Positions 1 through 64,000 of a stretch of DNA of 64,000 nucleotides are shown here, piece by piece. The first letter of the stretch is position 1. Each line of letters starts with the position of its first letter. The notes beneath the pieces are model-generated. The model worked only from the letters and a program-made list of their open reading frames with translations. It did no database searches and was not told the DNA's origin. This DNA comes from Spirochaetaceae bacterium. GTDB taxonomy: Bacteria; Spirochaetota; Spirochaetia; Treponematales; Rectinemataceae. The stretch lies in assembly GCA_025355995.1 (NCBI GenBank), contig JANXYQ010000014.1, positions 1 to 64,000 of the forward strand, read 5' to 3'. The position numbers and the translations under genes were made by a program.

Positions 1-648
1 CGGGTCGCAGGCCAGCCCCAGGCAGTTCTTGAGCGACAGCGCGGCTCCCTCCAGGCAGTCCGAGGCGCCCATGCCGAGGAGATGCAGGAGGCCCGCCGAG
101 GCCATGGCGGCGGCGGCCCCGCATTCGGCCTGGCAGCCGCCGGCGGCGCCCGAGAGGGTCGCCCTGGACGCGATGACCATGCCCACCCCGGAGGCGACCA
201 CGAAGGCGTCCTGGAAGGCGCGGGAGTCGGCGTCGAGCTCGGGGCGGCGCGCGTCCCTGTAGGCCCAGAGCACCCCGGGCACGACGCCGGAGGAGCCGGC
301 GGTGGGGAAGGCGACGATCTTGCCCCCGCAGGCGTTCACCTCGTTCACGGCGAGGGCGTAGGTTATGGCGAGGCGGAAGAGGGGATCGGCCACGGCCGTG
401 GCGGGGGCGGCCGCGAGGCGCGCGGCCGCGCCGGCGGTCAGGCCGGAGTAGGAGCGCTGCGGCTGGCTGAGGCCGAGGTCGAGGGACTGGCGCGTTATGC
501 GAATCCTCCTCGCGACCTCGGCCCTCGCGGCCTCGCTCGTCGCGGACGAGTAGAAAGCCTCCCTGGCGACGAGGAAATCGGGCAGGGAGAGCCCCGATTC
601 GGCGGCTCGATCGAGGAGCTCGGCGGCGGTGGAAAAAAGCCAATTCAT
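1..648 (-). CDS. sdaAA: L-serine dehydratase, iron-sulfur-dependent, alpha subunit (C-terminus beyond window)
   Basis: Large subunit of the oxygen-sensitive [4Fe-4S] serine dehydratase that turns L-serine into pyruvate and ammonia in the cytosol. The first 216 residues are visible; the family's alpha chain is about 290 residues, so the C-terminus lies before base 1. PTAGSSG (115-121), GGCQAECG (170-177) and NCLGLACDP (208-216) are conserved blocks of this family, and their cysteines fit a cluster-bearing enzyme. The ATG at 648 follows AAGGAG at 5-base spacing. It sits 13 bases after sdaAB, so both subunits come from one transcript. Truncated only by the window edge. Confidence 0.93.
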   Translation of the reverse strand, partial: MNWLFSTAAELLDRAAESGLSLPDFLVAREAFYSSATSEAARAEVARRIRITRQSLDLGLSQPQRSYSGLTAGAAARLAAAPATAVADPLFRLAITYALAVNEVNACGGKIVAFPTAGSSGVVPGVLWAYRDARRPELDADSRAFQDAFVVASGVGMVIASRATLSGAAGGCQAECGAAAAMASAGLLHLLGMGASDCLEGAALSLKNCLGLACDP

Positions 649-661
649 CGGGGGCTCCTTG

Positions 662-1345
662 TCACGAGCGAATGGAGGGCACGCGCACGACGTCCAGCAC
701 GGCGGCCAGGGCGGCGATCGAGGCGACGAGGCTCGAGTCGACCTGCCCGTCCACCTCGGCCACGATGAGGGCCTCGTCGCCCCTGTCCCTGCGCTTCGAG
801 GCGAGCGAGGCGATGTTGAAGCCGGCCCCCGCGAGGAGGGCGGCCACGCGGGCGATCACCCCGGGCTCGTCGTGGTGGAGCACGAGGATGGCGTCGAGCC
901 TCCCGTCGAGGAGGGCCTCGAAGCCGTTCACCGACTGCAGCAGTATCTCGCCCCCGCCCACGGAGGCCCCGCGCACCCGGAGCGAGCGAGCGCCCGCCCT
1001 GAGCTCGATGACGACGGTGTTGGGATGGTAGCGCTCGGGCCCGTCGTACACGGGGACTATCTCGACCTCCAGCCCCTCGCGCGCGGCGATCTCCGGCGCG
1101 AAGCTCAGGCGCTCGTCCTCCGGCAGGATGCCGAGGAGCCCTGCGATCGCGGCCTTGTCCGAGCCGTGCCCCTTGTAGGTGCGGGCCAGGCTGCCGTAGA
1201 AGAGGACCCTCGCGCCGTCGAGCGGCAGGGGGAGTATCCTGCGCGCCAGGTATGCGATGCGGGCGACTCCCGCCGTGTGGGAGCTCGAGGGACCTATCAT
1301 CACGGGCCCGAGGATATCGAAAAGCCCGATCTTCCTGTCGTCCAT
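662..1345 (-). CDS. sdaAB: L-serine dehydratase, iron-sulfur-dependent, beta subunit
   Basis: Small subunit (227 residues) of the two-chain serine dehydratase. GPSSSHTAG at residues 18-26 is the substrate-loop signature of the beta domain. The C-terminal third (about 150-225) reads as an ACT regulatory domain, starting near the LVLHHDEPGVIARV stretch. The start is placed at ATG 1345 (MDDRK), the usual N-terminus, rather than an in-frame codon six positions upstream. No Shine-Dalgarno sequence precedes it. Instead an extended -10-like TGCTAGGAT ends 8 bases upstream, so the operon may begin with a leaderless transcript. sdaAA follows 13 bases downstream. Confidence 0.93.
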   Translation of the reverse strand: MDDRKIGLFDILGPVMIGPSSSHTAGVARIAYLARRILPLPLDGARVLFYGSLARTYKGHGSDKAAIAGLLGILPEDERLSFAPEIAAREGLEVEIVPVYDGPERYHPNTVVIELRAGARSLRVRGASVGGGEILLQSVNGFEALLDGRLDAILVLHHDEPGVIARVAALLAGAGFNIASLASKRRDRGDEALIVAEVDGQVDSSLVASIAALAAVLDVVRVPSIRS

Positions 1346-1353
1346 AGGCGGGC

Positions 1354-1362
1354 ATCCTAGCA
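1354..1362 (-). promoter_or_regulatory. Extended -10 promoter candidate for sdaAB-sdaAA
   Basis: On the minus strand TGCTAGGAT reads as an extended -10 element. Its hexamer ends 8 bases before the sdaAB ATG. No good -35 element is seen. Transcription would begin at or within a few bases of the start codon. Confidence 0.35.
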
Positions 1363-1446
1363 CGATCCGGCGGACTCTTCGAGACGGGGGCGCCGCCCCC
1401 TTCCTGACGGTCCCCCGCTCAAGTAGACTCCTCCCGGAGACTCCAC

Positions 1447-2772
1447 GTGCAAAAGGACGCGACAGCGATCATCATCGGGGCGGGCCCCGCCGGGCTCTTC
1501 CTTGCGGCTCGCCTCGCGGCGCGGCTGGCCGGCCGCCTCTCGCCGCCCGCCGGCGAGGGCGTCCTCGTCCTCGAGAAGATGCCCAGGCCGGGTCTCAAGC
1601 TCCTCGCGTCGGGCTCGGGCCGGTGCAACCTGAGCCATTCCGGCCCCATCGGCGATTTCCTGGGCCATTACGGGAGCGCAGGCCGCTTCCTCAAGAAATC
1701 CCTGTACGCCTTCACCAACGAGGACCTTGCGCTCTGGCTCCGGGAGCGCGGCGTCGCGCTCGAGGCCGAGGAGGGCGGCAAGCTCTTCCCCGCGTCGCGC
1801 CGCGCCTCAGACGTCCTCGGCGTCCTCGTAGACGAATGCGAGCGGAACGGCGCGCGAGTGATCGCCGGCGCGAGGGCCGTCGAGGCCCGCCGCGAGGGCG
1901 GGGCCTTCGCGGTCGAGACGCTCGCCCAGGACGGTTCGCGCGAGGCCTACGGGGCCCCCTTCCTCGCCTTGGCCGCCGGAGGCCGATCCTATCCCGGCAC
2001 GGGCAGCACGGGAGACGGCTACGCCCTGGCCCGGGCGCTCGGGCATGCGATCGTCGATCCGCGGCCCGCTCTCGCTCCCGTCGCCCTGCGCGATACCGCC
2101 ATCTGCGCCCTCGCCGGCCTCTCCTTCGAGTCCCTGGCCTTCTCGATCCGCCGGGGTGGCAGGAAGATCGACGAGACGCGCGGCGACCTGCTCATCACCC
2201 ACGAGGGACTCTCCGGGCCGGGGATCCTCGACGCCTCGCGCGGCTTCGAGCCGGGGGACATCCTCGAGCTCGATTTCTCCGGCCTCGGCCTCGAGCGATT
2301 CAAGGCGGCCCTGGACTCGCGGATCGCCGCCTCGCCCCGCGCCCTCGCGAGGACCGCGATGGCGGACCTGGGCCTGCCCAGGCGCCTCGCGGAGCTGGCC
2401 TGCTCCCTCGCCGGGCTGCCCGAAGAAGCGAGGTGCTCGGACCTGAGGCGCGAGGCCCGCGAGGCGATGGCGAGGACGGCCGCCGCCTTCCCCGCCGAGA
2501 TCAAGGCCGTGGGCGGCTTCGAAAAGGCGATGGTCACGGCCGGGGGCGTGAGCCTGGGGGAAGTCGACGGCTCGTCCATGGAATCGCGCATCGCGGAGGG
2601 CCTGTACTTCGCCGGGGAGCTCCTCGACTACGACGGGGATACGGGCGGCTACAATCTGCAGGCCGCCTTCTCTACCGCCGAGGCAGCCGCGCGCGCCATG
2701 GCGCAGGCCGCCTGCGGACTCTTCCCGCCCGGCTCGACCATGCCCCCCCCTCGTGCTACCATCCTTCCATGA
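1447..2772 (+). CDS. HI0933-family NAD(P)/FAD-dependent oxidoreductase (BaiN/RdsA-like)
   Basis: A 441-residue flavoprotein of the HI0933/YhiN family; members bind FAD, but the substrate of this one cannot be named. The dinucleotide-binding GAGPAG is at residues 11-16. SGSGRCNLS follows near residue 56, and the family's C-terminal FAD-contact stretch (AGELLDYDGDTGGYNLQ) is near residues 392-408. The start is GTG 1447, with GGAG about 9 bases upstream. The TGA stop overlaps the plsY ATG (ATGA at 2769-2772), so the two are likely translationally coupled. Length is slightly above the roughly 400 usual for the family, partly from an Ala/Arg-rich loop at residues 20-35. Confidence 0.88.
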   Translation: MQKDATAIIIGAGPAGLFLAARLAARLAGRLSPPAGEGVLVLEKMPRPGLKLLASGSGRCNLSHSGPIGDFLGHYGSAGRFLKKSLYAFTNEDLALWLRERGVALEAEEGGKLFPASRRASDVLGVLVDECERNGARVIAGARAVEARREGGAFAVETLAQDGSREAYGAPFLALAAGGRSYPGTGSTGDGYALARALGHAIVDPRPALAPVALRDTAICALAGLSFESLAFSIRRGGRKIDETRGDLLITHEGLSGPGILDASRGFEPGDILELDFSGLGLERFKAALDSRIAASPRALARTAMADLGLPRRLAELACSLAGLPEEARCSDLRREAREAMARTAAAFPAEIKAVGGFEKAMVTAGGVSLGEVDGSSMESRIAEGLYFAGELLDYDGDTGGYNLQAAFSTAEAAARAMAQAACGLFPPGSTMPPPRATILP

Positions 2773-3470
2773 TAGACGTCGGCGCGGGACTCGCTCTGCC
2801 CCTCGTCCTCGCCTACCTCGCGGGCTCCTTCCCCTCCGCACTCGTCTTCGGCCGCCTACTGCGCGGACTCGACCCGAGGGAGCTCGGCTCGGGGAACGCC
2901 GGCGCCACGAACGCGCTCCGCAGCCTAGGCGCGCTGCCGGCGGCCCTGACCCTCCTCGCCGACGCAGCGAAGGCCCTCGCGGCGGTCCTCCTCGCGCCGC
3001 TCGCGTCGAGGCTCGCCCTCGCGCCGCCCCTGCCGCCTCGGGACCTGGCCGCCCTCTGCGCCGCGTCGGTCATCCTCGGCCACGTATTCCCCGTATTCGC
3101 GGGCTTCCGCGGGGGGAAGGGAGTCGCGGTGGCGGCCGCCGCCCTGGGCGCGCTTTTCCCGGCCGCCATTCTCTGGTGCCTCCTGGCCTTCGGCCTCGCC
3201 CTCACAGCCACCGGCTACGCCTCGGTCGCCAGCCTCGCGGCGGCGTTCGTTTTCCCCGCGGCGGCCTTCCTGACGGGCTCTCCCCCGCCCTGGGCCGCCG
3301 ATCCCTCGGCCGGACTCTCCCTGCCCGGCATCCTGGCGCTGCTGGCGCCCCTGGCGATCGTCGCGACGCACCGGAAGAATATAGCCAGGCTCGCGACCGG
3401 CTCCGAGAGCCGCTTCCCCCGGGCCATGATATGGAAGCGCGCCTTGGATAGACTGCGATCCCGAGGGTAG
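2769..3470 (+). CDS. plsY: Acyl-phosphate:glycerol-3-phosphate acyltransferase
   Basis: Integral membrane enzyme (233 residues) that transfers the acyl group from acyl-phosphate to glycerol-3-phosphate, the first acylation in phospholipid synthesis. The PlsY signatures GSGNAGATN (residues 40-48) and the glycine-rich GGKG in a cytoplasmic loop (about residues 115-118) are intact. The rest is five to seven hydrophobic segments, as expected. The ATG at 2769 overlaps the preceding flavoprotein stop by four bases and has no separate ribosome site, so expression probably depends on reinitiation. A matching plsX is not in the window. Confidence 0.95.
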   Translation: MIDVGAGLALPLVLAYLAGSFPSALVFGRLLRGLDPRELGSGNAGATNALRSLGALPAALTLLADAAKALAAVLLAPLASRLALAPPLPPRDLAALCAASVILGHVFPVFAGFRGGKGVAVAAAALGALFPAAILWCLLAFGLALTATGYASVASLAAAFVFPAAAFLTGSPPPWAADPSAGLSLPGILALLAPLAIVATHRKNIARLATGSESRFPRAMIWKRALDRLRSRG

Positions 3471-3521
3471 ATAGCGGCGAGTCGCATCGGCGCAGGTTAT
3501 TCGAAACAGCCCGCCGCGGGC

Positions 3522-4709
3522 CTAGGTTTCCAGCGCCTTCCTCATGGCCCGCTCGAAGCCGGGCAGGGCGCCCGCGATGACCTTGTCGTCGACGCAGTAG
3601 GCTATGCGGAAATAACCGGGAGTCCCGAAGCCCGAGCCCGGCACCGCGAGGATGTTCTCTTCCTTCAACAGGGCTATGAAGCGGGCCTCGTCGGCGAGGG
3701 GGCTCCTGGGAAAAAGGTAGAAGGCGCCGGCGGGCAGGTCGAAGTCGTAGCCCGCCGCCCTTAAGCCCGCCGCGAGGGCGTCGCGCTTACGCTCATACAG
3801 CGACACGTCGACGCAGGCTTCGCCCATGCCCGCGATGACCCTCTGCATGAGGCTCGGCGCGTTGACATAACCGAGGATGCGGTTGGCCAGGGCGAGCGCG
3901 CCCATCAGGTTAGGGAGGTCCTCGGCGGCCGGGTTGACGGCGACGTAGCCGATGCGCTCGCCGGGAAGGGAGAGGTCCTTGGAGTAGGAAGTGGCGACGA
4001 TCGAGTTCGCGTAGCTCGCGAGGACGCTCGGGACGGAGGCGCCGCCGTAGACGATCTTCCGGTAGGGCTCGTCGGAAACGAGGTAGAGGGCTCGCCCGTT
4101 CTCCCGGCCCTTGCGCTCCATCGCCCGCGCCAGGGCGGCTAGCGACTCGGCGGAGTAGATCCTGCCCGTCGGGTTGTTGGGCGTGTTGACCAGGACTACC
4201 TTGGTCTTCGCCCCCATGGCCGCCTCGAGGGCGCCGAGGTCCAGGGAAAAATCGGGCAGGGAGGGCACCGCCTTGAGGACGCCTCCGTGATTGTCCGCGA
4301 TGAAGCCGTACTCGACGAAGTAGGGAGAGCTCACCAAGACCTCGTCGCCCGGGTCGAGCAGGGCCTTGAGGATGATGTTGAGGGCGCCCGCGGCGCCGCA
4401 GCTCACCACGACCTGGTCGCCCCCGAGGGCGACTCCCTGGTCGGCCGAGATCCGGGAGGCGATCGCCGCCCGGGCCTCCGCGAGCCCGGCGTTCGGCATG
4501 TAGGCGTGGAGGGCGGGATCGTCGGCTTCGACGACGGCGCGCAGCCTCTCCTTCAGGGCCGCGGGAGGGGGCAGGTTGGGGTTCCCGAGGCTGAAGTCGA
4601 AGACCTTGTCCTCGCCGTGGATCTTCTTGAGCCTCGCGCCTTCCTCGAACATCTTGCGGATCATCGAGCCGTTCTCGACGTACTCGCGCATCTTCCTGGC
4701 AACGGCCAT
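3522..4709 (-). CDS. Pyridoxal-phosphate aminotransferase, class I/II
   Basis: Fold-type I aminotransferase of 395 residues. The PLP residues are visible: Lys244 in TSYSKDLSLPGERIGY for the Schiff base, Asp213 in SDEP, Asn178 in NTPNNPTG, and the Arg of RIAYC near the C-terminus for the substrate carboxylate. Substrate preference (aspartate, alanine or aromatic) cannot be read from the sequence. The start is ATG 4709 because GAGGAG lies 6-7 bases upstream; the earlier in-frame ATG at 4727 has no ribosome site. A promoter-like TTTGTC-17-TATGCT precedes it on the minus strand, divergent from the beta-galactosidase gene. Confidence 0.9.
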   Translation of the reverse strand: MAVARKMREYVENGSMIRKMFEEGARLKKIHGEDKVFDFSLGNPNLPPPAALKERLRAVVEADDPALHAYMPNAGLAEARAAIASRISADQGVALGGDQVVVSCGAAGALNIILKALLDPGDEVLVSSPYFVEYGFIADNHGGVLKAVPSLPDFSLDLGALEAAMGAKTKVVLVNTPNNPTGRIYSAESLAALARAMERKGRENGRALYLVSDEPYRKIVYGGASVPSVLASYANSIVATSYSKDLSLPGERIGYVAVNPAAEDLPNLMGALALANRILGYVNAPSLMQRVIAGMGEACVDVSLYERKRDALAAGLRAAGYDFDLPAGAFYLFPRSPLADEARFIALLKEENILAVPGSGFGTPGYFRIAYCVDDKVIAGALPGFERAMRKALET

Positions 4710-4769
4710 CGTACGCTCCTCGTTCATATGACTTTTCCCGCGCCTCCGAGCATACACTAGAGCGGCCGA

Positions 4770-4798
4770 TGGACAAAGTGCGCGAAAGGGTATGAAAT
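4770..4798 (+). promoter_or_regulatory. Promoter of the GH42 gene, apparently leaderless
   Basis: TGGACA (4770-4775), a 17-base spacer and TGAAAT (4793-4798), followed by only 6 bases before the ATG at 4805. There is no Shine-Dalgarno sequence. The geometry places the transcription start at the A of ATG. Confidence 0.45.
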
Positions 4799-4804
4799 GG
4801 CCGC

Positions 4805-6829
4805 ATGAGGAAACCCTACCCCCCCGTTAACTCAGCCCTGGCCGGACTCTGGCACGGCGGCGACTACAATCCCGATCAGTGGCTCGACCGTCCCGACGTC
4901 ATCGACGAGGATTTTCGGCTCTTTCCCCTCGCCGGAGTGAACGTCGTGTCGGTCGGCATCTTCTCCTGGACCCGCCTCGAGAGCGAGGACGGCGTCTACG
5001 ACTTCGCCTGGCTGGACGGGATCATGGACAGGCTGGACCGCGCGGGAATGAAGGCCATCCTGGCAACGCCCTCCGGAGCCAAGCCGGCCTGGATGTCGCA
5101 GAAGTATCCCGAGATACTTCGCTGCGCGCCCAGCCGCGTCCGGGACCTCCATGGCGGCCGCCACAACCACTGCTATACCTCGCCCGTCTACCGCCGCAAG
5201 GCGACGGAGATCAATACCCGCCTGGCCGAGCGCTACAAGGGCCACCCCGCCCTCCTGCTCTGGCATGTCTCCAACGAGTACGGAGGGGAGTGCCACTGCC
5301 CCCTCTGCCAGGAAGCCTTCCGCTCCTGGCTGAAGGCGCGCTACGGCGGCCTCGACGCCCTCAACGCGGCCTGGTGGACCGACTTCTGGAGTCACCGCTA
5401 TACGGACTGGTCCCAGGTGGAGTCGCCCTCCCCCCAGGGCGAGGGTTCCGTGCACGGCCTCGCGATCGACTGGAAACGCTTCGTCGACGCCCAGTCCCTC
5501 GATTTCTTCCTGGCCGAATCCGCGCCCCTGCGGTCGATCACGCCCGGCGTGCCCATAACGGTCAACATGATGGGCACGTACCCCGGCCTGAACTATTGGA
5601 ACTGGGCGCCCCGCGTCGACGTCGTGAGCTGGGACAATTACCCCCAGTGGCATCGCTCCGGCGACGGAGCCCCGGCGCGGGGCGACGCCGACGTAGCCTC
5701 CTACGCAGCCTTCCTCCACGACCTGAACCGCAGCCTCAAGGCCGGGAAGCCCTGGCTCCTGATGGAGAGCACGCCGAGCCAGGTCAACTGGCAGCCCGTC
5801 AACCGCCTCAAGAAGCCGGGCATGCACGCCCTCTCCTCCCTGCAGGCCGTGGCCCACGGATCCGACTCGGTGCTGTACTTCCAGTGGCGCAAGGGCCGGG
5901 GAGCCGCGGAGAAATTCCACGGCGCGGTGGTCGATCACGTCGGCCACGAGGGCACGCGGGTCTTCCGCGAGGTGGCCGAGCTCGGACGGGAGCTCAAGGG
6001 CCTGGCCGAGGTCGCGGGCACGGCGGTGCGGGCGGAGGCCGCGGTGGTCTACGATTGGGAGACGCGTTGGGCGATAGACGAGTTCTTCGGCTTCGCAAAG
6101 GCGGAGCGGAACTACGAGCGCGCCTGCGTCGAATTCCACCGCGCGCTCTGGAGGCGCTCGATCGCCTGCGACGTGCCGAACCAGGACCAGGACCTCGATC
6201 GATACAAGCTCGTCGCGGCGCCCTGGCTCTACATGATCAAGCCCGGTACGGCGGAGCGCCTCGATCGCTTCGTGAGGAACGGCGGCACCCTCGTCCTCAC
6301 CTTCCTCTCCGGCATGGTGAACGAGTCGGACCTCTGCTTCGAGGGCGGCTTCCCCGGCCCCCTGCGCGAGCTCGCCGGAGTCTGGGCGGAGGAGCTCGAC
6401 CCGCTATGGGGCGGCCAGGCCAATCGCGCCGTCCCCGCGAAGGGCAACGGCCTCGGGCTCTCCGGCGATTACGCCGTCGACAGCTTCTGCGAGCTCGTGC
6501 ATCCAGAGGGCGGCGCCGAGGTGCTCGCGACCTACGGGGACGACTGGTACGCGGGCCGGCCCGTCCTGACGCGGCACAGGCACGGGAAGGGCACGGTCTA
6601 CTACGTGGCGGCCAAGGCCGAGCAGCGCTTCACCGACGACCTCATGCAGGCCATAGCGCGGGACCTGGGCCTCGCCTCGGCCTGGGAGGAGAAGCTTCCC
6701 ATCGGCGTCAACGCCCAGGCCCGCAGCGACGGCGAGACCGACTACGTCTTCCTGATGAATTTCACGGATGAGGCCGCGGCGGGATTGCCGCCCTTCGGCT
6801 GCAAGGTCGAGCGCAGGAAGGCGCGTTGA
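4805..6829 (+). CDS. Beta-galactosidase, glycoside hydrolase family 42
   Basis: A 674-residue GH42 enzyme that releases terminal beta-D-galactose from oligosaccharides or plant-derived galactosides. The N-terminal TIM barrel carries the acid/base Glu158 (in WHVSNEYGG) and the nucleophile Glu321 (in LLMESTPS). Cys123, Cys163, Cys165 and Cys168 match the structural zinc cluster of the family. The middle trimerization domain and a small C-terminal beta domain follow, so length is full. There is no signal peptide, so the enzyme is cytosolic and acts on imported sugar. The stop overlaps the next gene's TTG start (TTGA), coupling it to the M19 dipeptidase. Confidence 0.95.
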   Translation: MRKPYPPVNSALAGLWHGGDYNPDQWLDRPDVIDEDFRLFPLAGVNVVSVGIFSWTRLESEDGVYDFAWLDGIMDRLDRAGMKAILATPSGAKPAWMSQKYPEILRCAPSRVRDLHGGRHNHCYTSPVYRRKATEINTRLAERYKGHPALLLWHVSNEYGGECHCPLCQEAFRSWLKARYGGLDALNAAWWTDFWSHRYTDWSQVESPSPQGEGSVHGLAIDWKRFVDAQSLDFFLAESAPLRSITPGVPITVNMMGTYPGLNYWNWAPRVDVVSWDNYPQWHRSGDGAPARGDADVASYAAFLHDLNRSLKAGKPWLLMESTPSQVNWQPVNRLKKPGMHALSSLQAVAHGSDSVLYFQWRKGRGAAEKFHGAVVDHVGHEGTRVFREVAELGRELKGLAEVAGTAVRAEAAVVYDWETRWAIDEFFGFAKAERNYERACVEFHRALWRRSIACDVPNQDQDLDRYKLVAAPWLYMIKPGTAERLDRFVRNGGTLVLTFLSGMVNESDLCFEGGFPGPLRELAGVWAEELDPLWGGQANRAVPAKGNGLGLSGDYAVDSFCELVHPEGGAEVLATYGDDWYAGRPVLTRHRHGKGTVYYVAAKAEQRFTDDLMQAIARDLGLASAWEEKLPIGVNAQARSDGETDYVFLMNFTDEAAAGLPPFGCKVERRKAR

Positions 6830-7850
6830 GCGACGCCGCGTCTACCGACGCGAAGGTCCTGCACGAAGGCCTCATCGTCGTAGACGGGCACTGCGATACC
6901 GCCTACGACCTCCTGGGCCTGGGCTTCGCCGGGCCCAAGGGGTCTCCCCGGGACTTCCTATCGAGGGGTGGGACGGGCCACGTCGACCTCCCGCGGCTGC
7001 GCGAGGGCGGCGTCACCTGTCAAATCATCGCGCTGTTCGTCGACGACGAGTATATGGCCGATCCGCGGGCTCACAGCTATCGCCTGCTCGAGGCGGTAGA
7101 GGGGGTCTTCGAGAGGACCGGGGATTTTGCCTCGCGCTCTCGGCCTCCGACATCGCGCGCGCCAAGGCCGAGGGCTGGACCGCCGCCCTCCTCTCCCTCG
7201 AGGGAGGGGAGGCGATAGGCGAGAGCCTGGGGGAGCTGCGCGCCTTCTTCGACCGCGGCGTCCGGCTCATGGGCCCCACCTGGAACCGCCGCAACGCCTT
7301 GGGCAGGGGAGCGGGGACGGGGAACCCCGAGGTCGACGGGTCGGGCGGCCTCACGGACTTCGGCAGGCGGGCGGTCGCCGAGATGGAGCGGCTCGGCATG
7401 ATCGTCGACGCGTCCCACCTCTCGGACGAGGCCTTGGACGACCTACTCTCGATAGCGCGCAGGCCCGTCGTCGCATCGCATTCCAACTCGCGCGCCCTCT
7501 GCCCCCATCCCCGCAACCTGGAGGACTCCCAGATCGAGCGCATCGCGGCCACGGGCGGCCTCGTCGCGGCCACCTTCGCCGGCCTCTTCGTGGACGCCGT
7601 GCCGGCCAGGGTCGGCCTCGGGCGCTTCCTCGACCACGTCGACCGCCTGGTATCGGTCGCCGGGGCGGAGCACGTCGGCATCGGCAGCGACTTCGACGGC
7701 TTCACGATGGACTACGGAGTCGTCCTACCCGATTGCTCGAGGATGCCCGAGCTGACCGCCGGGCTCCTGGCGCGAGGCCATTCCCCCGAGGATATCCGAG
7801 GGATAATGGGAGGCAACTGGCTGCGGGTGGTCGGCGAAGTGGTGGGCTAG
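6826..7850 (+). pseudogene. Membrane dipeptidase (peptidase family M19), broken by a one-base frameshift
   Basis: Zinc dipeptidase/renal dipeptidase family. The first part runs from TTG 6826 and contains the HxD metal pair in VDGHCDTAYD. After GDFA at about 7131 the frame is lost. The rest of the protein continues in another frame, with SLEGGEA, the VASHSNSRAL metal histidine and GIGSDFDG intact. Restoring one C at 7131 would give a normal 341-residue enzyme. Both halves look conserved and no other damage is seen, so this is either a recent mutation or a sequencing/assembly error. I found no canonical slippery heptamer. The start overlaps the GH42 stop by four bases. Confidence 0.85.
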
Positions 7851-8863
7851 ACCCTGTCCAGCCGAAAGACGCGCGCCTTCTTGCCCGAGACCAGCACGTC
7901 CAAGCTCTCGCGCAGCGCGAAACGGCCGGCTAGGTCGAGGCTCGCGCCGCGCGCGACGAGGAGCGCGAGCCGCCCTCCCGGGGCGAGCAGGCGCGCGGCC
8001 TCGGCCATGAAGAGCCCCAGGAGGGACTCGGCCTCGGAGGCGCCCTGCCCTCCTTCGTAGAGGCCCCAGGGCGGGTCGGTGGCTATCGCGGTGACGAAGC
8101 CCGGCTCGAAGGCCGTGGCGTCGAGGGCGTCCCTCGCCTTGGCGAAGAATGTCTTGCGCCTTCGGGCGAAGGCCTTGCCCTCCATCTCTCCCTTGACCGA
8201 GTCCACCTTGGCCTGGTCCGTATCGGCGGCGAAGACGAAGCGGTAGGGCAAGGCCAGGGCGCGCTCGAGCGCTATGCCTCCGTATCCGCAGAAGGGATCG
8301 AGGAAGACGTCGTCGGGCCCGGGGTCGGTCAGCTCGGCGAGGAGGCGGCAAGTCGTTCGCGGCAGCTCGCCGGGCCTGGTCGGGGCTTCGCGCTCGAAGC
8401 TGGCCCTCTCGAGGAAATAGGTCCTGCCGCTCGCCCTCTCCTGGACGCGGTACTCGCGGTCCGGCTTGGCCGAATCGGGGCGCAGGCCCGTGGCCCCGGC
8501 TATCGCCGCCTCGAGGGCGCGACGGGTATCGGGCGGAAGGGGCGCGGGGTCGTCGGGGCCGAAGGCGCGCAGGACGAAGGTCGAGGGCCCCCGGCCGCGC
8601 TCGCCTCGAGCCTGGAAGGCCAGGGACGCCGCCGCCGCCTCGAATGAGCGGGCTCCTCGCTCGAGCCGATCGGGCGACTCCGCCACGACGCGGAAGAGGC
8701 CGCGGCAGTACCGGAGGGCGGCCTTGGGCTCCTCGGCCGAGCGAAAGACCAGCGCCGAGTCGTCCGCGCTCGCGGGCGAGGAGAGCGGGATATCGCGCGC
8801 CACGAGCCGCGCGACGAGGGGTCCGAAGCCGGCCGCGTGGGGAGCGAACCAAACCTGCGCCAT
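7847..8863 (-). CDS. SAM-dependent methyltransferase, RlmKL/TRM11-like (UPF0020 type)
   Basis: A 338-residue methyltransferase. Residues 1-170 look like a degenerate RNA-binding region. The SAM motif FLDPFCGYGGIALERA is near residues 195-210, and the catalytic TDPPWG near 262-267 is typical of N-methylation of a base in RNA. I infer tRNA or rRNA as substrate; the specific base cannot be stated. It starts 7 bases after the Lrp gene stop and is third in the ald operon. Its stop overlaps the end of the convergent M19 gene by four bases. Confidence 0.75.
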   Translation of the reverse strand: MAQVWFAPHAAGFGPLVARLVARDIPLSSPASADDSALVFRSAEEPKAALRYCRGLFRVVAESPDRLERGARSFEAAAASLAFQARGERGRGPSTFVLRAFGPDDPAPLPPDTRRALEAAIAGATGLRPDSAKPDREYRVQERASGRTYFLERASFEREAPTRPGELPRTTCRLLAELTDPGPDDVFLDPFCGYGGIALERALALPYRFVFAADTDQAKVDSVKGEMEGKAFARRRKTFFAKARDALDATAFEPGFVTAIATDPPWGLYEGGQGASEAESLLGLFMAEAARLLAPGGRLALLVARGASLDLAGRFALRESLDVLVSGKKARVFRLDRV

Positions 8864-8870
8864 GCGGGAT

Positions 8871-9305
8871 CTACACGTACTTGCCGTAGTTCTTGAGCAT
8901 GATGAAGCTCTCGGAGGCGAGGATGCCCTCGACCTGGGAGAGCTCCTCGGTGAGGAACTGCACGAGGCCGCGGTTCGAGTCGAGCAGCACTTCGGCGATG
9001 AGGTCGTAGCGGCCCGAGGCTATCGAGACCGAGAGGACGTTCTTGAGATGCGAAAGCTCCTCGGCCTTGCGGTCGAGGAGCTTGGATTCGGCTACGCGCA
9101 TCGCGACGATGACCAGCTGCTTGTTCTCGAGCACGTCGGGATTGATCAGCGCCCGGATCTGGAGGATGCCCGCCTCCTTCAGCTTCTTGAGGCGGGCGCG
9201 CACCGTGCCTTCCGACACGCCGAGCTCTAGGGCTATCGTGTTGTTGGGCACGTAGCCTTCCTTCAATATCGAGATGATCTTCCAGTCGGTCTCGTCGGGC
9301 TGCAT
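8871..9305 (-). CDS. Lrp/AsnC-family transcriptional regulator
   Basis: A 144-residue feast/famine regulator. The N-terminal helix-turn-helix (about residues 8-50, including [20 protein letters not shown]) is followed by a RAM/AsnC ligand-binding domain with the [12 protein letters not shown] strand and turn. The start is ATG 9305 (MQPDETDW), preceded by AGGA at close spacing. It lies 7 bases after ald, so it is probably the local regulator of alanine dehydrogenase, sensing alanine or another amino acid. Candidate binding repeats lie upstream of ald at 10452-10547. Confidence 0.92.
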
Positions 9306-9312
9306 CGTCCTA

Positions 9313-10425
9313 TTACAGTAGCGTATCCGCATCGGCGTAGGCAAGGCCGAAGGCCTTGGCGACCTCCGGGTACGTGCACTTGCCGGCGTAGACGTTGAGC
9401 CCCTGCTTGAGGTCGGGATTCCTCTTCATCGCCTCCTCGAGCCCCATGTCGGCTATCTTGAGGCCGTAGGGAAGGGTCGAGCTCGTGAGGGCGAGGGTGC
9501 TGGTGAGGGCCACGGCCCCGGGCATGTTGGCGACGCAATAGTGCACGACGCCGTCCACCACGAAGGTGGGGTCGTCGTGGGTCGTGGGCCTCGTCGTCTC
9601 GACGCAGCCGCCCTGGTCCACCGCGACGTCGACGATCACCGAGAGTTTCTTCATGAGCTTGAGGTGCTCGCGCTTGATAAGGCGGGGGGCCTGGGCGCCG
9701 GGGATGAGGACGGCGCCGATGACGAGGTCGCTCTCCTTGATGACGGTGAGGACGTTCTCCTCGGTGGCGTAAAGCGTGGCCAGGTCGCCCCGGAAGATGT
9801 CGTCGAGGTAGGCGAGCCGGCTCGGGCTCACGTCGAGGACGGTGACGGCCGCGCCCATGCCCACGGCCACCTTGGCCGCGTTGGTGCCTACGACGCCGCC
9901 GCCCAGTATCGCGACCTTGCCGCGAGGGACGCCGGGCACGCCGCCCAGGAGCACGCCGCGGCCGCCGAAGGGCTTCTCGAGGTACTTGGCGCCTTCCTGC
10001 ACGGAGAGCCGCCCCGCGATCTCGCTCATCGGCTTGAGGCAGGGCAGGGTGCCGTCGGCCATGCGGATGGTCTCGTAGGCCACGCCCTTGATCTTGCGCG
10101 CGAGGAGGGCGTCGGTCTGCTCGCGATCGGCGGCGAGATGGAGGTAGGTGAAGAGGATCTGCCCCTCGCGGAGCAGGCCGTACTCCTCGCTTTGGGGCTC
10201 CTTGACCTTAATGATCATGTCGCAGGAGTCGAAGATCCGCTTCCTGTCCGACTCGATGCGCGCGCCGGCGGCGACATACTCGGCGTCCTCGAAGCCGGCA
10301 TCGGCCCCGGCTCCGGCCTGGACCGTCACGTGGTGGCCGTGATTCACATAGGATCTTACGCAATGGGGCGTGACCCCGACGCGGTACTCGTGCCTCTTGA
10401 TTTCCTTGACGCAACCGATTTTCAT
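9313..10425 (-). CDS. ald: Alanine dehydrogenase
   Basis: NAD-dependent enzyme of 370 residues interconverting L-alanine with pyruvate and ammonia. The N-terminal [14 protein letters not shown] block holds the pyruvate-contact Arg and Lys, and the catalytic His is in FTYLHLA (near residue 96). The nucleotide-binding motif is [17 protein letters not shown] (residues 169-185), and [14 protein letters not shown] carries further active-site residues. Full family length. GGAGG lies 7 bases before the ATG. The pair of alanine dehydrogenase and serine dehydratase in the window points to amino-acid deamination to pyruvate. Confidence 0.97.
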
Positions 10426-10451
10426 GTTCGTACCTCCGATATCTGGGGCGG

Positions 10452-10469
10452 CAGTATCTACGAATACTG
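10452..10469. promoter_or_regulatory. Inverted repeat upstream of ald, candidate operator
   Basis: CAGTAT, six bases, ATACTG: a perfect 6-base inverted repeat 27-44 bases upstream of the ald ATG. It lies just downstream of a minus-strand TATAAC (10487-10482) that could be the ald -10 element, so a bound regulator here would block transcription. Confidence 0.4.
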
Positions 10470-10507
10470 TAGCTATTATCGGTTATACTACGTTTTTCGC
10501 ATTTGCA

Positions 10508-10547
10508 CTAGGATATTTTGTGCATATCTAGAATATTTACTGCATAT
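10508..10547. repeat. Two head-to-tail 20-bp direct repeats upstream of ald
   Basis: Bases 10508-10527 and 10528-10547 match at 17 of 20 positions (CTAG.ATATTT..TGCATAT). They abut exactly, so the period is close to two helical turns. They sit in a strongly AT-rich island, upstream of the presumed ald -10 element. The TAG-AATATT-ACTG core resembles the E. coli Lrp consensus but is one base short, so binding by the adjacent Lrp homologue is inference. Confidence 0.6.
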
Positions 10548-10641
10548 AGCTATACGAAAATCCGCAGAAAGTTTGATTATTCGAGTCGAGGCGAAGCGGA
10601 TAAATTAACCCATCGCATAGCGCGACAGAGAAGGAACACTA

Positions 10642-10800
10642 GTGGCCGAAGATGGAAAGAAGCTGCTCCACGCCGGCTTCGAGCCGGGCATCCGCTGGAC
10701 GAGCACCCACTCCTGGTTCCTGGTTTTCCTGACTGTCCTAGACGCCGCGATCATATGGCTGACGGTGGTGGAGTACCGGAGGATCAAGGGCTCGGGATAG
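10642..10800 (+). CDS. Small single-span membrane protein (52 aa), unknown function
   Basis: A short frame starting at GTG 10642 with AGAAGGA about 7 bases upstream. The product begins MAEDGKKLLHAGFEPG and has one strong membrane helix (about residues 22-44, WFLVFLTVLDAAIIWLTVV). It ends with a short basic tail, YRRIKGSG. It is transcribed toward the oxidase genes and stops 3 bases from the convergent coxB stop. I do not recognise a family. The position suggests an accessory subunit or assembly peptide of the oxidase, but the opposite orientation argues for separate control. Confidence 0.55.
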   Translation: MAEDGKKLLHAGFEPGIRWTSTHSWFLVFLTVLDAAIIWLTVVEYRRIKGSG

Positions 10801-10803
10801 CGG

Positions 10804-11436
10804 TTACTCCCCATCCATCGGCGCGTCCCCATCCTTCGGCGCAGCCCCGCCGGCCAGCCAGGTTTCGTACTTGTCCTGCGGCAGGACGAAGAGCTTCGCC
10901 ATCATCTCCGAGTGGTTCGTGCCGCAGTAGACGGTGCACAGGATGTCGAAGGCGCCGAGCCTCGTCGCCTTGAACCAGGCGTAGGTCTTCATGCCGGGGA
11001 CGGCGTCCACCTGTATGCGGTAGCCGGGCAGGTAGAAGCCGTGGATGACGTCGTCGGAGTCTATGGTGAGCCGCACGTCGCGGCCCACGGGCACCACGAG
11101 CTGGGGCGACTTCTTGCCGTCGGGGTACTCGAAGGACCAGGACCATTGCCGCGAGTGGACCGCCACCTCGAAGGAGCCGGCCGGGGCGTGCCTGAGGAAG
11201 TTATAGCCGGTGAGGCCGTAGAAGAACATGCTGAGGGCCAGCAGGGTCGGCAGGACGATCCAGAGGACCTCGAGCAGGTTGTTGCCGTGTATCTCGGTCG
11301 GCACGGGATTCCGCTTGGCCCGATAGCGGACGGAGAAGTAGACCAGGAAGAAGACGATGCCGAAGAACAGCAGGAAGGCGAAGGCGGCTATGTAGTAAAG
11401 GCTCTCGTCCACCGCCCCGATCGTTGTCGCTTCCAT
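10804..11436 (-). CDS. coxB: Cytochrome c oxidase subunit II
   Basis: A 210-residue subunit carrying the CuA centre that accepts electrons from cytochrome c. There are two N-terminal membrane hairpin helices (about 14-36 and 55-76), then the periplasmic cupredoxin domain. The CuA ligands are His in DDVIHGFY and the C-x3-C-x3-H-x2-M set in CTVYCGTNHSEM. There is no fused cytochrome c domain and the chain is short for the family. Unusually it is the last gene of the cox operon, 10 bases after the subunit IV gene, rather than the first. Confidence 0.95.
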   Translation of the reverse strand: MEATTIGAVDESLYYIAAFAFLLFFGIVFFLVYFSVRYRAKRNPVPTEIHGNNLLEVLWIVLPTLLALSMFFYGLTGYNFLRHAPAGSFEVAVHSRQWSWSFEYPDGKKSPQLVVPVGRDVRLTIDSDDVIHGFYLPGYRIQVDAVPGMKTYAWFKATRLGAFDILCTVYCGTNHSEMMAKLFVLPQDKYETWLAGGAAPKDGDAPMDGE

Positions 11437-11446
11437 GTGGCGCCCC

Positions 11447-11737
11447 CTACCTGTACAGGATATCCGTGTACGTCAGGCCGATGAAGACGGCCAGGGTGAC
11501 GACGACGATCGGCATCAGGATCTTGACGAGGAGCCGCTTCTCGTAGCGCAGGTGCATGAAGTACAGGAGCACGAGGACGGACTTGGTCCCCGCGATGGCG
11601 AGCACTACGGCGATCGCGAGACGGCCGATATCAAGGCTCGCGGAGGTCACGGTGACCGCCGTCAGGCCGACGAGGGCGGCGTAGACCGCGAAATAGGTCC
11701 GGTATCCTGGCTTGCGCTCGATTTTGGTGTCGCTCAA
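11447..11737 (-). CDS. Cytochrome c oxidase subunit IV (CtaF/COX4-pro type)
   Basis: A 96-residue membrane protein with three hydrophobic helices and the VLLYFMHLRYEKRL motif typical of bacterial oxidase subunit IV, thought to help assemble the CuB site. The start is TTG 11737, since GGAGG lies 6 bases upstream and no in-frame ATG or GTG fits. It follows coxC by 14 bases and precedes coxB by 10. Confidence 0.85.
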   Translation of the reverse strand: MSDTKIERKPGYRTYFAVYAALVGLTAVTVTSASLDIGRLAIAVVLAIAGTKSVLVLLYFMHLRYEKRLLVKILMPIVVVTLAVFIGLTYTDILYR

Positions 11738-11751
11738 CGCGGGCCTCCACT

Positions 11752-12363
11752 CTATGAGATCAGGTAGAACAGCGGGAACAGGAAGATCCAGATCACGTCG
11801 ACGAGATGCCAGAAAAGGGTCGCGTTCTCGACGAGGACGGGATGCTCGGCGTCGATCTTGCCCCGCGACAGAGCCCGTAGGCCGTAGCCGAAAATGCCCA
11901 TCCCTACGATGACGTGGATGGCGTGCAGTCCGGTCATCGTGAAGTACAGGCCGAAGAAGAGGATCTGCCCCGGGGGAAGGGAGAGGAGGTGGGCCGCGTT
12001 CGGGTAGAGGCCATGCTCGAATTTCGCCGCCCACTCGAAGCCCTTCACCGTAAGGAAGGTCAAGGCGAGGAGGATCGTGGCCCAGATGAAGAGCTTGGAC
12101 CGCGCGGCCCTCCCCTCGCGCAGCTCGTGGACCGCCAGGGCCGCGCTGAGGCTCGAGGTGATCAGGACTATCGTGTTGAGCGTCCCGGAGAAGCGGGAAA
12201 GGTCCTGGGAGGCGGCGTGGAAATCGGCGGGATTCTTGTAGCGGTAGACCGAGTAGAGGAGAAATAGGCCGCCGAAGAGTAGGATCTCCGTGCAGATGAA
12301 GAGCCACATCCCGATGCAGCCTCTGTCGCGGTCGATCGGGCCGGCGTGCGTATGGCCGCTCAT
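11752..12363 (-). CDS. coxC: Cytochrome c oxidase subunit III
   Basis: A 203-residue protein with about five membrane helices (MWLFICTEILLFGGLF near residue 18, a GFEWAAKFEHGLYP loop, and GLHAIHVIVGM). It is the short five-helix form of COX3 common in bacteria. The start at ATG 12363 overlaps the coxA TGA by four bases, so translation is probably coupled to subunit I. The C-terminal HLVDVIWIFLFPLFYL is the family signature. Confidence 0.94.
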   Translation of the reverse strand: MSGHTHAGPIDRDRGCIGMWLFICTEILLFGGLFLLYSVYRYKNPADFHAASQDLSRFSGTLNTIVLITSSLSAALAVHELREGRAARSKLFIWATILLALTFLTVKGFEWAAKFEHGLYPNAAHLLSLPPGQILFFGLYFTMTGLHAIHVIVGMGIFGYGLRALSRGKIDAEHPVLVENATLFWHLVDVIWIFLFPLFYLIS

Positions 12364-13985
12364 CGCTTCTCCTCCATCCCCGAGTAGTCGTAGGGGCCCT
12401 TGGTGACGGTCGGCGGCTCCTCCCAATTCTCGAGGGGGGGCGGCGAGGGAAGGGTCCACTCGAGGGTAGCCCCGCCCCAGGGATTGTCCGGCGCCTTGGC
12501 CCCGCGCTTCGCATTGTACAGGAGGTTGACGAGGATTATCGCGACGCCCGCCGCCAGGACGTAGGAGCCGACGCTCGACAGCAGCTGGAGCTCGTTGAAC
12601 TTCGGGAGGTAGGAATAGTAGCGCCGCGGCATGCCCTGCCAGCCCATGATGAACATCGGGAAGTAGAAGACGTTGAAGCCGACGAAGGTGACGAGCCAGC
12701 CGACCACCGCCGCCGTCTTCGAGTACATGCGGCCGGTCATCTTGGGGTACCAGTAGTGGAGGGCCGCGAAGATGCCGAAGCCGAAGCCGCCGAAGATGAT
12801 GTAGTGGAAGTGGGCGACCACGAAATAGGTGTCGTGCAACTGGACGTTGGCGGAGAGGGCTCCGAGGAAGAGCCCCGTCAGGCCTCCGATCGAGAAGAGG
12901 AAGACGAAGGTGAGGGCGAAGAGGAAGGGGGGCTCGAGCTTGATCGAGCCCTTGTACATGGTCGCGATCCAGTTGAAGACCTTGATGGCGCTGGGCACTG
13001 CGACGAGGAAAGTGAGCAGGGAGAAGATGATGTCGGCCGTGTCGCTCTGGCCGGATACGTACATGTGGTGGCCCCAGACCAGGGAGCCGACGGAGGCGAT
13101 CGCCAGGCTGGAGAAGGCGATCATCTTGTAGCCGAAGATGTTCTTCCGCGAGAAGACGGGGAAGAGGTCGGAGATGATCCCCATCGCCGGCAGGATCATG
13201 ATGTAGACCGCCGGGTGGGAGTAGATCCAGAAGAGGTGCTGGTAGAGCAGGGGATCGCCGCCCTTGGTCGGGTCGAAGACCCCTATCCCGAAGAGGCGCT
13301 CCACGACGATGAGGAGCATGGTGATCCCCACGATGGGCGTCGCGAGTATCTGCACCCAGGCCGTCGCGTACAGGCCCCAGACCGAGAGCGGCATCTTGAA
13401 GAAGGTCATCCCCGGCGCGCGCAGCTGGTGCACGGTGGTGACGATATTGATCCCCGTGAGGATGGAGGACATGCCCAGGATGAAGACCGCGAAGGTGGCC
13501 AGAGGCACGTTGACCGAGGTCTTGAGGCTGAAGGGCACGTAGAAGGTCCAGCCGGTATCGGGGGCGCCGCCGTTGGTGAAGACCGCGACGGCCGCGAGGA
13601 CGGCCCCGAAGAGGAAGAGGTACCAGGAGAACAGGTTAAGGCGCGGGAAGGCCATGTCGTTGGCGCCGACGAGCATGGGCAGGGCGAAGTTGCCGAAGAT
13701 CGTCGGTATGCCGGGTATCACGACCAGGAAGATCTGGATGATGCCGTGGAGGGTGAACATGATGTTGTAGGTGCGGGCGTCCATCAGCCTCATGCTCGGG
13801 GACTGCAGCTGGACCCGCATGAGGACGCCGAGTACCACGGCGGTCGAGAAGAAGACGCCGATGAGCGACAGGTAGAGGATCCCTATGCGCTTGTGGTTGG
13901 TGGAGGTCAGCCAGGAGAGGATGCCGCGCCTGCCGCCCTGAGGCGCGAAATACGGGGCCCGGGCCTCGTGTACCGTATCGCCCAT
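12360..13985 (-). CDS. coxA: Cytochrome c oxidase subunit I
   Basis: The 541-residue catalytic subunit (haem a, haem a3-CuB) of a proton-pumping oxidase that reduces O2 to water. Twelve helices are expected. Visible are the low-spin haem histidine in MFTLHGIIQIF, the CuB histidine in WIYSHPAVYIM, the HH pair in WGHHMYVSGQ, and the haem a3/a ligands in FVVAHFHYIIFGG. YSHPAVY in place of GHPEVY marks an A2-type D-channel, as in Rhodothermus and Thermus caa3 oxidases. The gene starts one base after the SCO gene stop and overlaps coxC by four bases. Confidence 0.97.
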   Translation of the reverse strand: MGDTVHEARAPYFAPQGGRRGILSWLTSTNHKRIGILYLSLIGVFFSTAVVLGVLMRVQLQSPSMRLMDARTYNIMFTLHGIIQIFLVVIPGIPTIFGNFALPMLVGANDMAFPRLNLFSWYLFLFGAVLAAVAVFTNGGAPDTGWTFYVPFSLKTSVNVPLATFAVFILGMSSILTGINIVTTVHQLRAPGMTFFKMPLSVWGLYATAWVQILATPIVGITMLLIVVERLFGIGVFDPTKGGDPLLYQHLFWIYSHPAVYIMILPAMGIISDLFPVFSRKNIFGYKMIAFSSLAIASVGSLVWGHHMYVSGQSDTADIIFSLLTFLVAVPSAIKVFNWIATMYKGSIKLEPPFLFALTFVFLFSIGGLTGLFLGALSANVQLHDTYFVVAHFHYIIFGGFGFGIFAALHYWYPKMTGRMYSKTAAVVGWLVTFVGFNVFYFPMFIMGWQGMPRRYYSYLPKFNELQLLSSVGSYVLAAGVAIILVNLLYNAKRGAKAPDNPWGGATLEWTLPSPPPLENWEEPPTVTKGPYDYSGMEEKR

Positions 13986-13986
13986 G

Positions 13987-14802
13987 CTATCTCCCTTGCG
14001 TCCTGCGGCGCCGCCTCGTGCCCGAGAGTACCAGGTAGAGCACGAAGCCGCCGACCAGGATGGTGATTACGATCCCGCTCACGCGCAGGACGTTGAAGCC
14101 GAACTGGCGGCTCTGGGGATTATAGCTCATGCAGAAGCGCAAGAGCTTGGCTATCGTCGGCCGAACGAGGCCTGACGAGGCCTCGAGCAGGGACATCGAG
14201 ACGTCCACCGGCAGGAAATCCGCCCCGTTCATGTAGCGGACTATCTTCCCCCTGGGGGAGAGTACGACCAGCCCGAGCGGATGGTCGAAGTCTGCGCCGT
14301 TCTTCGCGTAGCTGAAGCCCACCGAATCCGCGAGCGCGTCTATGGAGGCGTGGCTGCCGACCAGGAAGCGCCAGGCGGAGGGCGGGAAGGGCTTCTCCAC
14401 CGAGGCGAGGGCGATGGCCTTCTTGGGCAGGGCGTCCGCCGGGACCTCGGTCTCGTCGACGCTGACGGTCACTACGCGGTAGGCGGAATCGGGATCCGCG
14501 TCGACCCCGTGCAGGGCCTGGGCGATGCCGACGAGGAGGCCGTTGCACTCGTTCTTGCAACGGTAGTAGACGAAGTTGAGGAGGACCGGCCTGTCGACCA
14601 GGTCGCCGAAGCGCAGGGAGACGCCGTCCTCGCCGGTGAAGGACGCGTCGAGGGCGGCCGTCGAGCCCAGGCGCTCCTCGAAGCCGAGGGGGGCCGAGCC
14701 CGTGGCCCCCTCGTGGGCGAGGGCGGGATTCCCGAGCGCCAGCGCCAGCGCCAGGGCGAAGGCGATCGCCGAGACGCGGACGGTCGCCGGAAGAGGGCTC
14801 AT
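13987..14802 (-). CDS. SCO1/SenC family copper chaperone
   Basis: A 271-residue thioredoxin-fold protein that delivers copper to the CuA site of subunit II. The N-terminal signal or anchor segment covers residues 1-29. The copper ligands are the CKNEC pair (C-x3-C) and the His of the later FDHPLGL motif. A C-terminal membrane helix (about residues 240-260) is followed by a basic tail. The ATG overlaps the stop of the preceding cytochrome gene by four bases, and coxA follows after one base, so assembly factor and enzyme are co-produced. Confidence 0.92.
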   Translation of the reverse strand: MSPLPATVRVSAIAFALALALALGNPALAHEGATGSAPLGFEERLGSTAALDASFTGEDGVSLRFGDLVDRPVLLNFVYYRCKNECNGLLVGIAQALHGVDADPDSAYRVVTVSVDETEVPADALPKKAIALASVEKPFPPSAWRFLVGSHASIDALADSVGFSYAKNGADFDHPLGLVVLSPRGKIVRYMNGADFLPVDVSMSLLEASSGLVRPTIAKLLRFCMSYNPQSRQFGFNVLRVSGIVITILVGGFVLYLVLSGTRRRRRTQGR

Positions 14803-15548
14803 CGGAACTCGGCCTTCATGTAAGCGTACAGGACCTTCGCCTGCGCCTCCTCGAGCGCGTCCTCGCCGAAGGGAGGCATGTCGCCCGGCTTGCCGTCGGG
14901 CATGGCCGGCGCCCGGACGAATCGCTCGAAGCCCTCGAAACCGGCCATTTTCCCGGAGCCCTTGATCGGCAGGGAGGCGACGATGGAGTTGCCGCCGCCC
15001 GCGTGGCAGCCGGCGCAGTTCGCCTCGAAGAGAGCCTTGCCGTCGAGGTCCTTCGCCTCGCCCGCGGGCTCGGTCCGGCCCTCGGCAACGCCGATGCGAG
15101 GCGCCTCGGCGACTACGGGGCCCTTCCCGTAGACTAGGCCGGCGCCGTACAGGGCCACGGCCGCGGCTGCGATGAAAGAGCAGGCGTAGACGATGGCCAG
15201 CGCGGCGCTTCGGGGCCTCTCCTCGCTGCCGACGATGATCCCGGCTCCTAGAAGGACGAGGAGGATGGCCGACAGGATCATCTTGGCCCGAATAGCGGGA
15301 ATCACCGCCCCCTGAAAGTAGTGGATCCAGTCGAAGACGCCGAAGAGGATGGCGGGGACGAGCATGACGAGGGCCAGGATGGACGCATGCCGCGCCGTCG
15401 CGAGGAATTGGGCCCGCTTGAAGGCGAGGCCGACAACGAAGAAGACGAGGGCGCCGAAGACGAGGCCCGCCGGGACTCCGACCAGCAAGGGATGCGGCGG
15501 CGCCTGGAGACCCACAGTGGCGAGAAAACGGTAGAGCGCGTCTAGCAT
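14799..15548 (-). CDS. Membrane c-type cytochrome (DUF2231-like four-helix domain plus cytochrome c)
   Basis: A 249-residue first gene of the oxidase operon. Residues 1-145 hold four membrane helices like the DUF2231 domain. A periplasmic linker and a mono-haem cytochrome c domain follow, with CAGCH and a distal methionine probably in PGDMPPFGE. It may pass electrons to the CuA subunit, which has no haem domain of its own; that role is inference. The ATG at 15548 has a strong GAGGGAGG ribosome site. The region between it and divergent ctaB holds promoter-like TTGACA on this strand. Confidence 0.85.
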   Translation of the reverse strand: MLDALYRFLATVGLQAPPHPLLVGVPAGLVFGALVFFVVGLAFKRAQFLATARHASILALVMLVPAILFGVFDWIHYFQGAVIPAIRAKMILSAILLVLLGAGIIVGSEERPRSAALAIVYACSFIAAAAVALYGAGLVYGKGPVVAEAPRIGVAEGRTEPAGEAKDLDGKALFEANCAGCHAGGGNSIVASLPIKGSGKMAGFEGFERFVRAPAMPDGKPGDMPPFGEDALEEAQAKVLYAYMKAEFR

Positions 15549-15632
15549 GGGCGGCTTCCTCCCTCGATGACCTTCAAAGAAATAAGCGTCGCATAATACC
15601 CTGGATTTTGTCAAAGCAATATCCGAAAGCGA

Positions 15633-15641
15633 TGGTATCCT
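15633..15641 (+). promoter_or_regulatory. Extended -10 promoter candidate for ctaB
   Basis: TGGTATCCT reads as TG-n-TATCCT, an extended -10 element that ends 7 bases before the ctaB ATG. No ribosome site is present. TTGTCA at 15608 is too far for a normal -35. Confidence 0.4.
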
Positions 15642-15648
15642 GGACTCG

Positions 15649-16548
15649 ATGAAACGGTTGCGCGACTTCCTCAAGCTTATCAAGTTAGGCATCGTCGGAT
15701 CGAATGCCTTGAGCGCCGCGGGGGGGTTCGCCCTGGCCGCCGCTGGTCGCGGCCTCCCGCCCTGGGGCAGGGGCGCCGTCCTCCTCGCGGGGACCTCCCT
15801 CCTCGTCGGGGGCTCCTGCGCGGTCAACAACTGGCTGGACCGCGACGTCGACGCCATGATGGAGCGGACGAGGGAGAGGCCGACCGCTCGGGGCTCGATG
15901 GGCGCGCCCCAAGCCCTGGGGATAGGCGCAGGCCTCGTCGCGGCCGGTCTCGCCCTCCTCCTGGGCCTGGGACCGGTTCCCGCCGCCCTCGGCGCCGCCG
16001 GGGCGGCGATCTACGTTTTCGCCTACACCCTCTGGGCCAAGCGCCGGGGCGGAACCTCGAGCCTCCTCGTGGGCGGGATAGCGGGCGCGATCCCGCCCCT
16101 GATCGGCTGGGCGGCGGTCGACCCGCGGCTCGGGGGCGCCGCCTGGTCGCTTTTCGCCTTCCTGGCCGCCTGGCAGCAGGCCCATGTCAGGGCCCTCGCG
16201 CTCAAGCGGGCGGGAGAGTACCGGAGCGCGGGCATCCCGATGGCGGGTCTGTCGCCGCGGACGGGCCGCGGCGCTCCGCGGACAGGCCTCGGCGCTCCGC
16301 GGGCGGCCGCGCTCGCCTGGATCGCCGCGACCCTCCCCTTCCCCGCCCTCGCGCTGGCGCTGGGAGGGAGGCCTCTCGTAGGCGCGCGCCTCTCCGGCGC
16401 GCTCGCCTCGGCGGCGCTCTGCCTCGGCTGGCTCGCCTCGGGCTTGATCGGCCTCCGCTCCGAATCCTGGCCGCGTCGGATGTTCGCGGCCTCGCTCGCT
16501 TTTCTCGTCCTAGTCTTCGGCGTCCTCATAACCGCGAGCGCTTTCTAA
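15649..16548 (+). CDS. ctaB: Protohaem IX farnesyltransferase (haem O synthase)
   Basis: A 299-residue UbiA-family membrane prenyltransferase that makes haem O, the precursor of haem A for the oxidase encoded next to it. The first Asp-rich motif is NNWLDRDVDAMMERTRERP (about residues 61-79). A second polar loop with HVRALALKRAGEYRSAGIPM is the family signature. Eight or nine helices follow the usual pattern. The loop after that signature carries a perfectly phased 21-bp tandem repeat (16255-16296). No haem A synthase (ctaA) is present in the window. Confidence 0.93.
   Translation: MKRLRDFLKLIKLGIVGSNALSAAGGFALAAAGRGLPPWGRGAVLLAGTSLLVGGSCAVNNWLDRDVDAMMERTRERPTARGSMGAPQALGIGAGLVAAGLALLLGLGPVPAALGAAGAAIYVFAYTLWAKRRGGTSSLLVGGIAGAIPPLIGWAAVDPRLGGAAWSLFAFLAAWQQAHVRALALKRAGEYRSAGIPMAGLSPRTGRGAPRTGLGAPRAAALAWIAATLPFPALALALGGRPLVGARLSGALASAALCLGWLASGLIGLRSESWPRRMFAASLAFLVLVFGVLITASAF
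16255..16296 (+). repeat. 21-bp tandem repeat inside ctaB
   Basis: Two adjoining 21-bp units (16255-16275 and 16276-16296) match at 19 of 21 bases. They encode PRTGRGA then PRTGLGA in a polar loop between membrane helices. A partial third copy begins at 16297. Confidence 0.8.
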
Positions 16549-16564
16549 AACGCCCGGCGTGACC

Positions 16565-16570
16565 TATACT
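16565..16570 (+). promoter_or_regulatory. -10 element 6 bases before the hybrid kinase ATG
   Basis: TATACT ends at 16570, with ATG at 16577. The only purine-rich stretch (AAGG) is 2 bases from the ATG, too close to act as a ribosome site. No convincing -35 element is seen. Confidence 0.4.
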
Positions 16571-16576
16571 CAAGGC

Positions 16577-18466
16577 ATGACTGCGGATTCCGTCCCCAAG
16601 ACGCTTTTGCTCGTAGAGGACGAAGCGATCATCGGCATGGCCGAGACCATAGCCCTCTCCAAGGAAGGCTACACGGTCATCCATGTACTGTCCGGCGAAG
16701 AGGCTATCGCCGCGATGGCGGGAGAGCTCGGACCGAAGGTCGACCTGATACTCATGGACATAGACCTCCGGGAGGGGATCGACGGCCCCCGCGCAGCCAT
16801 GGAAATCTTGAGGCGCCGCGACGTGCCCGTGGTCTTTTTATCGTCTCATACGGAGAAGGCGATCGTCGCGGAGACGGAAGAGATCACCAACTACGGCTAT
16901 ATACTCAAGAACTCGGGCGACACCGTCCTGTTCGCTTCCATTAGGATGGCGTTCAAGCTCCACCAGGCGCACGCTCTGATAGAGCAGAGCGAAGAGCGGT
17001 TCAGGGACCTGATCGAGAATACCCACGAGGGCGTTTGCATTATGGACGCGGACGACCGTTTCGTCTTCGCGAATGCCGCCGCGCACGAGGCATTCGGGCT
17101 CCAGGCAGGGAACCTGGAGGGCCGGTCCCTCGCCGAATTCATAGACGAACGCAACGCCGAGATAACCGTGCGGCAGACAGCGATCCGCAGGCGGGGGGAA
17201 AAGAGCGAATTCGAGCAGGAGATAATCAGGCCCGATGGCACTCGCAGGAAGATCCGCGTCAGGGCCAGCCCGCAATACGACCACGAGCGCAGGTTCGCGG
17301 GATCCTTCGTGGTGCTCTACGATATCACCGAGGAGGAGAGGGAGCATGAGAGGCTGAGGCGGAGCGAGGCCCGCTACCGTTCGCTCTTCGAGGATTCGTC
17401 GAACGCGATCCTCGAGGAGGACCTGTCGGAACTTCGGCCCCACCTCGACGGCCTCGCGAAGGCCGTCGGCCCGGGGCTCGACGCCTACTTCGCCGAGCGC
17501 CCCGACGAGCTCGTCCGCTGCACGGAGCTCATCAAGATAGTCCGCGCGAACAGGGAATACCTGAGGATGGTCGGAGCCGCGAGCGAGGGCGACCTTCCCG
17601 CCACCCTGGAGCCCTATATCAACCGGAGCCCCGACTCGATGCTGGGCCTGCGCGAGGAGATCATGGCCATCTTCGAGGGGAGGCTGCCCTTCGAGCGGGA
17701 TTTCTCGAACGAACTCCTCTCGCGGGAGATGAAATGGATCCGGCTGCGCATGTCCATCGTGCCGGGCCACGAGGCGGATTGGTCGCGGGTGCTCCTCTCC
17801 ATCATGGACGTCACCGAGCAGAAGGAGGCCGAGCGCGCGCTGGAGAAGGCCGTCGGCGAGAAGGACTTCCTGATGCGGGAGCTCCAGCACCGCGTGAAGA
17901 ACAACCTCACTCTCGTCTCGAGCCTCCTCAGCCTGGATTCGGAGCGCTCGGAGGGGCTGGACGCGAGGCAGGTCCTCATGGACGCCCAGATGCGCATCCA
18001 GTCCATCGCCCTCATCTACGATTTCCTATCCCGCTCCGGGGGCGTAGAGAGGCTCGGCAGCGGGGACTACGCCAAGGACCTCGTGCGGCTGCTCAGCGCG
18101 AACTACGAGGACGGCGGACGGGATATCCGGGTTTCGACGGCGATCGAGGATTTCGACCTCGACATCAAGGCTTGCGTCCCCATCGGCCTGATAATCAACG
18201 AGCTGCTGAGCAACGCGCTGAAATACGCCTTCCCCTCCGGGCGGGGAGGCGAGATCGCGGTCGAATTGAGGAGGGTGGAGGGGGCGATCCTTCTCCGCGT
18301 CCGAGACGACGGCGTGGGCCTGCCCGCGGGCTTCGACTGGAAGGCAGGCAAGAGCCTGGGCCTCCAGTTGGTGAGCATGCTCTCGTCCCAGCTCGGCGGG
18401 ACCGTCGCCGTGGAGAGCCGCGAGGGCCTGTCGGTGACCGTCTCGATCCCGGAGGCTAGGCCTTGA
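16577..18466 (+). CDS. Receiver-PAS-PAS sensor histidine kinase (HisKA_2 type)
   Basis: A 629-residue soluble kinase. An N-terminal receiver domain (about 9-125) has the phospho-acceptor Asp61 in LILMDIDL, with Lys111 conserved. A PAS domain spans about 140-255, and a second PAS-like region about 265-415. The HisKA_2 dimerization motif holds His438 in RELQHRVKNNLT. The ATPase domain shows INELLSNALKYAFP and RDDGVGLPAG. There is no membrane segment, so it senses a cytosolic signal or takes part in a phosphorelay. No separate response regulator adjoins. Its 3' end overlaps the convergent chemoreceptor by 11 bases. The start at 16577 is preferred over GTG 16559. Confidence 0.9.
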   Translation: MTADSVPKTLLLVEDEAIIGMAETIALSKEGYTVIHVLSGEEAIAAMAGELGPKVDLILMDIDLREGIDGPRAAMEILRRRDVPVVFLSSHTEKAIVAETEEITNYGYILKNSGDTVLFASIRMAFKLHQAHALIEQSEERFRDLIENTHEGVCIMDADDRFVFANAAAHEAFGLQAGNLEGRSLAEFIDERNAEITVRQTAIRRRGEKSEFEQEIIRPDGTRRKIRVRASPQYDHERRFAGSFVVLYDITEEEREHERLRRSEARYRSLFEDSSNAILEEDLSELRPHLDGLAKAVGPGLDAYFAERPDELVRCTELIKIVRANREYLRMVGAASEGDLPATLEPYINRSPDSMLGLREEIMAIFEGRLPFERDFSNELLSREMKWIRLRMSIVPGHEADWSRVLLSIMDVTEQKEAERALEKAVGEKDFLMRELQHRVKNNLTLVSSLLSLDSERSEGLDARQVLMDAQMRIQSIALIYDFLSRSGGVERLGSGDYAKDLVRLLSANYEDGGRDIRVSTAIEDFDLDIKACVPIGLIINELLSNALKYAFPSGRGGEIAVELRRVEGAILLRVRDDGVGLPAGFDWKAGKSLGLQLVSMLSSQLGGTVAVESREGLSVTVSIPEARP

Positions 18467-20192
18467 AGGACCCTACGGCCGCCTCCATCGCCTCGACCGC
18501 GCGGCCCGCGCTCGCGGCCGACCGCGCGGCTCCGCTGGCGCTCTCGTCGAGCTCCTCGACGGCCAGGGAGATCGCGTCGATGTCGTTCTTCATGCCCTCG
18601 GCGGCGACGCGGAGCTCGGTCGTCCCCGCGAGCAGGGTCTCGTTGCCCTTGGCCATCTCGGCCGAGCCGTCCCGGACCTGCAGGGTCAGCGAGTTGAGGT
18701 TCTGGATGAGCCCGAGCAGCTGATCGGAACCCGTGCGCTGCTCCGACATCGAGGTTCGCACCTCGGCGACGAGGCTGCCGGTCTCCTCTATGTTCCGCTC
18801 CACCATGCCGAAAGCCTTGCCCAGGCGATCCGTCGCCTCGACGACGCCGTCGATCGTGCCGCGGACCTCGTTGATGTCCAGCCGGATTGCCCGGGACTGG
18901 GTGGCCGCGTTCTCGGCCAGCTTGCGTATCTCGTCGGCGACCACGGAGAAGCCCGCGCCGGCCGCGCCGGCGTGGGCCGCCTCGATGGCCGCGTTCATCG
19001 CGAGGAGATTGGTCCTGGAGGCGATGGTCGCGATCGTGGCGTTGGCGTCCTGGAGGGAGCGCGAGCGCTCGGCGATGCCCGCGACCAGGCCGGCCGCGGC
19101 GTCCCGCGCGACCTTGCCCTCGGCGACGGAGGAGGAGACGGCGGCGAACTGATCGGCCATCCTCTCCATGGACTGGAATACCGAGGCGATGTTGGCCACC
19201 ATCTCCTCGATCGCGGCCGAGGCCTGGCTGACGCAGGCGGCCTGCCCCGACACCATGCCGTCCATGGCCTCGATGTTTTTCGCGATCTCCTCGATGGCGC
19301 TCGCGGACTCGAGCACGACCTCGGACTGGCCCGCCGCCTTGTCCTTGGCCCCGGCTACGCTCGACGCGATGCGCGAGACGGACTCCGAGGTCCGGCCGGA
19401 CCCGGTTTCGAGGTCGGCAGCCATCTCCGCCAGCTGCGCCTGGGCGCCCTTGATGCCGACCACGATGGCGCGGAGCTTCTCGACGAAGGTGTTGAAATCG
19501 CCCGCCATGCGCCCCAGCTCGTCGCCGCGCGCGTCGTCGAGGCGCTTGGTCAGGTCGGCGTCCCCCGCGGCTATGTCGCGGAAGGTCCCGCCCGCCAGCT
19601 CGATGGGCTTCACGATGCCCCGGGCCAGGGTCAGGGCGAAGAACGCGACCAGCAGGATGAGCAGGGCCCCGATGCCCGTGTTCTGCAGGATTATTATGCT
19701 GAGCCGCCTCATGTCGATCCCTATGTCGGACTTGATCCCCATCACGTAATCGATGGCGCCCTTGTGATGCAGCGGGGCGGTCACGTCTATGACGTTCTTG
19801 CCGCCCTCGCTGCCGAAGAGGACGACGGTGAGGTCCTTCTCGGCCGCCGCGATGTCCTCGGGATCGACCTCCTTGCCGATCGCGCCGGCGACGCTCGAGG
19901 CCACCACTTTGCCGGTCCCGATCTTGTAGATGTTTATCTCCACCAGATCGGGAAAGGAGGAGCTGAGGGAACCCAGGGAGACGCTGAAGTTTGTGTTCTT
20001 GCCCTCCTCGTCCTCCTGCCCGTAGCCGGCCCCTAGCTGGGACTCGAAGGTGCGCACGAGGACCAGGGCCCTGGACTTGATGTCATCCTGGACGACCGAT
20101 TTAGTCCGTAAATCTATGAAAGCCGAGGAGACTGCCACGACGGCGGCTAGAATGAGGACGAAGGACAGCACTATCTTGGTGACGAGTTTCAT
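18456..20192 (-). CDS. Methyl-accepting chemotaxis protein
   Basis: A 578-residue transmembrane chemoreceptor. Helix 1 (about 5-25) is followed by a periplasmic Cache-like sensor (about 30-170), then helix 2 (near residues 175-200) and a HAMP domain. The cytoplasmic signalling domain has the hairpin tip motif [17 protein letters not shown] and [17 protein letters not shown]. The start at ATG 20192 has AGGAG 8 bases upstream. No CheB/CheR-binding pentapeptide is seen at the C-terminus. The ligand cannot be predicted. Confidence 0.95.
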   Translation of the reverse strand: MKLVTKIVLSFVLILAAVVAVSSAFIDLRTKSVVQDDIKSRALVLVRTFESQLGAGYGQEDEEGKNTNFSVSLGSLSSSFPDLVEINIYKIGTGKVVASSVAGAIGKEVDPEDIAAAEKDLTVVLFGSEGGKNVIDVTAPLHHKGAIDYVMGIKSDIGIDMRRLSIIILQNTGIGALLILLVAFFALTLARGIVKPIELAGGTFRDIAAGDADLTKRLDDARGDELGRMAGDFNTFVEKLRAIVVGIKGAQAQLAEMAADLETGSGRTSESVSRIASSVAGAKDKAAGQSEVVLESASAIEEIAKNIEAMDGMVSGQAACVSQASAAIEEMVANIASVFQSMERMADQFAAVSSSVAEGKVARDAAAGLVAGIAERSRSLQDANATIATIASRTNLLAMNAAIEAAHAGAAGAGFSVVADEIRKLAENAATQSRAIRLDINEVRGTIDGVVEATDRLGKAFGMVERNIEETGSLVAEVRTSMSEQRTGSDQLLGLIQNLNSLTLQVRDGSAEMAKGNETLLAGTTELRVAAEGMKNDIDAISLAVEELDESASGAARSAASAGRAVEAMEAAVGSFKA

Positions 20193-20260
20193 CCTTAAGG
20201 CTCCTGCGCGAGTTACCGGCCCTGTGGTTATAAACAATCAGGCAAATCGGCGCAAGGCTT

Positions 20261-21157
20261 TCACCCGCCGGCAGAAGTCCAGCGAGAAGGGGATACTCCC
20301 GTCTTGCTCTTGAAGAGCCGCGAAAAATAGTACTCGTCCTTGAAGCCCAGCCGGAAGGCCACCTCCTTGATGGCCGAGTCGCCCCGTTCCAGGAGCTCCT
20401 TGGCCCTGTGGATCTTGATGCTGATGAAGTATTGGTACGGCGTCATCGCGGTATAGGCCTTGAACACCTCATTGAGGTGGGAGGCGCTCACTCCTAGAGT
20501 CTCGCAGATGCCGCCGAGGTTGATCTCCCCGTAGATGTTCTCCTCCATCAGGAACTTGGCCTTCTGCACCAGCTGCTCCGAGTGGCTGTATTGGACCGCC
20601 TTGCGCTCCCTGGCGAGGATATCCGATAGAAGGGTCAGGACGAGGGAGCTCGCCCGGATCTGGTAGAGGGGCTCCTGCTCGCGAACGAGCTCGAAGATGC
20701 CGTTGAAGGACGCGAGGAGGCAGTTTTGCAGGCCCACCTCGTACAGGGGCCTGTCGGGCGAGACGAAGCCCTCGCGGCGCAGGTGGTCGGCGTAGGGTCC
20801 CCTGAAGCCCACCCAGTACTCGGTCCAGCCGACCTCGTAATCGGGCTTGTAGACGTGGGGTACGTCGGGGAAGAGCAGCATTATCGCGCCGGCCCTGACG
20901 ACGTGGCTCGTGCCCTCGGTCTCGAAGCTGCCGCTCCCCTTGGTGATGTAGATGATCTGGTATTCGTTCAGGGTCCTGCCCTCGGCCACCGACTTGAAGG
21001 GCCCCGGATGCCCCTTCTTGTGGGGAGGGTAGGCTGTGAAGGGCCCTATCTCGTTCCTCCCGGCGTCGGTGCAGACGAGCTGCCATTTCTCGTCCTCCTC
21101 GCTGTAGGTCAGGTAGCGGAAGAAACTGTCCTTCGTATCCTTTTCCTGGGCCGGCAT
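20261..21157 (-). CDS. AraC-family transcriptional regulator
   Basis: A 298-residue regulator. The N-terminal cupin-like sugar-sensing domain (about 40-165, with ALFPDVPHV-like metal/sugar pocket residues) is followed by two helix-turn-helix motifs: ETLGVSASHLNEVFKAY and EVAFRLGFKDEYYFSRLFK, the latter with the usual PSRW ending. It is divergent from a sugar isomerase and ABC importer, so I infer it controls that cluster in response to the sugar. The ATG at 21157 has no ribosome site, and a promoter ends 7 bases upstream. Confidence 0.93.
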   Translation of the reverse strand: MPAQEKDTKDSFFRYLTYSEEDEKWQLVCTDAGRNEIGPFTAYPPHKKGHPGPFKSVAEGRTLNEYQIIYITKGSGSFETEGTSHVVRAGAIMLLFPDVPHVYKPDYEVGWTEYWVGFRGPYADHLRREGFVSPDRPLYEVGLQNCLLASFNGIFELVREQEPLYQIRASSLVLTLLSDILARERKAVQYSHSEQLVQKAKFLMEENIYGEINLGGICETLGVSASHLNEVFKAYTAMTPYQYFISIKIHRAKELLERGDSAIKEVAFRLGFKDEYYFSRLFKSKTGVSPSRWTSAGG

Positions 21158-21164
21158 GGCTCAC

Positions 21165-21193
21165 TATATACCGGCCCCGGCGCCCGGCCGCAA
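21165..21193 (-). promoter_or_regulatory. Promoter of the AraC-type regulator, apparently leaderless
   Basis: On the minus strand TTGCGG (21193-21188), 17 bases, TATATA (21170-21165), then 7 bases to the ATG at 21157. Good spacing and no ribosome site support initiation at the start codon. Confidence 0.55.
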
Positions 21194-21225
21194 GGTTTTC
21201 TGCATCTCCCGGAAAGAAAAATCCA

Positions 21226-21254
21226 TTCACGGCGGGGCCGACCGGCCGGATACT
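21226..21254 (+). promoter_or_regulatory. Promoter of the sugar isomerase gene, apparently leaderless
   Basis: TTCACG (21226-21231), 17 bases, GATACT (21249-21254), then 7 bases to ATG 21262. It diverges from the AraC promoter across about 30 bp, where the AraC protein could act on both. Confidence 0.45.
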
Positions 21255-21261
21255 CGAGAGG

Positions 21262-22689
21262 ATGGAAAGCAGCCCAACCAAGATAGGATTGTTCGGGATC
21301 GGCCTCGATACCTATTGGCCGCAGTTCGCGGGCCTGCGCGAGCGGCTCCTCGGCTACCAGGCCTATATCGCGAAAAGGCTCGCCGGCCTGGGCGCGGAGG
21401 TAGTGGACCTGGGCCTCGTAGACGACCCCGACAAGGCCCGCGCCGCGGGCGACGCCTTCGCCAGGGAGGGAGTCGAGGCCATATTCCTGTACGTCTCGAC
21501 CTACGCGCTCTCGCACACCGTCCTGCCCGTCGCACAGAGGGCCAAGGCTCCGATCATCGTGCTGGGCCTCCAGCCGGAGGCGGCGATCGACTACGCGGCC
21601 TTCAATGCCCTGGGCGACCGGGGCCTCATGACGGGCGAATGGCTCGCGCACTGCCAGGCCTGCTCGGTGCCCGAGATAGCCAACGTGTTCAACGGCTGCG
21701 GCATCGACTACCACCTGGTCACGGGCTACCTCGAGGAGGACTACGCCTGGGCCGAGATAGCCGCCTGGGCGCAGGCGGCCTCGGTGCGGGCCGCCCTCCG
21801 CGACGCGAGGATCGGCATCCTCGGGCACTATTACTGCGGCATGCTCGACGTGTATACGGACGTCACTCGCCTCGCGAGCGTCTTCGGCAGCCACTTCGAG
21901 CTCCTCGAGATGGACGCCTTGAAGGCGCAGAGGGACCGCGTCGGCGCGGGCGACGTGGCGCGAAAGCTCGAGCAGTTCCGCGCCGAGTTCGCCGTGTCAC
22001 CGGAGTGCGAGGGGAAGGAGCTCGAGAGGGCCGCCCTCACCTCCTGCGCCCTCGACCGCCTGGCCTCGGAAAAGAGGCTAGGCGCGCTCGCCTACTACTA
22101 CGAGGGCTCGGAGGGCAACGAGCACGAGGACATCGTCACCTCCGTCATAGCGGGCAACACCCTGCTCACCGCCCACCACGTCCCGGTCGCCGGCGAGTGC
22201 GAGGTCAAGAACGTCGTGGCTATGAAGATACTGGACTGCTTCGGGGCCGGCGGCTCCTTCTCGGAATTCTACGTCGTCGACTACAAGGACGACGTCGTGC
22301 TCTGGGGCCACGACGGCCCGGCACATCCCGCAATAGCCGAGGGCGAGGTCGCCCTGGTGCCCTTAAGCGTCTACCACGGCAAGCCGGGCAAGGGCCTCTC
22401 GATCCAGATGAGCGTGAGGAACGGCCCCGTCACCCTCCTGTCCGTCGTCCAGGGTCCCGGCGGATCGACCTTCCTCCTCGTGGCCGAGGGAGAGTCGGTG
22501 AGCGGCCCAACGCTGCGGATCGGCAACACGAACAGCCGTTACCGCTTCCCGCTTTCGGCTCGGGAGTTCACGGAGGCTTGGTCCAAGGCGGGCCCGGCCC
22601 ACCACTGCGCGATCGGGGTCGGCAAGGTCGCGGGGCGGATCGAGAAGCTCGCGAGGCTGCTGGGGGTGGAATGCCGGAGGGTCTGCTGA
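21262..22689 (+). CDS. L-fucose/L-arabinose isomerase family protein
   Basis: A 475-residue member of the FucI/AraA-like isomerase superfamily, which interconverts aldoses and ketoses with a divalent metal. Fold features include the N-terminal Rossmann-like GIGLDTYWPQF and ALAYYYEGSEGNEHEDIVTS (near residues 274-293), with acidic metal ligands. GECEVKNVVAMKILD is a conserved core block, and the last third is the all-beta C-terminal domain. It resembles the shorter uncharacterised branch rather than classical FucI (about 590). With the adjacent rhamnose/fucose-type importer, the substrate is probably a 6-deoxyhexose or pentose. No kinase or aldolase gene is nearby. Confidence 0.8.
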   Translation: MESSPTKIGLFGIGLDTYWPQFAGLRERLLGYQAYIAKRLAGLGAEVVDLGLVDDPDKARAAGDAFAREGVEAIFLYVSTYALSHTVLPVAQRAKAPIIVLGLQPEAAIDYAAFNALGDRGLMTGEWLAHCQACSVPEIANVFNGCGIDYHLVTGYLEEDYAWAEIAAWAQAASVRAALRDARIGILGHYYCGMLDVYTDVTRLASVFGSHFELLEMDALKAQRDRVGAGDVARKLEQFRAEFAVSPECEGKELERAALTSCALDRLASEKRLGALAYYYEGSEGNEHEDIVTSVIAGNTLLTAHHVPVAGECEVKNVVAMKILDCFGAGGSFSEFYVVDYKDDVVLWGHDGPAHPAIAEGEVALVPLSVYHGKPGKGLSIQMSVRNGPVTLLSVVQGPGGSTFLLVAEGESVSGPTLRIGNTNSRYRFPLSAREFTEAWSKAGPAHHCAIGVGKVAGRIEKLARLLGVECRRVC

Positions 22690-22713
22690 GGGCGGGAATC
22701 GTAGAAACCGCCC
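22690..22713 (+). terminator. Weak GC hairpin after the isomerase gene
   Basis: GGGCGG, 12-base loop, CCGCCC, starting one base after the stop. No T-run follows, so it may attenuate read-through or only protect the 3' end. Confidence 0.3.
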
Positions 22714-22800
22714 ACCCCCAGCGTAGAATCGGCCCGTACCGCGTTCGCCGAAGCGGGCTTATGATTGAAATACTGGTATAACCGCAAGGAGAGTCGTGGC

Positions 22801-24309
22801 TTGTCCGATACAATACTGGAACTGCGCGGCATCACCAAAACATTCCCCGGCGTCAAGGCGCTCGACGAAGTCAGCTTCGAGCTCCGGCGGGGCGAGATAC
22901 ACGCCCTCATGGGCGAGAACGGCGCGGGGAAGTCCACCCTGATCAAGGTCATCACGGGCGTCTACCAGCCCGACTCCGGCCAGATATTCCTCGACGGCAA
23001 GAGCGAGTCGATACGGGGCCCCCTCGACTCCCAGCGGCTCGGGATCGCGGCCATCTACCAGCACGTCACCTGCTATCCCGACCTCTCGGTCGCCGAGAAC
23101 ATCTATATAGGCCACGAGAAGGCGCATCCGGTCACCCGCAAGATCGACTGGAAGGAGCTGCACGCCAAGGCCTCCGAGCTGCTGAGGAGCCTGGACGCCG
23201 ACTTCGGGTCCCGCTCGATAATGGGCGGGCTCTCGGTGGCCCAGCAGCAGATCGTCGAGATCGCGAAGGCCCTTTCGACCAACGCCCGCATCATCATCAT
23301 GGACGAGCCCACCGCTCCCCTCACGAAACGGGAGAGCGAGGACCTGTACCGGATAGCCGAGGCCCTGCGCGACCGCGGCGTATCCATCATTTTCATATCG
23401 CACAGGCTGGAGGACATGTACCGCCTCGCGAGCAGGGTCACCGTGTTCCGCGACTCCCGCTACGTTGGAACCTGGAGCGTGGACTCGATCAGCAGGGACG
23501 AGCTCATCGTCGCGATGGTCGGCCGCTCCATCACCCAGCTCTTTCCCGTGCGCAAGGTGTCGATCGGCGAGGAAGTGCTCAGGGTCGAGTCCCTGTCGCG
23601 GACCGGCTTCTTCAAGGACGTTTCCTTCTCGCTGCGGAAAGGCGAGATCCTCGCGATGACCGGCCTCGTCGGCGCGGGCCGGACCGAGGTCTGCGAGGCG
23701 ATCTACGGCATCACGAGGGCCGACTCGGGCCGCGTCTTCCTGTCGGGCGAGGAGCTGAAGGCCGCCCACCCCTCGGAGGCCCTCAGGCTCGGCATCGGAT
23801 ACCTGCCCGAGGACAGGCTGAAGCAGGGCCTCGTCCTTGAGTGGGCTATCGCGACCAACGTCACCCTCCCCTCCCTCGAGCGCTTCTCGAGGCTCGGCTG
23901 GATGGACAGGCGGAGGGAGGACGCCAAGGCCAAGGAGCTGGCCGAGAGGCTGGAGGTCAAGGCCAACAGCGTCCACGACCTCGTGGCCACCCTCTCGGGT
24001 GGCAATCAGCAGAAGGTGATCGTCGCAAAGCTGCTCACCGGCGACATGAAGGTGATCATCCTCGACGAGCCGACGAAGGGCGTCGACGTGGGGGCCAAGA
24101 CGGCCATCTTCAACATCATGAACGAGCTCGCGGCGGCGGGCTACGGGATCATCATGGTCTCATCCGAGATGCCCGAGGTCCTCGGGATGAGCGACAGGAT
24201 CGTCGTGATGCGCGAGGGAAGGGTCTCCGCGATACTCGAGACCTCGAGCGCGACCCAAGAGACGATACTCGGCGCCGCGATGTCGGCCGCCGAAACGGAG
24301 AGAGCATGA
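22801..24309 (+). CDS. Sugar ABC transporter, tandem ATP-binding protein (RbsA/RhaT-like)
   Basis: A 502-residue protein with two fused ABC domains, the pattern of carbohydrate-uptake class 2 importers. Domain 1 has Walker A GENGAGKST (near residue 40), signature LSVAQQQ and Walker B IIIMDEPT. Domain 2 has the degenerate Walker A GLVGAGRTE, an intact LSGGNQQK signature and VIILDEPT. The start is TTG 22801, with AAGGAG 9 bases upstream. An extended -10-like TGGTATAAC lies about 20 bases upstream, so the transporter may also have its own promoter. The stop overlaps the next permease (ATGA). Confidence 0.93.
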   Translation: MSDTILELRGITKTFPGVKALDEVSFELRRGEIHALMGENGAGKSTLIKVITGVYQPDSGQIFLDGKSESIRGPLDSQRLGIAAIYQHVTCYPDLSVAENIYIGHEKAHPVTRKIDWKELHAKASELLRSLDADFGSRSIMGGLSVAQQQIVEIAKALSTNARIIIMDEPTAPLTKRESEDLYRIAEALRDRGVSIIFISHRLEDMYRLASRVTVFRDSRYVGTWSVDSISRDELIVAMVGRSITQLFPVRKVSIGEEVLRVESLSRTGFFKDVSFSLRKGEILAMTGLVGAGRTEVCEAIYGITRADSGRVFLSGEELKAAHPSEALRLGIGYLPEDRLKQGLVLEWAIATNVTLPSLERFSRLGWMDRRREDAKAKELAERLEVKANSVHDLVATLSGGNQQKVIVAKLLTGDMKVIILDEPTKGVDVGAKTAIFNIMNELAAAGYGIIMVSSEMPEVLGMSDRIVVMREGRVSAILETSSATQETILGAAMSAAETERA

Positions 24310-25322
24310 GCGCCGACAACAAGCCAGGGTCGGCCAAGGGCCGCGCCATCAGGCCCGGGGAGGGATTCCGCGAGCTCGGGCTCCTCATGTTCATCGTCCT
24401 GCTGTGCATCGGCTTCCAGGCGCGCAACTCGAGCTTCCTCACGCTGGCCAACATCCAGGACCTCCTGGCCAACACGGCCATCCTCGGCATCCTCGCCGTG
24501 GGCATGCTGGTCGTCATCATCACGGCCGGCATCGACCTGTCCATCGGCGCCACCATCGCCCTGGCGGGCATGACGAGCGCCCTCACGGTCGCGGCCCTCC
24601 CGGGGATAAGCCCGCTGCTCTCGCTCGTAGAGGGCATGGCCGTCGGGCTCGCCGTCGGCACGGTGGTCGGCCTCCTGGTGGCGCGGTTCAACATACTGCC
24701 CATCATCGCGACCCTCGGCATGATGAACATCGTCCGGGGCGTCACGTACATCGAGAGCAAGGGCGCCTGGGTCAGCTCCTACCAGATGTCCGACGGCTTC
24801 CTGAACATCTCGCGGGGCACGATCCTCGGCGCGAACAACCTGGTCGTCATGGCGGTCGCGATCTTCATCGCAGCCTGGTACTTCCTCAGCCACACGCGGA
24901 CCGGGCGCAGGCTCTATGCCGTCGGCTCCAACCCCGAGGCGGCCGACGTCTCGGGAATCCCGAGGCGCAGGCTGGTCTGGCTCGCCTACGCGATCATGGG
25001 CGTCCTCTCGGGCCTCGCCGGCGTGCTCTGGGTCAGCAAGTTCGCCTCCGCCCAGGGCGACACCGCCGTCGGCTACGAGATGAGCGTCATCGCCGCCTGC
25101 GTTCTCGGCGGCGCGAGCATCACGGGCGGCTCGGGCAAGATATCGGGGCTCATCCTCGGCACCATCCTCCTGGGCATGCTCAACAACGCGCTGCCCCTCA
25201 TCAACGTATCCCCGTTCTGGCAGCAGCTCATCCAGGGGGCTGTCATCCTCGCGGCCATAATCATGAACGTGGCGGTCAAGCGGAACAACCAGAGGAGCGC
25301 GCTGCGCAAGCGCGCCATATAG
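24306..25322 (+). CDS. Sugar ABC transporter permease (RbsC/RhaP-like)
   Basis: A 338-residue BPD_transp_2-family inner-membrane permease with about nine helices. The GIDLSIGATIALAGM block and the EAA-like loop SNPEAADVSGIPRRR are typical of ribose/rhamnose permeases. YEMSVIAACVLGGASITGGSGK is the conserved C-terminal stretch. The ATG overlaps the ATPase stop by four bases. A second, different permease follows, so the membrane channel is a heterodimer, as in rhamnose and AI-2 importers. Confidence 0.93.
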   Translation: MSADNKPGSAKGRAIRPGEGFRELGLLMFIVLLCIGFQARNSSFLTLANIQDLLANTAILGILAVGMLVVIITAGIDLSIGATIALAGMTSALTVAALPGISPLLSLVEGMAVGLAVGTVVGLLVARFNILPIIATLGMMNIVRGVTYIESKGAWVSSYQMSDGFLNISRGTILGANNLVVMAVAIFIAAWYFLSHTRTGRRLYAVGSNPEAADVSGIPRRRLVWLAYAIMGVLSGLAGVLWVSKFASAQGDTAVGYEMSVIAACVLGGASITGGSGKISGLILGTILLGMLNNALPLINVSPFWQQLIQGAVILAAIIMNVAVKRNNQRSALRKRAI

Positions 25323-25334
25323 GGGCGGAATACC

Positions 25335-26375
25335 ATGGCCGAACGAAGCATCAGCGTAGACAGGCCGAGGGGCCTCAGGACCTTCTTCCTCCAGTGGGAA
25401 TGGCTCCTCGTCCTCATTTTCGTCGTCGTGAACGTGATCAACAGCAACCTCTCGCCTTACTACCTCAACCTCGGGAGCCTCGTCGGCTCGACCAACGCCT
25501 TCCTCGACATGGCCTTCCTCGTGCTGCCCATGACCTTCGTCATCGTCCTGGGTTGCATCGACATCTCGGTGGCCTCCACCGTAGCCCTCTCCGCCGTGAT
25601 CATGGCCACGAGCTTCAACGCGGGCCTCCCCATGCCCCTGGCGATGGCCCTCTGCCTCGTCGTGAGCACCGCCTGCGGCCTCGTAAACGGCCTGATCCTC
25701 GTCAAGTTCAAGGAGCTGCCCGCGATGATCGTCACCCTCTCCACGATGATCGTCTACAGGGGCATCGCCTACGTCATCCTCGAGGACCAGGCCTCGGGCC
25801 ACTTCCCGAACTGGTTCTCCTTCCTCGGCTGGGGCTCGATAGGGCCGCTGCCCTTCATCCTCATCGCCTTCGCCGCCTGCGCCGTCCTTTTCGGCCTCCT
25901 CCTGCACAAGACCAGCTTCGGCCGCAAGGTTTTCGCGATGGGCAACAACCTCACGGCCGCGCGCTACTCGGGGATCAAGACCGATTCCGTCATCGTCGCG
26001 GTCTTCGCCCTCACGGGGCTCATGGCCGGCGTCACCGCCCTCTTCCTCACCTCGCGCATGGGCTCGACGCGGCCCAACGTCGCGCAGGGCTACGAGCTCG
26101 CGGTAATCGCGATGGTCGTCCTGGGCGGCGTGAGCACCTCGGGAGGCTCCGGCCGCATCGGCGGGCCGATCCTGGCTATCTTCATCATCGGCTACCTGAC
26201 CTACGGGCTCGGCCTCGTGAACATCAAGGCCAACGTGCTCCTCATCATTATCGGCTCGCTGCTCATCCTCTCGGTGCTGGTGCTCAATCTTCGCTTCGGA
26301 AAAGGGCATAGGCGACCGGCGTCGCCCAACGCGAAAATGATCGCGGCGGGTAAGGCTCCGGACGCGAAGTTATAG
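25335..26375 (+). CDS. Sugar ABC transporter permease (RhaQ/LsrD-like)
   Basis: A 346-residue second permease of the importer. It has the same BPD_transp_2 fold, with GCIDISVASTVALSAV and YELAVIAMVVLGGVSTSGGSGR corresponding to blocks in its partner, but the sequences are clearly diverged. It begins 12 bases after the first permease with a GGGGCGGA-type ribosome site. The C-terminal 30 residues are basic and hydrophilic, facing the cytoplasm. Confidence 0.93.
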   Translation: MAERSISVDRPRGLRTFFLQWEWLLVLIFVVVNVINSNLSPYYLNLGSLVGSTNAFLDMAFLVLPMTFVIVLGCIDISVASTVALSAVIMATSFNAGLPMPLAMALCLVVSTACGLVNGLILVKFKELPAMIVTLSTMIVYRGIAYVILEDQASGHFPNWFSFLGWGSIGPLPFILIAFAACAVLFGLLLHKTSFGRKVFAMGNNLTAARYSGIKTDSVIVAVFALTGLMAGVTALFLTSRMGSTRPNVAQGYELAVIAMVVLGGVSTSGGSGRIGGPILAIFIIGYLTYGLGLVNIKANVLLIIIGSLLILSVLVLNLRFGKGHRRPASPNAKMIAAGKAPDAKL

Positions 26376-26385
26376 AGGAGGGAAA

Positions 26386-27387
26386 ATGAGAAAGTCCTTC
26401 GTGAAGACCGTCATGGTCCTGGCGATCATGACCGTCGCCGCGACGAGCCTCGTCGCGCAGAAGTACGCCATCGTGTTCAAGAACACGGGCAACCCCTACG
26501 GCGAGAAGCAGATGGCAGGATTCAAGGCCGGCATCGAGGAGCAGAAGTTCGAGGCGATCCTGCGCGCCCCCGACGCTCCCACCGCCGAGGCCCAGATCCA
26601 GATCATCGACCAGCTGATCGCGCAGAAAGTGGCCTCGATCTGCATCGTCGGCAACGACTTCGACGCGCTCACGCCCGTCCTCAAGAAAGCCGCCGCCGCC
26701 GGGATCAAGGTCTTCTCCCTCGACAGCTCGGTCAACCCCGCGGCCCGGCTGACCCACGTCAACCAGGCCGACTCGGTCAAGATCGGGCAGACCCTCATCC
26801 AGGGCGCCTACGACATGATCGGCGGGAAGGGCGAGATCGCCATTCTGTCCGCGACCAGCCAGGCCTCGAACCAGAACCTCTGGATCGACTACATGAAGAA
26901 AGAGCTGACGCTGCCCAAGTACAAGGACGTCAAGCTCGTGAAGGTGGCCTACGGCGACGACCTCCGCGACAAGTCCGTGTCCGAGACCGAGGGCCTCCTC
27001 AAGTCCTTCCCCAACCTCAAGTGCATCATCGCCCCGACGACGGTCGGCATCGCGGCCGCGGGCAAGGTGATCACCGACAAGAAGCTCATCGGCAAGGTGT
27101 TCATCACCGGCCTCGGGCTGCCCTCCGAGATGGCGTCCTACATCGAGAACAAGGCCTGCCCCTACATGTACCTGTGGAACCCGATCGACGTGGGCTACCT
27201 CGGCGCGTTCACCGCCACCGCCCTCGTCAGCGGGAAGATCAAGGGCGCGGTCGGCGACAAGTTCTCCGCCAGCCGCCTCGGCGCCTACGCGGTGACCAAG
27301 GCCCCCGACGGCGGCACCGAAGTCCTCCTCGGGCCCCCCTTCAAGTTCGACGCGAAGAACATCGGGGACTGGAAGACCGTATACTGA
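26386..27387 (+). CDS. Sugar ABC transporter substrate-binding protein (RhaS-like)
   Basis: A 333-residue periplasmic binding protein with a signal peptide ending near residue 24 (after SLVAQ). It is the Peripla_BP_4 type: KNTGNPYGEKQMAGF at the start of the mature chain, and VFSLDSSVNP and VFITGLGLPSEMASYI later. These features are closest in my recognition to rhamnose/autoinducer-2-type binders. GGAGG sits 6 bases before the ATG. As fourth gene of the import operon, it sets specificity. No lipobox is present, so the protein is soluble in the periplasm. Confidence 0.9.
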   Translation: MRKSFVKTVMVLAIMTVAATSLVAQKYAIVFKNTGNPYGEKQMAGFKAGIEEQKFEAILRAPDAPTAEAQIQIIDQLIAQKVASICIVGNDFDALTPVLKKAAAAGIKVFSLDSSVNPAARLTHVNQADSVKIGQTLIQGAYDMIGGKGEIAILSATSQASNQNLWIDYMKKELTLPKYKDVKLVKVAYGDDLRDKSVSETEGLLKSFPNLKCIIAPTTVGIAAAGKVITDKKLIGKVFITGLGLPSEMASYIENKACPYMYLWNPIDVGYLGAFTATALVSGKIKGAVGDKFSASRLGAYAVTKAPDGGTEVLLGPPFKFDAKNIGDWKTVY

Positions 27388-27414
27388 TTTCGTCTTCGCT
27401 TCTTGATTGAACCC

Positions 27415-27450
27415 GGAGGGCCGCCTCGATGCGAATTGAGGCGGCCCTCC
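27415..27450 (+). terminator. Perfect 13-bp hairpin after the sugar importer operon
   Basis: A 13-base GC-rich arm (27415-27427), a 10-base loop and an exactly complementary arm (27438-27450). It is placed 28 bases after the binding-protein stop and 33 bases before the next gene's ATG. No T-run follows on the plus strand. It would slow polymerase and protect the upstream mRNA. Confidence 0.6.
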
Positions 27451-27482
27451 GCATTGGGCCGCGAAGGTCCCTGGAGGGTCGG

Positions 27483-29306
27483 ATGGCGAAAAGCGCTAGC
27501 TCTGAATCGAAGCCGCGCCGCGGGATGAGCATCGCGGCCAGATTGGCCATCCTGGCCCTGGTGACCACAGCCTGCTATGGCGGCATCCTCGCGATCTCGT
27601 CCAGGGGCTTCGCCAGGCTGAACGGCGCGGTCGTCCAGGTCAACCGCATCCAGGGAGGCTACGTCCTCTCGGCGAACGCCCTCCTTTCCCAATGCAACGC
27701 CCTGGAGCTCTTCGTCCTGGCCCATGCCATGCGGGCCTCTGCCGGCGAAAAGGAGGTCGGCAGCTCCTCCCGCCCGCCCCTCGAGGCGATCTCGAACGCG
27801 GCCAGGGCCGCGGCCTCCGGGCTCGAGGGCCTGGCCAGCTCGAAGGCGATCGACGAGGCGCGGACGGTGGTGCTCCTCAGCTTCAACGACTACATGGCGA
27901 CCCTGACGAGCCTGCCCGATGACCTCGACGCCGGCGGGAGCCGCCTCGCGGGCAGGGTCGACTCCGTGCAGAATTCCTTCCTCATCCTCAGCAATAGGAT
28001 GTACATCCTCCTGGCCGCGCTCCGGGAGGTCGGCGACAGGGCCGCGTCCGACGCCTCCAGGCTAACCACCTCCACCTCCTTCGGCCTGTCCGCGGTGATC
28101 GTCGGCGCGATCCTCTTCTGCGTGGCGATCTCGATATTCATCATCCGCTCGATCACGAGTCCCCTCGGGGGCCTGGTCGCCGAGGTTAAGCGGATCGGCG
28201 ACGGCGACCTGACCGCCAAGATGAGCCTGGCCTCGAGCGACGAGCTGGGCAAGATCGCCGCGGGCGTCGACGGCCTGATCCTCGACCTGCGCTCCCTGGT
28301 GGGAGGGGCCAAGGAGAAACTGGCCCTCCTCGAGGAAACCGGCCAGAACCTCTCTGCGATGATGACCCAGACGGGAGCCGCCGTCGTGGAGATCAACTCG
28401 AACATCGCCAGCACGGGAGCCCAGCTACGGGAGCAGACCGCGGCCGTGGCCGAGGCGACGACGGCCATTGAGGACCTGACGCGGGGCGTCGACGCCCTAG
28501 AGGCAATGATCGACAGCCAGTCCGAGGTCATCGCCCATTCCTCGGCCGCCGTGGAGGAGATGATAGCCAATACCGAATCGGTGGCGGCCAACGTCTCGGC
28601 CGCGGTCGACGCCTCGTCCATCCTGGTCGCGGAAGGCGGGGAAGGCAGGGCGCGGATCGAGGCCATGGGAGAGTCGGTCGCCGCGATAGTGCGCTATTCG
28701 GAGAACCTCGGCGAGGCCGCGGGCCTGATTACCCAGGTAGCCGAGAGGACGAACATCCTGGCCATGAACGCGGCCATCGAGGCGGCGCATGCCGGCGACT
28801 CGGGGAAGGGCTTCGCCGTGGTCGCCGACGAGATTCGCAAGCTGGCCGAGCAGTCGAGCTCCCAATCCAAGGACATAGCGGCCGACCTGAGCCGCGTCGC
28901 GGAGGCCATAGACGCCGTGCGCGCGGCCTCCGCCGCCTCGGCCCTCTCCTTCACCTCGATCCTGGGCAAGTCCGGCACGCTGGGCGACGAGGTCCGCGCC
29001 ATCGGCTCGTCCATGACCGAGCAGCGGGAGGGAGGGAAGCAGGTCCTGGAGGGGCTTTCGAGGTTGCGCGACATCACCCGCGAGATCCAGCGCGGCTCCG
29101 GCGAGATGTCGGGAGGGAACGTCTCCATACTCGAGCAGATCAAGAAACTGATCGGCGTGAACGCCGCGGTCGTAGGCAACAACGCCGAGATGACGAGCGG
29201 CACGGCCGAGATCAACCAGGCCATCGCCGGGACGATCGACCTGAGCTCGAGGAACGCCCAGCTCATCTCGGAGCTTCGGGACGAGCTGGACAAGTTCCGC
29301 ATCTGA
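27483..29306 (+). CDS. Methyl-accepting chemotaxis protein
   Basis: A 607-residue chemoreceptor. Membrane helix 1 (about 17-37) is followed by a helical periplasmic sensor (about 40-195), helix 2 (about 198-222), a HAMP domain and a long signalling domain. The hairpin tip is [23 protein letters not shown], followed by [17 protein letters not shown]. The start is ATG 27483, with GGAGGG about 6 bases upstream. It directly follows the sugar importer, so it may respond to that binding protein or sugar; this is only positional evidence. Confidence 0.94.
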
Positions 29307-29365
29307 CCGTCCAGACCTGCCCGGACTGCAACCGAAAGGACCGTCATTCGATCTAAGACGCATAT

Positions 29366-29383
29366 GCCCCGCATAGGCGGGGC
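29366..29383 (+). terminator. Short GC hairpin between chemoreceptor and fabH
   Basis: GCCCCGC, ATAG loop, GCGGGGC, a 7-bp perfect stem 14 bases before the fabH ATG. It could end the chemoreceptor transcript or shape the fabH leader. No T-run. Confidence 0.35.
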
Positions 29384-29397
29384 GGGTCGGAGGGAAA

Positions 29398-30372
29398 ATG
29401 GCGGTCTACCTGCACACGATCGGAGTCGAGGTGCCCGAGCGACGCGTCACCAACCGGGAACTCTCAGAATTCGTCGACACCGACGACGAGTGGATCCGCT
29501 CCCACACGGGCATCGGCTCGCGGCACATCGCCGCCGACGGCACGGTAACGAGCGACCTGGCCGCGGCGGCGGCCCGGAAGGCCCTCGGCAAGGCCGGGAT
29601 CTCGGCGGCCGAGCTCGACCTCATCGTCGTGGCGACCGCTACGCCGGATTACTTCGGCTTCCCTTCCACCGCCTGCATAGTCCAGGAGAAGCTCCGGGCC
29701 GGCTGCCCCGCCCTCGACCTCACGGCGGGCTGCTCGGGCTTCGTCTATGCCCTCGACGTGGCCTCCGGCATGATGGAGGCGAAGGGCTGGGAGCACGCGC
29801 TCGTCCTCGGCGCGGAAACCCTCACGCGGATCACGAACTGGGAAGACCGGGCGACCTGCGTCCTCCTGGGCGACGGGGCGGGCGCGGCCGTCCTGAGCCG
29901 GGCCGGGGAAGGCGGGAGCCGCATCCTGACGAGCCACCTCGGCGCCGAGGGCGCCGGGGCCGGGGACCTGCGGCTCGTCCAGGCCGAGCGCTCGCGGACC
30001 TTCCATCCCTCCGCTCCCATGGTTCCCCTGCTCGAGATGAACGGGCGCAGCGTCTACAATTTCGCCGTGCGGATCATCCCCGCGCTGGTCGAGCGCCTGC
30101 TTGAACTCGCGGGGAAGGAGCTCGAGGAGATCGCCTGGATCGTCCCCCACCAGGCCAACGCGCGCATCATCCAGGCCGCCGCCAAGAGGCTCCGCGTGCC
30201 CGAGGGCCGCTTTTTCATGAACATCGAGGAGTACGCGAACACTTCCTCGGCGAGCATCCCGATAGCCTTGGACGAGATGGACTCGAAGGGACTGCTGAGC
30301 CGGGGGGACCTAGTCATGCTCCTCGCCTTCGGCTCCGGGCTCACCTACGGGGGGACCCTGCTGCGCTGGTAG
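29398..30372 (+). CDS. fabH: 3-oxoacyl-[acyl-carrier-protein] synthase III
   Basis: A 324-residue KAS III that starts fatty-acid synthesis by condensing an acyl-CoA with malonyl-ACP. The catalytic triad is complete: Cys112 in TAGCSGF, His251 in IVPHQAN and Asn281 in EYANTSSAS. The C-terminal GGTLLRW is also typical. GGAGGG lies 4-5 bases upstream of the ATG. It stands alone, without other fab genes, between a chemoreceptor and a kinase remnant. Confidence 0.95.
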   Translation: MAVYLHTIGVEVPERRVTNRELSEFVDTDDEWIRSHTGIGSRHIAADGTVTSDLAAAAARKALGKAGISAAELDLIVVATATPDYFGFPSTACIVQEKLRAGCPALDLTAGCSGFVYALDVASGMMEAKGWEHALVLGAETLTRITNWEDRATCVLLGDGAGAAVLSRAGEGGSRILTSHLGAEGAGAGDLRLVQAERSRTFHPSAPMVPLLEMNGRSVYNFAVRIIPALVERLLELAGKELEEIAWIVPHQANARIIQAAAKRLRVPEGRFFMNIEEYANTSSASIPIALDEMDSKGLLSRGDLVMLLAFGSGLTYGGTLLRW

Positions 30373-30377
30373 GCCGC

Positions 30378-30590
30378 CTAGCGAGAGACCTCCGCGCCGA
30401 CGGGGAAACCCAAGGCGCAGGCGGTCCCGCTCCCCGCGCTCCTCATCGTGAAACTCCCCAGGATCTGCCCCGCCAGCCCCTTCGCCAGCGTGAGACCCAT
30501 CCCGGAACCGAGATCCGAGTCGAAGCCCGCGGGCAAGCCTACGCCGTCGTCCTTGATTTCGAGCGTCGCGCACTCGCCCCGACGGCGAAC
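30378..30590 (-). pseudogene. Remnant of a histidine kinase ATPase domain
   Basis: The minus strand encodes about 70 residues that match only the end of a HATPase_c domain. The G1 box is in KDDGVGLPAGFDSDLG and the G2 box in SGMGLTLAKGLAGQI, followed by the last beta strands. It resembles the equivalent part of the kinase at 16577-18466. The histidine box, N box and all sensing domains are missing upstream, where the sequence turns AT-rich. It is therefore a decayed 3' fragment, though a stand-alone small ATPase-like peptide cannot be fully excluded. Confidence 0.7.
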
Positions 30591-30774
30591 AATGCTTTGG
30601 GGCGCCGGACTTTCTTTTGCCCTATTGGTTTCGCCTCCGAACCACATCGATCATCCCCAAAAAGCATATGCTATAAACTCCAAAGAGGCGAGATATTCTT
30701 TAAGTGGCGCCGGGGACGGCCCTCCACGAGCCTTTCAGGGAGGGCGCATCTTTTCTCCTCCTCTCCGGCCGTGC
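30591..30774. other. AT-rich gap with no gene
   Basis: No coding sequence recognised. It holds a 10-bp palindrome AGCATATGCT (30663-30672) directly followed by TATAAA, which may be a remnant or an upstream promoter for the DUF2804 gene. Confidence 0.4.
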
Positions 30775-30780
30775 GATACT
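30775..30780 (+). promoter_or_regulatory. -10 element 7 bases before the DUF2804 gene
   Basis: GATACT, then 7 bases, then ATG 30788. There is no usable ribosome site, and the -35 position holds only TTTCTC. Confidence 0.35.
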
Positions 30781-30787
30781 CGAAGGC

Positions 30788-31867
30788 ATGGAACACAGGA
30801 TCTCGGGGCCGGGTCCACTCTTGGACGCGAACGGAAAACTCAGGGAGCCGGGCTGGTCGGACTCCCTCGTCTTGGACTACGACAGGCGGGCGGTCCGCTC
30901 CCCCGCGTGGCGAATCAAGGAATGGGATTACTACTGCATCCTCGCGCGGGACTACGGGATTTCCCTGACCGTCGCCGACAACGGCTACATGGGCCTCCTT
31001 TCCGCGACGGTCTTCGACTTCGGGGCCGCGCGGGAGATCAGCGATTCCGTGATGTCGGCCTTTCCCATGGGCCGCTGGGGCCTGCCCTCGACCTCGGCCG
31101 CGGGCTTGACCGAGGTCAGCGCCGGCGGCGCGAGCATGAGCTTCGTCGCGGCGGAAGGCTCGCGGCAGCTCGCCTTCTCCTGGCCGGGCTTCGGCGCGAA
31201 GGCCGGGCTTCAAGGGGAGATCTGCCTGAGGGAAGAGCCGGGCCGCGCCTCGATGGCGATCGCGACTCCCTTCCGGCGCCCGAGGCACGGCTTTTACTAC
31301 AACCAGAAGGTCAACTGCCAATCCGCCCGCGGCAGCTTCCGCTTCGACGGCCGCGAGTACCCCCTGGACCCGTCCCTGCCGGGCGGCGCCTCCGGCGTCC
31401 TCGACTGGGGACGGGGGGTCTGGCCCTGGTCGAACTCCTGGCTCTGGGGCTCGGCCAGCGGCGTAGCCGCCGGCCACGCGAAGGGCGGCGCCCTTCGCTC
31501 GAGAGAGGGTTCCGACCGACTGACAAGCTTCGGCTTCAACATCGGCTACGGCTTCGGCGACACGAGCGCGGCGAGCGAGAACATGGTCTTCTGCGAGGGC
31601 AGGGCCCACAAGATCGGACGCCTGACCATAACCTTCGACGGGATGGACTTCCTGAAGCCCTGGCGCGCCGTGTCCGAGGACGGCCGCCTCGACCTGACCC
31701 TCGACCCCATCCTGGACCGAGCCTCCAAGACCGACCTGGGCCTCCTCGCCTCGATCCAGCACCAGGTCTTCGGCTCGTGGAGAGGTTATGCGATACTGGA
31801 CGACGGGTCCCGCGTGGACGTCGAGGGCCTGCGCGGCTTCTGCGAGAAAGTGGTAAACAGATGGTAG
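30788..31867 (+). CDS. DUF2804 family protein
   Basis: A 359-residue cytosolic protein of the DUF2804 family, which has no assigned activity. The family's early GPLLDANGKLREPGWS block is clear. Aromatic-rich stretches (RIKEWDYYCI, WPWSNSWLWGSASG, FGFNIGYGFGD) suggest a beta-rich fold with a hydrophobic pocket, like lipocalin-type or hydroxyneurosporene-synthase-like proteins. I do not propose a reaction. The TAG stop overlaps the start of the HAD phosphatase by seven bases, so the two are probably co-expressed. Confidence 0.8.
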   Translation: MEHRISGPGPLLDANGKLREPGWSDSLVLDYDRRAVRSPAWRIKEWDYYCILARDYGISLTVADNGYMGLLSATVFDFGAAREISDSVMSAFPMGRWGLPSTSAAGLTEVSAGGASMSFVAAEGSRQLAFSWPGFGAKAGLQGEICLREEPGRASMAIATPFRRPRHGFYYNQKVNCQSARGSFRFDGREYPLDPSLPGGASGVLDWGRGVWPWSNSWLWGSASGVAAGHAKGGALRSREGSDRLTSFGFNIGYGFGDTSAASENMVFCEGRAHKIGRLTITFDGMDFLKPWRAVSEDGRLDLTLDPILDRASKTDLGLLASIQHQVFGSWRGYAILDDGSRVDVEGLRGFCEKVVNRW

Positions 31868-32727
31868 CGCCGACCGCCCCCCGCGGCATAGGCGTCCTCG
31901 CTCTCGACCTGGATGGCACCGTCCTGACGGATGGACACGGGATCTCCGACCGGACCGTCGCCGCCGTCGCCGCGTTCAGGGCCTCGGGCCGCGACGTCGT
32001 CGTCGCGACCGGGCGGTCGAGCCGCTCCGCCCTGCCCTGGGCCTCCCGCCTCGGCGGCGCGAAGGCCATGGTCTGCCACAACGGCGCGGCCGTGTACGAC
32101 TGCCCGGGCTTTCCCGAGGGAAGGCTCCTCTCCGAGGCCGTCCTTCCCGAAGCCCTGGTCCGGCGCGTCATCGGCCTCTCGCGGGAGCTCGGCCTGCATT
32201 TCCACGGCTTCGGCGGCGACGACTGGTACTACGAGCGGGCGCGCCCCGGCACCGCGATCTACGAGCGGCGCTCGGGCTTCGCCGGCGCCCTGGTCGACTT
32301 CGACGAGCTGCGCGAGCCGAGGTTCAACAAGGCCATGTTCGTCTCGAGCCCCGGGAGGGAGATCGAGGCCGCGGCCGAGGCCGCCCGCGCCCTCTGCGGC
32401 GGCGAGGCGACGGTCATGTTCACGAGCCCCGGCTTCCTCGAGATCGTGCCCCTCGGCGCCACCAAGGCCGCCGGGCTGACGACCTGGCTGTCCTCTCGCG
32501 GCCTCGCCCTGGCCGACGCGATGGCCATAGGCGACGCGGACAACGACCTCGAGATGATCCGCGGCGCCGGCTACGGCGTCGCGATGGCGGACGCGCCCGA
32601 GGAGGTCCGCGCCGCCGCGGCCTTCGTCACCGGCGGCATTGCCGACGACGGGGCTGCCGCCGCGATCGAACTCTTCCTAGCGGCACCCGAATCGCCGCCC
32701 CGCTCGCGCCCTTTTAAATGGGAGTAA
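31861..32727 (+). CDS. HAD-superfamily phosphatase, Cof type
   Basis: A 288-residue HAD hydrolase of the Cof/YidA subfamily, usually acting on sugar phosphates or cofactor phosphates. Motif I is LDLDGTVLTD (near residues 15-24), motif II VATGRSS, and motif III/IV GDADNDLEMI (near residue 222). The C2B cap lies between them. It is coupled to the DUF2804 gene by overlap. The substrate cannot be predicted. The start at ATG 31861 is chosen because the superfamily N-terminus begins a few residues later. Confidence 0.88.
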   Translation: MVAPTAPRGIGVLALDLDGTVLTDGHGISDRTVAAVAAFRASGRDVVVATGRSSRSALPWASRLGGAKAMVCHNGAAVYDCPGFPEGRLLSEAVLPEALVRRVIGLSRELGLHFHGFGGDDWYYERARPGTAIYERRSGFAGALVDFDELREPRFNKAMFVSSPGREIEAAAEAARALCGGEATVMFTSPGFLEIVPLGATKAAGLTTWLSSRGLALADAMAIGDADNDLEMIRGAGYGVAMADAPEEVRAAAAFVTGGIADDGAAAAIELFLAAPESPPRSRPFKWE

Positions 32728-32736
32728 GGATATAAA

Positions 32737-32765
32737 TTTACAGTACACTAACATATTATTATCTT
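32737..32765 (+). promoter_or_regulatory. Promoter of the barrel/transglutaminase gene pair
   Basis: TTTACA (32737-32742), 17 bases, TATCTT (32760-32765) in an AT-rich gap. The leader of about 40 bases includes two copies of GAGGCTAAG just before the ATG, the second forming the ribosome site. Confidence 0.5.
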
Positions 32766-32811
32766 GATGTTGCTGTATATTATCCCTGAGGCTAAGAGGA
32801 GGCTAAGGGAT

Positions 32812-35004
32812 ATGAAGTGGCGAATCGTTCCGATTGCGGTGCTCTCGGGGGCTCTAGCGCTTTCCGCGTACTCACAGGCTCAGGCGAAGCCAAGCCAGGC
32901 TGGGCCAAAGGCCGGAGAGACGCCCCTCAATCTGTCCCCCCTATGGCTGCAATCCAGCCCGAGTCTAGGCCTTCCCCTCGGCGACAGCACGACCTATTTC
33001 AGCCTCGGCGGCGGCGGATCGATCGGGGCCGAGTATCGCATCCCCGGCTTCCCCCTCGCCCTCGCGAGGGCGGGCATCGAATACGGCTACTTCCCCACGC
33101 CGGCCCAGGATTCGGTCTCTTTTACGACCGCCGACCTCGGCCTGGGCCTCGCCTATAACTTCATTCCCAATTTCGGCGTCAAGCTCTACGCCGACGGCGG
33201 GGCCACCTATGGTTTCTTCAACTCTAACGCCGAGGGCTATTGGAACGCCTACGCCAAGGCCGGCCTCGATCTCTTCGCCTCCTTCCCCCCGCGGCTGATG
33301 GTCAGCCTGGGCGGCTCCTTCCAGGACCAGTTCGGCGTGTACACGGGAGTCGCCGCCACCCTCGGCGTCTCCGTCGGACTGGGCAAGCCCATCACCGTCC
33401 AGAGCTTCAAGCCCGCCGCGCCGAAGCCCCTCATCAACAAGCCCCAGCCCCTCAAGTCCACCAATGCCTCCGGCAAGGCCGGGACGGGCCTGGATTTCAG
33501 CAGCCTCGACATCAAGGATATCTACCCAGTCTTCTATAAATATTACGACAACCACCCCATCGGGACCGTAGTCCTCCACAACTGGGAGAAGACCCAAGTC
33601 CAGAATATAAGCGTGAGCGTTTGGATAAAGGAATTCATGAGCGACCCGAGGGATGTCCAGGGACCGGCCAAGCTCGACGCCGGCCAGGACGCCTCGATAG
33701 ACCTCTTCGCCCTCCTCAAGAAGGACGTGCTCGCCAACACCGAGGACACGAAGGTCTCCGCCAACCTGACGGTCAAGTACAGCCTTAACGGCAAGCCCAT
33801 CGTCAAGAGCTCGGTCCAGACCCTGCGCATCCTGAAGCGCAACTCCCTGACCTGGGACGACGACCGCAAGGCCGCGGCCTTCGTCACGCCCAACGATCCC
33901 ACCACCGTCAAGTTCGCCAAGAACGTCGCGTCGATGGTCAACGGAAAGGGCAACACCTTCGTCGACTCCAACATCCGCCTCGCCGCGGCCCTGCACGACG
34001 CCCTCACCCTCTATGGCCTCACCTACGCCACCGACCCGGTCGCCACCCTCAACTCCGATTCGAGGACGGTCGACTACATACAATTCCCGCAGCAGACCCT
34101 CGACTACAAGAGCGGCAAGTGCAGCGACTTCTCCGCCCTCTACGCCTCCATGTTCGAGGCCCTCGGGCTCGAGACCGCCTTCATCACCATCCCCGGCCAC
34201 ATCTACATGGCGGTGGCCCTCGGGATCAGCCCCGACGACGCCCGCGCCTCCTTCACCCACAAGGACGACCTCATCATCCAGGATAACAAGGTCTGGCTCC
34301 CGATCGAGATCACGCTGAGGGATGGCGGCTTCGTGAAAGCCTGGCAGTACGGCGCCAAGGAGTGGCGCGAGAACCTGGCGATGAAGCAGGCCGTCCTCTA
34401 CCCGATCCGGGAGGCGTGGAAGACCTACGAGCCCGTCGGCTTCGCCGCGGCCGAGACCGCCATCAAGCTCCCCGCCGACGCCAAGGTGGTCGCCGCCTTC
34501 TCCTCCGACCTCGACGCCTTCGTCAAGGGCGAGATGGGACAGCAGGAGCTGGTCCTGCAGACGGCCGTCAACAAGGCCACGACCCAGCCTAGCAAGTCCA
34601 GGGCCATCAACAGCCTGGCCGTCCTGCACTCCCGCTTCGGCCTCTACGCCCAGGCGCAGAAGGAGTTCGAGCAGGTCCTCGCCAAGGACGAGTACATGCC
34701 CGCCCTGATCAACCTCGGGAACCTCTACTACATGCAGAACGACGACGAGAAGGCGCTCGAATATTACAATCGCGCCGCCAAGAAGGCGCCCAAGAACTCG
34801 ATCGTCCTGCTCAGCGTAGCCCGTGCCAACCATGCGATGGAGAACTACTCGAGCGCCAAGAAGGCCTACGACGACCTTACGGCCGTTAACCCGGCCCTGG
34901 CCCAGCAATTCGCCTACCTCGGCCTCAGGGGCGAGGAGGCCACCCGCGCCGCGGACGTTACCGGAGTAAAGGGGATGGTGATATGGTCCGACTCAGAAAA
35001 GTAA
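32812..35004 (+). CDS. Exported outer-membrane-like protein with transglutaminase-like and TPR domains
   Basis: A 730-residue protein with a signal peptide (about 1-26, ending SAYSQAQA). Residues 45-205 have alternating strands with Tyr/Phe/Gly (YRIPGFPLALARAGIEYGYFP, LGLGLAYNFIPNFGVKLYADG cut short here), like a small outer-membrane barrel. A linker and a beta domain follow. The transglutaminase/protease-like core has Cys437 in GKCSDF, His463 in IPGHIYM and Glu499 in LPIEIT where Asp is usual. At least two TPR repeats end the chain (LINLGNLYYMQNDDEKALEYY). It overlaps the NHL lipoprotein gene by 22 bases, so the two likely act together at the cell surface. Function unknown. Confidence 0.75.
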   Translation: MKWRIVPIAVLSGALALSAYSQAQAKPSQAGPKAGETPLNLSPLWLQSSPSLGLPLGDSTTYFSLGGGGSIGAEYRIPGFPLALARAGIEYGYFPTPAQDSVSFTTADLGLGLAYNFIPNFGVKLYADGGATYGFFNSNAEGYWNAYAKAGLDLFASFPPRLMVSLGGSFQDQFGVYTGVAATLGVSVGLGKPITVQSFKPAAPKPLINKPQPLKSTNASGKAGTGLDFSSLDIKDIYPVFYKYYDNHPIGTVVLHNWEKTQVQNISVSVWIKEFMSDPRDVQGPAKLDAGQDASIDLFALLKKDVLANTEDTKVSANLTVKYSLNGKPIVKSSVQTLRILKRNSLTWDDDRKAAAFVTPNDPTTVKFAKNVASMVNGKGNTFVDSNIRLAAALHDALTLYGLTYATDPVATLNSDSRTVDYIQFPQQTLDYKSGKCSDFSALYASMFEALGLETAFITIPGHIYMAVALGISPDDARASFTHKDDLIIQDNKVWLPIEITLRDGGFVKAWQYGAKEWRENLAMKQAVLYPIREAWKTYEPVGFAAAETAIKLPADAKVVAAFSSDLDAFVKGEMGQQELVLQTAVNKATTQPSKSRAINSLAVLHSRFGLYAQAQKEFEQVLAKDEYMPALINLGNLYYMQNDDEKALEYYNRAAKKAPKNSIVLLSVARANHAMENYSSAKKAYDDLTAVNPALAQQFAYLGLRGEEATRAADVTGVKGMVIWSDSEK

Positions 35005-36944
35005 TCGCGTTAGGCGGAATAGCCGCACTGGCGCTGGCCTTCGCCGGCTGCTCAAGCCCCCTCCTTAACCGCATAAAGGAGAAGGTCGTCGACATACAGG
35101 TGAAGCAGGCGGCGGACGCTGCCGCTGCGGCCGCTGCGGCGGCCAAGGCACCCTTCGCCGCCACGAGCTACACTTTCGTGAGGCAGTGGGGGAATCCCGC
35201 GCCGCAGTATACCTTCGCGGACGTCCCGCTCGTGAAGGCGGACACCGCGGGCTTCATCTACCTGACGGATTCCAGCGCCCGCATACGGAAGTACGCCGCG
35301 TCCACGGGCGCCATCCAGAGCACGATCAGCATCTACTCCACCCAGGGCTTTTCCTCCTCGGTCACCGACATGGCCTTCGACGTGTCGGGCAACATGTACG
35401 CGATCACGAGCAACGCCAAGCAGCTCCAGAAATACAGCGTGTCGGGCAACCTGCTGTTCGATTGGGGCGGCACGACGGCCTACGGGGTCAACACGAGCCC
35501 CGCCGCCCTTTCCAGCCCCGGGGGTATCGGGGGTATAGCAGTGGACGGCTCCGGCGGAGTCTATGTGGTCGATAGCTACAATAAACGCATCCTCAAATTC
35601 GATTCGGCGGGCAATTTCGTCGTAGACTGGGGCGGATCCACGACCTACGGCAATGGCACGACCATCCCCGTGGCCGCGATGTCGAACCCGCAGGGCATAG
35701 CGATCGACTCCAACGGATACGTGTACGTGATGGACCGCGGCAACAACCGGGTCCTGGTGTTCTATCCGGTGACGACCACGGCGCCTTCGATCTACAACTA
35801 TTGGGGAGGGACGACGACCTTCAACGGCTTCGCCTTCAATCAGCCCTCCCATCTCTCGCTGAGCCCGGGCACGACCCAGTACGTCTACGTCGTGGACGGA
35901 GGCGGCACCAACAACAGCCGAGTGCTCAAGTTCACCACCTATGGGATCTACGTCGCCGCATTCGGAAGCGTGGGGACGGCGAACGGCGCCTTCACCAGCG
36001 CATCAGGCGTGGCCGTCGACACCTCGGGCTACATCTACGTCTCCGACGGTTCATACTCCAACCTAGGCTATCGAGTCCAGAAATTCGACCTGACGATTCC
36101 CTCCCCCTATTGGGTAGCCACCTGGGGAGGACCGCCCGGAGCGGGCAACGGCATCCTCGTGCAGCCCTGGGGGATCGCGCAGGACGCTTCCGGCAATACT
36201 TACGTGGCGGAAACCTTCAACGACCGCATCCAGAAATTCGACCCTGCGGGCAATTACCTGCTCCAGGCCGGCAGCACCGGATCCGGCGCGGGGCAGCTCA
36301 ACCAGCCCGTCGGCATCGCCATCGACGCTTCCGGGAATATCCTGGTGGCCGACGAATCGAACAACAGGATCCAGGTCTTCAACGCCGCCGGCGCCTTCCA
36401 GAAAACCATCGGCGCAGGCCAGCTCTCGGGCCCGATCGCGATCGTGCTGGACAGCGCCGGCGACATCTTCGTCAACGAGGCCAGCGCGGGCGACATAAAA
36501 GTCTTCGACGCCAACGGATACTACCTGCGCACGATCGGCTCCGCCGGGACGGGGGACGGCCAGTTCGGGTATATCTACGGGCTGGCCATCGACAAGGACG
36601 GGAATTTGTTCGTCTCCGACCTTTTCCAATCGCGCGTGCAGAAATTCGATGCGAGCGGCAACTTCGTCACCAAGTGGGGCACGCAGGGCACGGGCCTCAG
36701 CCAATTCCTGTACCCCATCGGCGTCGCCTGCGACAGCATCGGCAACGTCTACGTCTGCGACATGCTCAACCGGCGGATCCAGAAATTCGACGGCAACGGC
36801 ACCTACATGGCGAGCATAGGCGGGGTCGGCATAGGGGGCGGCAGCTTCGCCTGGCCGATAGGCATCGCGATCAACCCCGCGGGGCACTTGTTCGTCAGCG
36901 ATTACATGAATTTCCTGGTGCAGGAGCTGGCGCCGGTCTATTAG
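34983..36944 (+). CDS. NHL-repeat lipoprotein
   Basis: A 653-residue lipoprotein. The signal peptide ends in a lipobox, ALAFAGCSS, with Cys23 as the lipidated residue. An alanine-rich helical stalk (about 38-55) follows. The rest is a series of eight or more NHL/beta-propeller repeats of the type GIAIDxxGNxYVxDxxNxRIQKFD, enough for one six- or more-bladed propeller plus extra blades. Such propellers usually bind proteins or glycans. Several blades share the 11-mer CAGAAATTCGA in DNA, a trace of internal duplication. It overlaps the preceding barrel/transglutaminase gene by 22 bases. Confidence 0.88.
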   Translation: MVRLRKVIALGGIAALALAFAGCSSPLLNRIKEKVVDIQVKQAADAAAAAAAAAKAPFAATSYTFVRQWGNPAPQYTFADVPLVKADTAGFIYLTDSSARIRKYAASTGAIQSTISIYSTQGFSSSVTDMAFDVSGNMYAITSNAKQLQKYSVSGNLLFDWGGTTAYGVNTSPAALSSPGGIGGIAVDGSGGVYVVDSYNKRILKFDSAGNFVVDWGGSTTYGNGTTIPVAAMSNPQGIAIDSNGYVYVMDRGNNRVLVFYPVTTTAPSIYNYWGGTTTFNGFAFNQPSHLSLSPGTTQYVYVVDGGGTNNSRVLKFTTYGIYVAAFGSVGTANGAFTSASGVAVDTSGYIYVSDGSYSNLGYRVQKFDLTIPSPYWVATWGGPPGAGNGILVQPWGIAQDASGNTYVAETFNDRIQKFDPAGNYLLQAGSTGSGAGQLNQPVGIAIDASGNILVADESNNRIQVFNAAGAFQKTIGAGQLSGPIAIVLDSAGDIFVNEASAGDIKVFDANGYYLRTIGSAGTGDGQFGYIYGLAIDKDGNLFVSDLFQSRVQKFDASGNFVTKWGTQGTGLSQFLYPIGVACDSIGNVYVCDMLNRRIQKFDGNGTYMASIGGVGIGGGSFAWPIGIAINPAGHLFVSDYMNFLVQELAPVY

Positions 36945-37052
36945 GCATCGGGGCCGCCCCCCGCCGCGCGCGGGCCCATCCCGCGAGAATCGTATCCTAG
37001 GGTACCGCCTTCCGGGCCGCGAAACGCGATACTGGAGGCCTGGGGGCCCTGA

Positions 37053-38255
37053 ATGAAACGACGCATAGCCGAGAACGTGTACTGGGTGGGGAAGATCGAC
37101 TGGGAGCTCAAGAAATTCCACGGGAGCGAATACTCGACCCATAGGGGCTCGAGCTACAACTCCTACCTGGTCAAGGAAGCCAAGACCGCGCTGATAGACA
37201 CGGTCTGGCTGCCCTTCGCCAAGGAATTCGTCGACGGCCTCGAGGCAGAGGGCGAGCTCGCCGCCTTGGATTTCGTCGTCGCCAACCACGGCGAGGTCGA
37301 TCACTCAGGCGCCCTGCCCGAGCTGCTCAGGCGGAGGCCCGGGCTCCCGATCTACTGCACGGCCAACGCGGTGAAGAGCCTCAAGGGCCAGTACCACCAG
37401 GACTGGGACTTCCGCGTCGTGAAGACGGGCGACTCCGTCGACCTAGGGAACGGCAAGAAGCTGGTCTTCGTCGAGGCGCCCATGCTCCACTGGCCCGATT
37501 CCATGTTCACCTACCTCGCGGGCGGCGCCGTCCTCTTCCCGAACGACGCCTTCGGCCAGCACTACGCCTCGGAGCTCATGTTCGCCGACCTGGTCGACCA
37601 GGAAGAGCTCAAGCAGGAATGCGTCAAGTATTACGCCAACATCCTCACGCCCTTCTCCCCGATGGTCGCGAAGAAGATCGAGGAGGTCGTCGGCATGAAG
37701 CTGCCCGTCGAGGTCATAGCCCCCAGCCACGGCGTGATCTGGAGGAAGGACCCGCTCGTCATCGTGAGGCAGTACGCCGAATGGGCGGCCGACTATCGCG
37801 AGGACCGGATCTCGATACTCTACGACTCGATGTGGGACGGGACGCGCAAGCTCGCCGAGGCCATCGCCCAGGGCATCGCCCTCGAGTCGCCGGCTACCTC
37901 CGTCGTCCTCCACAACGTCGCCAAGACCGACAAGAACGACGTGATCACCGACGTATTCAGGTCGAAAGCGATACTGATGGGTTCGCCCACCGTGAACAGG
38001 GGAGTCCTGAACGCGGTGGCCGGCCTCCTCGAGGAGGTCAGGGGCCTGCGCTTCAAGGGCAAGAAGGCGGCCGCCTTCGGCTGCTACGGCTGGTCGGGCG
38101 AGTCGAACGGAATGCTCTCGGGGCTCCTCGGCGAGGCCGGCTTCGAGGTCGTCGACGAGGGCCTCAAGTGCGCCTGGGTGCCCGACTCAGAGGCGCTGGA
38201 CGCCGCGAGGGTCTACGGCCGCGCCTTCGCGCGCGGGGCTAAGGAGGGATCATGA
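37053..38255 (+). CDS. Flavodiiron protein (A-type flavoprotein)
   Basis: A 400-residue enzyme reducing O2 to water or NO to N2O in the cytosol. The beta-lactamase-like diiron domain carries HGEVDHSG, a HWPDSM block and NDAFGQH; the iron ligands His79, Glu81, Asp83 and His84 are all present. The flavodoxin domain (about residue 250 onward) has the FMN loop YDSMWDGTRKLA and MGSPTVNRGVLN. No rubredoxin domain is fused, so a separate electron donor is needed. The stop overlaps the hemerythrin start (ATGA). Confidence 0.95.
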   Translation: MKRRIAENVYWVGKIDWELKKFHGSEYSTHRGSSYNSYLVKEAKTALIDTVWLPFAKEFVDGLEAEGELAALDFVVANHGEVDHSGALPELLRRRPGLPIYCTANAVKSLKGQYHQDWDFRVVKTGDSVDLGNGKKLVFVEAPMLHWPDSMFTYLAGGAVLFPNDAFGQHYASELMFADLVDQEELKQECVKYYANILTPFSPMVAKKIEEVVGMKLPVEVIAPSHGVIWRKDPLVIVRQYAEWAADYREDRISILYDSMWDGTRKLAEAIAQGIALESPATSVVLHNVAKTDKNDVITDVFRSKAILMGSPTVNRGVLNAVAGLLEEVRGLRFKGKKAAAFGCYGWSGESNGMLSGLLGEAGFEVVDEGLKCAWVPDSEALDAARVYGRAFARGAKEGS

Positions 38256-38806
38256 GCGAGGCTATCGACGACCTGAAGCGCGAGCACGAGGCTATCCTGT
38301 TTACGATCAAGGTACTGGAGCGCATGGTCGCGCTCTCGGGCGAAGGGAAGTTGAGCGATCCCGGCGACCCCTTGGCGCTCGTCGCCTTCCTGAAGGAGTT
38401 CGCCGACAAGTGCCACCACGGGAAGGAGGAGGGAATCCTCTTCCCCGCCCTCGAGAAGGCCGGCGTCGCGAGGGAAGGCGGGCCCGTCGGCGTCATGCTC
38501 GCGGAGCACGAGCGGGGCCGGGCCCATATCCGGGCGATGGAGGCCGCGCTCGGGTCGAAGGGCGGGATCGAGAGGGAAGCCTTCGCCCGCGAGGCGAAGG
38601 GCTACGCCGCCCTCCTTCGGGCTCATATCGACAAGGAGAACTCGGTGCTCTTCCCGATGGGCGAGCGTCTCCTCGGCGCCGACGAGCTCGCGAGGGTCTA
38701 CCGGGCCTTCGAGGAGCACGAGGAGAAGGTCATAGGCGCGGGCAGGCACGAGGAATTGCACGCGATGCTGGACGATTTCGACCGGAAATACATCGCCGGA
38801 GCCTGA
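38252..38806 (+). CDS. Hemerythrin-like domain protein
   Basis: A 184-residue four-helix-bundle diiron protein. The iron-ligand pattern is visible: His in LKREHEAIL, HxxxE in CHHGKEEGILFP, His in LAEHERGR and HxxxE in AHIDKENSVLFP. It binds O2 or senses oxygen/NO. Its ATG overlaps the flavodiiron gene stop, so both are made together; the pairing suggests an O2/NO-handling unit in which hemerythrin delivers or senses the gas. That partnership is inference. Confidence 0.93.
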   Translation: MSEAIDDLKREHEAILFTIKVLERMVALSGEGKLSDPGDPLALVAFLKEFADKCHHGKEEGILFPALEKAGVAREGGPVGVMLAEHERGRAHIRAMEAALGSKGGIEREAFAREAKGYAALLRAHIDKENSVLFPMGERLLGADELARVYRAFEEHEEKVIGAGRHEELHAMLDDFDRKYIAGA

Positions 38807-38824
38807 CCCGCCGACGCGGCGCCG

Positions 38825-38853
38825 TTGACTATGCAGTGGCCCTGAAATAGTAT
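38825..38853 (+). promoter_or_regulatory. Promoter of the second transglutaminase-like gene, apparently leaderless
   Basis: TTGACT (38825-38830), 17 bases, TAGTAT (38848-38853), then 6 bases to ATG 38860. This is one of the best -35 matches in the window, and no ribosome site is present. Confidence 0.55.
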
Positions 38854-38859
38854 TCCGCG

Positions 38860-40416
38860 ATGACGCGCGCCGCTATCCTCTGCCTTGCCCTCCTTTGTCC
38901 CGCCCTCGCCCTCGCGGCCCAGCCCGCGAGCAAGGACGCGATGACGCCGGCCGGCCGTGCCACCGGGACGACCGATCTCCTGGAAGCGGCCAAGGCCTGG
39001 GCCGGGCAGCTCGGCGAACTGGCCCCCATCGCGGGGCGGGCCCTTGCGTCGGCCGAGGGCTGGGACACCCAAGCCTTCGATTGCATGGACCTAGCCGGAT
39101 CCGGCCTGTACATGGACACGGTCGAACTAGCGCGCCGCCTCCCGGGCGAGGGCGCCGGAGGCTCGGGCTCCCGATGGCTCGTGTCCCTCTCCTTTACGAT
39201 GATGCGGATGCGGCGCGCGGACGCGGCCCAAATCACCGAGCAGCTCGTCATCGGCGTGTCCTCCGGCAACCGCTTCGCGGAGCTCAACGTGACCTTCATC
39301 GACGGTCTACCAGAAAGCCCCCTAGTCGTGCGCGGGCTAGGCGACGAACTAGCCTTCACGAGGCTCGGCCAAAACCTCGCGCCCGCGGAGGAATGGAGAC
39401 GGCCCGTCCCCGATCCCTCGGCCCCGATATCCCTCCGCTCGTATTCCACCCGGCTCTCCGACCTTCCGCCGGGAGCCGACAAGGTGGATATGACAAGCTA
39501 CATGGCGGGGGAGGCCGAGGTCGTCGTGGACCGGGTCTCCGTCGATCGGGCCAGGGGCATCATGACCATCGTCAGCGGCAAGCCCGGCAAGGGGATCATC
39601 CAGGAGGTCGGCTTCGACGACGCTGGCCGCATGGAGACCGTGACGCTCAAGCCTCGGGGCCTCGTATTCGTAAGGGAGGATCCCTCGGCCATGCTAGCCG
39701 CGCGCCCGACGAGGATGCACGCCCTCGCGTCGCGGGACGCGAAGGTCGAGACCGACTTCGAGAGCGGCCTGGCCCGGCTGGCGATGCCCGCAGCCAAGTC
39801 CTGGGCGGCTACGATCGAGCTCGAGGCTCGGGGCAGCCTCTCGCGCAGGCTCGAGGACTTCGCCGACCCCCGCGGCTGGGAATTCAGGCACGGCGCCATC
39901 CAATTCAGGTCCGGCTCCGGCCTGCCGCGCTTCAAGGGCGTCCCTCGAAGCACGCTCGAAGAGTGGACGAGACCTTCGTCCTCCCTTGAGTCCGACGCGC
40001 CGGAGATCGCCGCGGCGGCCCTCGAGGCGACATCGGGGATAGAGGACGCGAGAGGACAGGCCCTGGCCGTGACTGCCTGGGTGTACAAGAACCTGCGCTA
40101 CGATACCGGCGTCCTGGCGGTAGGCGCGCTGCGCACCCTGCAGACGTTGCGCGGCGACTGCACCGAATTCTCGGGGCTCATCGTGGCCATGCTGCGCTCC
40201 CTCGGGATGCCCGCGACGATCGTCCACGGCTTTTACTATGACCCGATCTCGGCCGCTTTCATCGGTCACGCATGGGCGATCGCCCGCGTCGGCTCGGCCT
40301 GGCTCGAGCTGGAGGGCACCTCGGGCAAGCCGACCGAAGGCTCCGGCTACCTGCCCCTGCCGCTCAAGGACAACATGAGCCTGGTCAGGCGCATCAGCGT
40401 GGCCGAAGTCAGGTAA
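38860..40416 (+). CDS. Exported transglutaminase-like protein
   Basis: A 518-residue protein with a signal peptide (about 1-20, ending LALAAQ). Residues 25-370 form a beta-rich region without a family I recognise, similar in outline to the N-terminal domain of DUF3857/transglutaminase proteins. The C-terminal core (about 385-500) has Cys434 in RGDCTEFSGL and His470 in GHAWAIA, with an acidic residue in WLELEGT as third member. It could be a protease, peptide cross-linker or inactive binding module. It follows the flavodiiron operon but has its own promoter. Confidence 0.75.
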   Translation: MTRAAILCLALLCPALALAAQPASKDAMTPAGRATGTTDLLEAAKAWAGQLGELAPIAGRALASAEGWDTQAFDCMDLAGSGLYMDTVELARRLPGEGAGGSGSRWLVSLSFTMMRMRRADAAQITEQLVIGVSSGNRFAELNVTFIDGLPESPLVVRGLGDELAFTRLGQNLAPAEEWRRPVPDPSAPISLRSYSTRLSDLPPGADKVDMTSYMAGEAEVVVDRVSVDRARGIMTIVSGKPGKGIIQEVGFDDAGRMETVTLKPRGLVFVREDPSAMLAARPTRMHALASRDAKVETDFESGLARLAMPAAKSWAATIELEARGSLSRRLEDFADPRGWEFRHGAIQFRSGSGLPRFKGVPRSTLEEWTRPSSSLESDAPEIAAAALEATSGIEDARGQALAVTAWVYKNLRYDTGVLAVGALRTLQTLRGDCTEFSGLIVAMLRSLGMPATIVHGFYYDPISAAFIGHAWAIARVGSAWLELEGTSGKPTEGSGYLPLPLKDNMSLVRRISVAEVR

Positions 40417-40451
40417 GGACGGCGCGAGCGCGGCCGCGGCGCCTGACCCGC

Positions 40452-42410
40452 CTACATCAGGCTGACCGGGTCCACGTCGGGCTCGAGCCTGACCGACGAG
40501 GGCACCTTGAAGTCGGCTAACGCGGCGGCCATCGCCTTGTGCAGGGCCCCGAGCTCGGGCGCCCGCGCGATGATCTGCCAGCGCGCGGTGCCCGCCACCA
40601 TGCCCAGGGGGCACTCGGCAGGCCCCAGGAGCTCCGAGTCGGCTGGCAGCAGCGGAAGGGCGCGCTCGGCGAAGTCCCGCGCGGCGGCGGCCGCCCTGCC
40701 CTTCTCCTTCGACTTGAACACGATGCGCACGAGGCGGGCGTAGGGCGGGAAGCCGAGCTCCTTGCGCGCAGCCAGCTCCATGGGGTAGAAAGCCTCCGCG
40801 TCGGCCGCCGCCGCGAGGCGCATCACGGCGCTGTCGGGGCGGTAGGTCTGCAGGACCACGTTGCCGTCGGGGGTGAAGCGCCCCGCCCTGCCCGCCACCT
40901 GCACCACCAGCGCGAAGGTGCGCTCGGCCGCGCGGAAGTCCGGGAGGTTGAGGCTCGTGTCGGCGAGCACGACGCCCACCGTCTTGACGCGGGGGAAGTT
41001 GAGGCCCTTGGCCACCATCTGCGTGCCCAGCAGTATGTCGGCCCTGCCCTCGCGGAAATCGTCGAGCGCGGCCTCGAGCTCGCCCACCTTCGAGGTCGAG
41101 TCGGCGTCGAGCCTGCGTATGACCATGTCGGGGAAGAGCTTGGCCGCCTCCTCCTCGACGCGCTCTGTGCCGAAGCCCGCCCAGCCGACGTCGAGGGAAC
41201 CGCAGTCGGGGCAGGATACGGGGGGCGCCGCGCGGTAGCCGCAGTAATGGCAGACGAGGGCGTTGCGATCCTTGTGATAGGTGAGAGAGACCGAGCAGTT
41301 AGGACAGCGCAGCTCCTTGGCGCAGGAGCCGCAGCGGAAGAAGTAGGAGAAGCCGCGCCTGTTGAGGAAGAGTATCGACTGCCGGCCCTCGCAGTGCGAT
41401 GCGCGCACGTACTCGGCGAGCTTGCGCGATATGGGGCCCGCCTCCAGGCGCATGTCGACTATCTCTACGGCGGGAGGCGCGCCCCCGGCCAGGCGCTTGG
41501 TGAGGGGCAGCCGCCCCATCGCCCCGGAGGCCATGAGGCTCCAGGCCTCGACCGAGGGAGTGGCGCTGCCCATGACGACGCGCGCTCCCTCGGCAGCGCC
41601 CCTGCGCATCGCCACCTGTCTCGCGTGGTAACGGGGCGAGGAGCCGGACTTGTAGGTCGCCTCGTGCTCCTCGTCGATCACGATCAGGCCGAGGTCCGCC
41701 ACGGGGGCGAAGACGGCGCTGCGGGCGCCGACCACTACCGTCGCCTCGCCGCGCAGGATGCGCCTCCACTCGGCCAGCTTCTTCGAGGGCGTCAGCCGCG
41801 AGTGGAGGACGGCGCACTTCTCGCCGAAGCGGCGGGTCGCCGCCTCGACCACCTGCCCGGTGAGGGCTATCTCCGGCACGAGGTAGATGACGCTCCGGCC
41901 CTCCGCGAGGGTGGCCTCGGCGGCCTGGAGGAACACCTCGGTCTTGCCCGTGCCGGTGAGGCCGTAGAGGTACTCGAGGCCGGAGCGGTTGCGCGTTATG
42001 CGCTCGAGGGCCGAGGCCTGCTCCCCCGACAGGGTCAAGGGGGCCTCCTGTATCTCGAACTCCTCGACCTCGATCGCGGCGCCCGTGCGCGGCTCGCGCT
42101 TGGCGGAGGGCAGCATGGCCGAGAGGGCCTCGCCCTGGCCGCAGAAGTACATGCCCGCCAGCCAGCGAGACAGCTCCACCGAGCGCGCGTCGAAAAGGGG
42201 CTCGGCGTCCAGGGTCTTGATGATGCGCTTGATCTGGGCCTCGGGGAGGGAGCAGGCATCGGACTCGCCGACGACGAAGCCCGTGGCCTCGCGCCTGCCG
42301 AAGGGGGCGGTCACGCGCCTGCCCAGGCGGGCGCTGCCGCCCTCGTCGTTGCGGTATGAGAGGGCGCCCAGGCGGGGCACGTCGAAGAGGACCTCGATGA
42401 ATTCCGGCAT
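40452..42410 (-). CDS. priA: Primosomal protein N' (replication restart helicase)
   Basis: A 652-residue PriA that reloads the replisome at stalled forks. The N-terminal 3'-end-binding domain covers about 1-100. Walker A is GLTGTGKTEVFL (near residue 148), and the DEAH-box-like motif IDEEHE is near residue 242. Paired zinc-binding cysteines (CGSCAKELRCPNC, CHYCGY, CPDCG) lie at about 350-405. Helicase motifs V/VI are in LGTQMVAKGLNFP and QVAGRAGR. It is third in an operon with the cyclase and uracil-DNA glycosylase genes, 7 bases after the latter. Slightly shorter than E. coli PriA (732). Confidence 0.96.
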   Translation of the reverse strand: MPEFIEVLFDVPRLGALSYRNDEGGSARLGRRVTAPFGRREATGFVVGESDACSLPEAQIKRIIKTLDAEPLFDARSVELSRWLAGMYFCGQGEALSAMLPSAKREPRTGAAIEVEEFEIQEAPLTLSGEQASALERITRNRSGLEYLYGLTGTGKTEVFLQAAEATLAEGRSVIYLVPEIALTGQVVEAATRRFGEKCAVLHSRLTPSKKLAEWRRILRGEATVVVGARSAVFAPVADLGLIVIDEEHEATYKSGSSPRYHARQVAMRRGAAEGARVVMGSATPSVEAWSLMASGAMGRLPLTKRLAGGAPPAVEIVDMRLEAGPISRKLAEYVRASHCEGRQSILFLNRRGFSYFFRCGSCAKELRCPNCSVSLTYHKDRNALVCHYCGYRAAPPVSCPDCGSLDVGWAGFGTERVEEEAAKLFPDMVIRRLDADSTSKVGELEAALDDFREGRADILLGTQMVAKGLNFPRVKTVGVVLADTSLNLPDFRAAERTFALVVQVAGRAGRFTPDGNVVLQTYRPDSAVMRLAAAADAEAFYPMELAARKELGFPPYARLVRIVFKSKEKGRAAAAARDFAERALPLLPADSELLGPAECPLGMVAGTARWQIIARAPELGALHKAMAAALADFKVPSSVRLEPDVDPVSLM

Positions 42411-42417
42411 CCGCGCC

Positions 42418-43143
42418 TTATGCGTCCGGCGAGAGGCGCTCGCGGAACAGCTTGAGGTCTTCCCAGGCTGGGCGCTTGTACGAATCGTCGCGCAGCAGCG
42501 CGCTCGGGTGGTAGGTGACGAGGAGGGGCAGGCCTTCGAACTCCCGCCATTTCCCTCGAAGCTTGCCCACGCCCTCCGACCCTCCCAATAGGGCCTGGGC
42601 GGCGATGCGCCCGACGCAGAGGATGGCCATCGGTCTCAAGAGGGATATCTGCCTGCGCAGGTAGCCGAGGCAGGCGGCCTGCTCGTCGGGTGCGGGGTCG
42701 CGGTTCTGCGGCGGCCTGCATTTGACGACGTTGGCTATGAAGCAGTTGCTCGCCCTGTCCAGGGCGATAGAGGCGAGCATCTTGTCGAGGAGCTTGCCCG
42801 CGGGACCGACGAAGGGCAGGCCCTGGGCGTCCTCCTCGGCTCCCGGCCCCTCGCCCACGACGATCGCGAGCGGCGCGGCGGGGCCCTGGCCCGGCACCGC
42901 GCGCTTGCGCTGCTCGCAGAGTCGGCAGGCTCGGCAGGCTTCGATCTCGGCCGCGATTGCCTCGAGGCTGTCGCCCGGGCGCGGGGGCGCGAGCCGCGGG
43001 GCGCCCGCATCCGCCGCTTCGGCTGCGGCTTCAGCCGCGACGAAGTCGGGCTCGGGCCCGGCGGGGCGGCGCGCCCCGCCGGAGAGCCAATCCTCGATGA
43101 CTCCCAGGCTCTCCCATATCTCTCGACGCTCTTCGGCTTTCAT
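42418..43143 (-). CDS. Uracil-DNA glycosylase, family 4 (iron-sulfur)
   Basis: A 241-residue enzyme that removes uracil from DNA. After an about 65-residue Ala/Pro-rich extension comes the family 4 core. The [4Fe-4S] cysteines are CRACRLC early, NVVKCRPPQNRDP, and Cys in EQAACLGYL. Motif A is GEGPGAEEDAQGLPFVG and motif B is VTYHPSALLR. The ATG overlaps the stop of the cyclase gene (ATGA), and priA follows. Pairing with priA suits DNA maintenance. Confidence 0.94.
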   Translation of the reverse strand: MKAEERREIWESLGVIEDWLSGGARRPAGPEPDFVAAEAAAEAADAGAPRLAPPRPGDSLEAIAAEIEACRACRLCEQRKRAVPGQGPAAPLAIVVGEGPGAEEDAQGLPFVGPAGKLLDKMLASIALDRASNCFIANVVKCRPPQNRDPAPDEQAACLGYLRRQISLLRPMAILCVGRIAAQALLGGSEGVGKLRGKWREFEGLPLLVTYHPSALLRDDSYKRPAWEDLKLFRERLSPDA

Positions 43144-46100
43144 GCTTTCTTTCCCTCGAGGGCGGTCTGTACGGCGCCGTAGGACCTGATGGACAGGAAG
43201 GCGGCCACGCGCGCCTCTCCGCCGGGGAGGCCGCCGCCCACGCGCGCCTTCTCGTCCTCGAGGAGCCGGACGGCCACCGCCATATTTCGGTCGGCCGCCG
43301 CGGGATCGAGGAGACGCGACGCGAGATAATAATACAATATCAGGTCCTTGGGCGGGAGGAGGAGGCCCGTCGTGAAGAAGTACGAGGCCTCGACCAGGAA
43401 GAAGCGCGCCCGGTCCTCCTTGCCCCGCTGCGCGAAATGCTCCGCCAGGAGGACGAGGAGGGTGAAGGAGGGCCAGTAGCAGGAGTGCCGCAGGCCCAAG
43501 GTCAGCGCCTCGAGGGCGGTGGACTCGGCCTTCACGCTCTCGCCCGCGAGGAAGCGGCAGAGGGCCAGGGTGCGCAGGGCGTCGACCTTGGAGAAATCGT
43601 TGAGGATCTGGGCGGCGTAGAACTCGGCCTGGACGAAACGCTCCCTCGCGGCCTCGCGCTCGCCGGAGAAGACGGAGGACAGGGCGTACATCGCGTTAGC
43701 CTGGGAGAGGACGGGCTCGGAGAGGGGGCCGAGGGCGAGGAGCCGCGACGCGCTCTCGCGTATGCCCTGGAAGTCGCAGAGCTGCCAGAGGATGCGGATC
43801 TTGTAGTCGTAGGCGTAGAATCGCGAGGCCGTGCGGTCCTGCGGCATCCGCGCGAGGCTGTCGTCGACTGCGGCCAAGGCGCGGGCGTAATCCCCGTTGA
43901 GGAGCTGGAACTCCGCCATCGCCTCCAGGGCCTCGCATGGGTCGCCGCCGGGCACCGCGCCGCAGCGCTCGACGAGGCGGCGGGCCTCCTCTATGTCGTT
44001 GCGCATGGCCTGCGCGAGGGCTATCGTCCGGATAACGTTCTGCACGCTCCGGGGGCCGACCTCGGCTCTGCCGTAGTAATAGAGGGCCTTCTGCCCGGTG
44101 AGCACCGCCTTTTGGAAGGCGTAGGTCATGGCGTTGTAGTTCGAGACCTGGTGGTAGGCGAAGCCCATCAGGTTGGGGTCGCCCTGGGTGAGGGCGGCCC
44201 GCATGATCCTCTGCAACACCGCCTCGGATTCCGCGATCTTGCCGCTGTTGAAGAGGATCGCCGATTTCGTGATGAGGAGGCGGACCCGCGTCTTCTCGTC
44301 GCCTCGGATGCGCCTGAGGAGGAGGTCGATGTAGGGCAGGAGCTCGACATCGCTCGTGCGGTTGGGGTCCTCCTGCATCGCCCGCGCGGCCTCGTCGTAG
44401 CGCTCGGCGCGCACGAGGTGGTGGATGAGCCGGCTCCTGTTGGGGCGCTCGCGAGTAAGCAAGAGGTCGGCGATCACGCCGTGGAGGATGCGCTTGTTGT
44501 GGTTCAGGAGGCTCGCGTAGAGCGCCTTCTTGAAGACGTCGGCCCGGAAGGCGTAGGCGCCGCCGGCGGCGCCGGCGGGTCCCTCGACCGCGATGAGGCC
44601 GTCCTTCTCGAAGCGGGCGAGGGCCTCGGCTACGGCAGCGACGTCGCCACCCGCCGCCGCGTGGACGACGATAGCCTCGTCCAGCGAGAAGGAGTGGGCG
44701 AACACCGACAGGCGGGCGGCGAGGTCGCGCCATTCGCCCGGGTAGCGCTCGAGGCTGGCGAGGAACATGTTCTGGACGGTCGCCGGGAGGCTGGACAGGT
44801 CCTTGTGCTTGCGGCCGGACGCGGCGTACTCGCGCAGGAAGAGCGGGTTGCCCATGCCCGCCTCGACGACCCTGCCGAGGGCGTCGGCCTCGACGCCGGG
44901 CCAGCGCGAGCGAACGAGGTCCTCGGATTCCCCGCGGGAGAGGGGCGGCACCTTGAGCGGGCGCAGCCCCTGGAAAGCCTTGCGGAGCTCGCTCGAGAAC
45001 TCGCGGCCCGCCAGTACGAAGAAGGGCTTGATCCGTCCGTTCTTGAAGAGGTACTGGAAGAACTCGCGGGAGAGCTTGTCCATGAAGTCCGCGTTGTCGA
45101 CGCAGACGAGTATGGGGAAGAGGTCGGAGGAGTGCTTGACAAGGATCGCGTCGAAGACGTCGTAGAGGGCGGCTATCGAGGCGGCGTCGGGATTGTCGCC
45201 TTCCTGGCAGCAGACGAGGTCGACGAAGCGGGCGACAGAGGCCTTGGATAGGGGGGCGAAGGGCGCGAGGGCGCGCGCGGCCGACTCCGGATCCAGGTCG
45301 CCGCCAAGGCCCAGGTAGCCGAGGAGGATGTCGACGATGAGGGCGAAGCCTCCCGTGCGGTACTTCTGCGCCCTGGCGAACAGGACTGGAGTCTCGAAAT
45401 CCGGAAAGAGGCGGATCTTGTCGACCACGGCCTGAGCGATCCTCGTCTTGCCTATGCCGGCGTCGCCGGCGAGGTAGAAGCCGGAGACCTCGTCGTAGCG
45501 ATTGCGCATGTAGGACTTGAGTATCTCGTCGATTATCTCGCGACGGCCCACGAAGGGCCCCGAGTCGCGGGAGGCGGCCTGGGCCTCGCCCTTGACCTCG
45601 TAGGCGGCTATGGGCTCGGACTTGCCCTTGGCCTCGATCTCGCGGACGGGCGAGAACTCGAAGTCGTCCTCGCATTTTTCCTTGACCGCCTCCGACACGA
45701 GGATCGCACCGGGGGCAGCCGCCGCCTCGAGACGCTGCGCGACGCTCATCGCGTGGCCGGTGACGACGTCGAACTCGCCCCGCCTGCCCGTCGTGACCAG
45801 GCCCTCGTGGATGCCGGTCCGGAAGGAAAGGCCCTCGGCGCCCTTGGGCCCCTCGAGCTTGATGCGGGACAGGAATTCGAGGGCGGCGTGGACGGCGCGG
45901 GAGGGATCGTCCTCGTGGAGCTCGGGGACGCCGAAGACGGCGACGAGGGCGTCGCCGATATACTTCTCGACGAAGCCGCCGTAGGCCTTGATGAGCTCCT
46001 CGAAGACGCCGAACACTCGGGTCATGAGGGTGTCCATCTCCTCGGGATCGGTACGCTCCGAGAGGCTCGTAAAGCCTTTCATGTCCGAGAAGAGAATGGT

Positions 46101-46145
46101 GGCGGTCCGGCGTTCGCCCGTCTTTATGTTATCTCGCTCCGACAT
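43140..46145 (-). CDS. Class III adenylate cyclase with AAA ATPase and TPR region
   Basis: A 1,001-residue cytosolic protein. The N-terminal class III cyclase (about 12-170) has metal-binding Asp21 in LFSDMKGF and Asp65 in KYIGDALVAVFG, with Lys61 in the adenine-specifying position, so cAMP is the likely product. The ATPase module (from about 205) carries Walker A AGDAGIGKT and Walker B ILVCVDNAD, of the AAA_16/STAND type. The last half is helical TPR-like repeats. Such fusions are signal-integrating cyclases. The start is ATG 46145; upstream TACACT may be a -10 element. It overlaps the uracil-DNA glycosylase gene by four bases. Confidence 0.9.
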   Translation of the reverse strand: MSERDNIKTGERRTATILFSDMKGFTSLSERTDPEEMDTLMTRVFGVFEELIKAYGGFVEKYIGDALVAVFGVPELHEDDPSRAVHAALEFLSRIKLEGPKGAEGLSFRTGIHEGLVTTGRRGEFDVVTGHAMSVAQRLEAAAAPGAILVSEAVKEKCEDDFEFSPVREIEAKGKSEPIAAYEVKGEAQAASRDSGPFVGRREIIDEILKSYMRNRYDEVSGFYLAGDAGIGKTRIAQAVVDKIRLFPDFETPVLFARAQKYRTGGFALIVDILLGYLGLGGDLDPESAARALAPFAPLSKASVARFVDLVCCQEGDNPDAASIAALYDVFDAILVKHSSDLFPILVCVDNADFMDKLSREFFQYLFKNGRIKPFFVLAGREFSSELRKAFQGLRPLKVPPLSRGESEDLVRSRWPGVEADALGRVVEAGMGNPLFLREYAASGRKHKDLSSLPATVQNMFLASLERYPGEWRDLAARLSVFAHSFSLDEAIVVHAAAGGDVAAVAEALARFEKDGLIAVEGPAGAAGGAYAFRADVFKKALYASLLNHNKRILHGVIADLLLTRERPNRSRLIHHLVRAERYDEAARAMQEDPNRTSDVELLPYIDLLLRRIRGDEKTRVRLLITKSAILFNSGKIAESEAVLQRIMRAALTQGDPNLMGFAYHQVSNYNAMTYAFQKAVLTGQKALYYYGRAEVGPRSVQNVIRTIALAQAMRNDIEEARRLVERCGAVPGGDPCEALEAMAEFQLLNGDYARALAAVDDSLARMPQDRTASRFYAYDYKIRILWQLCDFQGIRESASRLLALGPLSEPVLSQANAMYALSSVFSGEREAARERFVQAEFYAAQILNDFSKVDALRTLALCRFLAGESVKAESTALEALTLGLRHSCYWPSFTLLVLLAEHFAQRGKEDRARFFLVEASYFFTTGLLLPPKDLILYYYLASRLLDPAAADRNMAVAVRLLEDEKARVGGGLPGGEARVAAFLSIRSYGAVQTALEGKKA

Positions 46146-46255
46146 CGTCCCGACAGTGTACCCGCCGTTGAGCCGGGGGGACAAGCGGCGGAAAAGCGGC
46201 GGGCGCCTCGGCTTATAGCGGGAAACGCGATACCATTGGCATAGTGGAGGTAGGC

Positions 46256-46738
46256 ATGAAGAGAGTTCTCGCGCCCGCCTGCGCCCTCGCTTGCGCCCTC
46301 GCCTCCCCCCCCTCCCTTTCGGCCGAGGCGGCGGACGCGGGACCGAAGAGGGCCCTCCTTCCCGTAATCCTCAACATCCTGCCCGGCCTGGGCATCGGGT
46401 CCTTCGCGCAGGGCGATTCACTCGGCGGCTTCATCGGACTCGGCGGCGAGACGGCGGGCCTTAGCCTGGCCTTCTTCGGCCTGGTGTACAGCTACGTCGG
46501 CATCATCGGCGCCATCTTCTCCGGGATGTCCGGCGAGGGAGGCGACGCCTCGGTCGAACGCCTAAGGGTCGGGGAAGACTGTATGATCGGCGGCGGCATT
46601 CTCTGGGCCGGCACGAAGGTCTTCGAGATTGTCAGGCCCATAACCTTCGCCCGGAATTTCAATAGGGAACGCGGATTCGCCCGCGTCACCCTGTCGCCGC
46701 GCCCCGCGCCCGGCCTGTCGATCATGCTCTCGTATTAG
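46256..46738 (+). CDS. P13-like small membrane protein
   Basis: A 160-residue protein with a signal peptide (about 1-24, ending SLSAEA). The mature part starts with PVILNILPGLGIGSFAQGDSLGG, which, with two hydrophobic segments after it, recalls the Borrelia P13 porin family found across spirochaetes. GGAGG lies 5 bases before the ATG. The C-terminal 45 residues are polar and end in SIMLSY, with a final aromatic as in outer-membrane proteins. Porin activity is known only for the Borrelia protein, so it is not asserted here. Confidence 0.55.
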   Translation: MKRVLAPACALACALASPPSLSAEAADAGPKRALLPVILNILPGLGIGSFAQGDSLGGFIGLGGETAGLSLAFFGLVYSYVGIIGAIFSGMSGEGGDASVERLRVGEDCMIGGGILWAGTKVFEIVRPITFARNFNRERGFARVTLSPRPAPGLSIMLSY

Positions 46739-46809
46739 GCTTGATAACCCCTTCCGCAGTGTCAAAGTTTCGTAACACCCGCCTGTCTTTGCCTGAATAC
46801 AGGTATATC

Positions 46810-46834
46810 TTGCCCGTATTCGGGCAATTTTATT
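46810..46834 (+). terminator. Rho-independent terminator after the P13-like gene
   Basis: TTGCCCG, TATT loop, CGGGCAA, followed by TTTTATT. A perfect 7-bp stem with a T-run, 72 bases downstream of the stop. Confidence 0.85.
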
Positions 46835-46861
46835 GCACAATATGGCTGACCGAGCTATCCT
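46833..46861 (+). promoter_or_regulatory. Promoter of the glmS operon
   Basis: TTGCAC (46833-46838), 17 bases, TATCCT (46856-46861). It begins within the T-run of the terminator. The 5' leader would be short and carries a small hairpin (CGCCT-GAG-AGGCG, 46865-46877) that buries the ribosome site of the next gene. Confidence 0.6.
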
Positions 46862-46880
46862 CCTCGCCTGAGAGGCGACT

Positions 46881-47153
46881 GTGGATGAAAAGTACCTAAA
46901 GCCGGAACGTCGGCGCTACCTCGAGGAAAGATACGATCTCGCTCCGGACGAGCTCGAGCATTTCCTGGAGGACCTGTGGGCCTTCACCGAGGAGACGGCC
47001 GAGGACTTCGTCCGCCGCCGCCATGGAGAGCTGCAGCGCGGGGGACTGCGCAACGAGGCGATCTATAGGCGGCTCGCCGAGGAAGCCTCGTCCGGGCGCT
47101 TTCGCAGCCCTCCCCTCTCGCTCCGCCAGGTGCGGAGAATAATCTATGGCTGA
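46881..47153 (+). CDS. Hypothetical protein upstream of glmS
   Basis: A 90-residue acidic/basic, mostly helical soluble protein (MDEKYLKPERRRYLEERYDL...). I do not recognise a family. It starts at GTG 46881, 5 bases after AGAGG, and ends 12 bases before glmS, so it shares the glmS transcript. There is no signal peptide or membrane segment. The composition and length would suit a small regulator, but nothing in the sequence proves this. Confidence 0.65.
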   Translation: MDEKYLKPERRRYLEERYDLAPDELEHFLEDLWAFTEETAEDFVRRRHGELQRGGLRNEAIYRRLAEEASSGRFRSPPLSLRQVRRIIYG

Positions 47154-47165
47154 ACGGAGAAACCC

Positions 47166-49016
47166 ATGTGCGGAATAATCGGATACACCGGATCGAAGAA
47201 GGCCATGCCCGTCCTGCTCAGGGGCCTTAAGCTCCTGGAATACCGGGGCTACGATTCCTCGGGCCTCTCCCTGGGCTCGAAGGGGCAGCTCAAGACCTAC
47301 AAGAAGGCTGGCAAGCTCGCCGAACTCGAGGCGGTGCTCCCCGCGGCGCCCAAGGAGACCGCGGGGATCGGGCACACGCGCTGGGCGACGCACGGCGGCC
47401 CCACCGACGGCAACGCCCATCCCCACGTCGGCTCCTCGGGCCGGGTAGCGATCGTCCACAACGGGATCATCGACAACCACGCGGCCCTGAGGCGAGAGCT
47501 CGAGGCCAAGGGCCGGACCTTCGCCAGCGAGACGGACAGCGAGGTGATAGCCCAGCTCGTCGAGTCGGTTTTAGCCGAGGCGCCGGAGGCGGGTCCCGAG
47601 GCTGCCGTCGTGTCCGCCCTCGCCCGGCTGCAGGGAACCTTCGGCCTCGCGATGCTCTTCGCCGACTACCCGGGCCTCGTGGTGGGCGCGCGCAACGGCA
47701 GCCCCCTCGTCGTCGGCATCGGCGATGGCGAGTGCTTCCTCGCCAGCGACCCGGCGGCTTTCGGCGGCTCGGCCAGGGAGGCTGTCTTCCTCCGCGACGG
47801 CGAGATCGCGATACTGCGTCCCGGCGCCTGGGAGACGAGGGACTTCCACGGAGCCCTGCTGGCGAAGGAGTCCGAGCCCCTCGACGCGGCCTCCCATCCG
47901 GGGGAACTCGGCGAGAGCCCCGACTGGCTCCTCAAGGAGATACTCGAGGAGCCTGACGCCGCGGCCCGAGCCCTGGGCAACGGCGGCCGCCTCCTCAAGG
48001 ACCTCGGCACCGCCAAGCTCGGAGGCCTGGGGCTGGAACCGCGCGAGCTCCTCGGCTTCGAGCGCGTCGTGCTCTTCGGGATGGGATCCGGCCTCCACGC
48101 CGCCATGATGGGCGCGCGCCTCCTCGAGGACTGGGCCCGCCTGCCCGCCGCCGCCCTCGACGCCTCGGAGCTCCGCTCATCCAATCCGATCGTCGAGGCG
48201 CGCACGCTTTACGTGGCGGTAAGCCAATCGGGCGAGACCGCCGACACGATAGGGGCCGTACGCGAGCTGCTCAACAGGGGAGCCCGGGTAGTCGGCGTCA
48301 TCAACGCCGTCGGATCGTCCCTCGCGCGGCTCTGCGGCGGCGGCATATACGTCCACGCCGGCGCCGAGGTCTCGGTCGCCACGACCAAGGCCTTCGTCAA
48401 CCAGGCCCTCGTCCTGGCCCTCCTCGCCCTCCTGCTGGGCAGGATGCGCGCCCTCTCGGTGTCGCAGGGCAGGCGCATCGTGGACGAGCTGGAGGCCTTC
48501 CCCGCGCTGATAGCGAAGGCGCTGACGCTGGTACCGGACCTCGCCAGGATCGCGCAACGCGTCCGGGGCGAGCGAAGCGCGTTCGTCGTGGGCAGGGGGC
48601 AATTCCTTCCCGCCGCCCTGGAGGGAGCGCTCAAGCTGAAGGAGCTTTCCTACGTCCACGCCGAGGGCCTGGCCGCCGGCAGCCTCAAGCACGGCCCCCT
48701 CGCCCTCGTCGCCGAGGGCACGCCGGTGTACGTCCTCGCCTTCGCGGGAGACTCCTACGCCAAGACCCTCATCGCCGCGTCCGAAGTGCGGGCGCGCGGC
48801 GGCCTCGTCGTCCTAGTCACCGACGTCGACGACCCGGAGGCCGCCTACGCCGAGCGAATCCTCCTGCCCGCCTGCGGGCCCGACGGAGCCGGAGGGGCGC
48901 TCGCGCCCGTGCTCGCGGTGCTGCCCTTCCAGCTCCTCGGGCGCGAGCTGGCCCTGCTCCTGGGGCGCGACGTGGATCGGCCGAGGAACCTCGCCAAGAG
49001 CGTAACCACAGAATAA
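47166..49016 (+). CDS. glmS: Glutamine-fructose-6-phosphate aminotransferase (isomerizing)
   Basis: A 616-residue enzyme that makes glucosamine-6-phosphate for peptidoglycan and lipid synthesis. The N-terminal nucleophile Cys2 is in MCGIIGYTG. The glutaminase domain (to about 235) has TRWATHG and the NGIIDNH block. Two SIS sugar-isomerase domains follow (SQSGETADT and later GRGQFLPAALEGALKLKE), and the chain ends in AKSVTTE, the conserved C-terminal active-site tail. Full length. Its mRNA leader is a small protein gene, not a glmS ribozyme. Confidence 0.97.
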   Translation: MCGIIGYTGSKKAMPVLLRGLKLLEYRGYDSSGLSLGSKGQLKTYKKAGKLAELEAVLPAAPKETAGIGHTRWATHGGPTDGNAHPHVGSSGRVAIVHNGIIDNHAALRRELEAKGRTFASETDSEVIAQLVESVLAEAPEAGPEAAVVSALARLQGTFGLAMLFADYPGLVVGARNGSPLVVGIGDGECFLASDPAAFGGSAREAVFLRDGEIAILRPGAWETRDFHGALLAKESEPLDAASHPGELGESPDWLLKEILEEPDAAARALGNGGRLLKDLGTAKLGGLGLEPRELLGFERVVLFGMGSGLHAAMMGARLLEDWARLPAAALDASELRSSNPIVEARTLYVAVSQSGETADTIGAVRELLNRGARVVGVINAVGSSLARLCGGGIYVHAGAEVSVATTKAFVNQALVLALLALLLGRMRALSVSQGRRIVDELEAFPALIAKALTLVPDLARIAQRVRGERSAFVVGRGQFLPAALEGALKLKELSYVHAEGLAAGSLKHGPLALVAEGTPVYVLAFAGDSYAKTLIAASEVRARGGLVVLVTDVDDPEAAYAERILLPACGPDGAGGALAPVLAVLPFQLLGRELALLLGRDVDRPRNLAKSVTTE

Positions 49017-49032
49017 TTCGAGGCGGCGCCGC

Positions 49033-49061
49033 TTGTATTCGGCCAGGCGCGGACTTATACT
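49033..49061 (+). promoter_or_regulatory. Promoter of the 112-residue protein gene
   Basis: TTGTAT (49033-49038), 17 bases, TATACT (49056-49061), a close sigma-70-type match. The leader is about 30 bases with GAGG before ATG 49100. Confidence 0.7.
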
Positions 49062-49099
49062 CCATTAATAATCTTTTACAAAATATGCGAGGCTAAAAA

Positions 49100-49438
49100 A
49101 TGGACGAAGGATTCTACCTCTTCAGCGAGTACCTCGACGAAGGCAAGCAGGCGAAACACTACATGTGCGGCGACTACCACCTCTGGGTCTGGTCCAACGA
49201 CGGCGGAGACCTCCTCCGCTTCGAGTTCCGGCACAAGGACAAGCGCATAGTGTATTCGGGCGGCGAGTTCTCCCGCGGCGCAGAGAACTACGTCGGGCCC
49301 ATGTTCTTCATACTCGACCAATTGTTCAACTGCGACGGCGAGATGCAGGCCAAGCTGCTGCGCCTGCGGGACGACTCGGTCCCGGAGCTGCAGTCGCCCG
49401 GGCCGGCGGAGGCCGGCGAGCTCAGGCACGCGATGTGA
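49100..49438 (+). CDS. Hypothetical protein, 112 aa
   Basis: A soluble protein of unknown family beginning MDEGFYLFSEYLDEGKQAKHYM. It is rich in aromatic and acidic residues in the first 90 positions, with predicted beta strands around YHLWVWSNDG and RFEFRHKDKRIVYSGG, and a polar Pro/Ala tail. It has its own good promoter and GAGG ribosome site, so it is probably a real gene. It converges on the RMD1-like gene with a one-base gap. Confidence 0.65.
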   Translation: MDEGFYLFSEYLDEGKQAKHYMCGDYHLWVWSNDGGDLLRFEFRHKDKRIVYSGGEFSRGAENYVGPMFFILDQLFNCDGEMQAKLLRLRDDSVPELQSPGPAEAGELRHAM

Positions 49439-49439
49439 G

Positions 49440-50777
49440 CTATTTCTGTATCATCACCTGAAGTATCTGGATGATCGGGAAGATGATGCAGACGACGATG
49501 AAGGTGACCTCGAGGGCCACCATGCGCTTCTCGCCCGCGTCCGACTTCACCATGTCGTAGACGTCCTGGAGAGCGTCCAGGCGCCGCTCGACCGACCATT
49601 TCCAGCCCTCGGTGTTGAAGATCTCGCAGAGCTCGGCGTAGACTTGCCCGAGGTAGTAGTCCCCGATGATCTTGGAGGAGTTCTCGAGGTTCTCCAGGAT
49701 GAAGAGGGCGTCGAAGCGCAGGGCCTGGATGTGGGCGAGCTTCATCTCCACGGGGCGGCGCAGGCCGAAGACGCGGCGCTTGCCCGCGGTGAGCTCCCGT
49801 ATGTCGTCCTCGGCCTCGTCGAGCCAGGTGTCCAGAAGCTTGTCGAGGACCCGCAGCTCGAGGAGCTGGTAGTTGGCGTGCTCGGCTATCAGGAGGAGGT
49901 CCTCGTAGTCGCCGCGGGGGTCGATGATGATGCAACGGTCCAGCTCGAAGACCGCGAGGTCGCCAATGCGGTACGAGAAGGGCCGACCAAGGGTGGCGGA
50001 GATCTGGCTGTCGTGGAGGCTCGAGCCCGGCTCCTCGCCGATGAGGAGCGAGGCGCAGTAGTCGCGGTTGCGGTCGATGAAGTTGGCCGGATCCTCGCCG
50101 CACTCGAGGAGGCAGTAGGCGATGTAGGACTCCCGGTCCATCTCCGCGAGGTCGCGGGGCTCCGTCACCGCGGGCATGAGGGCCTCGAAGAGCATGCGGA
50201 AGCCCTCCTCGGCGTACTCGGGGATGGTCGAGCTCTGCCCCAGGGAGATGACGGATTTATCCTCCAGCCCGTGCAGCTCGCTCATGGGGAGCCGGGTCTT
50301 CACACGCACGACTATCGTGACGACGCCTTCCTCGTAGATCTTGGCCTGGGAGGAGAGGCGCTCGAAGCCCTCGCTCTTGGATAGCTCTGGAATGCCTAGC
50401 TGGAGTATGAGGGGCGTGGGCAGGGTGAGGGAGGCCGGCGTATCGCGGCGCTTGGCTATGCCGAGGTCGGGATGGGCGGGGACGAGGGCCGCGACCTTCT
50501 TGAGGTCGATGCTCCTGCCGGCGTCGTACAGGTAGAAGAATACGGCCTCGACGAGGAGGGGCAGGTCGGAGCCCCTCCGCTTCGATCGCCTGTCGCGCCC
50601 GAACCGGCCCCTGCGGTCGCCGTGCAGGCGCCGTTCCTCGTCCTTCCTGGCTTGCTCGTCGCGGCGGGCGTGGTCGCCCCGGTGGCCGAGCTCCGTCCGG
50701 TGGGCTTCGGGCCGCGTGCCGTCGGGGCCCGGAAAGCGGGGCTGGCGGGGGCCGCCGGGAGAGGCCCTGCGGCCCAT
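49440..50777 (-). CDS. RMD1/DUF155-like protein with a basic, disordered N-terminus
   Basis: A 445-residue protein. Residues 1-70 are Arg/Gly/Asp-rich and disordered, with several RRG-type steps that could bind RNA. The core (about 75-420) contains FELDRCIIIDP, LEHANYQ-like helices and LDALQDVYDMVKSDAGEKRM. One membrane helix ends the chain (VTFIVVCIIFPIIQILQVM). The core and terminal helix recall the RMD1/YagE (DUF155) family, whose molecular role is unclear. The start overlaps the PASTA gene stop by one base (TGATG), so it is coupled to the def-fmt-PASTA operon. Confidence 0.55.
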   Translation of the reverse strand: MGRRASPGGPRQPRFPGPDGTRPEAHRTELGHRGDHARRDEQARKDEERRLHGDRRGRFGRDRRSKRRGSDLPLLVEAVFFYLYDAGRSIDLKKVAALVPAHPDLGIAKRRDTPASLTLPTPLILQLGIPELSKSEGFERLSSQAKIYEEGVVTIVVRVKTRLPMSELHGLEDKSVISLGQSSTIPEYAEEGFRMLFEALMPAVTEPRDLAEMDRESYIAYCLLECGEDPANFIDRNRDYCASLLIGEEPGSSLHDSQISATLGRPFSYRIGDLAVFELDRCIIIDPRGDYEDLLLIAEHANYQLLELRVLDKLLDTWLDEAEDDIRELTAGKRRVFGLRRPVEMKLAHIQALRFDALFILENLENSSKIIGDYYLGQVYAELCEIFNTEGWKWSVERRLDALQDVYDMVKSDAGEKRMVALEVTFIVVCIIFPIIQILQVMIQK

Positions 50778-51862
50778 CAGGGAGCCGCCTTGACCTCGAC
50801 GGTGGGGAGGGATACGCGGTCGAGGACGCTCAGGACGAGGATGTAGCCCTCGGGAAGGACGTAGGGAGCGGTGAAGGAGCCGCCGGAGTGGTTGACGGTG
50901 AGCAGCGGCGTGCTGTCCCCCGAGGGGCTGCGCGCCTCGAGGGTGACCTTGAGCGGATAGGGGTACTCCGGGAGGTCGCGGGAGAAGATGCCCGCCACCT
51001 TGTCCTTCGAGGGAGCCGGCGCGGCCAGGGTGACCGAGACTCGCGCGTTAGGCGGAATCAGCGACCCAGCGGTCGGGGTCTGGGCGACGACGGAGCCGGA
51101 GCGCTCGCTCTTCCCGCCGGCGCGCATGGAGAAATTGACGGCGAGGTCCGTCTTCTCGACCTGGAGGACCGCGTCCTCGATGGAGAGGCCGGTGAGGTCG
51201 GGCACGCGGACCTGGGCCTTCTCGGGGCCCGAGCTCACGACGAGCTCGAGCTGGGTCGGGCCGCCGATCTCCGTGCCGGCGACCGGCTTCTGCTCGAGGA
51301 TGGTCCCCGCCAAGGCCTTGTCGAAGACGTAGACGGGCGGCTCCTTCACGGACAGCAGCGGCCGCGCCCCGGCGAAGAGGGTCTGGATGTGGATCTTGGC
51401 CTCGTTGACGTCCAAGCCGATGAAGTTCTCGACCTTGTCGGCGACGGAGCCGCGACTCACGGTGAGGGCGATACGGCGCCCGGCCTTGACGATGGCTCCG
51501 GGCGAGGGGCTCTGGTCCACTATCTTGCCCCTGTCCATGGGATTGTCGGTGAAGCGGAGCGAGACCCTGGGATAGAGCTCCTTCTCCTGGAGCTTCACCA
51601 GGGCCTGGGCCAGCTCCATGCTCTTGACGTCGGGGACCATGGTCTGCTCGGCGCCGCGCAGCGAGAGAAGGAAGGCCGAGAGCCCGGCGACCGCCATGAG
51701 CACGATGACCGCGCCGAGACCGTAGGCGATGACGCGATAGTGCTCTTTCTCGAAGGACTCGATCTTGCGCAGGTCGACGGGGAGGGTGGGCAGGCGTATC
51801 TCGGATAGCTTGGGCAGCTTGGGGAACTTGAGCAGGTTGGGCATCTTGAAGTTGAGCTTCAT
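50777..51862 (-). CDS. PASTA-domain membrane protein without kinase domain
   Basis: A 361-residue protein. A Pro/Lys/Leu-rich cytoplasmic segment (about 1-45) precedes one membrane helix (about 48-68). Three PASTA repeats follow (MVPDVKSMELAQALVKLQ, an atypical second starting near SVADKVENFIGLDV, and VRVPDLTGLSIEDAVLQ), then a beta-sandwich-like tail. PASTA domains bind peptidoglycan or muropeptides, usually on a Ser/Thr kinase or PBP; neither is fused here. The ATG overlaps the fmt stop by four bases. Confidence 0.88.
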   Translation of the reverse strand: MKLNFKMPNLLKFPKLPKLSEIRLPTLPVDLRKIESFEKEHYRVIAYGLGAVIVLMAVAGLSAFLLSLRGAEQTMVPDVKSMELAQALVKLQEKELYPRVSLRFTDNPMDRGKIVDQSPSPGAIVKAGRRIALTVSRGSVADKVENFIGLDVNEAKIHIQTLFAGARPLLSVKEPPVYVFDKALAGTILEQKPVAGTEIGGPTQLELVVSSGPEKAQVRVPDLTGLSIEDAVLQVEKTDLAVNFSMRAGGKSERSGSVVAQTPTAGSLIPPNARVSVTLAAPAPSKDKVAGIFSRDLPEYPYPLKVTLEARSPSGDSTPLLTVNHSGGSFTAPYVLPEGYILVLSVLDRVSLPTVEVKAAP

Positions 51863-52890
51863 AGTCGGTCCGCTTCCTTGGGTAACGGGCCCCCGGGGAC
51901 GGTAGCGTCGCCGGCGACGCTGGCGTCGCCTAGGACCGTACCGACCAGGCCCCTCATTCCGTTCGCGAATTCCCTGTACGGGAGGGCCTTCTTTTGCTGA
52001 ACCTGGAGGCGCCTGAGCGCGATGAGGCCGTCTATCGTTTGTACCATTATGCCTCGGCTCTTGTCTAGGCCGAGCACGGTTCCGGGCAGGGCGTCCTCGA
52101 AATCGAGGCTTCCCGGCCCGGCGGCGAAGGTGACGTGGGGGTAGGGAAACGCATCCAGCAGGTTGAGCCGCTGGCCCCTGAAGTAGGTGTAGGCGCCCGG
52201 CCAGGGATAGAAAGCGCGGATCTTGGCGTCGATGTCGAGGAGTGGGGAGCGCCAATCGACGAGGCCGTCCTCCTTGCGCAGCATGGAGCAGTAGCTCGGC
52301 TCCCCTACCTGGGGCCTGGCCTCCTCCCTGCCCTCCTCGATCTCCTCGAGGGCCTGGGAGAGCAGGTCGGCGCCCATGATCGCGGCGACTTCGGACAGGT
52401 CCTCGGCGGACTCGGTGCCCGTCAGGCGTATGGGCAGCTGCGCGAGTATGTCCCCGCAGTCCATCTCGAGGGCGAGGCGCTGCACGGTGATGGCCGTCTC
52501 GGGGTCCCGGGCGAGGATGGCCGAGGGTATGGGCGCGGGTCCCCGATGGCGCGGGAGGAGGCTGGGGTGGACGTTGACCCCGCCCTTGGGGAACAGCGCG
52601 AGGAATTTCGGGCCGAAGATGCGGCCGTAGGCGTAGCTCACCAATATGTCCGGCCCGAGCGCGGCCACCGCCTCGCGCGCCTCGGCCCCGAGCCGCGTCG
52701 GGGACAGGATGGGAACCCTGTCCCCGAGGACGGCGGCCGCCGCCTGGGCCACGGGCGTGCTCTCGAGGGCGAGGCCCCTGCCCCTCGCGCTCTCCGGGTT
52801 CGTGAGGATGCCGACTATCTCGTGCTCGAAGGAGAGTCGTACGAGCGAGGGCACGGCGATATCAGGCGATCCCGCGAATAGCACCCGCAC
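51859..52890 (-). CDS. fmt: Methionyl-tRNA formyltransferase
   Basis: A 343-residue enzyme that formylates initiator Met-tRNA. It has the catalytic NVHPSLLPRHRGPAPI with the active-site Asn and His, and SYAYGRIF before it. The Asp of the catalytic triad lies in LEMDCGDIL. A C-terminal tRNA-binding barrel follows, and a short Gly/Ala/Pro-rich tail extends it. It lies 19 bases downstream of def, the usual functional pair, and overlaps the PASTA gene by four bases. Confidence 0.96.
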   Translation of the reverse strand: MRVLFAGSPDIAVPSLVRLSFEHEIVGILTNPESARGRGLALESTPVAQAAAAVLGDRVPILSPTRLGAEAREAVAALGPDILVSYAYGRIFGPKFLALFPKGGVNVHPSLLPRHRGPAPIPSAILARDPETAITVQRLALEMDCGDILAQLPIRLTGTESAEDLSEVAAIMGADLLSQALEEIEEGREEARPQVGEPSYCSMLRKEDGLVDWRSPLLDIDAKIRAFYPWPGAYTYFRGQRLNLLDAFPYPHVTFAAGPGSLDFEDALPGTVLGLDKSRGIMVQTIDGLIALRRLQVQQKKALPYREFANGMRGLVGTVLGDASVAGDATVPGGPLPKEADRL

Positions 52891-52909
52891 CGATTACCCC
52901 CGGATGGAA

Positions 52910-53395
52910 TCAAGTCTTGATGAGCTTCTGGTACTGGGAGATCGCCCGGTCGCGCTTGCCCGCCTTGAGGCGGTCGATGAAGAGCACTCCCTCGAGATGA
53001 TCGTACTCGTGGAGTATCACCCGCGCCAAGAGCCCGTCGGTCTCCACGGTGAAGGGCCTTCCCTTCTCGTTCCAGGCCTGCACGCGGACTGATTCGGGGC
53101 GGATCACGTCCAGGTAGAGGCGGGGCAGGGAGAGGCAGCCTTCCTCGATCGAGATGAGCTCCTGCGAGGTGAGGACTATCTCGGGATTTATGAAGACGCG
53201 GGGCTTGTCGCCCTCGACGTTGGTCACGAAAATCCTAAGGGGCGAAGCGACCTGGGGACCGGCGAGGCCAATGCCCTTGCCCGCCATGGCCTCGAACATT
53301 TCCGCCGCCATAGTCCGGATCGCGTCGTTGATCTCCACGACGCTCTCGGCTTTTTTGCCGAGTATCTCGTTTCCATACGTGACTATATCGAGCAT
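52910..53395 (-). CDS. def: Peptide deformylase
   Basis: A 161-residue metalloenzyme that removes the formyl group from new proteins. All three motifs are present: GIGLAGPQV, EEGCLSLP (metal Cys) and HEYDHLEG (two metal His and the catalytic Glu replaced in position by the HExxH variant HEYDH, as in the family). GGAG lies about 9 bases upstream of the ATG. First gene of the def-fmt-PASTA-RMD1-like operon. Confidence 0.95.
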   Translation of the reverse strand: MLDIVTYGNEILGKKAESVVEINDAIRTMAAEMFEAMAGKGIGLAGPQVASPLRIFVTNVEGDKPRVFINPEIVLTSQELISIEEGCLSLPRLYLDVIRPESVRVQAWNEKGRPFTVETDGLLARVILHEYDHLEGVLFIDRLKAGKRDRAISQYQKLIKT

Positions 53396-53459
53396 AGCGT
53401 CTCTCCTATATATTCAATGTACCTAGGCTCGAACCCGAGGGTCAATGGAGGCCCGCCGG

Positions 53460-53921
53460 CTACAGCCCGCCCAGGTCCACCCTGTCGCCGACTCGGACGC
53501 CCGCTCGCTCGAACCAGCGCTTGGGCATCTCGAGGGCGTAGCGGACCGAGCGGTCGGCCCGGATCGGCTGCAGGGATTGCGGCTCGAGCTCGACGATCTG
53601 CCGGATCGTCCCGTCCGAGGCGATGTAGGCGAGCGAGAGGGGGATGAGGGTATTCTTCATCCAGAAGGAGAGCATCTCGTCCTTGTCGAAGACGAAGAGC
53701 ATGCCCTTCCCGTCCTCGAGGCTCGTCCTGAACATGAGCCCGCGCTCTCGCTCGACCTCGGTGCGCGCTATCTCGGCGAGGACCTCCGCCGAGCCGACCT
53801 TGATGAGGGCGGTCTTCAGGATAGGGTTCGGGCTGTCGGTCACGGCCTTCTTGCCCGCGCAGGACTGCAGGCTCGGGAGGAGGGCTGCGACGAGGAAGAG
53901 AGAGAATAGCGCTGCTTTCAT
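53460..53921 (-). CDS. DUF192 lipoprotein
   Basis: A 153-residue exported protein with a lipobox (LPSLQSC; Cys21 from the chosen ATG). The DUF192 fold is marked by ERGLMFRTSLEDGKGMLFVF and FWMKNTLIPLSLAYI, and the chain ends in GVRVGDRVDLGGL. The family is widespread and its biochemical role is not settled. The start at ATG 53921 has GGAAGG upstream. It lies 64 bases upstream of def on the same strand and may share its transcript. Confidence 0.9.
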   Translation of the reverse strand: MKAALFSLFLVAALLPSLQSCAGKKAVTDSPNPILKTALIKVGSAEVLAEIARTEVERERGLMFRTSLEDGKGMLFVFDKDEMLSFWMKNTLIPLSLAYIASDGTIRQIVELEPQSLQPIRADRSVRYALEMPKRWFERAGVRVGDRVDLGGL

Positions 53922-53954
53922 GGTAATCATCCTTCCGCGGCGATAGGCTACGCT

Positions 53955-53991
53955 AAACGAAAAGGCCGCCCGGGTAAACCCGTGCGGCCTT
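53955..53991 (-). terminator. Rho-independent terminator after rpsU
   Basis: 14-base arms (53962-53975 and 53978-53991) with one mismatch and an AA/TT loop. On the minus strand they are followed by TTTTCGTTT. It ends the M23-rpsU transcript. Confidence 0.85.
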
Positions 53992-54016
53992 CGTCATTCA
54001 AGTACCGAACGCTGTA

Positions 54017-54229
54017 TTAGTAGCCGCCCTTTGAATCGCGGGGCTTACGAGCCTTCTTGAGGAGCTTGCGCACAAGGGCTTTCTGCTTGCGGTTCTTGAT
54101 CGTGGAAGGTTTCTCGAAATACTCGCGCTTCTTCCACTCGCGGATGATACCCTCTTTCTCGACCATGCGCTTGAAGCGCTTTATGGCCTTTTCCAGGGGT
54201 TCATTGTCGTCCACGATGATCTGCTTAAT
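54017..54229 (-). CDS. rpsU: 30S ribosomal protein S21, probable AUU start
   Basis: A 70-residue S21 ([20 protein letters not shown]..., then a basic tail KPRDSKGGY). No ATG is available. The codon ATT at 54229-54227 lies 8 bases after GGGAGG and directly downstream of a nine-base anti-Shine-Dalgarno match (GGAGGTGAT). Starting there gives seven residues before NEP after Met, exactly as in E. coli S21. A GTG at 54238 is in frame but sits inside the ribosome site itself. The ribosome site overlaps the stop of the upstream peptidase gene. A strong terminator follows. Confidence 0.9.
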
Positions 54230-54234
54230 AAAAA

Positions 54235-55278
54235 TCACCTCCCTTCGATCAGGCCATGCATTATAGCCGTTACTGCGTCTTTGTCTAGTAGCGCCGCCTT
54301 GAGCCAGTACTCGGGGTCGACGGCGTCTCCCTTCGCGCGCAGCTCCCAGTGCAGGTGGGGCCCGGTGGACATGCCCGTGGAGCCGGAGAGGGCGATCCGC
54401 GCGCCCCGCTCGACGAGGGCGCCCTCCGCAACCTCTATCGCCGAGAGGTGGAAGTACAGGGAATAGAGGCCCGGCAGGTGCTCGACGACGAGGGTCTTGC
54501 CGGTCACCTCGCGGTCGGCGGCCAGTACCACCCTGCCCGTCGCGCAGGCCCTGACCGGCGTGCCGGCGACGACCGCCCAATCGATGCCGGCATGGACGCT
54601 CCTGTCCGAGCTTCCGTCCGGATAGCGGTAGCGCCGCACGTCGCCGAAGCCGGCGCTCTTCCATCCGCCCTCGACCGGGAACAGGAAGGGAGAGCCCCCC
54701 GCGTAGACGGCCGAGTCGTCGACTCGCTTGAGCAGGGCGAATAGGACGCGCGCCTCCTCGTCCTTGCGCTTGCTCGGCTGGGTCCGGATCGCGGCGTTGG
54801 CCTGGTCCAGGGCTATGGTCTCGAGCGCGAAGGCCCTCGCCTCGACGGCTATCGGCGCGAAGGCCGCGCTCTGGCGAGCGCCCTCGAGAGCGCCCGCGCG
54901 CGAGCCGACGACGAGCCGATAGGCGCCGGGCGGGAGGTCGGGGGGGAGGGCCATGAGGACGCCGAGGAGCCTCCGCGTCGACCGGGTGCCCGCCTCGGCC
55001 GGCGGCTCCGGGGCCAGGGGCCGCGATGCGAGGGGCGCGCTCGCTCCCTCGATCGCCGCGGCGGCGTCGAAGCAGCGGGCGATCGACACTGTCTTGCCCG
55101 CGGCGTTCTCGAGCCTCGCCTCGCAGACGCCCTGCGCGCCCTCGCCATCGGTAATGATCCAGGCGAGGAGGGGATCGCCCTGGCGGAGGCTCGCCGGCGC
55201 GACGACGGAGTCGGCGAGCGCCGGGAGGACTGCGACGAGGAGGGCTGCGGCTAAGGACGTTGCGCGGCGGGCATGCAT
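54235..55278 (-). CDS. M23-family peptidase (LytM-type), exported
   Basis: A 347-residue protein with a signal peptide (about 1-23, ending LPALA). After a beta-rich region (25-190) comes the LytM/peptidase M23 domain: [16 protein letters not shown] (first metal His and Asp) and GPHLHWELR (catalytic and metal His), so the endopeptidase site is complete. It cuts peptidoglycan cross-bridges or regulates other hydrolases. It is immediately upstream of rpsU, whose ribosome site overlaps its stop codon. Confidence 0.92.
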
Positions 55279-55322
55279 GGGTCCTGAAGGATATCGCACT
55301 TCCTCAGTGTAGTGAAATGGTT

Positions 55323-55328
55323 TATACT
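55323..55328 (+). promoter_or_regulatory. -10 element 7 bases before the SpiroCoCo gene
   Basis: TATACT, then 7 bases, then ATG 55336; no ribosome site. It supports ATG 55336 over the in-frame GTG at 55312, which would lie upstream of the -10. Confidence 0.45.
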
Positions 55329-55335
55329 CGCTCGC

Positions 55336-58300
55336 ATGCTCTTTACGACGGGAAATCTCATAACGCTCGGGATCGTACTGGTCGTCCTCCTAGTTTACCG
55401 CCAGCTCGACCGGGACAACCGCTCGCTCGAGAAGGTGAAGAAATTCGCCGACAGGCAGCGGGACGAGATTTCCGCCTACGTGGACAAGCGGGCGGACGAC
55501 CTGCGCCGCTTCGGCATAGAGCTCGACGTCCGTCAAAAGGCCGCCAAGGTCGCGCTCGACAGGATCCAGGCGGTCCAGGACGGCCTGGCCGAGCGCGCGG
55601 AGGCGATAGGCGGCATCGAGAAGCGATTGGGCGAGTACGACGCCGCCCTGGCCCGCCTCAAGGACATGACCTCCCGCGTCGACGAGAATCTCGTGCGCAT
55701 CCACGAGGAGTCTGACTTCGTCGATTCGGTCGCCAAGCGCGTCGACGCCGCCCAGAAGGACATGCAGCTCATCCAGCGGGAGCTCCCCGAGCTCCGCGCG
55801 GCCTTCGCCAAGGACTCAGGCCTGGCCCTCCAGGCCTTCAAGGGAGAGCTCCTCGCGGACACGGCCAAGCGCGTCGCCGCGCTCGGGCAATCCGTGGAGC
55901 AGTCGAGGGCCGAGGCAGAGTCGGCCGCCGCCCGCGTCGAGTCGGGAAAGGCCGCCCTGGAGAGGGAGCTGGCCAAGGGACTCGAGAAGGCCCGCATAGA
56001 GGCGGAGAAGCTCGAGGACGTCGCCTTCGCCAAGCTCAAGGAGGGGACGGAGGCCAAGGCCGCCCGCCTCAAGGATCTCATCGAGGATAAATTCTCCCAG
56101 CTGGGCGCCCTCGCCAAGGACAAGGCCACCGAGACCCAGTCCCTCGTAAAGGGCTTCAAGGCGGAGTGGAAGGCCGAGGCCGAGGAGCTCCTCTCCCGCC
56201 TCGGCTCGGACATAGAGGCCGCCGAGACCAGGGTCGCCGCCTCCGCGGCCTCCGTCGCCATGACCGAGAAGTCGGTGGCGGAGCTTTCAGACCGCAACGC
56301 GTCCGAGCTCGCCGCCATAGCCGCCCGCACGCAGGCCGACCGCGAGTCGATACTGGCCAAGGTCAAGAACGACCGCGACATTGTCGAGGCGAGGCTCGCC
56401 GCCGACGGGGCCGCCCTCCAGGCCAAGGTCTTCGAGGAATTCGCCCGCCGCATCGCCGAGTACTCCTCCGAGGCCGAGGGCCGCTTCGAGCGCCTCGAGG
56501 CCGCCGGCGCGGACATCGGCGGCCTGGACCTGGCGCTCAGGGCCTCGATGGAGCAGGCCGAGCGGCGCGTCCAGAACGACTTCGAGGCCTTCGGGAAGGA
56601 GCTCGAGGACAGGCGCAGGCGCTTCGAGGAGGGCTTCGCGGCCGAGGCCGCCTCCCTCCGCGTCGGCATGAAGGGCCTCGAGGAGGAGCTGGAGGGCCTC
56701 AAGGCCCGCGCCTACGAGAACGTCTCGGAGAAGCTCAAGGTCTTCGAGGACGAGTTCTTCGTCGACCTCAGGGCTCGGAGCGAGAGCGTCGAGGCGCGGC
56801 TCGACGCGTGGCGCGCCGACCTCGACCGGACCCTCTCCGACCTCGCGGCGAGCGCCGCCTCCGAGCGCGCGGCCGCCGAGAAGGCCCAGACCGAGGAGAC
56901 CCGCGCGCGGCTCGCCGACTCCCAGGCGCGGCTCCAGGAGCAGCTCGACAAGCTGCGCGAGAGGGCCGAGGCCATCCAGGACGGCATCGTCGCACAGAGC
57001 GGGATGGCGGCGGAGTCCCTCGCCGCGCTCAAGGATTCCGTGCTCAAGGACGCCTCCGACGCCCGCACGACCGCCCAGGCCTACGTCGAGGGCGAGATCT
57101 CCCGCTTCTCGCTGGAGTCCTCCGGCAGGCTCAAGGCCGCCGAGCGCGACCTTGGCGCTCGGGTCGAGGCCCTCGCCGCGTCGGTCGCCGCCGAGGAGGA
57201 GCGCGTGCGCCTGGCGCGCGAGTCGGTCGCCGAGGCGGCGGAGTCCTTCCGCGCCCGCTTCTCCGAGTCGGTGGCCAAGGTCGAGGCGGGTAGCCGCGCC
57301 CAGCTGGACGCCTTCGCCGCGGCCACCACGGCCCTCGTCGAGCGAGCGCGCGCGGAATACGAGTCCCAGCGCGACTCCTACTCGGCCTCCTCGCAGGCCG
57401 AGAGGGACCGCATCTCGCGCGAGCTGGACGGCCTCGCCGACCGCACCGCCGAGCTCCGCGCCGACCTCTCGTCGCGCATCGCCCAGGCCCTCGAGGGCTT
57501 CACCCGGAGCCACGAGGCCCTCGCCGCCGAGTTCGAGAAGAGGCGCCGCGAGGCCCAGGCCGACGACGAGCTCCGGCTGCGCGAGTACAAGGACGCGGTG
57601 CAGGACCTCGGCCTCAAGCTGGACTCGCAGCGGGCCCAAGCCTTCGGCAAGGTCGAGGCCGAGGCGGCCCGCGTCGCCGCGGCGGTCGCGGAGATCGACA
57701 AGCAGCAGAAGGCCTTCGTGGCCCAAACCAAGCTCTTCGAGCGCGCCGACGAGCTCAAGGAGACCCTCGGCTCGGGCATAGAGGCGATGAAGGCCGACCT
57801 AGCGCGCCTCGACGGGCGCCGGGCCGAGGTGGCCGACCTCGAGGGGCAGCTCGGCCGCGTCAAGCGCCTCGAGGACGAGGTCAACCAGAAGGTCACCCGC
57901 TTCCTCGCCGAGAAGAAGCGCATCGACGCCCTCGAGGCGGACTTCACGAGGCTGGCGACCGTCTCCGAATCGGTGGACCGCCGGCTCGAGGAGGTGACCA
58001 GCCAATCGGACGCCCTCACCGAGGCGCAGGCCACGATACGCAAGCTCCTCGAGCTGTCCAAGGAGGCCGAGGCCAAGTACGAGAGGCTCGACAAGAAGGC
58101 GGGCGTGCTCGACGCCACCGCCGACGCCGTGGACAAGAACTTCCAGTCCGTGCAGGCGGTGGAGAAGGCGGTCGCGGCCGTCGGCGCCGAGCTGCGCAAG
58201 ATCCCCGAGCGCGTGGCGGAGCTGAAGCGCGGCGTGGACGAGCTCGCGGCGGGCAGGGAGAAGGTCGACGAGGCGGTGGGCAAGCTCGCCGGCCTCGACG

Positions 58301-58611
58301 GAGTCATAGCCGACGCCGAGAAGCGCGTCGCCGAGGTCCAGAAGGCCCGCGAATGGCTGGCCCGCGCGGAGACCCGCCTCGAGGAGATCGACCGCAAGGC
58401 GCAGGAGCAGCTCAAGCTCCTGTCGTCCATACTCAAGGACGATGAAGGCGCCTCGCGCAGCTCGCGCGAGCGCGGGGCCCCTCCCTCCTCGGCCCAGGAG
58501 ACCGTGCGCAAACTCGCCCGCCAGGGCTGGAGCGTCGACGAGATCGCGCGCGCGGTCAAGGTCAGCCGCGGCGAGGTCGAGCTCATACTCGAGCTCGGCG
58601 CGAAGGGCTAG
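55336..58611 (+). CDS. SpiroCoCo-like giant coiled-coil membrane protein
   Basis: A 1,091-residue protein. One N-terminal membrane helix (about 4-22) is followed by a charged segment with QLDRDNRSLEKVKKFADRQRD. Then about 950 residues of unbroken coiled coil rich in Ala/Glu/Arg/Lys. The C-terminal 35 residues (TVRKLARQGWSVDEIARAVKVSRGEVELILE) form a helix-turn-helix-like domain. This layout is typical of the SpiroCoCo family restricted to spirochaetes. Its role is unproven; a cytoplasmic structural filament or scaffold is likely. Strong Glu/Ala codon bias makes the antisense strand open over long stretches. Confidence 0.88.
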   Translation: MLFTTGNLITLGIVLVVLLVYRQLDRDNRSLEKVKKFADRQRDEISAYVDKRADDLRRFGIELDVRQKAAKVALDRIQAVQDGLAERAEAIGGIEKRLGEYDAALARLKDMTSRVDENLVRIHEESDFVDSVAKRVDAAQKDMQLIQRELPELRAAFAKDSGLALQAFKGELLADTAKRVAALGQSVEQSRAEAESAAARVESGKAALERELAKGLEKARIEAEKLEDVAFAKLKEGTEAKAARLKDLIEDKFSQLGALAKDKATETQSLVKGFKAEWKAEAEELLSRLGSDIEAAETRVAASAASVAMTEKSVAELSDRNASELAAIAARTQADRESILAKVKNDRDIVEARLAADGAALQAKVFEEFARRIAEYSSEAEGRFERLEAAGADIGGLDLALRASMEQAERRVQNDFEAFGKELEDRRRRFEEGFAAEAASLRVGMKGLEEELEGLKARAYENVSEKLKVFEDEFFVDLRARSESVEARLDAWRADLDRTLSDLAASAASERAAAEKAQTEETRARLADSQARLQEQLDKLRERAEAIQDGIVAQSGMAAESLAALKDSVLKDASDARTTAQAYVEGEISRFSLESSGRLKAAERDLGARVEALAASVAAEEERVRLARESVAEAAESFRARFSESVAKVEAGSRAQLDAFAAATTALVERARAEYESQRDSYSASSQAERDRISRELDGLADRTAELRADLSSRIAQALEGFTRSHEALAAEFEKRRREAQADDELRLREYKDAVQDLGLKLDSQRAQAFGKVEAEAARVAAAVAEIDKQQKAFVAQTKLFERADELKETLGSGIEAMKADLARLDGRRAEVADLEGQLGRVKRLEDEVNQKVTRFLAEKKRIDALEADFTRLATVSESVDRRLEEVTSQSDALTEAQATIRKLLELSKEAEAKYERLDKKAGVLDATADAVDKNFQSVQAVEKAVAAVGAELRKIPERVAELKRGVDELAAGREKVDEAVGKLAGLDGVIADAEKRVAEVQKAREWLARAETRLEEIDRKAQEQLKLLSSILKDDEGASRSSRERGAPPSSAQETVRKLARQGWSVDEIARAVKVSRGEVELILELGAKG

Positions 58612-58614
58612 CGC

Positions 58615-58631
58615 CGGAGGCTGGGCCTCCG
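58615..58631 (+). terminator. Hairpin after the SpiroCoCo gene
   Basis: CGGAGGC, TGG loop, GCCTCCG: a 7-bp stem 3 bases after the stop. No T-run follows. Confidence 0.4.
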
Positions 58632-58666
58632 CGCCATCAAGGGCGAGGGCTCGATCGAGGACCGGA

Positions 58667-58672
58667 TAGAGT
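58667..58672 (+). promoter_or_regulatory. -10-like element 6 bases before the MerR gene
   Basis: TAGAGT, then 6 bases, then ATG 58679; no ribosome site, no recognisable -35. Confidence 0.3.
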
Positions 58673-58678
58673 AGCGCG

Positions 58679-59218
58679 ATGGGCGACACCCAAAAGACAT
58701 ACACGATCGGCCGCCTCGCGGCGCTCTGCGGCCTCTCGCGCTCGACGCTCCTGTACTACGATTCCATAGGCCTGCTCCGGCCCTCCGGCCGGACCGGCTC
58801 GGGCTACAGGCTCTACTCCGAGGCCGACAAGTCCCGCCTCGAGCGCGCCCTCGCCTTCCGGGCGCTGGGCCTCGCCCTGGAAAGGATCGCCGCCCTCCTC
58901 GATCTCCCCGACGAGAGTCCGTCCGCCGCCCTGCTTCGCCGCGTCTTCGAGATCAACGGCCAGATCGCCGAACTCAGGGCCCAGCAGCGCGGCATCCTCG
59001 ACCTCTTGGAGGAGGACGGTTCGCTGAAGGCGGGTTCCGCGGGGCTCCTCTCGATGAAGGCTCTCGGCGCGGAGGCCGGCGTCCACGAAGGCAATTACAG
59101 GGAGGTGCACGCCGCCTTCGAATCCGCCTCTCCCGAGGAGCACCGTCGACTCCTGGCCTTGCTCGGCTTCGGTCCCTCCGAGATCGAGGATTTGCTTGAC
59201 TCGACTACGGCTTCATAG
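58679..59218 (+). CDS. MerR-family transcriptional regulator
   Basis: A 179-residue regulator. The N-terminal winged helix (YTIGRLAALCGLSRSTLLYYDSIGLL) and SGYRLYSEAD wing are canonical. A dimerization helix follows (about 75-110), then a C-terminal domain with LLDLPDESPSAALLRRVFEINGQ and a helical tail. No metal-binding cysteines are in the usual places, so it is more like the drug- or stress-responsive members. It lies 15 bases before the SRPBCC gene on the same strand. Confidence 0.92.
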   Translation: MGDTQKTYTIGRLAALCGLSRSTLLYYDSIGLLRPSGRTGSGYRLYSEADKSRLERALAFRALGLALERIAALLDLPDESPSAALLRRVFEINGQIAELRAQQRGILDLLEEDGSLKAGSAGLLSMKALGAEAGVHEGNYREVHAAFESASPEEHRRLLALLGFGPSEIEDLLDSTTAS

Positions 59219-59233
59219 TTTAGCTTGATCTGT

Positions 59234-59701
59234 ATGGAAAGAAAACCGAGATGGATCAAGGCGGAGCGCATCGACAGGGAAGCGGTCTTCGAGATCAAGG
59301 CGGGGCCGGAGAGGATCTTCTCCCTGCTCTGCCCGGTCAGGGAGTACGAATGGATCCCCGACTGGAGCTGCGAGATGGTCTATTCGAAATCCGGGACGGC
59401 GGAGAGGGACGCCGTATTCATGACCAGGATGATGCCGGGGAGGAAGGCCCTGTGGTACTGCGTGACCTACGAGCCGCCGCGGCTGATCGAGTACGTCTTC
59501 GCGATCGGCCTGGGCGGGATCGTGCGGATGTCCATCCGGCTCGACGCTGCCGCTGCGGGATCGACCCGGGTGACCTGGGCCATGCGCTTCACGATGACGA
59601 GGCTGATGGCCCGGCTCGCGTCGAAGGTCACCTCGCCGGCCGGCTATGACGCCATGATGGAGGCGAGGAGGAGGCAGCTCGAGGCACACTTCGCGACCTA
59701 G
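59234..59701 (+). CDS. SRPBCC-family protein
   Basis: A 155-residue START/Bet v 1-like protein (SRPBCC superfamily) with a hydrophobic ligand pocket. The fold is suggested by FEIKAGPERIFSLLCPVREYEWIPDWSC, typical of polyketide-cyclase-like entry strands, and by the repeated beta strands ending in a long helix (ARRRQLEAHFAT). The ligand is unknown. The start at ATG 59234 follows TTGACT at 59197 by a promoter-like distance. It is probably a target of the preceding MerR regulator. Confidence 0.7.
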   Translation: MERKPRWIKAERIDREAVFEIKAGPERIFSLLCPVREYEWIPDWSCEMVYSKSGTAERDAVFMTRMMPGRKALWYCVTYEPPRLIEYVFAIGLGGIVRMSIRLDAAAAGSTRVTWAMRFTMTRLMARLASKVTSPAGYDAMMEARRRQLEAHFAT

Positions 59702-59709
59702 CCGAAGGC

Positions 59710-59747
59710 CTAACGCTGCACTAGATCTTCGATTAGCGAAGCGTTAG
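59710..59747. terminator. Overlapping inverted repeats between SRPBCC gene and prs
   Basis: CTAACGCT (59710-59717) pairs with AGCGTTAG (59740-59747), and CTTCG (59727-59731) pairs with CGAAG (59737-59741). The prs stop lies inside the last arm. It may act as a bidirectional terminator for these convergent genes. Confidence 0.45.
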
Positions 59748-60736
59748 TCCGGCAGGAGCGACAGGATCCTCTCGGGCAGCGCGTCCATCAGGTCGCCGAT
59801 CGGCCGCCGCTCCTGCATCCGGCTCACCACCTCCGCGAAGAGGGGGGCCGCGGAGACGATCTTGAAGCGAGCTGGATCGAGGGCCCGCCCGCTCGGCACC
59901 GAGTCCGTCGATATCAGGAACTCGATGTCGCTGCCCTCGATGGCGGCGATGCCCGCCTCGCTCAGGGGCAGGTGCGACAGGGCCGCGAATATCCTCCTGG
60001 CCCCGCGCTTCCTGAGTTGCCCGGCCAGGGCGACGAGGGTGCCGCCAGAGAGGCTGAAATCGTCGACTATCATCGCGTTCCTGCCCGCCACGTCCCCGAT
60101 GATCTCGTGGATCTCCGCCTTCTCGTCGTTGCAGCCGCGCGTCTTGTCCGCGATGGCGACGGGGAGGCAGAGGCAGGCGGCGAACTTGCGGGCGTTCTTG
60201 ACGAAGCCCGCGTCCGGCGCGACGACCACGAGGTCCTCCAGGCCGAGGGCCTCGATGCAGGAGACGAGCATGGGCCGCGCGTAGAGATGGTCCACGGGCT
60301 TCTTGAAGAAGCCCTGGATCTGCGGGGCGTGGAGGTCCATGGTGACGATCCGGTCGGCGCCCGCCAGCTCGATGCTCTCGGCCACGACCCGCGCTCTGAT
60401 GGAGACGCGGGGCTCGTCCTTCTTGTCGCCCTTGCCGTAGCTGAAGTAGGGGATGACCGCCGTGACGTACTTGGCCCCCGCGCGCTTGAAGGCGTCCATC
60501 CAGAACAGGAGCTCGACGAAGTCGTCGTTGGCGCCGGTATCGGCGCCGGCGCCGGCGCCAATGGGCTGGACGAGGTAGACCTCCTCGTCGCGCACGTGCT
60601 CGCCGATCTTCACGTAGGTGTTGCCCTCGGAGAAGCGGATCGTCTCGGCAGGGCGCAGATCGATGCCGAGGTAGGAGCACATGCCCTGGGCGAAGTCCCT
60701 GCCGGAGCTGCCGGCGTAGATCCTGACGTCGGCCAT
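59744..60736 (-). CDS. prs: Ribose-phosphate pyrophosphokinase
   Basis: A 330-residue enzyme that makes PRPP from ribose-5-phosphate and ATP. RIYAGSSGRDFAQ starts the chain, and the catalytic-loop KGDKKDEPRVSIRARVVAE and DLHAPQIQGFF block are conserved. The PRPP-binding loop reads VDDFSLSGGT instead of the usual VDDxxDTGGT. An extra low-complexity GAGAGADTGAND segment sits near residue 60. The start is ATG 60736, 8 bases after the deoD stop, so it shares a transcript with purine nucleoside phosphorylase. Confidence 0.92.
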   Translation of the reverse strand: MADVRIYAGSSGRDFAQGMCSYLGIDLRPAETIRFSEGNTYVKIGEHVRDEEVYLVQPIGAGAGADTGANDDFVELLFWMDAFKRAGAKYVTAVIPYFSYGKGDKKDEPRVSIRARVVAESIELAGADRIVTMDLHAPQIQGFFKKPVDHLYARPMLVSCIEALGLEDLVVVAPDAGFVKNARKFAACLCLPVAIADKTRGCNDEKAEIHEIIGDVAGRNAMIVDDFSLSGGTLVALAGQLRKRGARRIFAALSHLPLSEAGIAAIEGSDIEFLISTDSVPSGRALDPARFKIVSAAPLFAEVVSRMQERRPIGDLMDALPERILSLLPD

Positions 60737-60744
60737 CCGGCGCG

Positions 60745-61452
60745 CTACTTCGACAGGGCGGCCGCCAGCCCCACTTCGATCATCGAGAGGAAAGTCTTCT
60801 CGCGCTCGGCGGAAGTAGTCTCCTCGTGCGTGACGAGGTGGTCGCTCACGGTGAGGACGGCGAGGGCCTCGACGCCGTACTTGGCCGCCAGCGTGTATAG
60901 CTCGGCCGCCTCCATCTCGACGCCTATGACGCCGAAGCGCGCCCAGAGCTTCCACTGGTCGGGATCCTCGGTATAGAAGGAGTCGCTGGAGATAATCTTG
61001 CCGACGTGGACCGGCATCTTCCTCTCCACGGCCGCGCGATAGGCGGCGTCGAGGAGGCGGAAGCTGGGCGCGCTCGCGTAGTCCATGCCGTTGAAGCGCA
61101 CCTTGTTGACGGCGGAATCGGTGGAGGCCGAGATGCCGAGGATCATATCGCGGACCTTAACCTCCTTGGTCAGGCCCCCGCAGGTGCCCACGCGCACGAG
61201 CTTCTTCACCCCGTAGTCCCTGATGAGCTCGTTGGCGTAGATCGAGAGGCTCGGCATGCCCATGCCGGTCCCCATGACCGAAACGCGCTCGCCCTTGTAG
61301 GTCCCGGTGTAGCCGAACATGTTGCGGACCTCGTTGAATCGCTCGGGCGCCTCGAGGAAGGTCTCGGCGATGAACTTGGCGCGAAGCGGATCGCCCGGCA
61401 GTAGGATGCTCTCCGCGATCTGGCCCTTGGCCGCGGCGATGTGGATGCTCAT
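60745..61452 (-). CDS. deoD: Purine nucleoside phosphorylase
   Basis: A 235-residue hexameric-type PNP that splits purine nucleosides with phosphate. Family blocks: [51 protein letters not shown] and the catalytic Asp in [15 protein letters not shown] lies 5 bases before the ATG. Its product ribose-1-phosphate can feed, after isomerization, the PRPP synthase encoded immediately downstream: a purine/ribose salvage unit. Confidence 0.96.
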
Positions 61453-61480
61453 GGTTCCTCCTGTGGAATTGCCTATCGCC

Positions 61481-62164
61481 TCATGCTAGCACATTAAGGC
61501 CCTGGCGGGGAGCCGCGTCCGAGCGGGCTTGGGCTATCTCGGCGAGGGCGGCCGCCTCGATCTGGGCGGTGGCCGCGGCGACCGACAGGTCGGCGGCGGA
61601 GGGGTCGCTGGGAGCGAGGGCGGCGGCCCGGATGGTACGCATCTTCTGGACGGTGGCCTGGGGATCGCCGGGCACCGGCGAGGTGTCGATGCCGACTTCG
61701 CCGCCGACCGCGTACTGGCCCCCGTCGGGGCCCGACTGGTAGGAGTAGGTCGCCCCGCCCGTCACGTAGCGCCCGCCCGCGGCCATGTGGGCGGCCTCGT
61801 GGGCGCGGACCTCGGCGTCCCGGGACCTGAGCTGGGAGATGACGCTCAGGACCTCGGCCGAGCGGTCTCCCTTCCTATCGGCCTGCTTCCGCTCGAGGGC
61901 GGATTTTTCCCCGCGCAGGGAATCGAGGCGGTCGGAGACGATGGATTCGGGGCGGCGCGGGTCCTGGGCGAGCATGCGGGAGCTCTCGTCGCGGGCGGGG
62001 TCTTTCTTCTCCTCGGCGTCATCGCGGCCCCGGAGGGCGGGAACCGACTCGACCCGCCGGACTGCCGGCGCGCTACCCGCGGCGCCGGCCGAGCCGACGA
62101 GAGGCGCGCGGAAGAGCCGGACGAGATCCCCGGCCGAAATCGACGAAACCGCCGAGATAGCCAT
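61481..62164 (-). CDS. SprA-related putative metalloprotease
   Basis: A 227-residue protein of the SprA-related family. The zinc-binding motif [10 protein letters not shown], with [19 protein letters not shown] after it, is the conserved core (near residues 120-150). The N-terminal 115 residues are charged and poorly structured, and the tail is Ala-rich. There is no signal peptide. Proteolytic activity is inferred from the motif only. It starts at ATG 62164 behind a leaderless-type promoter and precedes deoD by 28 bases. Confidence 0.75.
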
Positions 62165-62170
62165 CGCTAT

Positions 62171-62199
62171 AGTATATTGCCTTTCTCCGGCACACGCAA
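62171..62199 (-). promoter_or_regulatory. Promoter of the SprA-like gene, apparently leaderless
   Basis: On the minus strand TTGCGT (62199-62194), 17 bases, TATACT (62176-62171), then 6 bases to ATG 62164. This is the tidiest example in the window of a promoter ending at the start codon. Confidence 0.6.
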
Positions 62200-62259
62200 A
62201 CCCGCGCTCGCTAGGCTCCCCCGATTCGCCCGTGCTATAGTGCGCTCCCGGAGCGTTCA

Positions 62260-62973
62260 TTGGTACCCTATACCATCCTTTACGAAGACGCGGACATCCT
62301 CATCGCGAACAAGCTCTCCCCCCTGCCCGTCCAGAGCGACAAGAGCGGCGACAAGTCCCTGCAGGAGCTCCTGCGCGAGGAGCTCTGCGCGAGAGCGGGA
62401 GCCAGCGACGCCGACGTCTCAGGCGATAGGGCCGCGGGAGCCTGCCTCGAGGCCGCGCACCGCATCGACCGCAGGGCCTCCGGGGCGGTCCTCTTCGCGA
62501 AGACCCACATCGCCCTCTCCACCCTTGAGGCCGCGTTTCGCGACAAGCGCATCGAGAAGGAATACCTGGCCTGCGTCGAGCGCGAGCCCGAGCCGACGGA
62601 GGGCAGGCTCGAGCACAAGCTCGCCTGGGACAAGAGGCGCAACGTCGTGCGCGCCTTGAGGCCGGACTCGGTATCCGGCAAGAGCGCCCTGCTCGAATAC
62701 CGGGTCTCGGGACGCTCGGACAACTATTTTTTCGTCTCGGTCAACCTGATCACCGGGAGGCACCATCAGGTGCGGGCCCAGCTCGCGGCCATAGGCAGCC
62801 CCATACGCGGAGACCTCAAGTACGGTGCGAGGCGCAGTTCGCCCTCGGGCTTAATCATGCTGCACGCCCGCCGGATGGCCCTCGCCCAGCCGCGGACCGA
62901 CGCGCGCGTCGAAGTCTTCGCTCCCTTCCCGGAGGCTGAGCCGCTATGGGCAGCCGCCGATGACCGGGGCTAA
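62260..62973 (+). CDS. RluA-family pseudouridine synthase
   Basis: A 237-residue RNA pseudouridine synthase of the RluA family, without an S4 domain. The catalytic Asp is in AAHRIDRRASGAVLFAK (near residue 72); KEYLACVE and LITGRHHQVRAQLAAIG are the other two family motifs. It modifies uridines in rRNA or tRNA; the exact target cannot be stated. The start is TTG 62260 with CGGAG 6 bases upstream. TATAGT at 62236 may be its -10. Confidence 0.9.
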   Translation: MVPYTILYEDADILIANKLSPLPVQSDKSGDKSLQELLREELCARAGASDADVSGDRAAGACLEAAHRIDRRASGAVLFAKTHIALSTLEAAFRDKRIEKEYLACVEREPEPTEGRLEHKLAWDKRRNVVRALRPDSVSGKSALLEYRVSGRSDNYFFVSVNLITGRHHQVRAQLAAIGSPIRGDLKYGARRSSPSGLIMLHARRMALAQPRTDARVEVFAPFPEAEPLWAAADDRG

Positions 62974-62995
62974 CTAATTAATAACGGGGTAAAAT

Positions 62996-63038
62996 AATAC
63001 TATTTCTTGCGCGCATGAACTTACGCACTTATAGTATT
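62996..63038. promoter_or_regulatory. Inverted repeat framing the sCache-chemoreceptor promoter
   Basis: AATACTAT (62996-63003) and ATAGTATT (63031-63038) are perfect 8-base inverted repeats 27 bases apart. The right arm covers the TATAGT -10, so a dimeric regulator or looping could control it. Confidence 0.4.
63007..63035 (+). promoter_or_regulatory. Promoter of the sCache-chemoreceptor pair
   Basis: TTGCGC (63007-63012), 17 bases, TATAGT (63030-63035). The short leader includes AGAGG 7 bases before ATG 63053. Confidence 0.65.
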
Positions 63039-63052
63039 CCCAGAGGTTCAAC

Positions 63053-63526
63053 ATGAAAAGATTAGCCGCCTGCCTATTAGTAGCGATCGGTCTCGCATCC
63101 GCCCTCGGCGCTCAGTCGGGCCCGGCCGCGACCAAAGCCAAGGCACTGGTGGAGAGCGGCATCGCCTTCTTCCAGAAAAACGGCCAAGAGGCGGCCCTCG
63201 CCGCCTTCGACGACGTCAAGGGGAAATTCCGCGACGGAGAGTATTACCTATTCGTATTCGACGTCTCCAAGCCCGATTCCGCCGTATGCGTGGCGCGGGG
63301 CGACGGCAACAAGGCCCTCATAGGCAAGGACATGTGGGCGACCAAGGATCCCGACGGCTTCCTCTATATCCAGGCCTTCGAGCAGACGATCGCCACGAGC
63401 GGCTTCGGCTGGGTCGACTATAAGCGGACCAATCCGGAGACCAAGAAGATCGAGGCGAAGAGCTCCTATATCAAGCTCGTCCCCGGCACCAAGCTCTTCG
63501 TCGGCTGCGGCTTCTACAAAGACTAG
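63053..63526 (+). CDS. Secreted single-Cache-domain protein
   Basis: A 157-residue exported protein: signal peptide about 1-20 (ending ALGAQ), then one Cache_2-like domain. The conserved core is FAYYLFVFDV-like strand EYYLFVFDVSKPDSAVCVARG, then GKDMWATKDPDGFLYIQAF and GWVDYKRTNPETKKIEAKSSYI, as in stand-alone periplasmic sensors. It binds a small ligand, perhaps a carboxylate. It is followed after 11 bases by a chemoreceptor gene, suggesting a soluble ligand-binding partner for that receptor. Confidence 0.82.
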   Translation: MKRLAACLLVAIGLASALGAQSGPAATKAKALVESGIAFFQKNGQEAALAAFDDVKGKFRDGEYYLFVFDVSKPDSAVCVARGDGNKALIGKDMWATKDPDGFLYIQAFEQTIATSGFGWVDYKRTNPETKKIEAKSSYIKLVPGTKLFVGCGFYKD

Positions 63527-63537
63527 GGTCCGCTCCC

Positions 63538-64000
63538 ATGCGGTTCTCGTTCGGCTCGGCAAGCGTCCGGGCAAAGCTCGTCGCGCTTTCGGGCCTGACC
63601 ATCCTTTCCCTGATCGCGGCCGGAGCCATCTTCCTCCTTTTCGGGATAGGCCAGCAGCGCAAGCTCGATCAGGTGGTCAACGCGGACCTTCCCCGCATGC
63701 AGTCGGTCTACGAGCTCTCGCGCTCCCTCCTCGTCGCCCAAGCCAGCCTTTCGCAGCTGATAAACCGGAGCAACGCCGGGGGCTTCAAGGAGGAGCAGCT
63801 GCGCGCCCTCTCCGACCTGGTCGAGGGCAAGATCAAGGATTTGGAGGCGCGGGTCCCCGTCCTGATCAAGTCCGGCATCATCGACGAGGGAACCAGCAAG
63901 GATATTGCGGATTTCGCCGAGAGCGTGAAGGGAAGCGTCGAGAACCTCGCCTTCGATCCTGCCTTCGCCACGATGAACGCCGATGCCGCCTGGGAGAAAT
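63538..64000 (+). CDS. Methyl-accepting chemotaxis protein (N-terminal part; continues beyond window)
   Basis: The first 154 residues of a chemoreceptor or related sensor. One membrane helix (about 14-36, LVALSGLTILSLIAAGAIFLL) is followed by an alpha-helical periplasmic domain of the four-helix-bundle type, with LSRSLLVAQASLSQLINRSN. The HAMP and signalling domains lie outside the window, so the chemoreceptor call rests on this N-terminal layout and on the adjacent Cache protein. A histidine kinase or cyclase sensor is possible. Confidence 0.65.
   Translation, partial: MRFSFGSASVRAKLVALSGLTILSLIAAGAIFLLFGIGQQRKLDQVVNADLPRMQSVYELSRSLLVAQASLSQLINRSNAGGFKEEQLRALSDLVEGKIKDLEARVPVLIKSGIIDEGTSKDIADFAESVKGSVENLAFDPAFATMNADAAWEK

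Follow-up and report, generated by a model that had tools for sequence, protein, structure and literature searches.

Two overlapping genes occupy positions 32812-36944 of the window, the 64,000-nucleotide stretch of DNA analysed here, as the initial annotation had proposed. Both are on the forward strand (+), as are all features given below. The upstream gene (32812..35004) starts with the ATG at 32812, downstream of a Shine-Dalgarno-like element read in the sequence, AGAGGAGG (32795..32804). It encodes a 730-residue protein with a signal peptide at about residues 1-26, a barrel, an Ig-like domain, a transglutaminase-like (TG) core and TPRs, hereafter the TG protein. The downstream gene (34983..36944) encodes a 653-residue lipoprotein with two NHL-type propellers, as assigned with Pfam and AlphaFold2. 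Its ATG at 34983 is located inside the end of the TG gene, giving a 22-nt overlap (34983..35004), and is preceded by a second Shine-Dalgarno-like element, AAAGGGGA (34969-34976). Promoter and terminator scans returned sites that were no commoner than in shuffled sequences.

The N-terminal domain of the TG protein (residues 39-195; 32926..33396) shows eight antiparallel strands at residues 44-190 in the AlphaFold2 model. In structural comparison it comes closest to OmpA, NspA and OprF (VIA Z 16-18.7 over ~150 residues). The N-terminus is therefore predicted to be an OmpA-type 8-strand barrel, and the barrel assigned to it previously held when checked by structure prediction. Next comes an Ig-like beta domain (residues 227-340; 33490..33831), delineated from AlphaFold2 strands and conserved across the family. 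The TG-like core (residues 363-513; 33898..34350) is recognised by Pfam and by conservation of its Cys-His-Glu triad, C437 (34120-34122), H463 (34198-34200) and E499 (34306-34308). For Transglut_core (PF01841), with a cut-off of 23, the genome search gives 22.8 bits and hmmscan 19.5; two source-genome paralogues lie above this cut-off (25.9 and 23.1 bits). The AlphaFold2 model, built from an alignment of four sequences, is poor in the TG core (pLDDT 26-60). The Ig-like domain and the TG core together match the N-terminal part of NCBIfam NF058533. The C-terminal TPR array (residues 557-705; 34480..34926) is supported by Pfam (4e-10), by predicted helices and by VIA and Foldseek matches to TPR proteins. 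Thus AlphaFold2, Pfam and triad conservation bear out the earlier description of an exported protein that joins a barrel-like N-terminus, a TG-like core and TPRs.

A second TG gene lies at 38860 and had been taken as a possible sign of an extracytoplasmic transamidation or proteolysis system. Its product resembles the TG protein only over ~74 catalytic residues (27% identity, hhalign probability 38), and no relative of it was found beside any other family locus examined. We therefore regard the second gene as unrelated to the pair and as no evidence for a joint transamidation system.

The lipoprotein carries a signal peptide and the lipobox LAFAGC at residues 18-23, from which lipidation is predicted. 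The position of Cys23 is invariant among 54 aligned partner lipoproteins. A helical segment, hereafter the tag, follows directly, and Cys23 plus the tag cover residues 23-54 (35049..35144), as defined by the lipobox FAGC, by tag statistics and by a predicted helix, which spans residues 26-54 in the model. NHL repeats are found in seven stretches (PF01436, 161.5 bits, 9e-49), and a C-terminal propeller is modelled with confidence at residues 395-640. A lipidated beta-propeller, as first annotated, is thus what the gene encodes. The propeller is not, however, the conserved element of the pair. An NHL search of 59 relatives gave no orthologue adjoining a TG gene, and only locus L037, where the TG protein is 67% identical to that of the window, keeps the pair with an NHL partner. 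In this comparison the lipoprotein bodies are more conserved than the tags (43% and 38% identity, respectively). The same search gave a weak propeller match within one fused relative (G058:C210).

The barrel/enzyme/TPR fusion, an arrangement that the initial annotation did not recognise, is real but no one-off: more than 100 relatives of the TG protein are present in spirochaete genomes, several per genome. One apparent giant relative of 8256 residues in the source genome (G000:C6) was discarded, its open frame reflecting a 9-kb run of N. Of the barrel-type loci, 73 are not truncated by a contig end. A lipoprotein gene adjoins the TG gene in 63 of them as called by a lipobox rule, and in 68 when inspected by eye. 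Under the same scan rule this holds for one of 20 relatives without this barrel (63/73 vs 1/20, Fisher p = 1.8e-9, uncorrected table). Relatives lacking the barrel manage without a separate partner; in one (L120) a Laminin G domain is fused to the Ig-TG-TPR part. At some loci (L041, L050, L056, L102 and the second gene of L104) the lipoprotein gene is upstream or none was found. Hence, when neighbours in relatives are considered, the expected co-occurrence fails for the NHL gene outside L037 and stands for "a lipoprotein gene". TG and lipoprotein genes could be accidental neighbours, since the TG family has multiple copies and several genes in a hundred encode lipoproteins (22/338, ~6.5%, in the source genome). 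The contrast between the two classes of loci, the gene overlaps of 4-22 nt that are common among them and the recurrence of the adjacency in further spirochaete families, looked at after the hypothesis was formed, leave chance a negligible probability. We conclude with high confidence that the TG protein and the lipoprotein form a dedicated partnership. No description of such a two-gene system was found in the literature.

The partner lipoproteins share the helical tag just behind the lipid-bearing cysteine, and it is absent from other lipoproteins of the source genome. In a leave-one-out profile the partners score +3.8 on average, against -10.5 for 22 control lipoproteins drawn from the window and ~380 kb of source-genome stretches (Mann-Whitney p = 7e-9). 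The bodies are diverse and include Big_5, Big_13, fn3, PKD and InlB-type repeats as well as propellers. In the 25 pairs of loci with TG proteins more than 60% identical, the tags are 45% and the bodies 29% identical (p = 3e-5, the pairs not being independent). At 88% TG identity, the tags of the two partners are 85% identical and the bodies 28%. Thus, the tag goes with the TG protein while the bodies change. The bodies, too, grow less similar with distance in the TG phylogeny (Mantel r 0.29; tag 0.24), so co-inheritance accounts for part of the signal. Because both correlate with the TG tree, the Mantel test was set aside as proof of tag co-evolution in favour of the close-pair comparison. Recognition of the lipoprotein through its tag is probable. 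The functional tie suggested by the initial annotation therefore stands for a class of lipoproteins with an N-terminal tag and falls for the NHL propeller itself.

All three triad residues are present in 83 of 100 scorable relatives; the remainder have lost all three, never one singly. Where TG genes are paired in tandem, the whole triad is always missing from the first copy, and complete second genes keep it. The triad-less first copy is probably a non-catalytic subunit.

On balance, we favour the view that the two window genes (32812-35004 and 34983-36944) constitute one module; it is the best overall explanation. The most likely role of the TG protein is that of an enzyme anchored in the membrane whose dedicated task is to mature, display or hold the protein encoded next to it. 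The barrel would be inserted in the outer membrane and have its two termini on the periplasmic side, so that the Ig-TG-TPR part would hang into the periplasm. The partner would be exported by Sec, lipidated and transported to the outer membrane, where its membrane-proximal tag would be recognised by the TG protein, perhaps via the TPRs. The TG thiol would then change the lipoprotein covalently, by cleavage or transamidation, leading to maturation, anchoring or release. The Ig, fn3 or propeller body would act at or outside the surface as an interchangeable payload, with the tag and the TG protein as the fixed interface. Since a barrel of eight strands offers no channel through which a polypeptide could pass, the TG protein itself cannot be the translocon. 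Display of the partner at the surface is about evenly balanced, and action of TG catalysis on the partner is slightly less probable than that. A surface complex that "crosslinks, processes or displays" proteins, as first put forward, remains a fair list of functions: the partnership is well supported, and the surface location and the chemistry we infer.

The same pair could instead be a stable receptor or adhesin, in which the body binds a ligand or a surface, the barrel-TG-TPR protein serves as its outer-membrane anchor and the substrate that the TG core cleaves or crosslinks is the ligand, for instance an environmental protein, leaving the lipoprotein unprocessed. The partner bodies are indeed typical binding modules, and the barrel-less relatives fuse modules of this type, such as the Laminin G domain mentioned above, to the Ig-TG-TPR part. 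However, a periplasm-facing TG core would be out of reach of outside ligands, and ligand binding alone poorly explains a common tag next to the membrane. We consider this reading rather unlikely. A role as periplasmic sensor, with partner and TG protein signalling the envelope state to neighbouring FecR-domain or CHASE2-cyclase proteins, seems improbable. FecR-like genes do occur in 23 fetched loci, some directly adjoining the TG gene, and L104 has a cyclase-like gene between its two TG genes, as there is one near L170; yet such neighbours are lacking at most barrel-lipoprotein loci, that of the window among them, and Ig and propeller bodies of this size and variability are atypical of sensors. 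The match to NF058533, "anti-phage protein ProA", in the N-terminal Ig-TG part of 49 of 52 members raises the idea of a related anti-phage system. We regard it as very improbable: the window protein reaches 59 bits where the cut-off is 1500 and covers positions 11-238, ~230 of the 1903 in the model, the rest of which is unrelated. Moreover, PADLOC gave no convincing match and no ProA paper was found in the literature; only a domain in common is shown.

Some other families (L160-L166 and L137) have an N-terminal barrel of the PorV/PorQ type in place of the OmpA type. The three scanned with NCBIfam score above the cut-off of 90 bits for NF033709 (L160 90.8, L164 93.9, L137 142.3). Directly upstream of these TG genes is a gene for a large exported-type FG-GAP/Ig protein with a FlgD-Ig-like C-terminus, whose FlgD_ig match is below its own cut-off. 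For the type A and type B sorting domains of T9SS cargo, these C-termini score below the cut-offs (TIGR04183 at most 17.3 bits for a cut-off of 23, TIGR04131 at most 18.6 for 35). A PorV-family barrel beside such a protein recalls T9SS PorV/PorQ. In T9SS, a cysteine enzyme, PorU, works on cargo delivered to the outer membrane; PorU is a separate C25-type sortase, whereas in these loci the TG fold is fused to the barrel. The window differs further from T9SS in that its barrel is of the OmpA type and its partner a lipoprotein. SprA-like genes are found in four of the six PorV-type genomes (G060, G069, G070, G082) and are missing from the other two (G092, G100), both incomplete, as well as from all Treponematales genomes searched. 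A strict link was rejected, as OmpA-type genomes (G165, G183, G216) also have SprA-like genes; an association of the PorV-type barrel with a SprA translocon is suggestive only.

A bolder reading, less likely than not, is an undescribed spirochaete system for sorting surface proteins. It would combine a sortase-like, barrel-anchored TG enzyme, an N-terminal tag on the partner, a choice of barrel that matches the secretion route (OmpA-type for lipoproteins, PorV-type for FlgD-Ig T9SS-like cargo) and pseudoenzyme-enzyme tandem pairs. The route by which spirochaete lipoproteins reach the surface and stay there is only partly known. The family supplies concrete pairs of enzyme and partner as well as a candidate recognition tag, and its natural pseudoenzymes can serve as controls, which makes the question testable. 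If the tag does act in sorting, exported lipoproteins could also be predicted from it in genomes not yet studied.

Among known systems, LapG is a periplasmic protease of the TG-like type whose substrate is the N-terminus of the LapA adhesin. Common to LapG and our model is a TG-like thiol enzyme with a presumed site of action close to the N-terminus of a large protein with repeats, but LapG has neither barrel nor TPR, and its target is no lipoprotein; no cleavage site was recognised in the present system. Reviews had anticipated an undiscovered Slam-like factor in spirochaetes (PMC7857515). Slam (SLAM/SlipAM, DUF560; e.g. Slam1-TbpB) likewise combines an outer-membrane barrel and TPRs, encoded beside variable lipoproteins. 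In Slam, the TPRs are N-terminal, the predicted 14-strand DUF560 barrel is C-terminal and there is no TG core, whereas the window protein starts with its 8-strand barrel and continues with Ig, TG and TPR, i.e. in reversed order. A Pfam scan found no PF04575 (DUF560) in the window protein; 12 spirochaete genomes gave no match either, but the control was silent too, so absence is not proven there. The B. burgdorferi LptD homologue BB0838 has been implicated in surface localisation of lipoproteins (PMC13317210). It is an LptD-type barrel serving one general pathway, unlike the many paralogues described here, each with its own partner and enzyme domain. Gene adjacency is a feature held in common with Slam, of which 185 of 353 genes (~52%) adjoin a lipobox gene (PMC5449769), and it is a parallel in how the two systems may work, not a mark of membership of that family.

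The pair consists of gene 1 (32812-35004, 730 aa) and gene 2 (34983-36944, 653 aa), which share 22 nt; a Shine-Dalgarno-like sequence precedes each of them. The gene 1 protein is composed of a signal peptide, barrel strands, an Ig-like domain, a transglutaminase/protease-like (TG) core and TPRs. AlphaFold2 predicts eight strands in residues 44-190, the closest structures being the OmpA, NspA and OprF barrels (Z 16-18.7). In the gene 2 protein, Cys23 closes a lipobox and is followed by a predicted helix (26-54) and two NHL-type propellers, the second of which is predicted well. Both models are modest (mean pLDDT of 58 for gene 1 and 52 for gene 2), with confidence in the barrel, the TPRs and the second propeller but not in the TG core. 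Gene starts and lipoboxes were assigned by custom rules, not with SignalP or Prodigal. The genome, 4.5 Mb in 138 contigs, belongs to an order that also includes Spirochaetaceae fen_1365, Spirochaeta sp. UBA5339 and Spirochaetales bin_41.

Barrel-Ig-TG-TPR proteins are a family rather than a single case. Gene 1 has matches in 40 of 59 related genomes, often in several copies, the weakest of these matches being confined to the TPRs, and 35 of 296 genomes across the phylum match at E < 1e-40, in a genome sample that is partly fragmented and incomplete. In the genome carrying the pair, the family is represented by five copies of full length and three or more fragments. Over 100 regions containing relatives were fetched, and the genes in them were placed using a core HMM. 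Strongly conserved core residues include G435, C437, D439, H463, W495, P497 and E499. No published description of the family was found in the open-licence literature, which is weak evidence of novelty because the search covered such papers only.

A lipobox gene directly follows almost every barrel-type gene, usually with an overlap of 4-22 nt or a gap of at most 80 nt. Under a uniform rule, 63 of 73 barrel-type loci have an adjoining lipoprotein, which lies downstream in 57 and upstream in 6. Among the ten misses, inspection by eye recognises a lipoprotein in five: downstream at loci L051, L085 and L091 and about 460 nt or more upstream at L099 and L100. The same rule gives 4 of 23 for relatives without the barrel, a count that becomes 1 of 20 once three positives, which are cut at the N-terminus and may have had a barrel, are set aside; the lipoprotein of the single positive lacks the tag described below. 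As background, 22 of 338 control genes of the genome carrying the pair pass a similar lipobox rule. In a survey of Slam, 52% adjacency was accepted as a sign of a functional link (PMC5449769). Adjacency is also seen in other families of the phylum (L123, L128, L129, L133, L134, L135 and L139), at loci inspected only after the idea had arisen. A dedicated partnership of TG protein and lipoprotein is well supported.

The partners share a helical tag right after the lipid cysteine. Their first 20 mature residues are similar, often C-x-N-P-L followed by a short amphipathic stretch; control lipoproteins instead tend toward Pro/Ala/Ser-rich starts. With a leave-one-out tag profile, 38 non-redundant partners scored +3.8 on average versus -10.5 for 22 other lipoproteins of the genome carrying the pair, a few of them doubtful as lipoproteins (p = 7e-9). 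The bodies consist mainly of Big_5, Big_13, fn3, PKD, InlB-type and propeller domains. Between genomes G032 and G037, whose TG proteins are 88% identical, the partner tags are 85% and the bodies 28% identical. Over 25 close TG pairs, identity is 45% for the tag versus 29% for the body (p = 3e-5, which is optimistic because pairs have members in common). Bodies also track the TG tree in a Mantel test, and the comparison of the pair in the window with that at L037 goes the other way, with a tag 38% and a body 43% identical. Recognition of the tag by the TG protein is likely.

The Cys-His-Glu triad is intact in 83 of 100 scorable sequences; in the other 17, all three residues are gone together. 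Fifteen of these come from the leading gene of two adjacent TG genes; L104 adds one more, the leading copy of two within a single cluster, and the last, L109, ends where its contig does. Second copies that are complete retain the triad, and three further tandem loci (L128, L129 and L139) follow the same pattern. Selection has therefore maintained the triad wherever one copy stands alone, an argument for catalysis, and has maintained a catalytically dead copy in tandem loci, an argument for a complex. In tandem pairs the second TG gene is long (1199-1659 aa; L080, L083, L092, L093, L098, L128 and L129), and no Pfam match was found in the C-terminal extension beyond the TPRs of the two scanned (L092 and L098).

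The even number of strands, together with the signal peptide, suggests a topology in which the barrel would span the outer membrane and the Ig-TG-TPR part would lie in the periplasm. The partner would arrive as a lipoprotein and be bound via its tag, and the TG thiol could then modify it so as to mature, anchor or release it. Both surface display and covalent modification of the partner are what we infer. A barrel of this size cannot serve as the export channel, and the crossing would therefore fall to a general machine such as Bam or an LptD homologue like the one described in Borrelia (PMC13317210). The system would work like Slam-lipoprotein pairs and, at the PorV-type loci described below, like the PorV/PorU step of the T9SS. 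By the membership tests applied, it does not belong to Slam, ProA or T9SS cargo.

In L160-L166 and L137, the N-terminal barrel is of PorV/PorQ type (NF033709 above cut-off in 3 of 3 scanned). The gene immediately upstream encodes a large protein of exported type. A Pfam scan of one of these proteins shows FG-GAP and Big_5 repeats; their C-termini are similar to FlgD-Ig and, at scores under the cut-off, to T9SS sorting domains. Of the 6 genomes with such loci, 4 have a SprA-like translocon gene. In other relatives the place of the barrel is taken by Laminin G (L120), by TPR arrays (L121) or by a different N-terminal region, and these relatives have no partner. Ig-TG-TPR is therefore the constant part, and the need for a separate partner depends on what is joined to it.

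SprA-like open frames, mostly of about 1850-2050 aa and below the TIGR04189 cut-off, occur in 67 of 296 Spirochaetota genomes, outside Treponematales; this suggests a widespread divergent T9SS in the phylum.

At L040 (10229-17246), a single TG gene is followed by tagged lipoproteins of 1196 and about 1123 aa, one behind the other, which may mean that the same enzyme serves both; similar arrangements appear at L085 and L105. L101 and L103, from a complete genome (G041), have several lipoprotein genes upstream, not downstream, of a pair formed by a triad-less TG protein and an enzyme.

Adjoining the pair in the window, 37053-38806 would encode a flavodiiron-type and a hemerythrin-like protein, as judged from their sequences. 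A second exported TG protein (38860-40416, 518 aa; PF01841, 1.2e-16) is probably unrelated to the pair, since none of the other family loci examined has a relative of it alongside. FecR-domain-like genes lie near family loci in 23 fetched loci (for example L104, L134, L135, L160, L165, L166, L169 and L170) and may mark a regulated envelope module; twice, a CHASE2-type cyclase gene accompanies the FecR-like gene.
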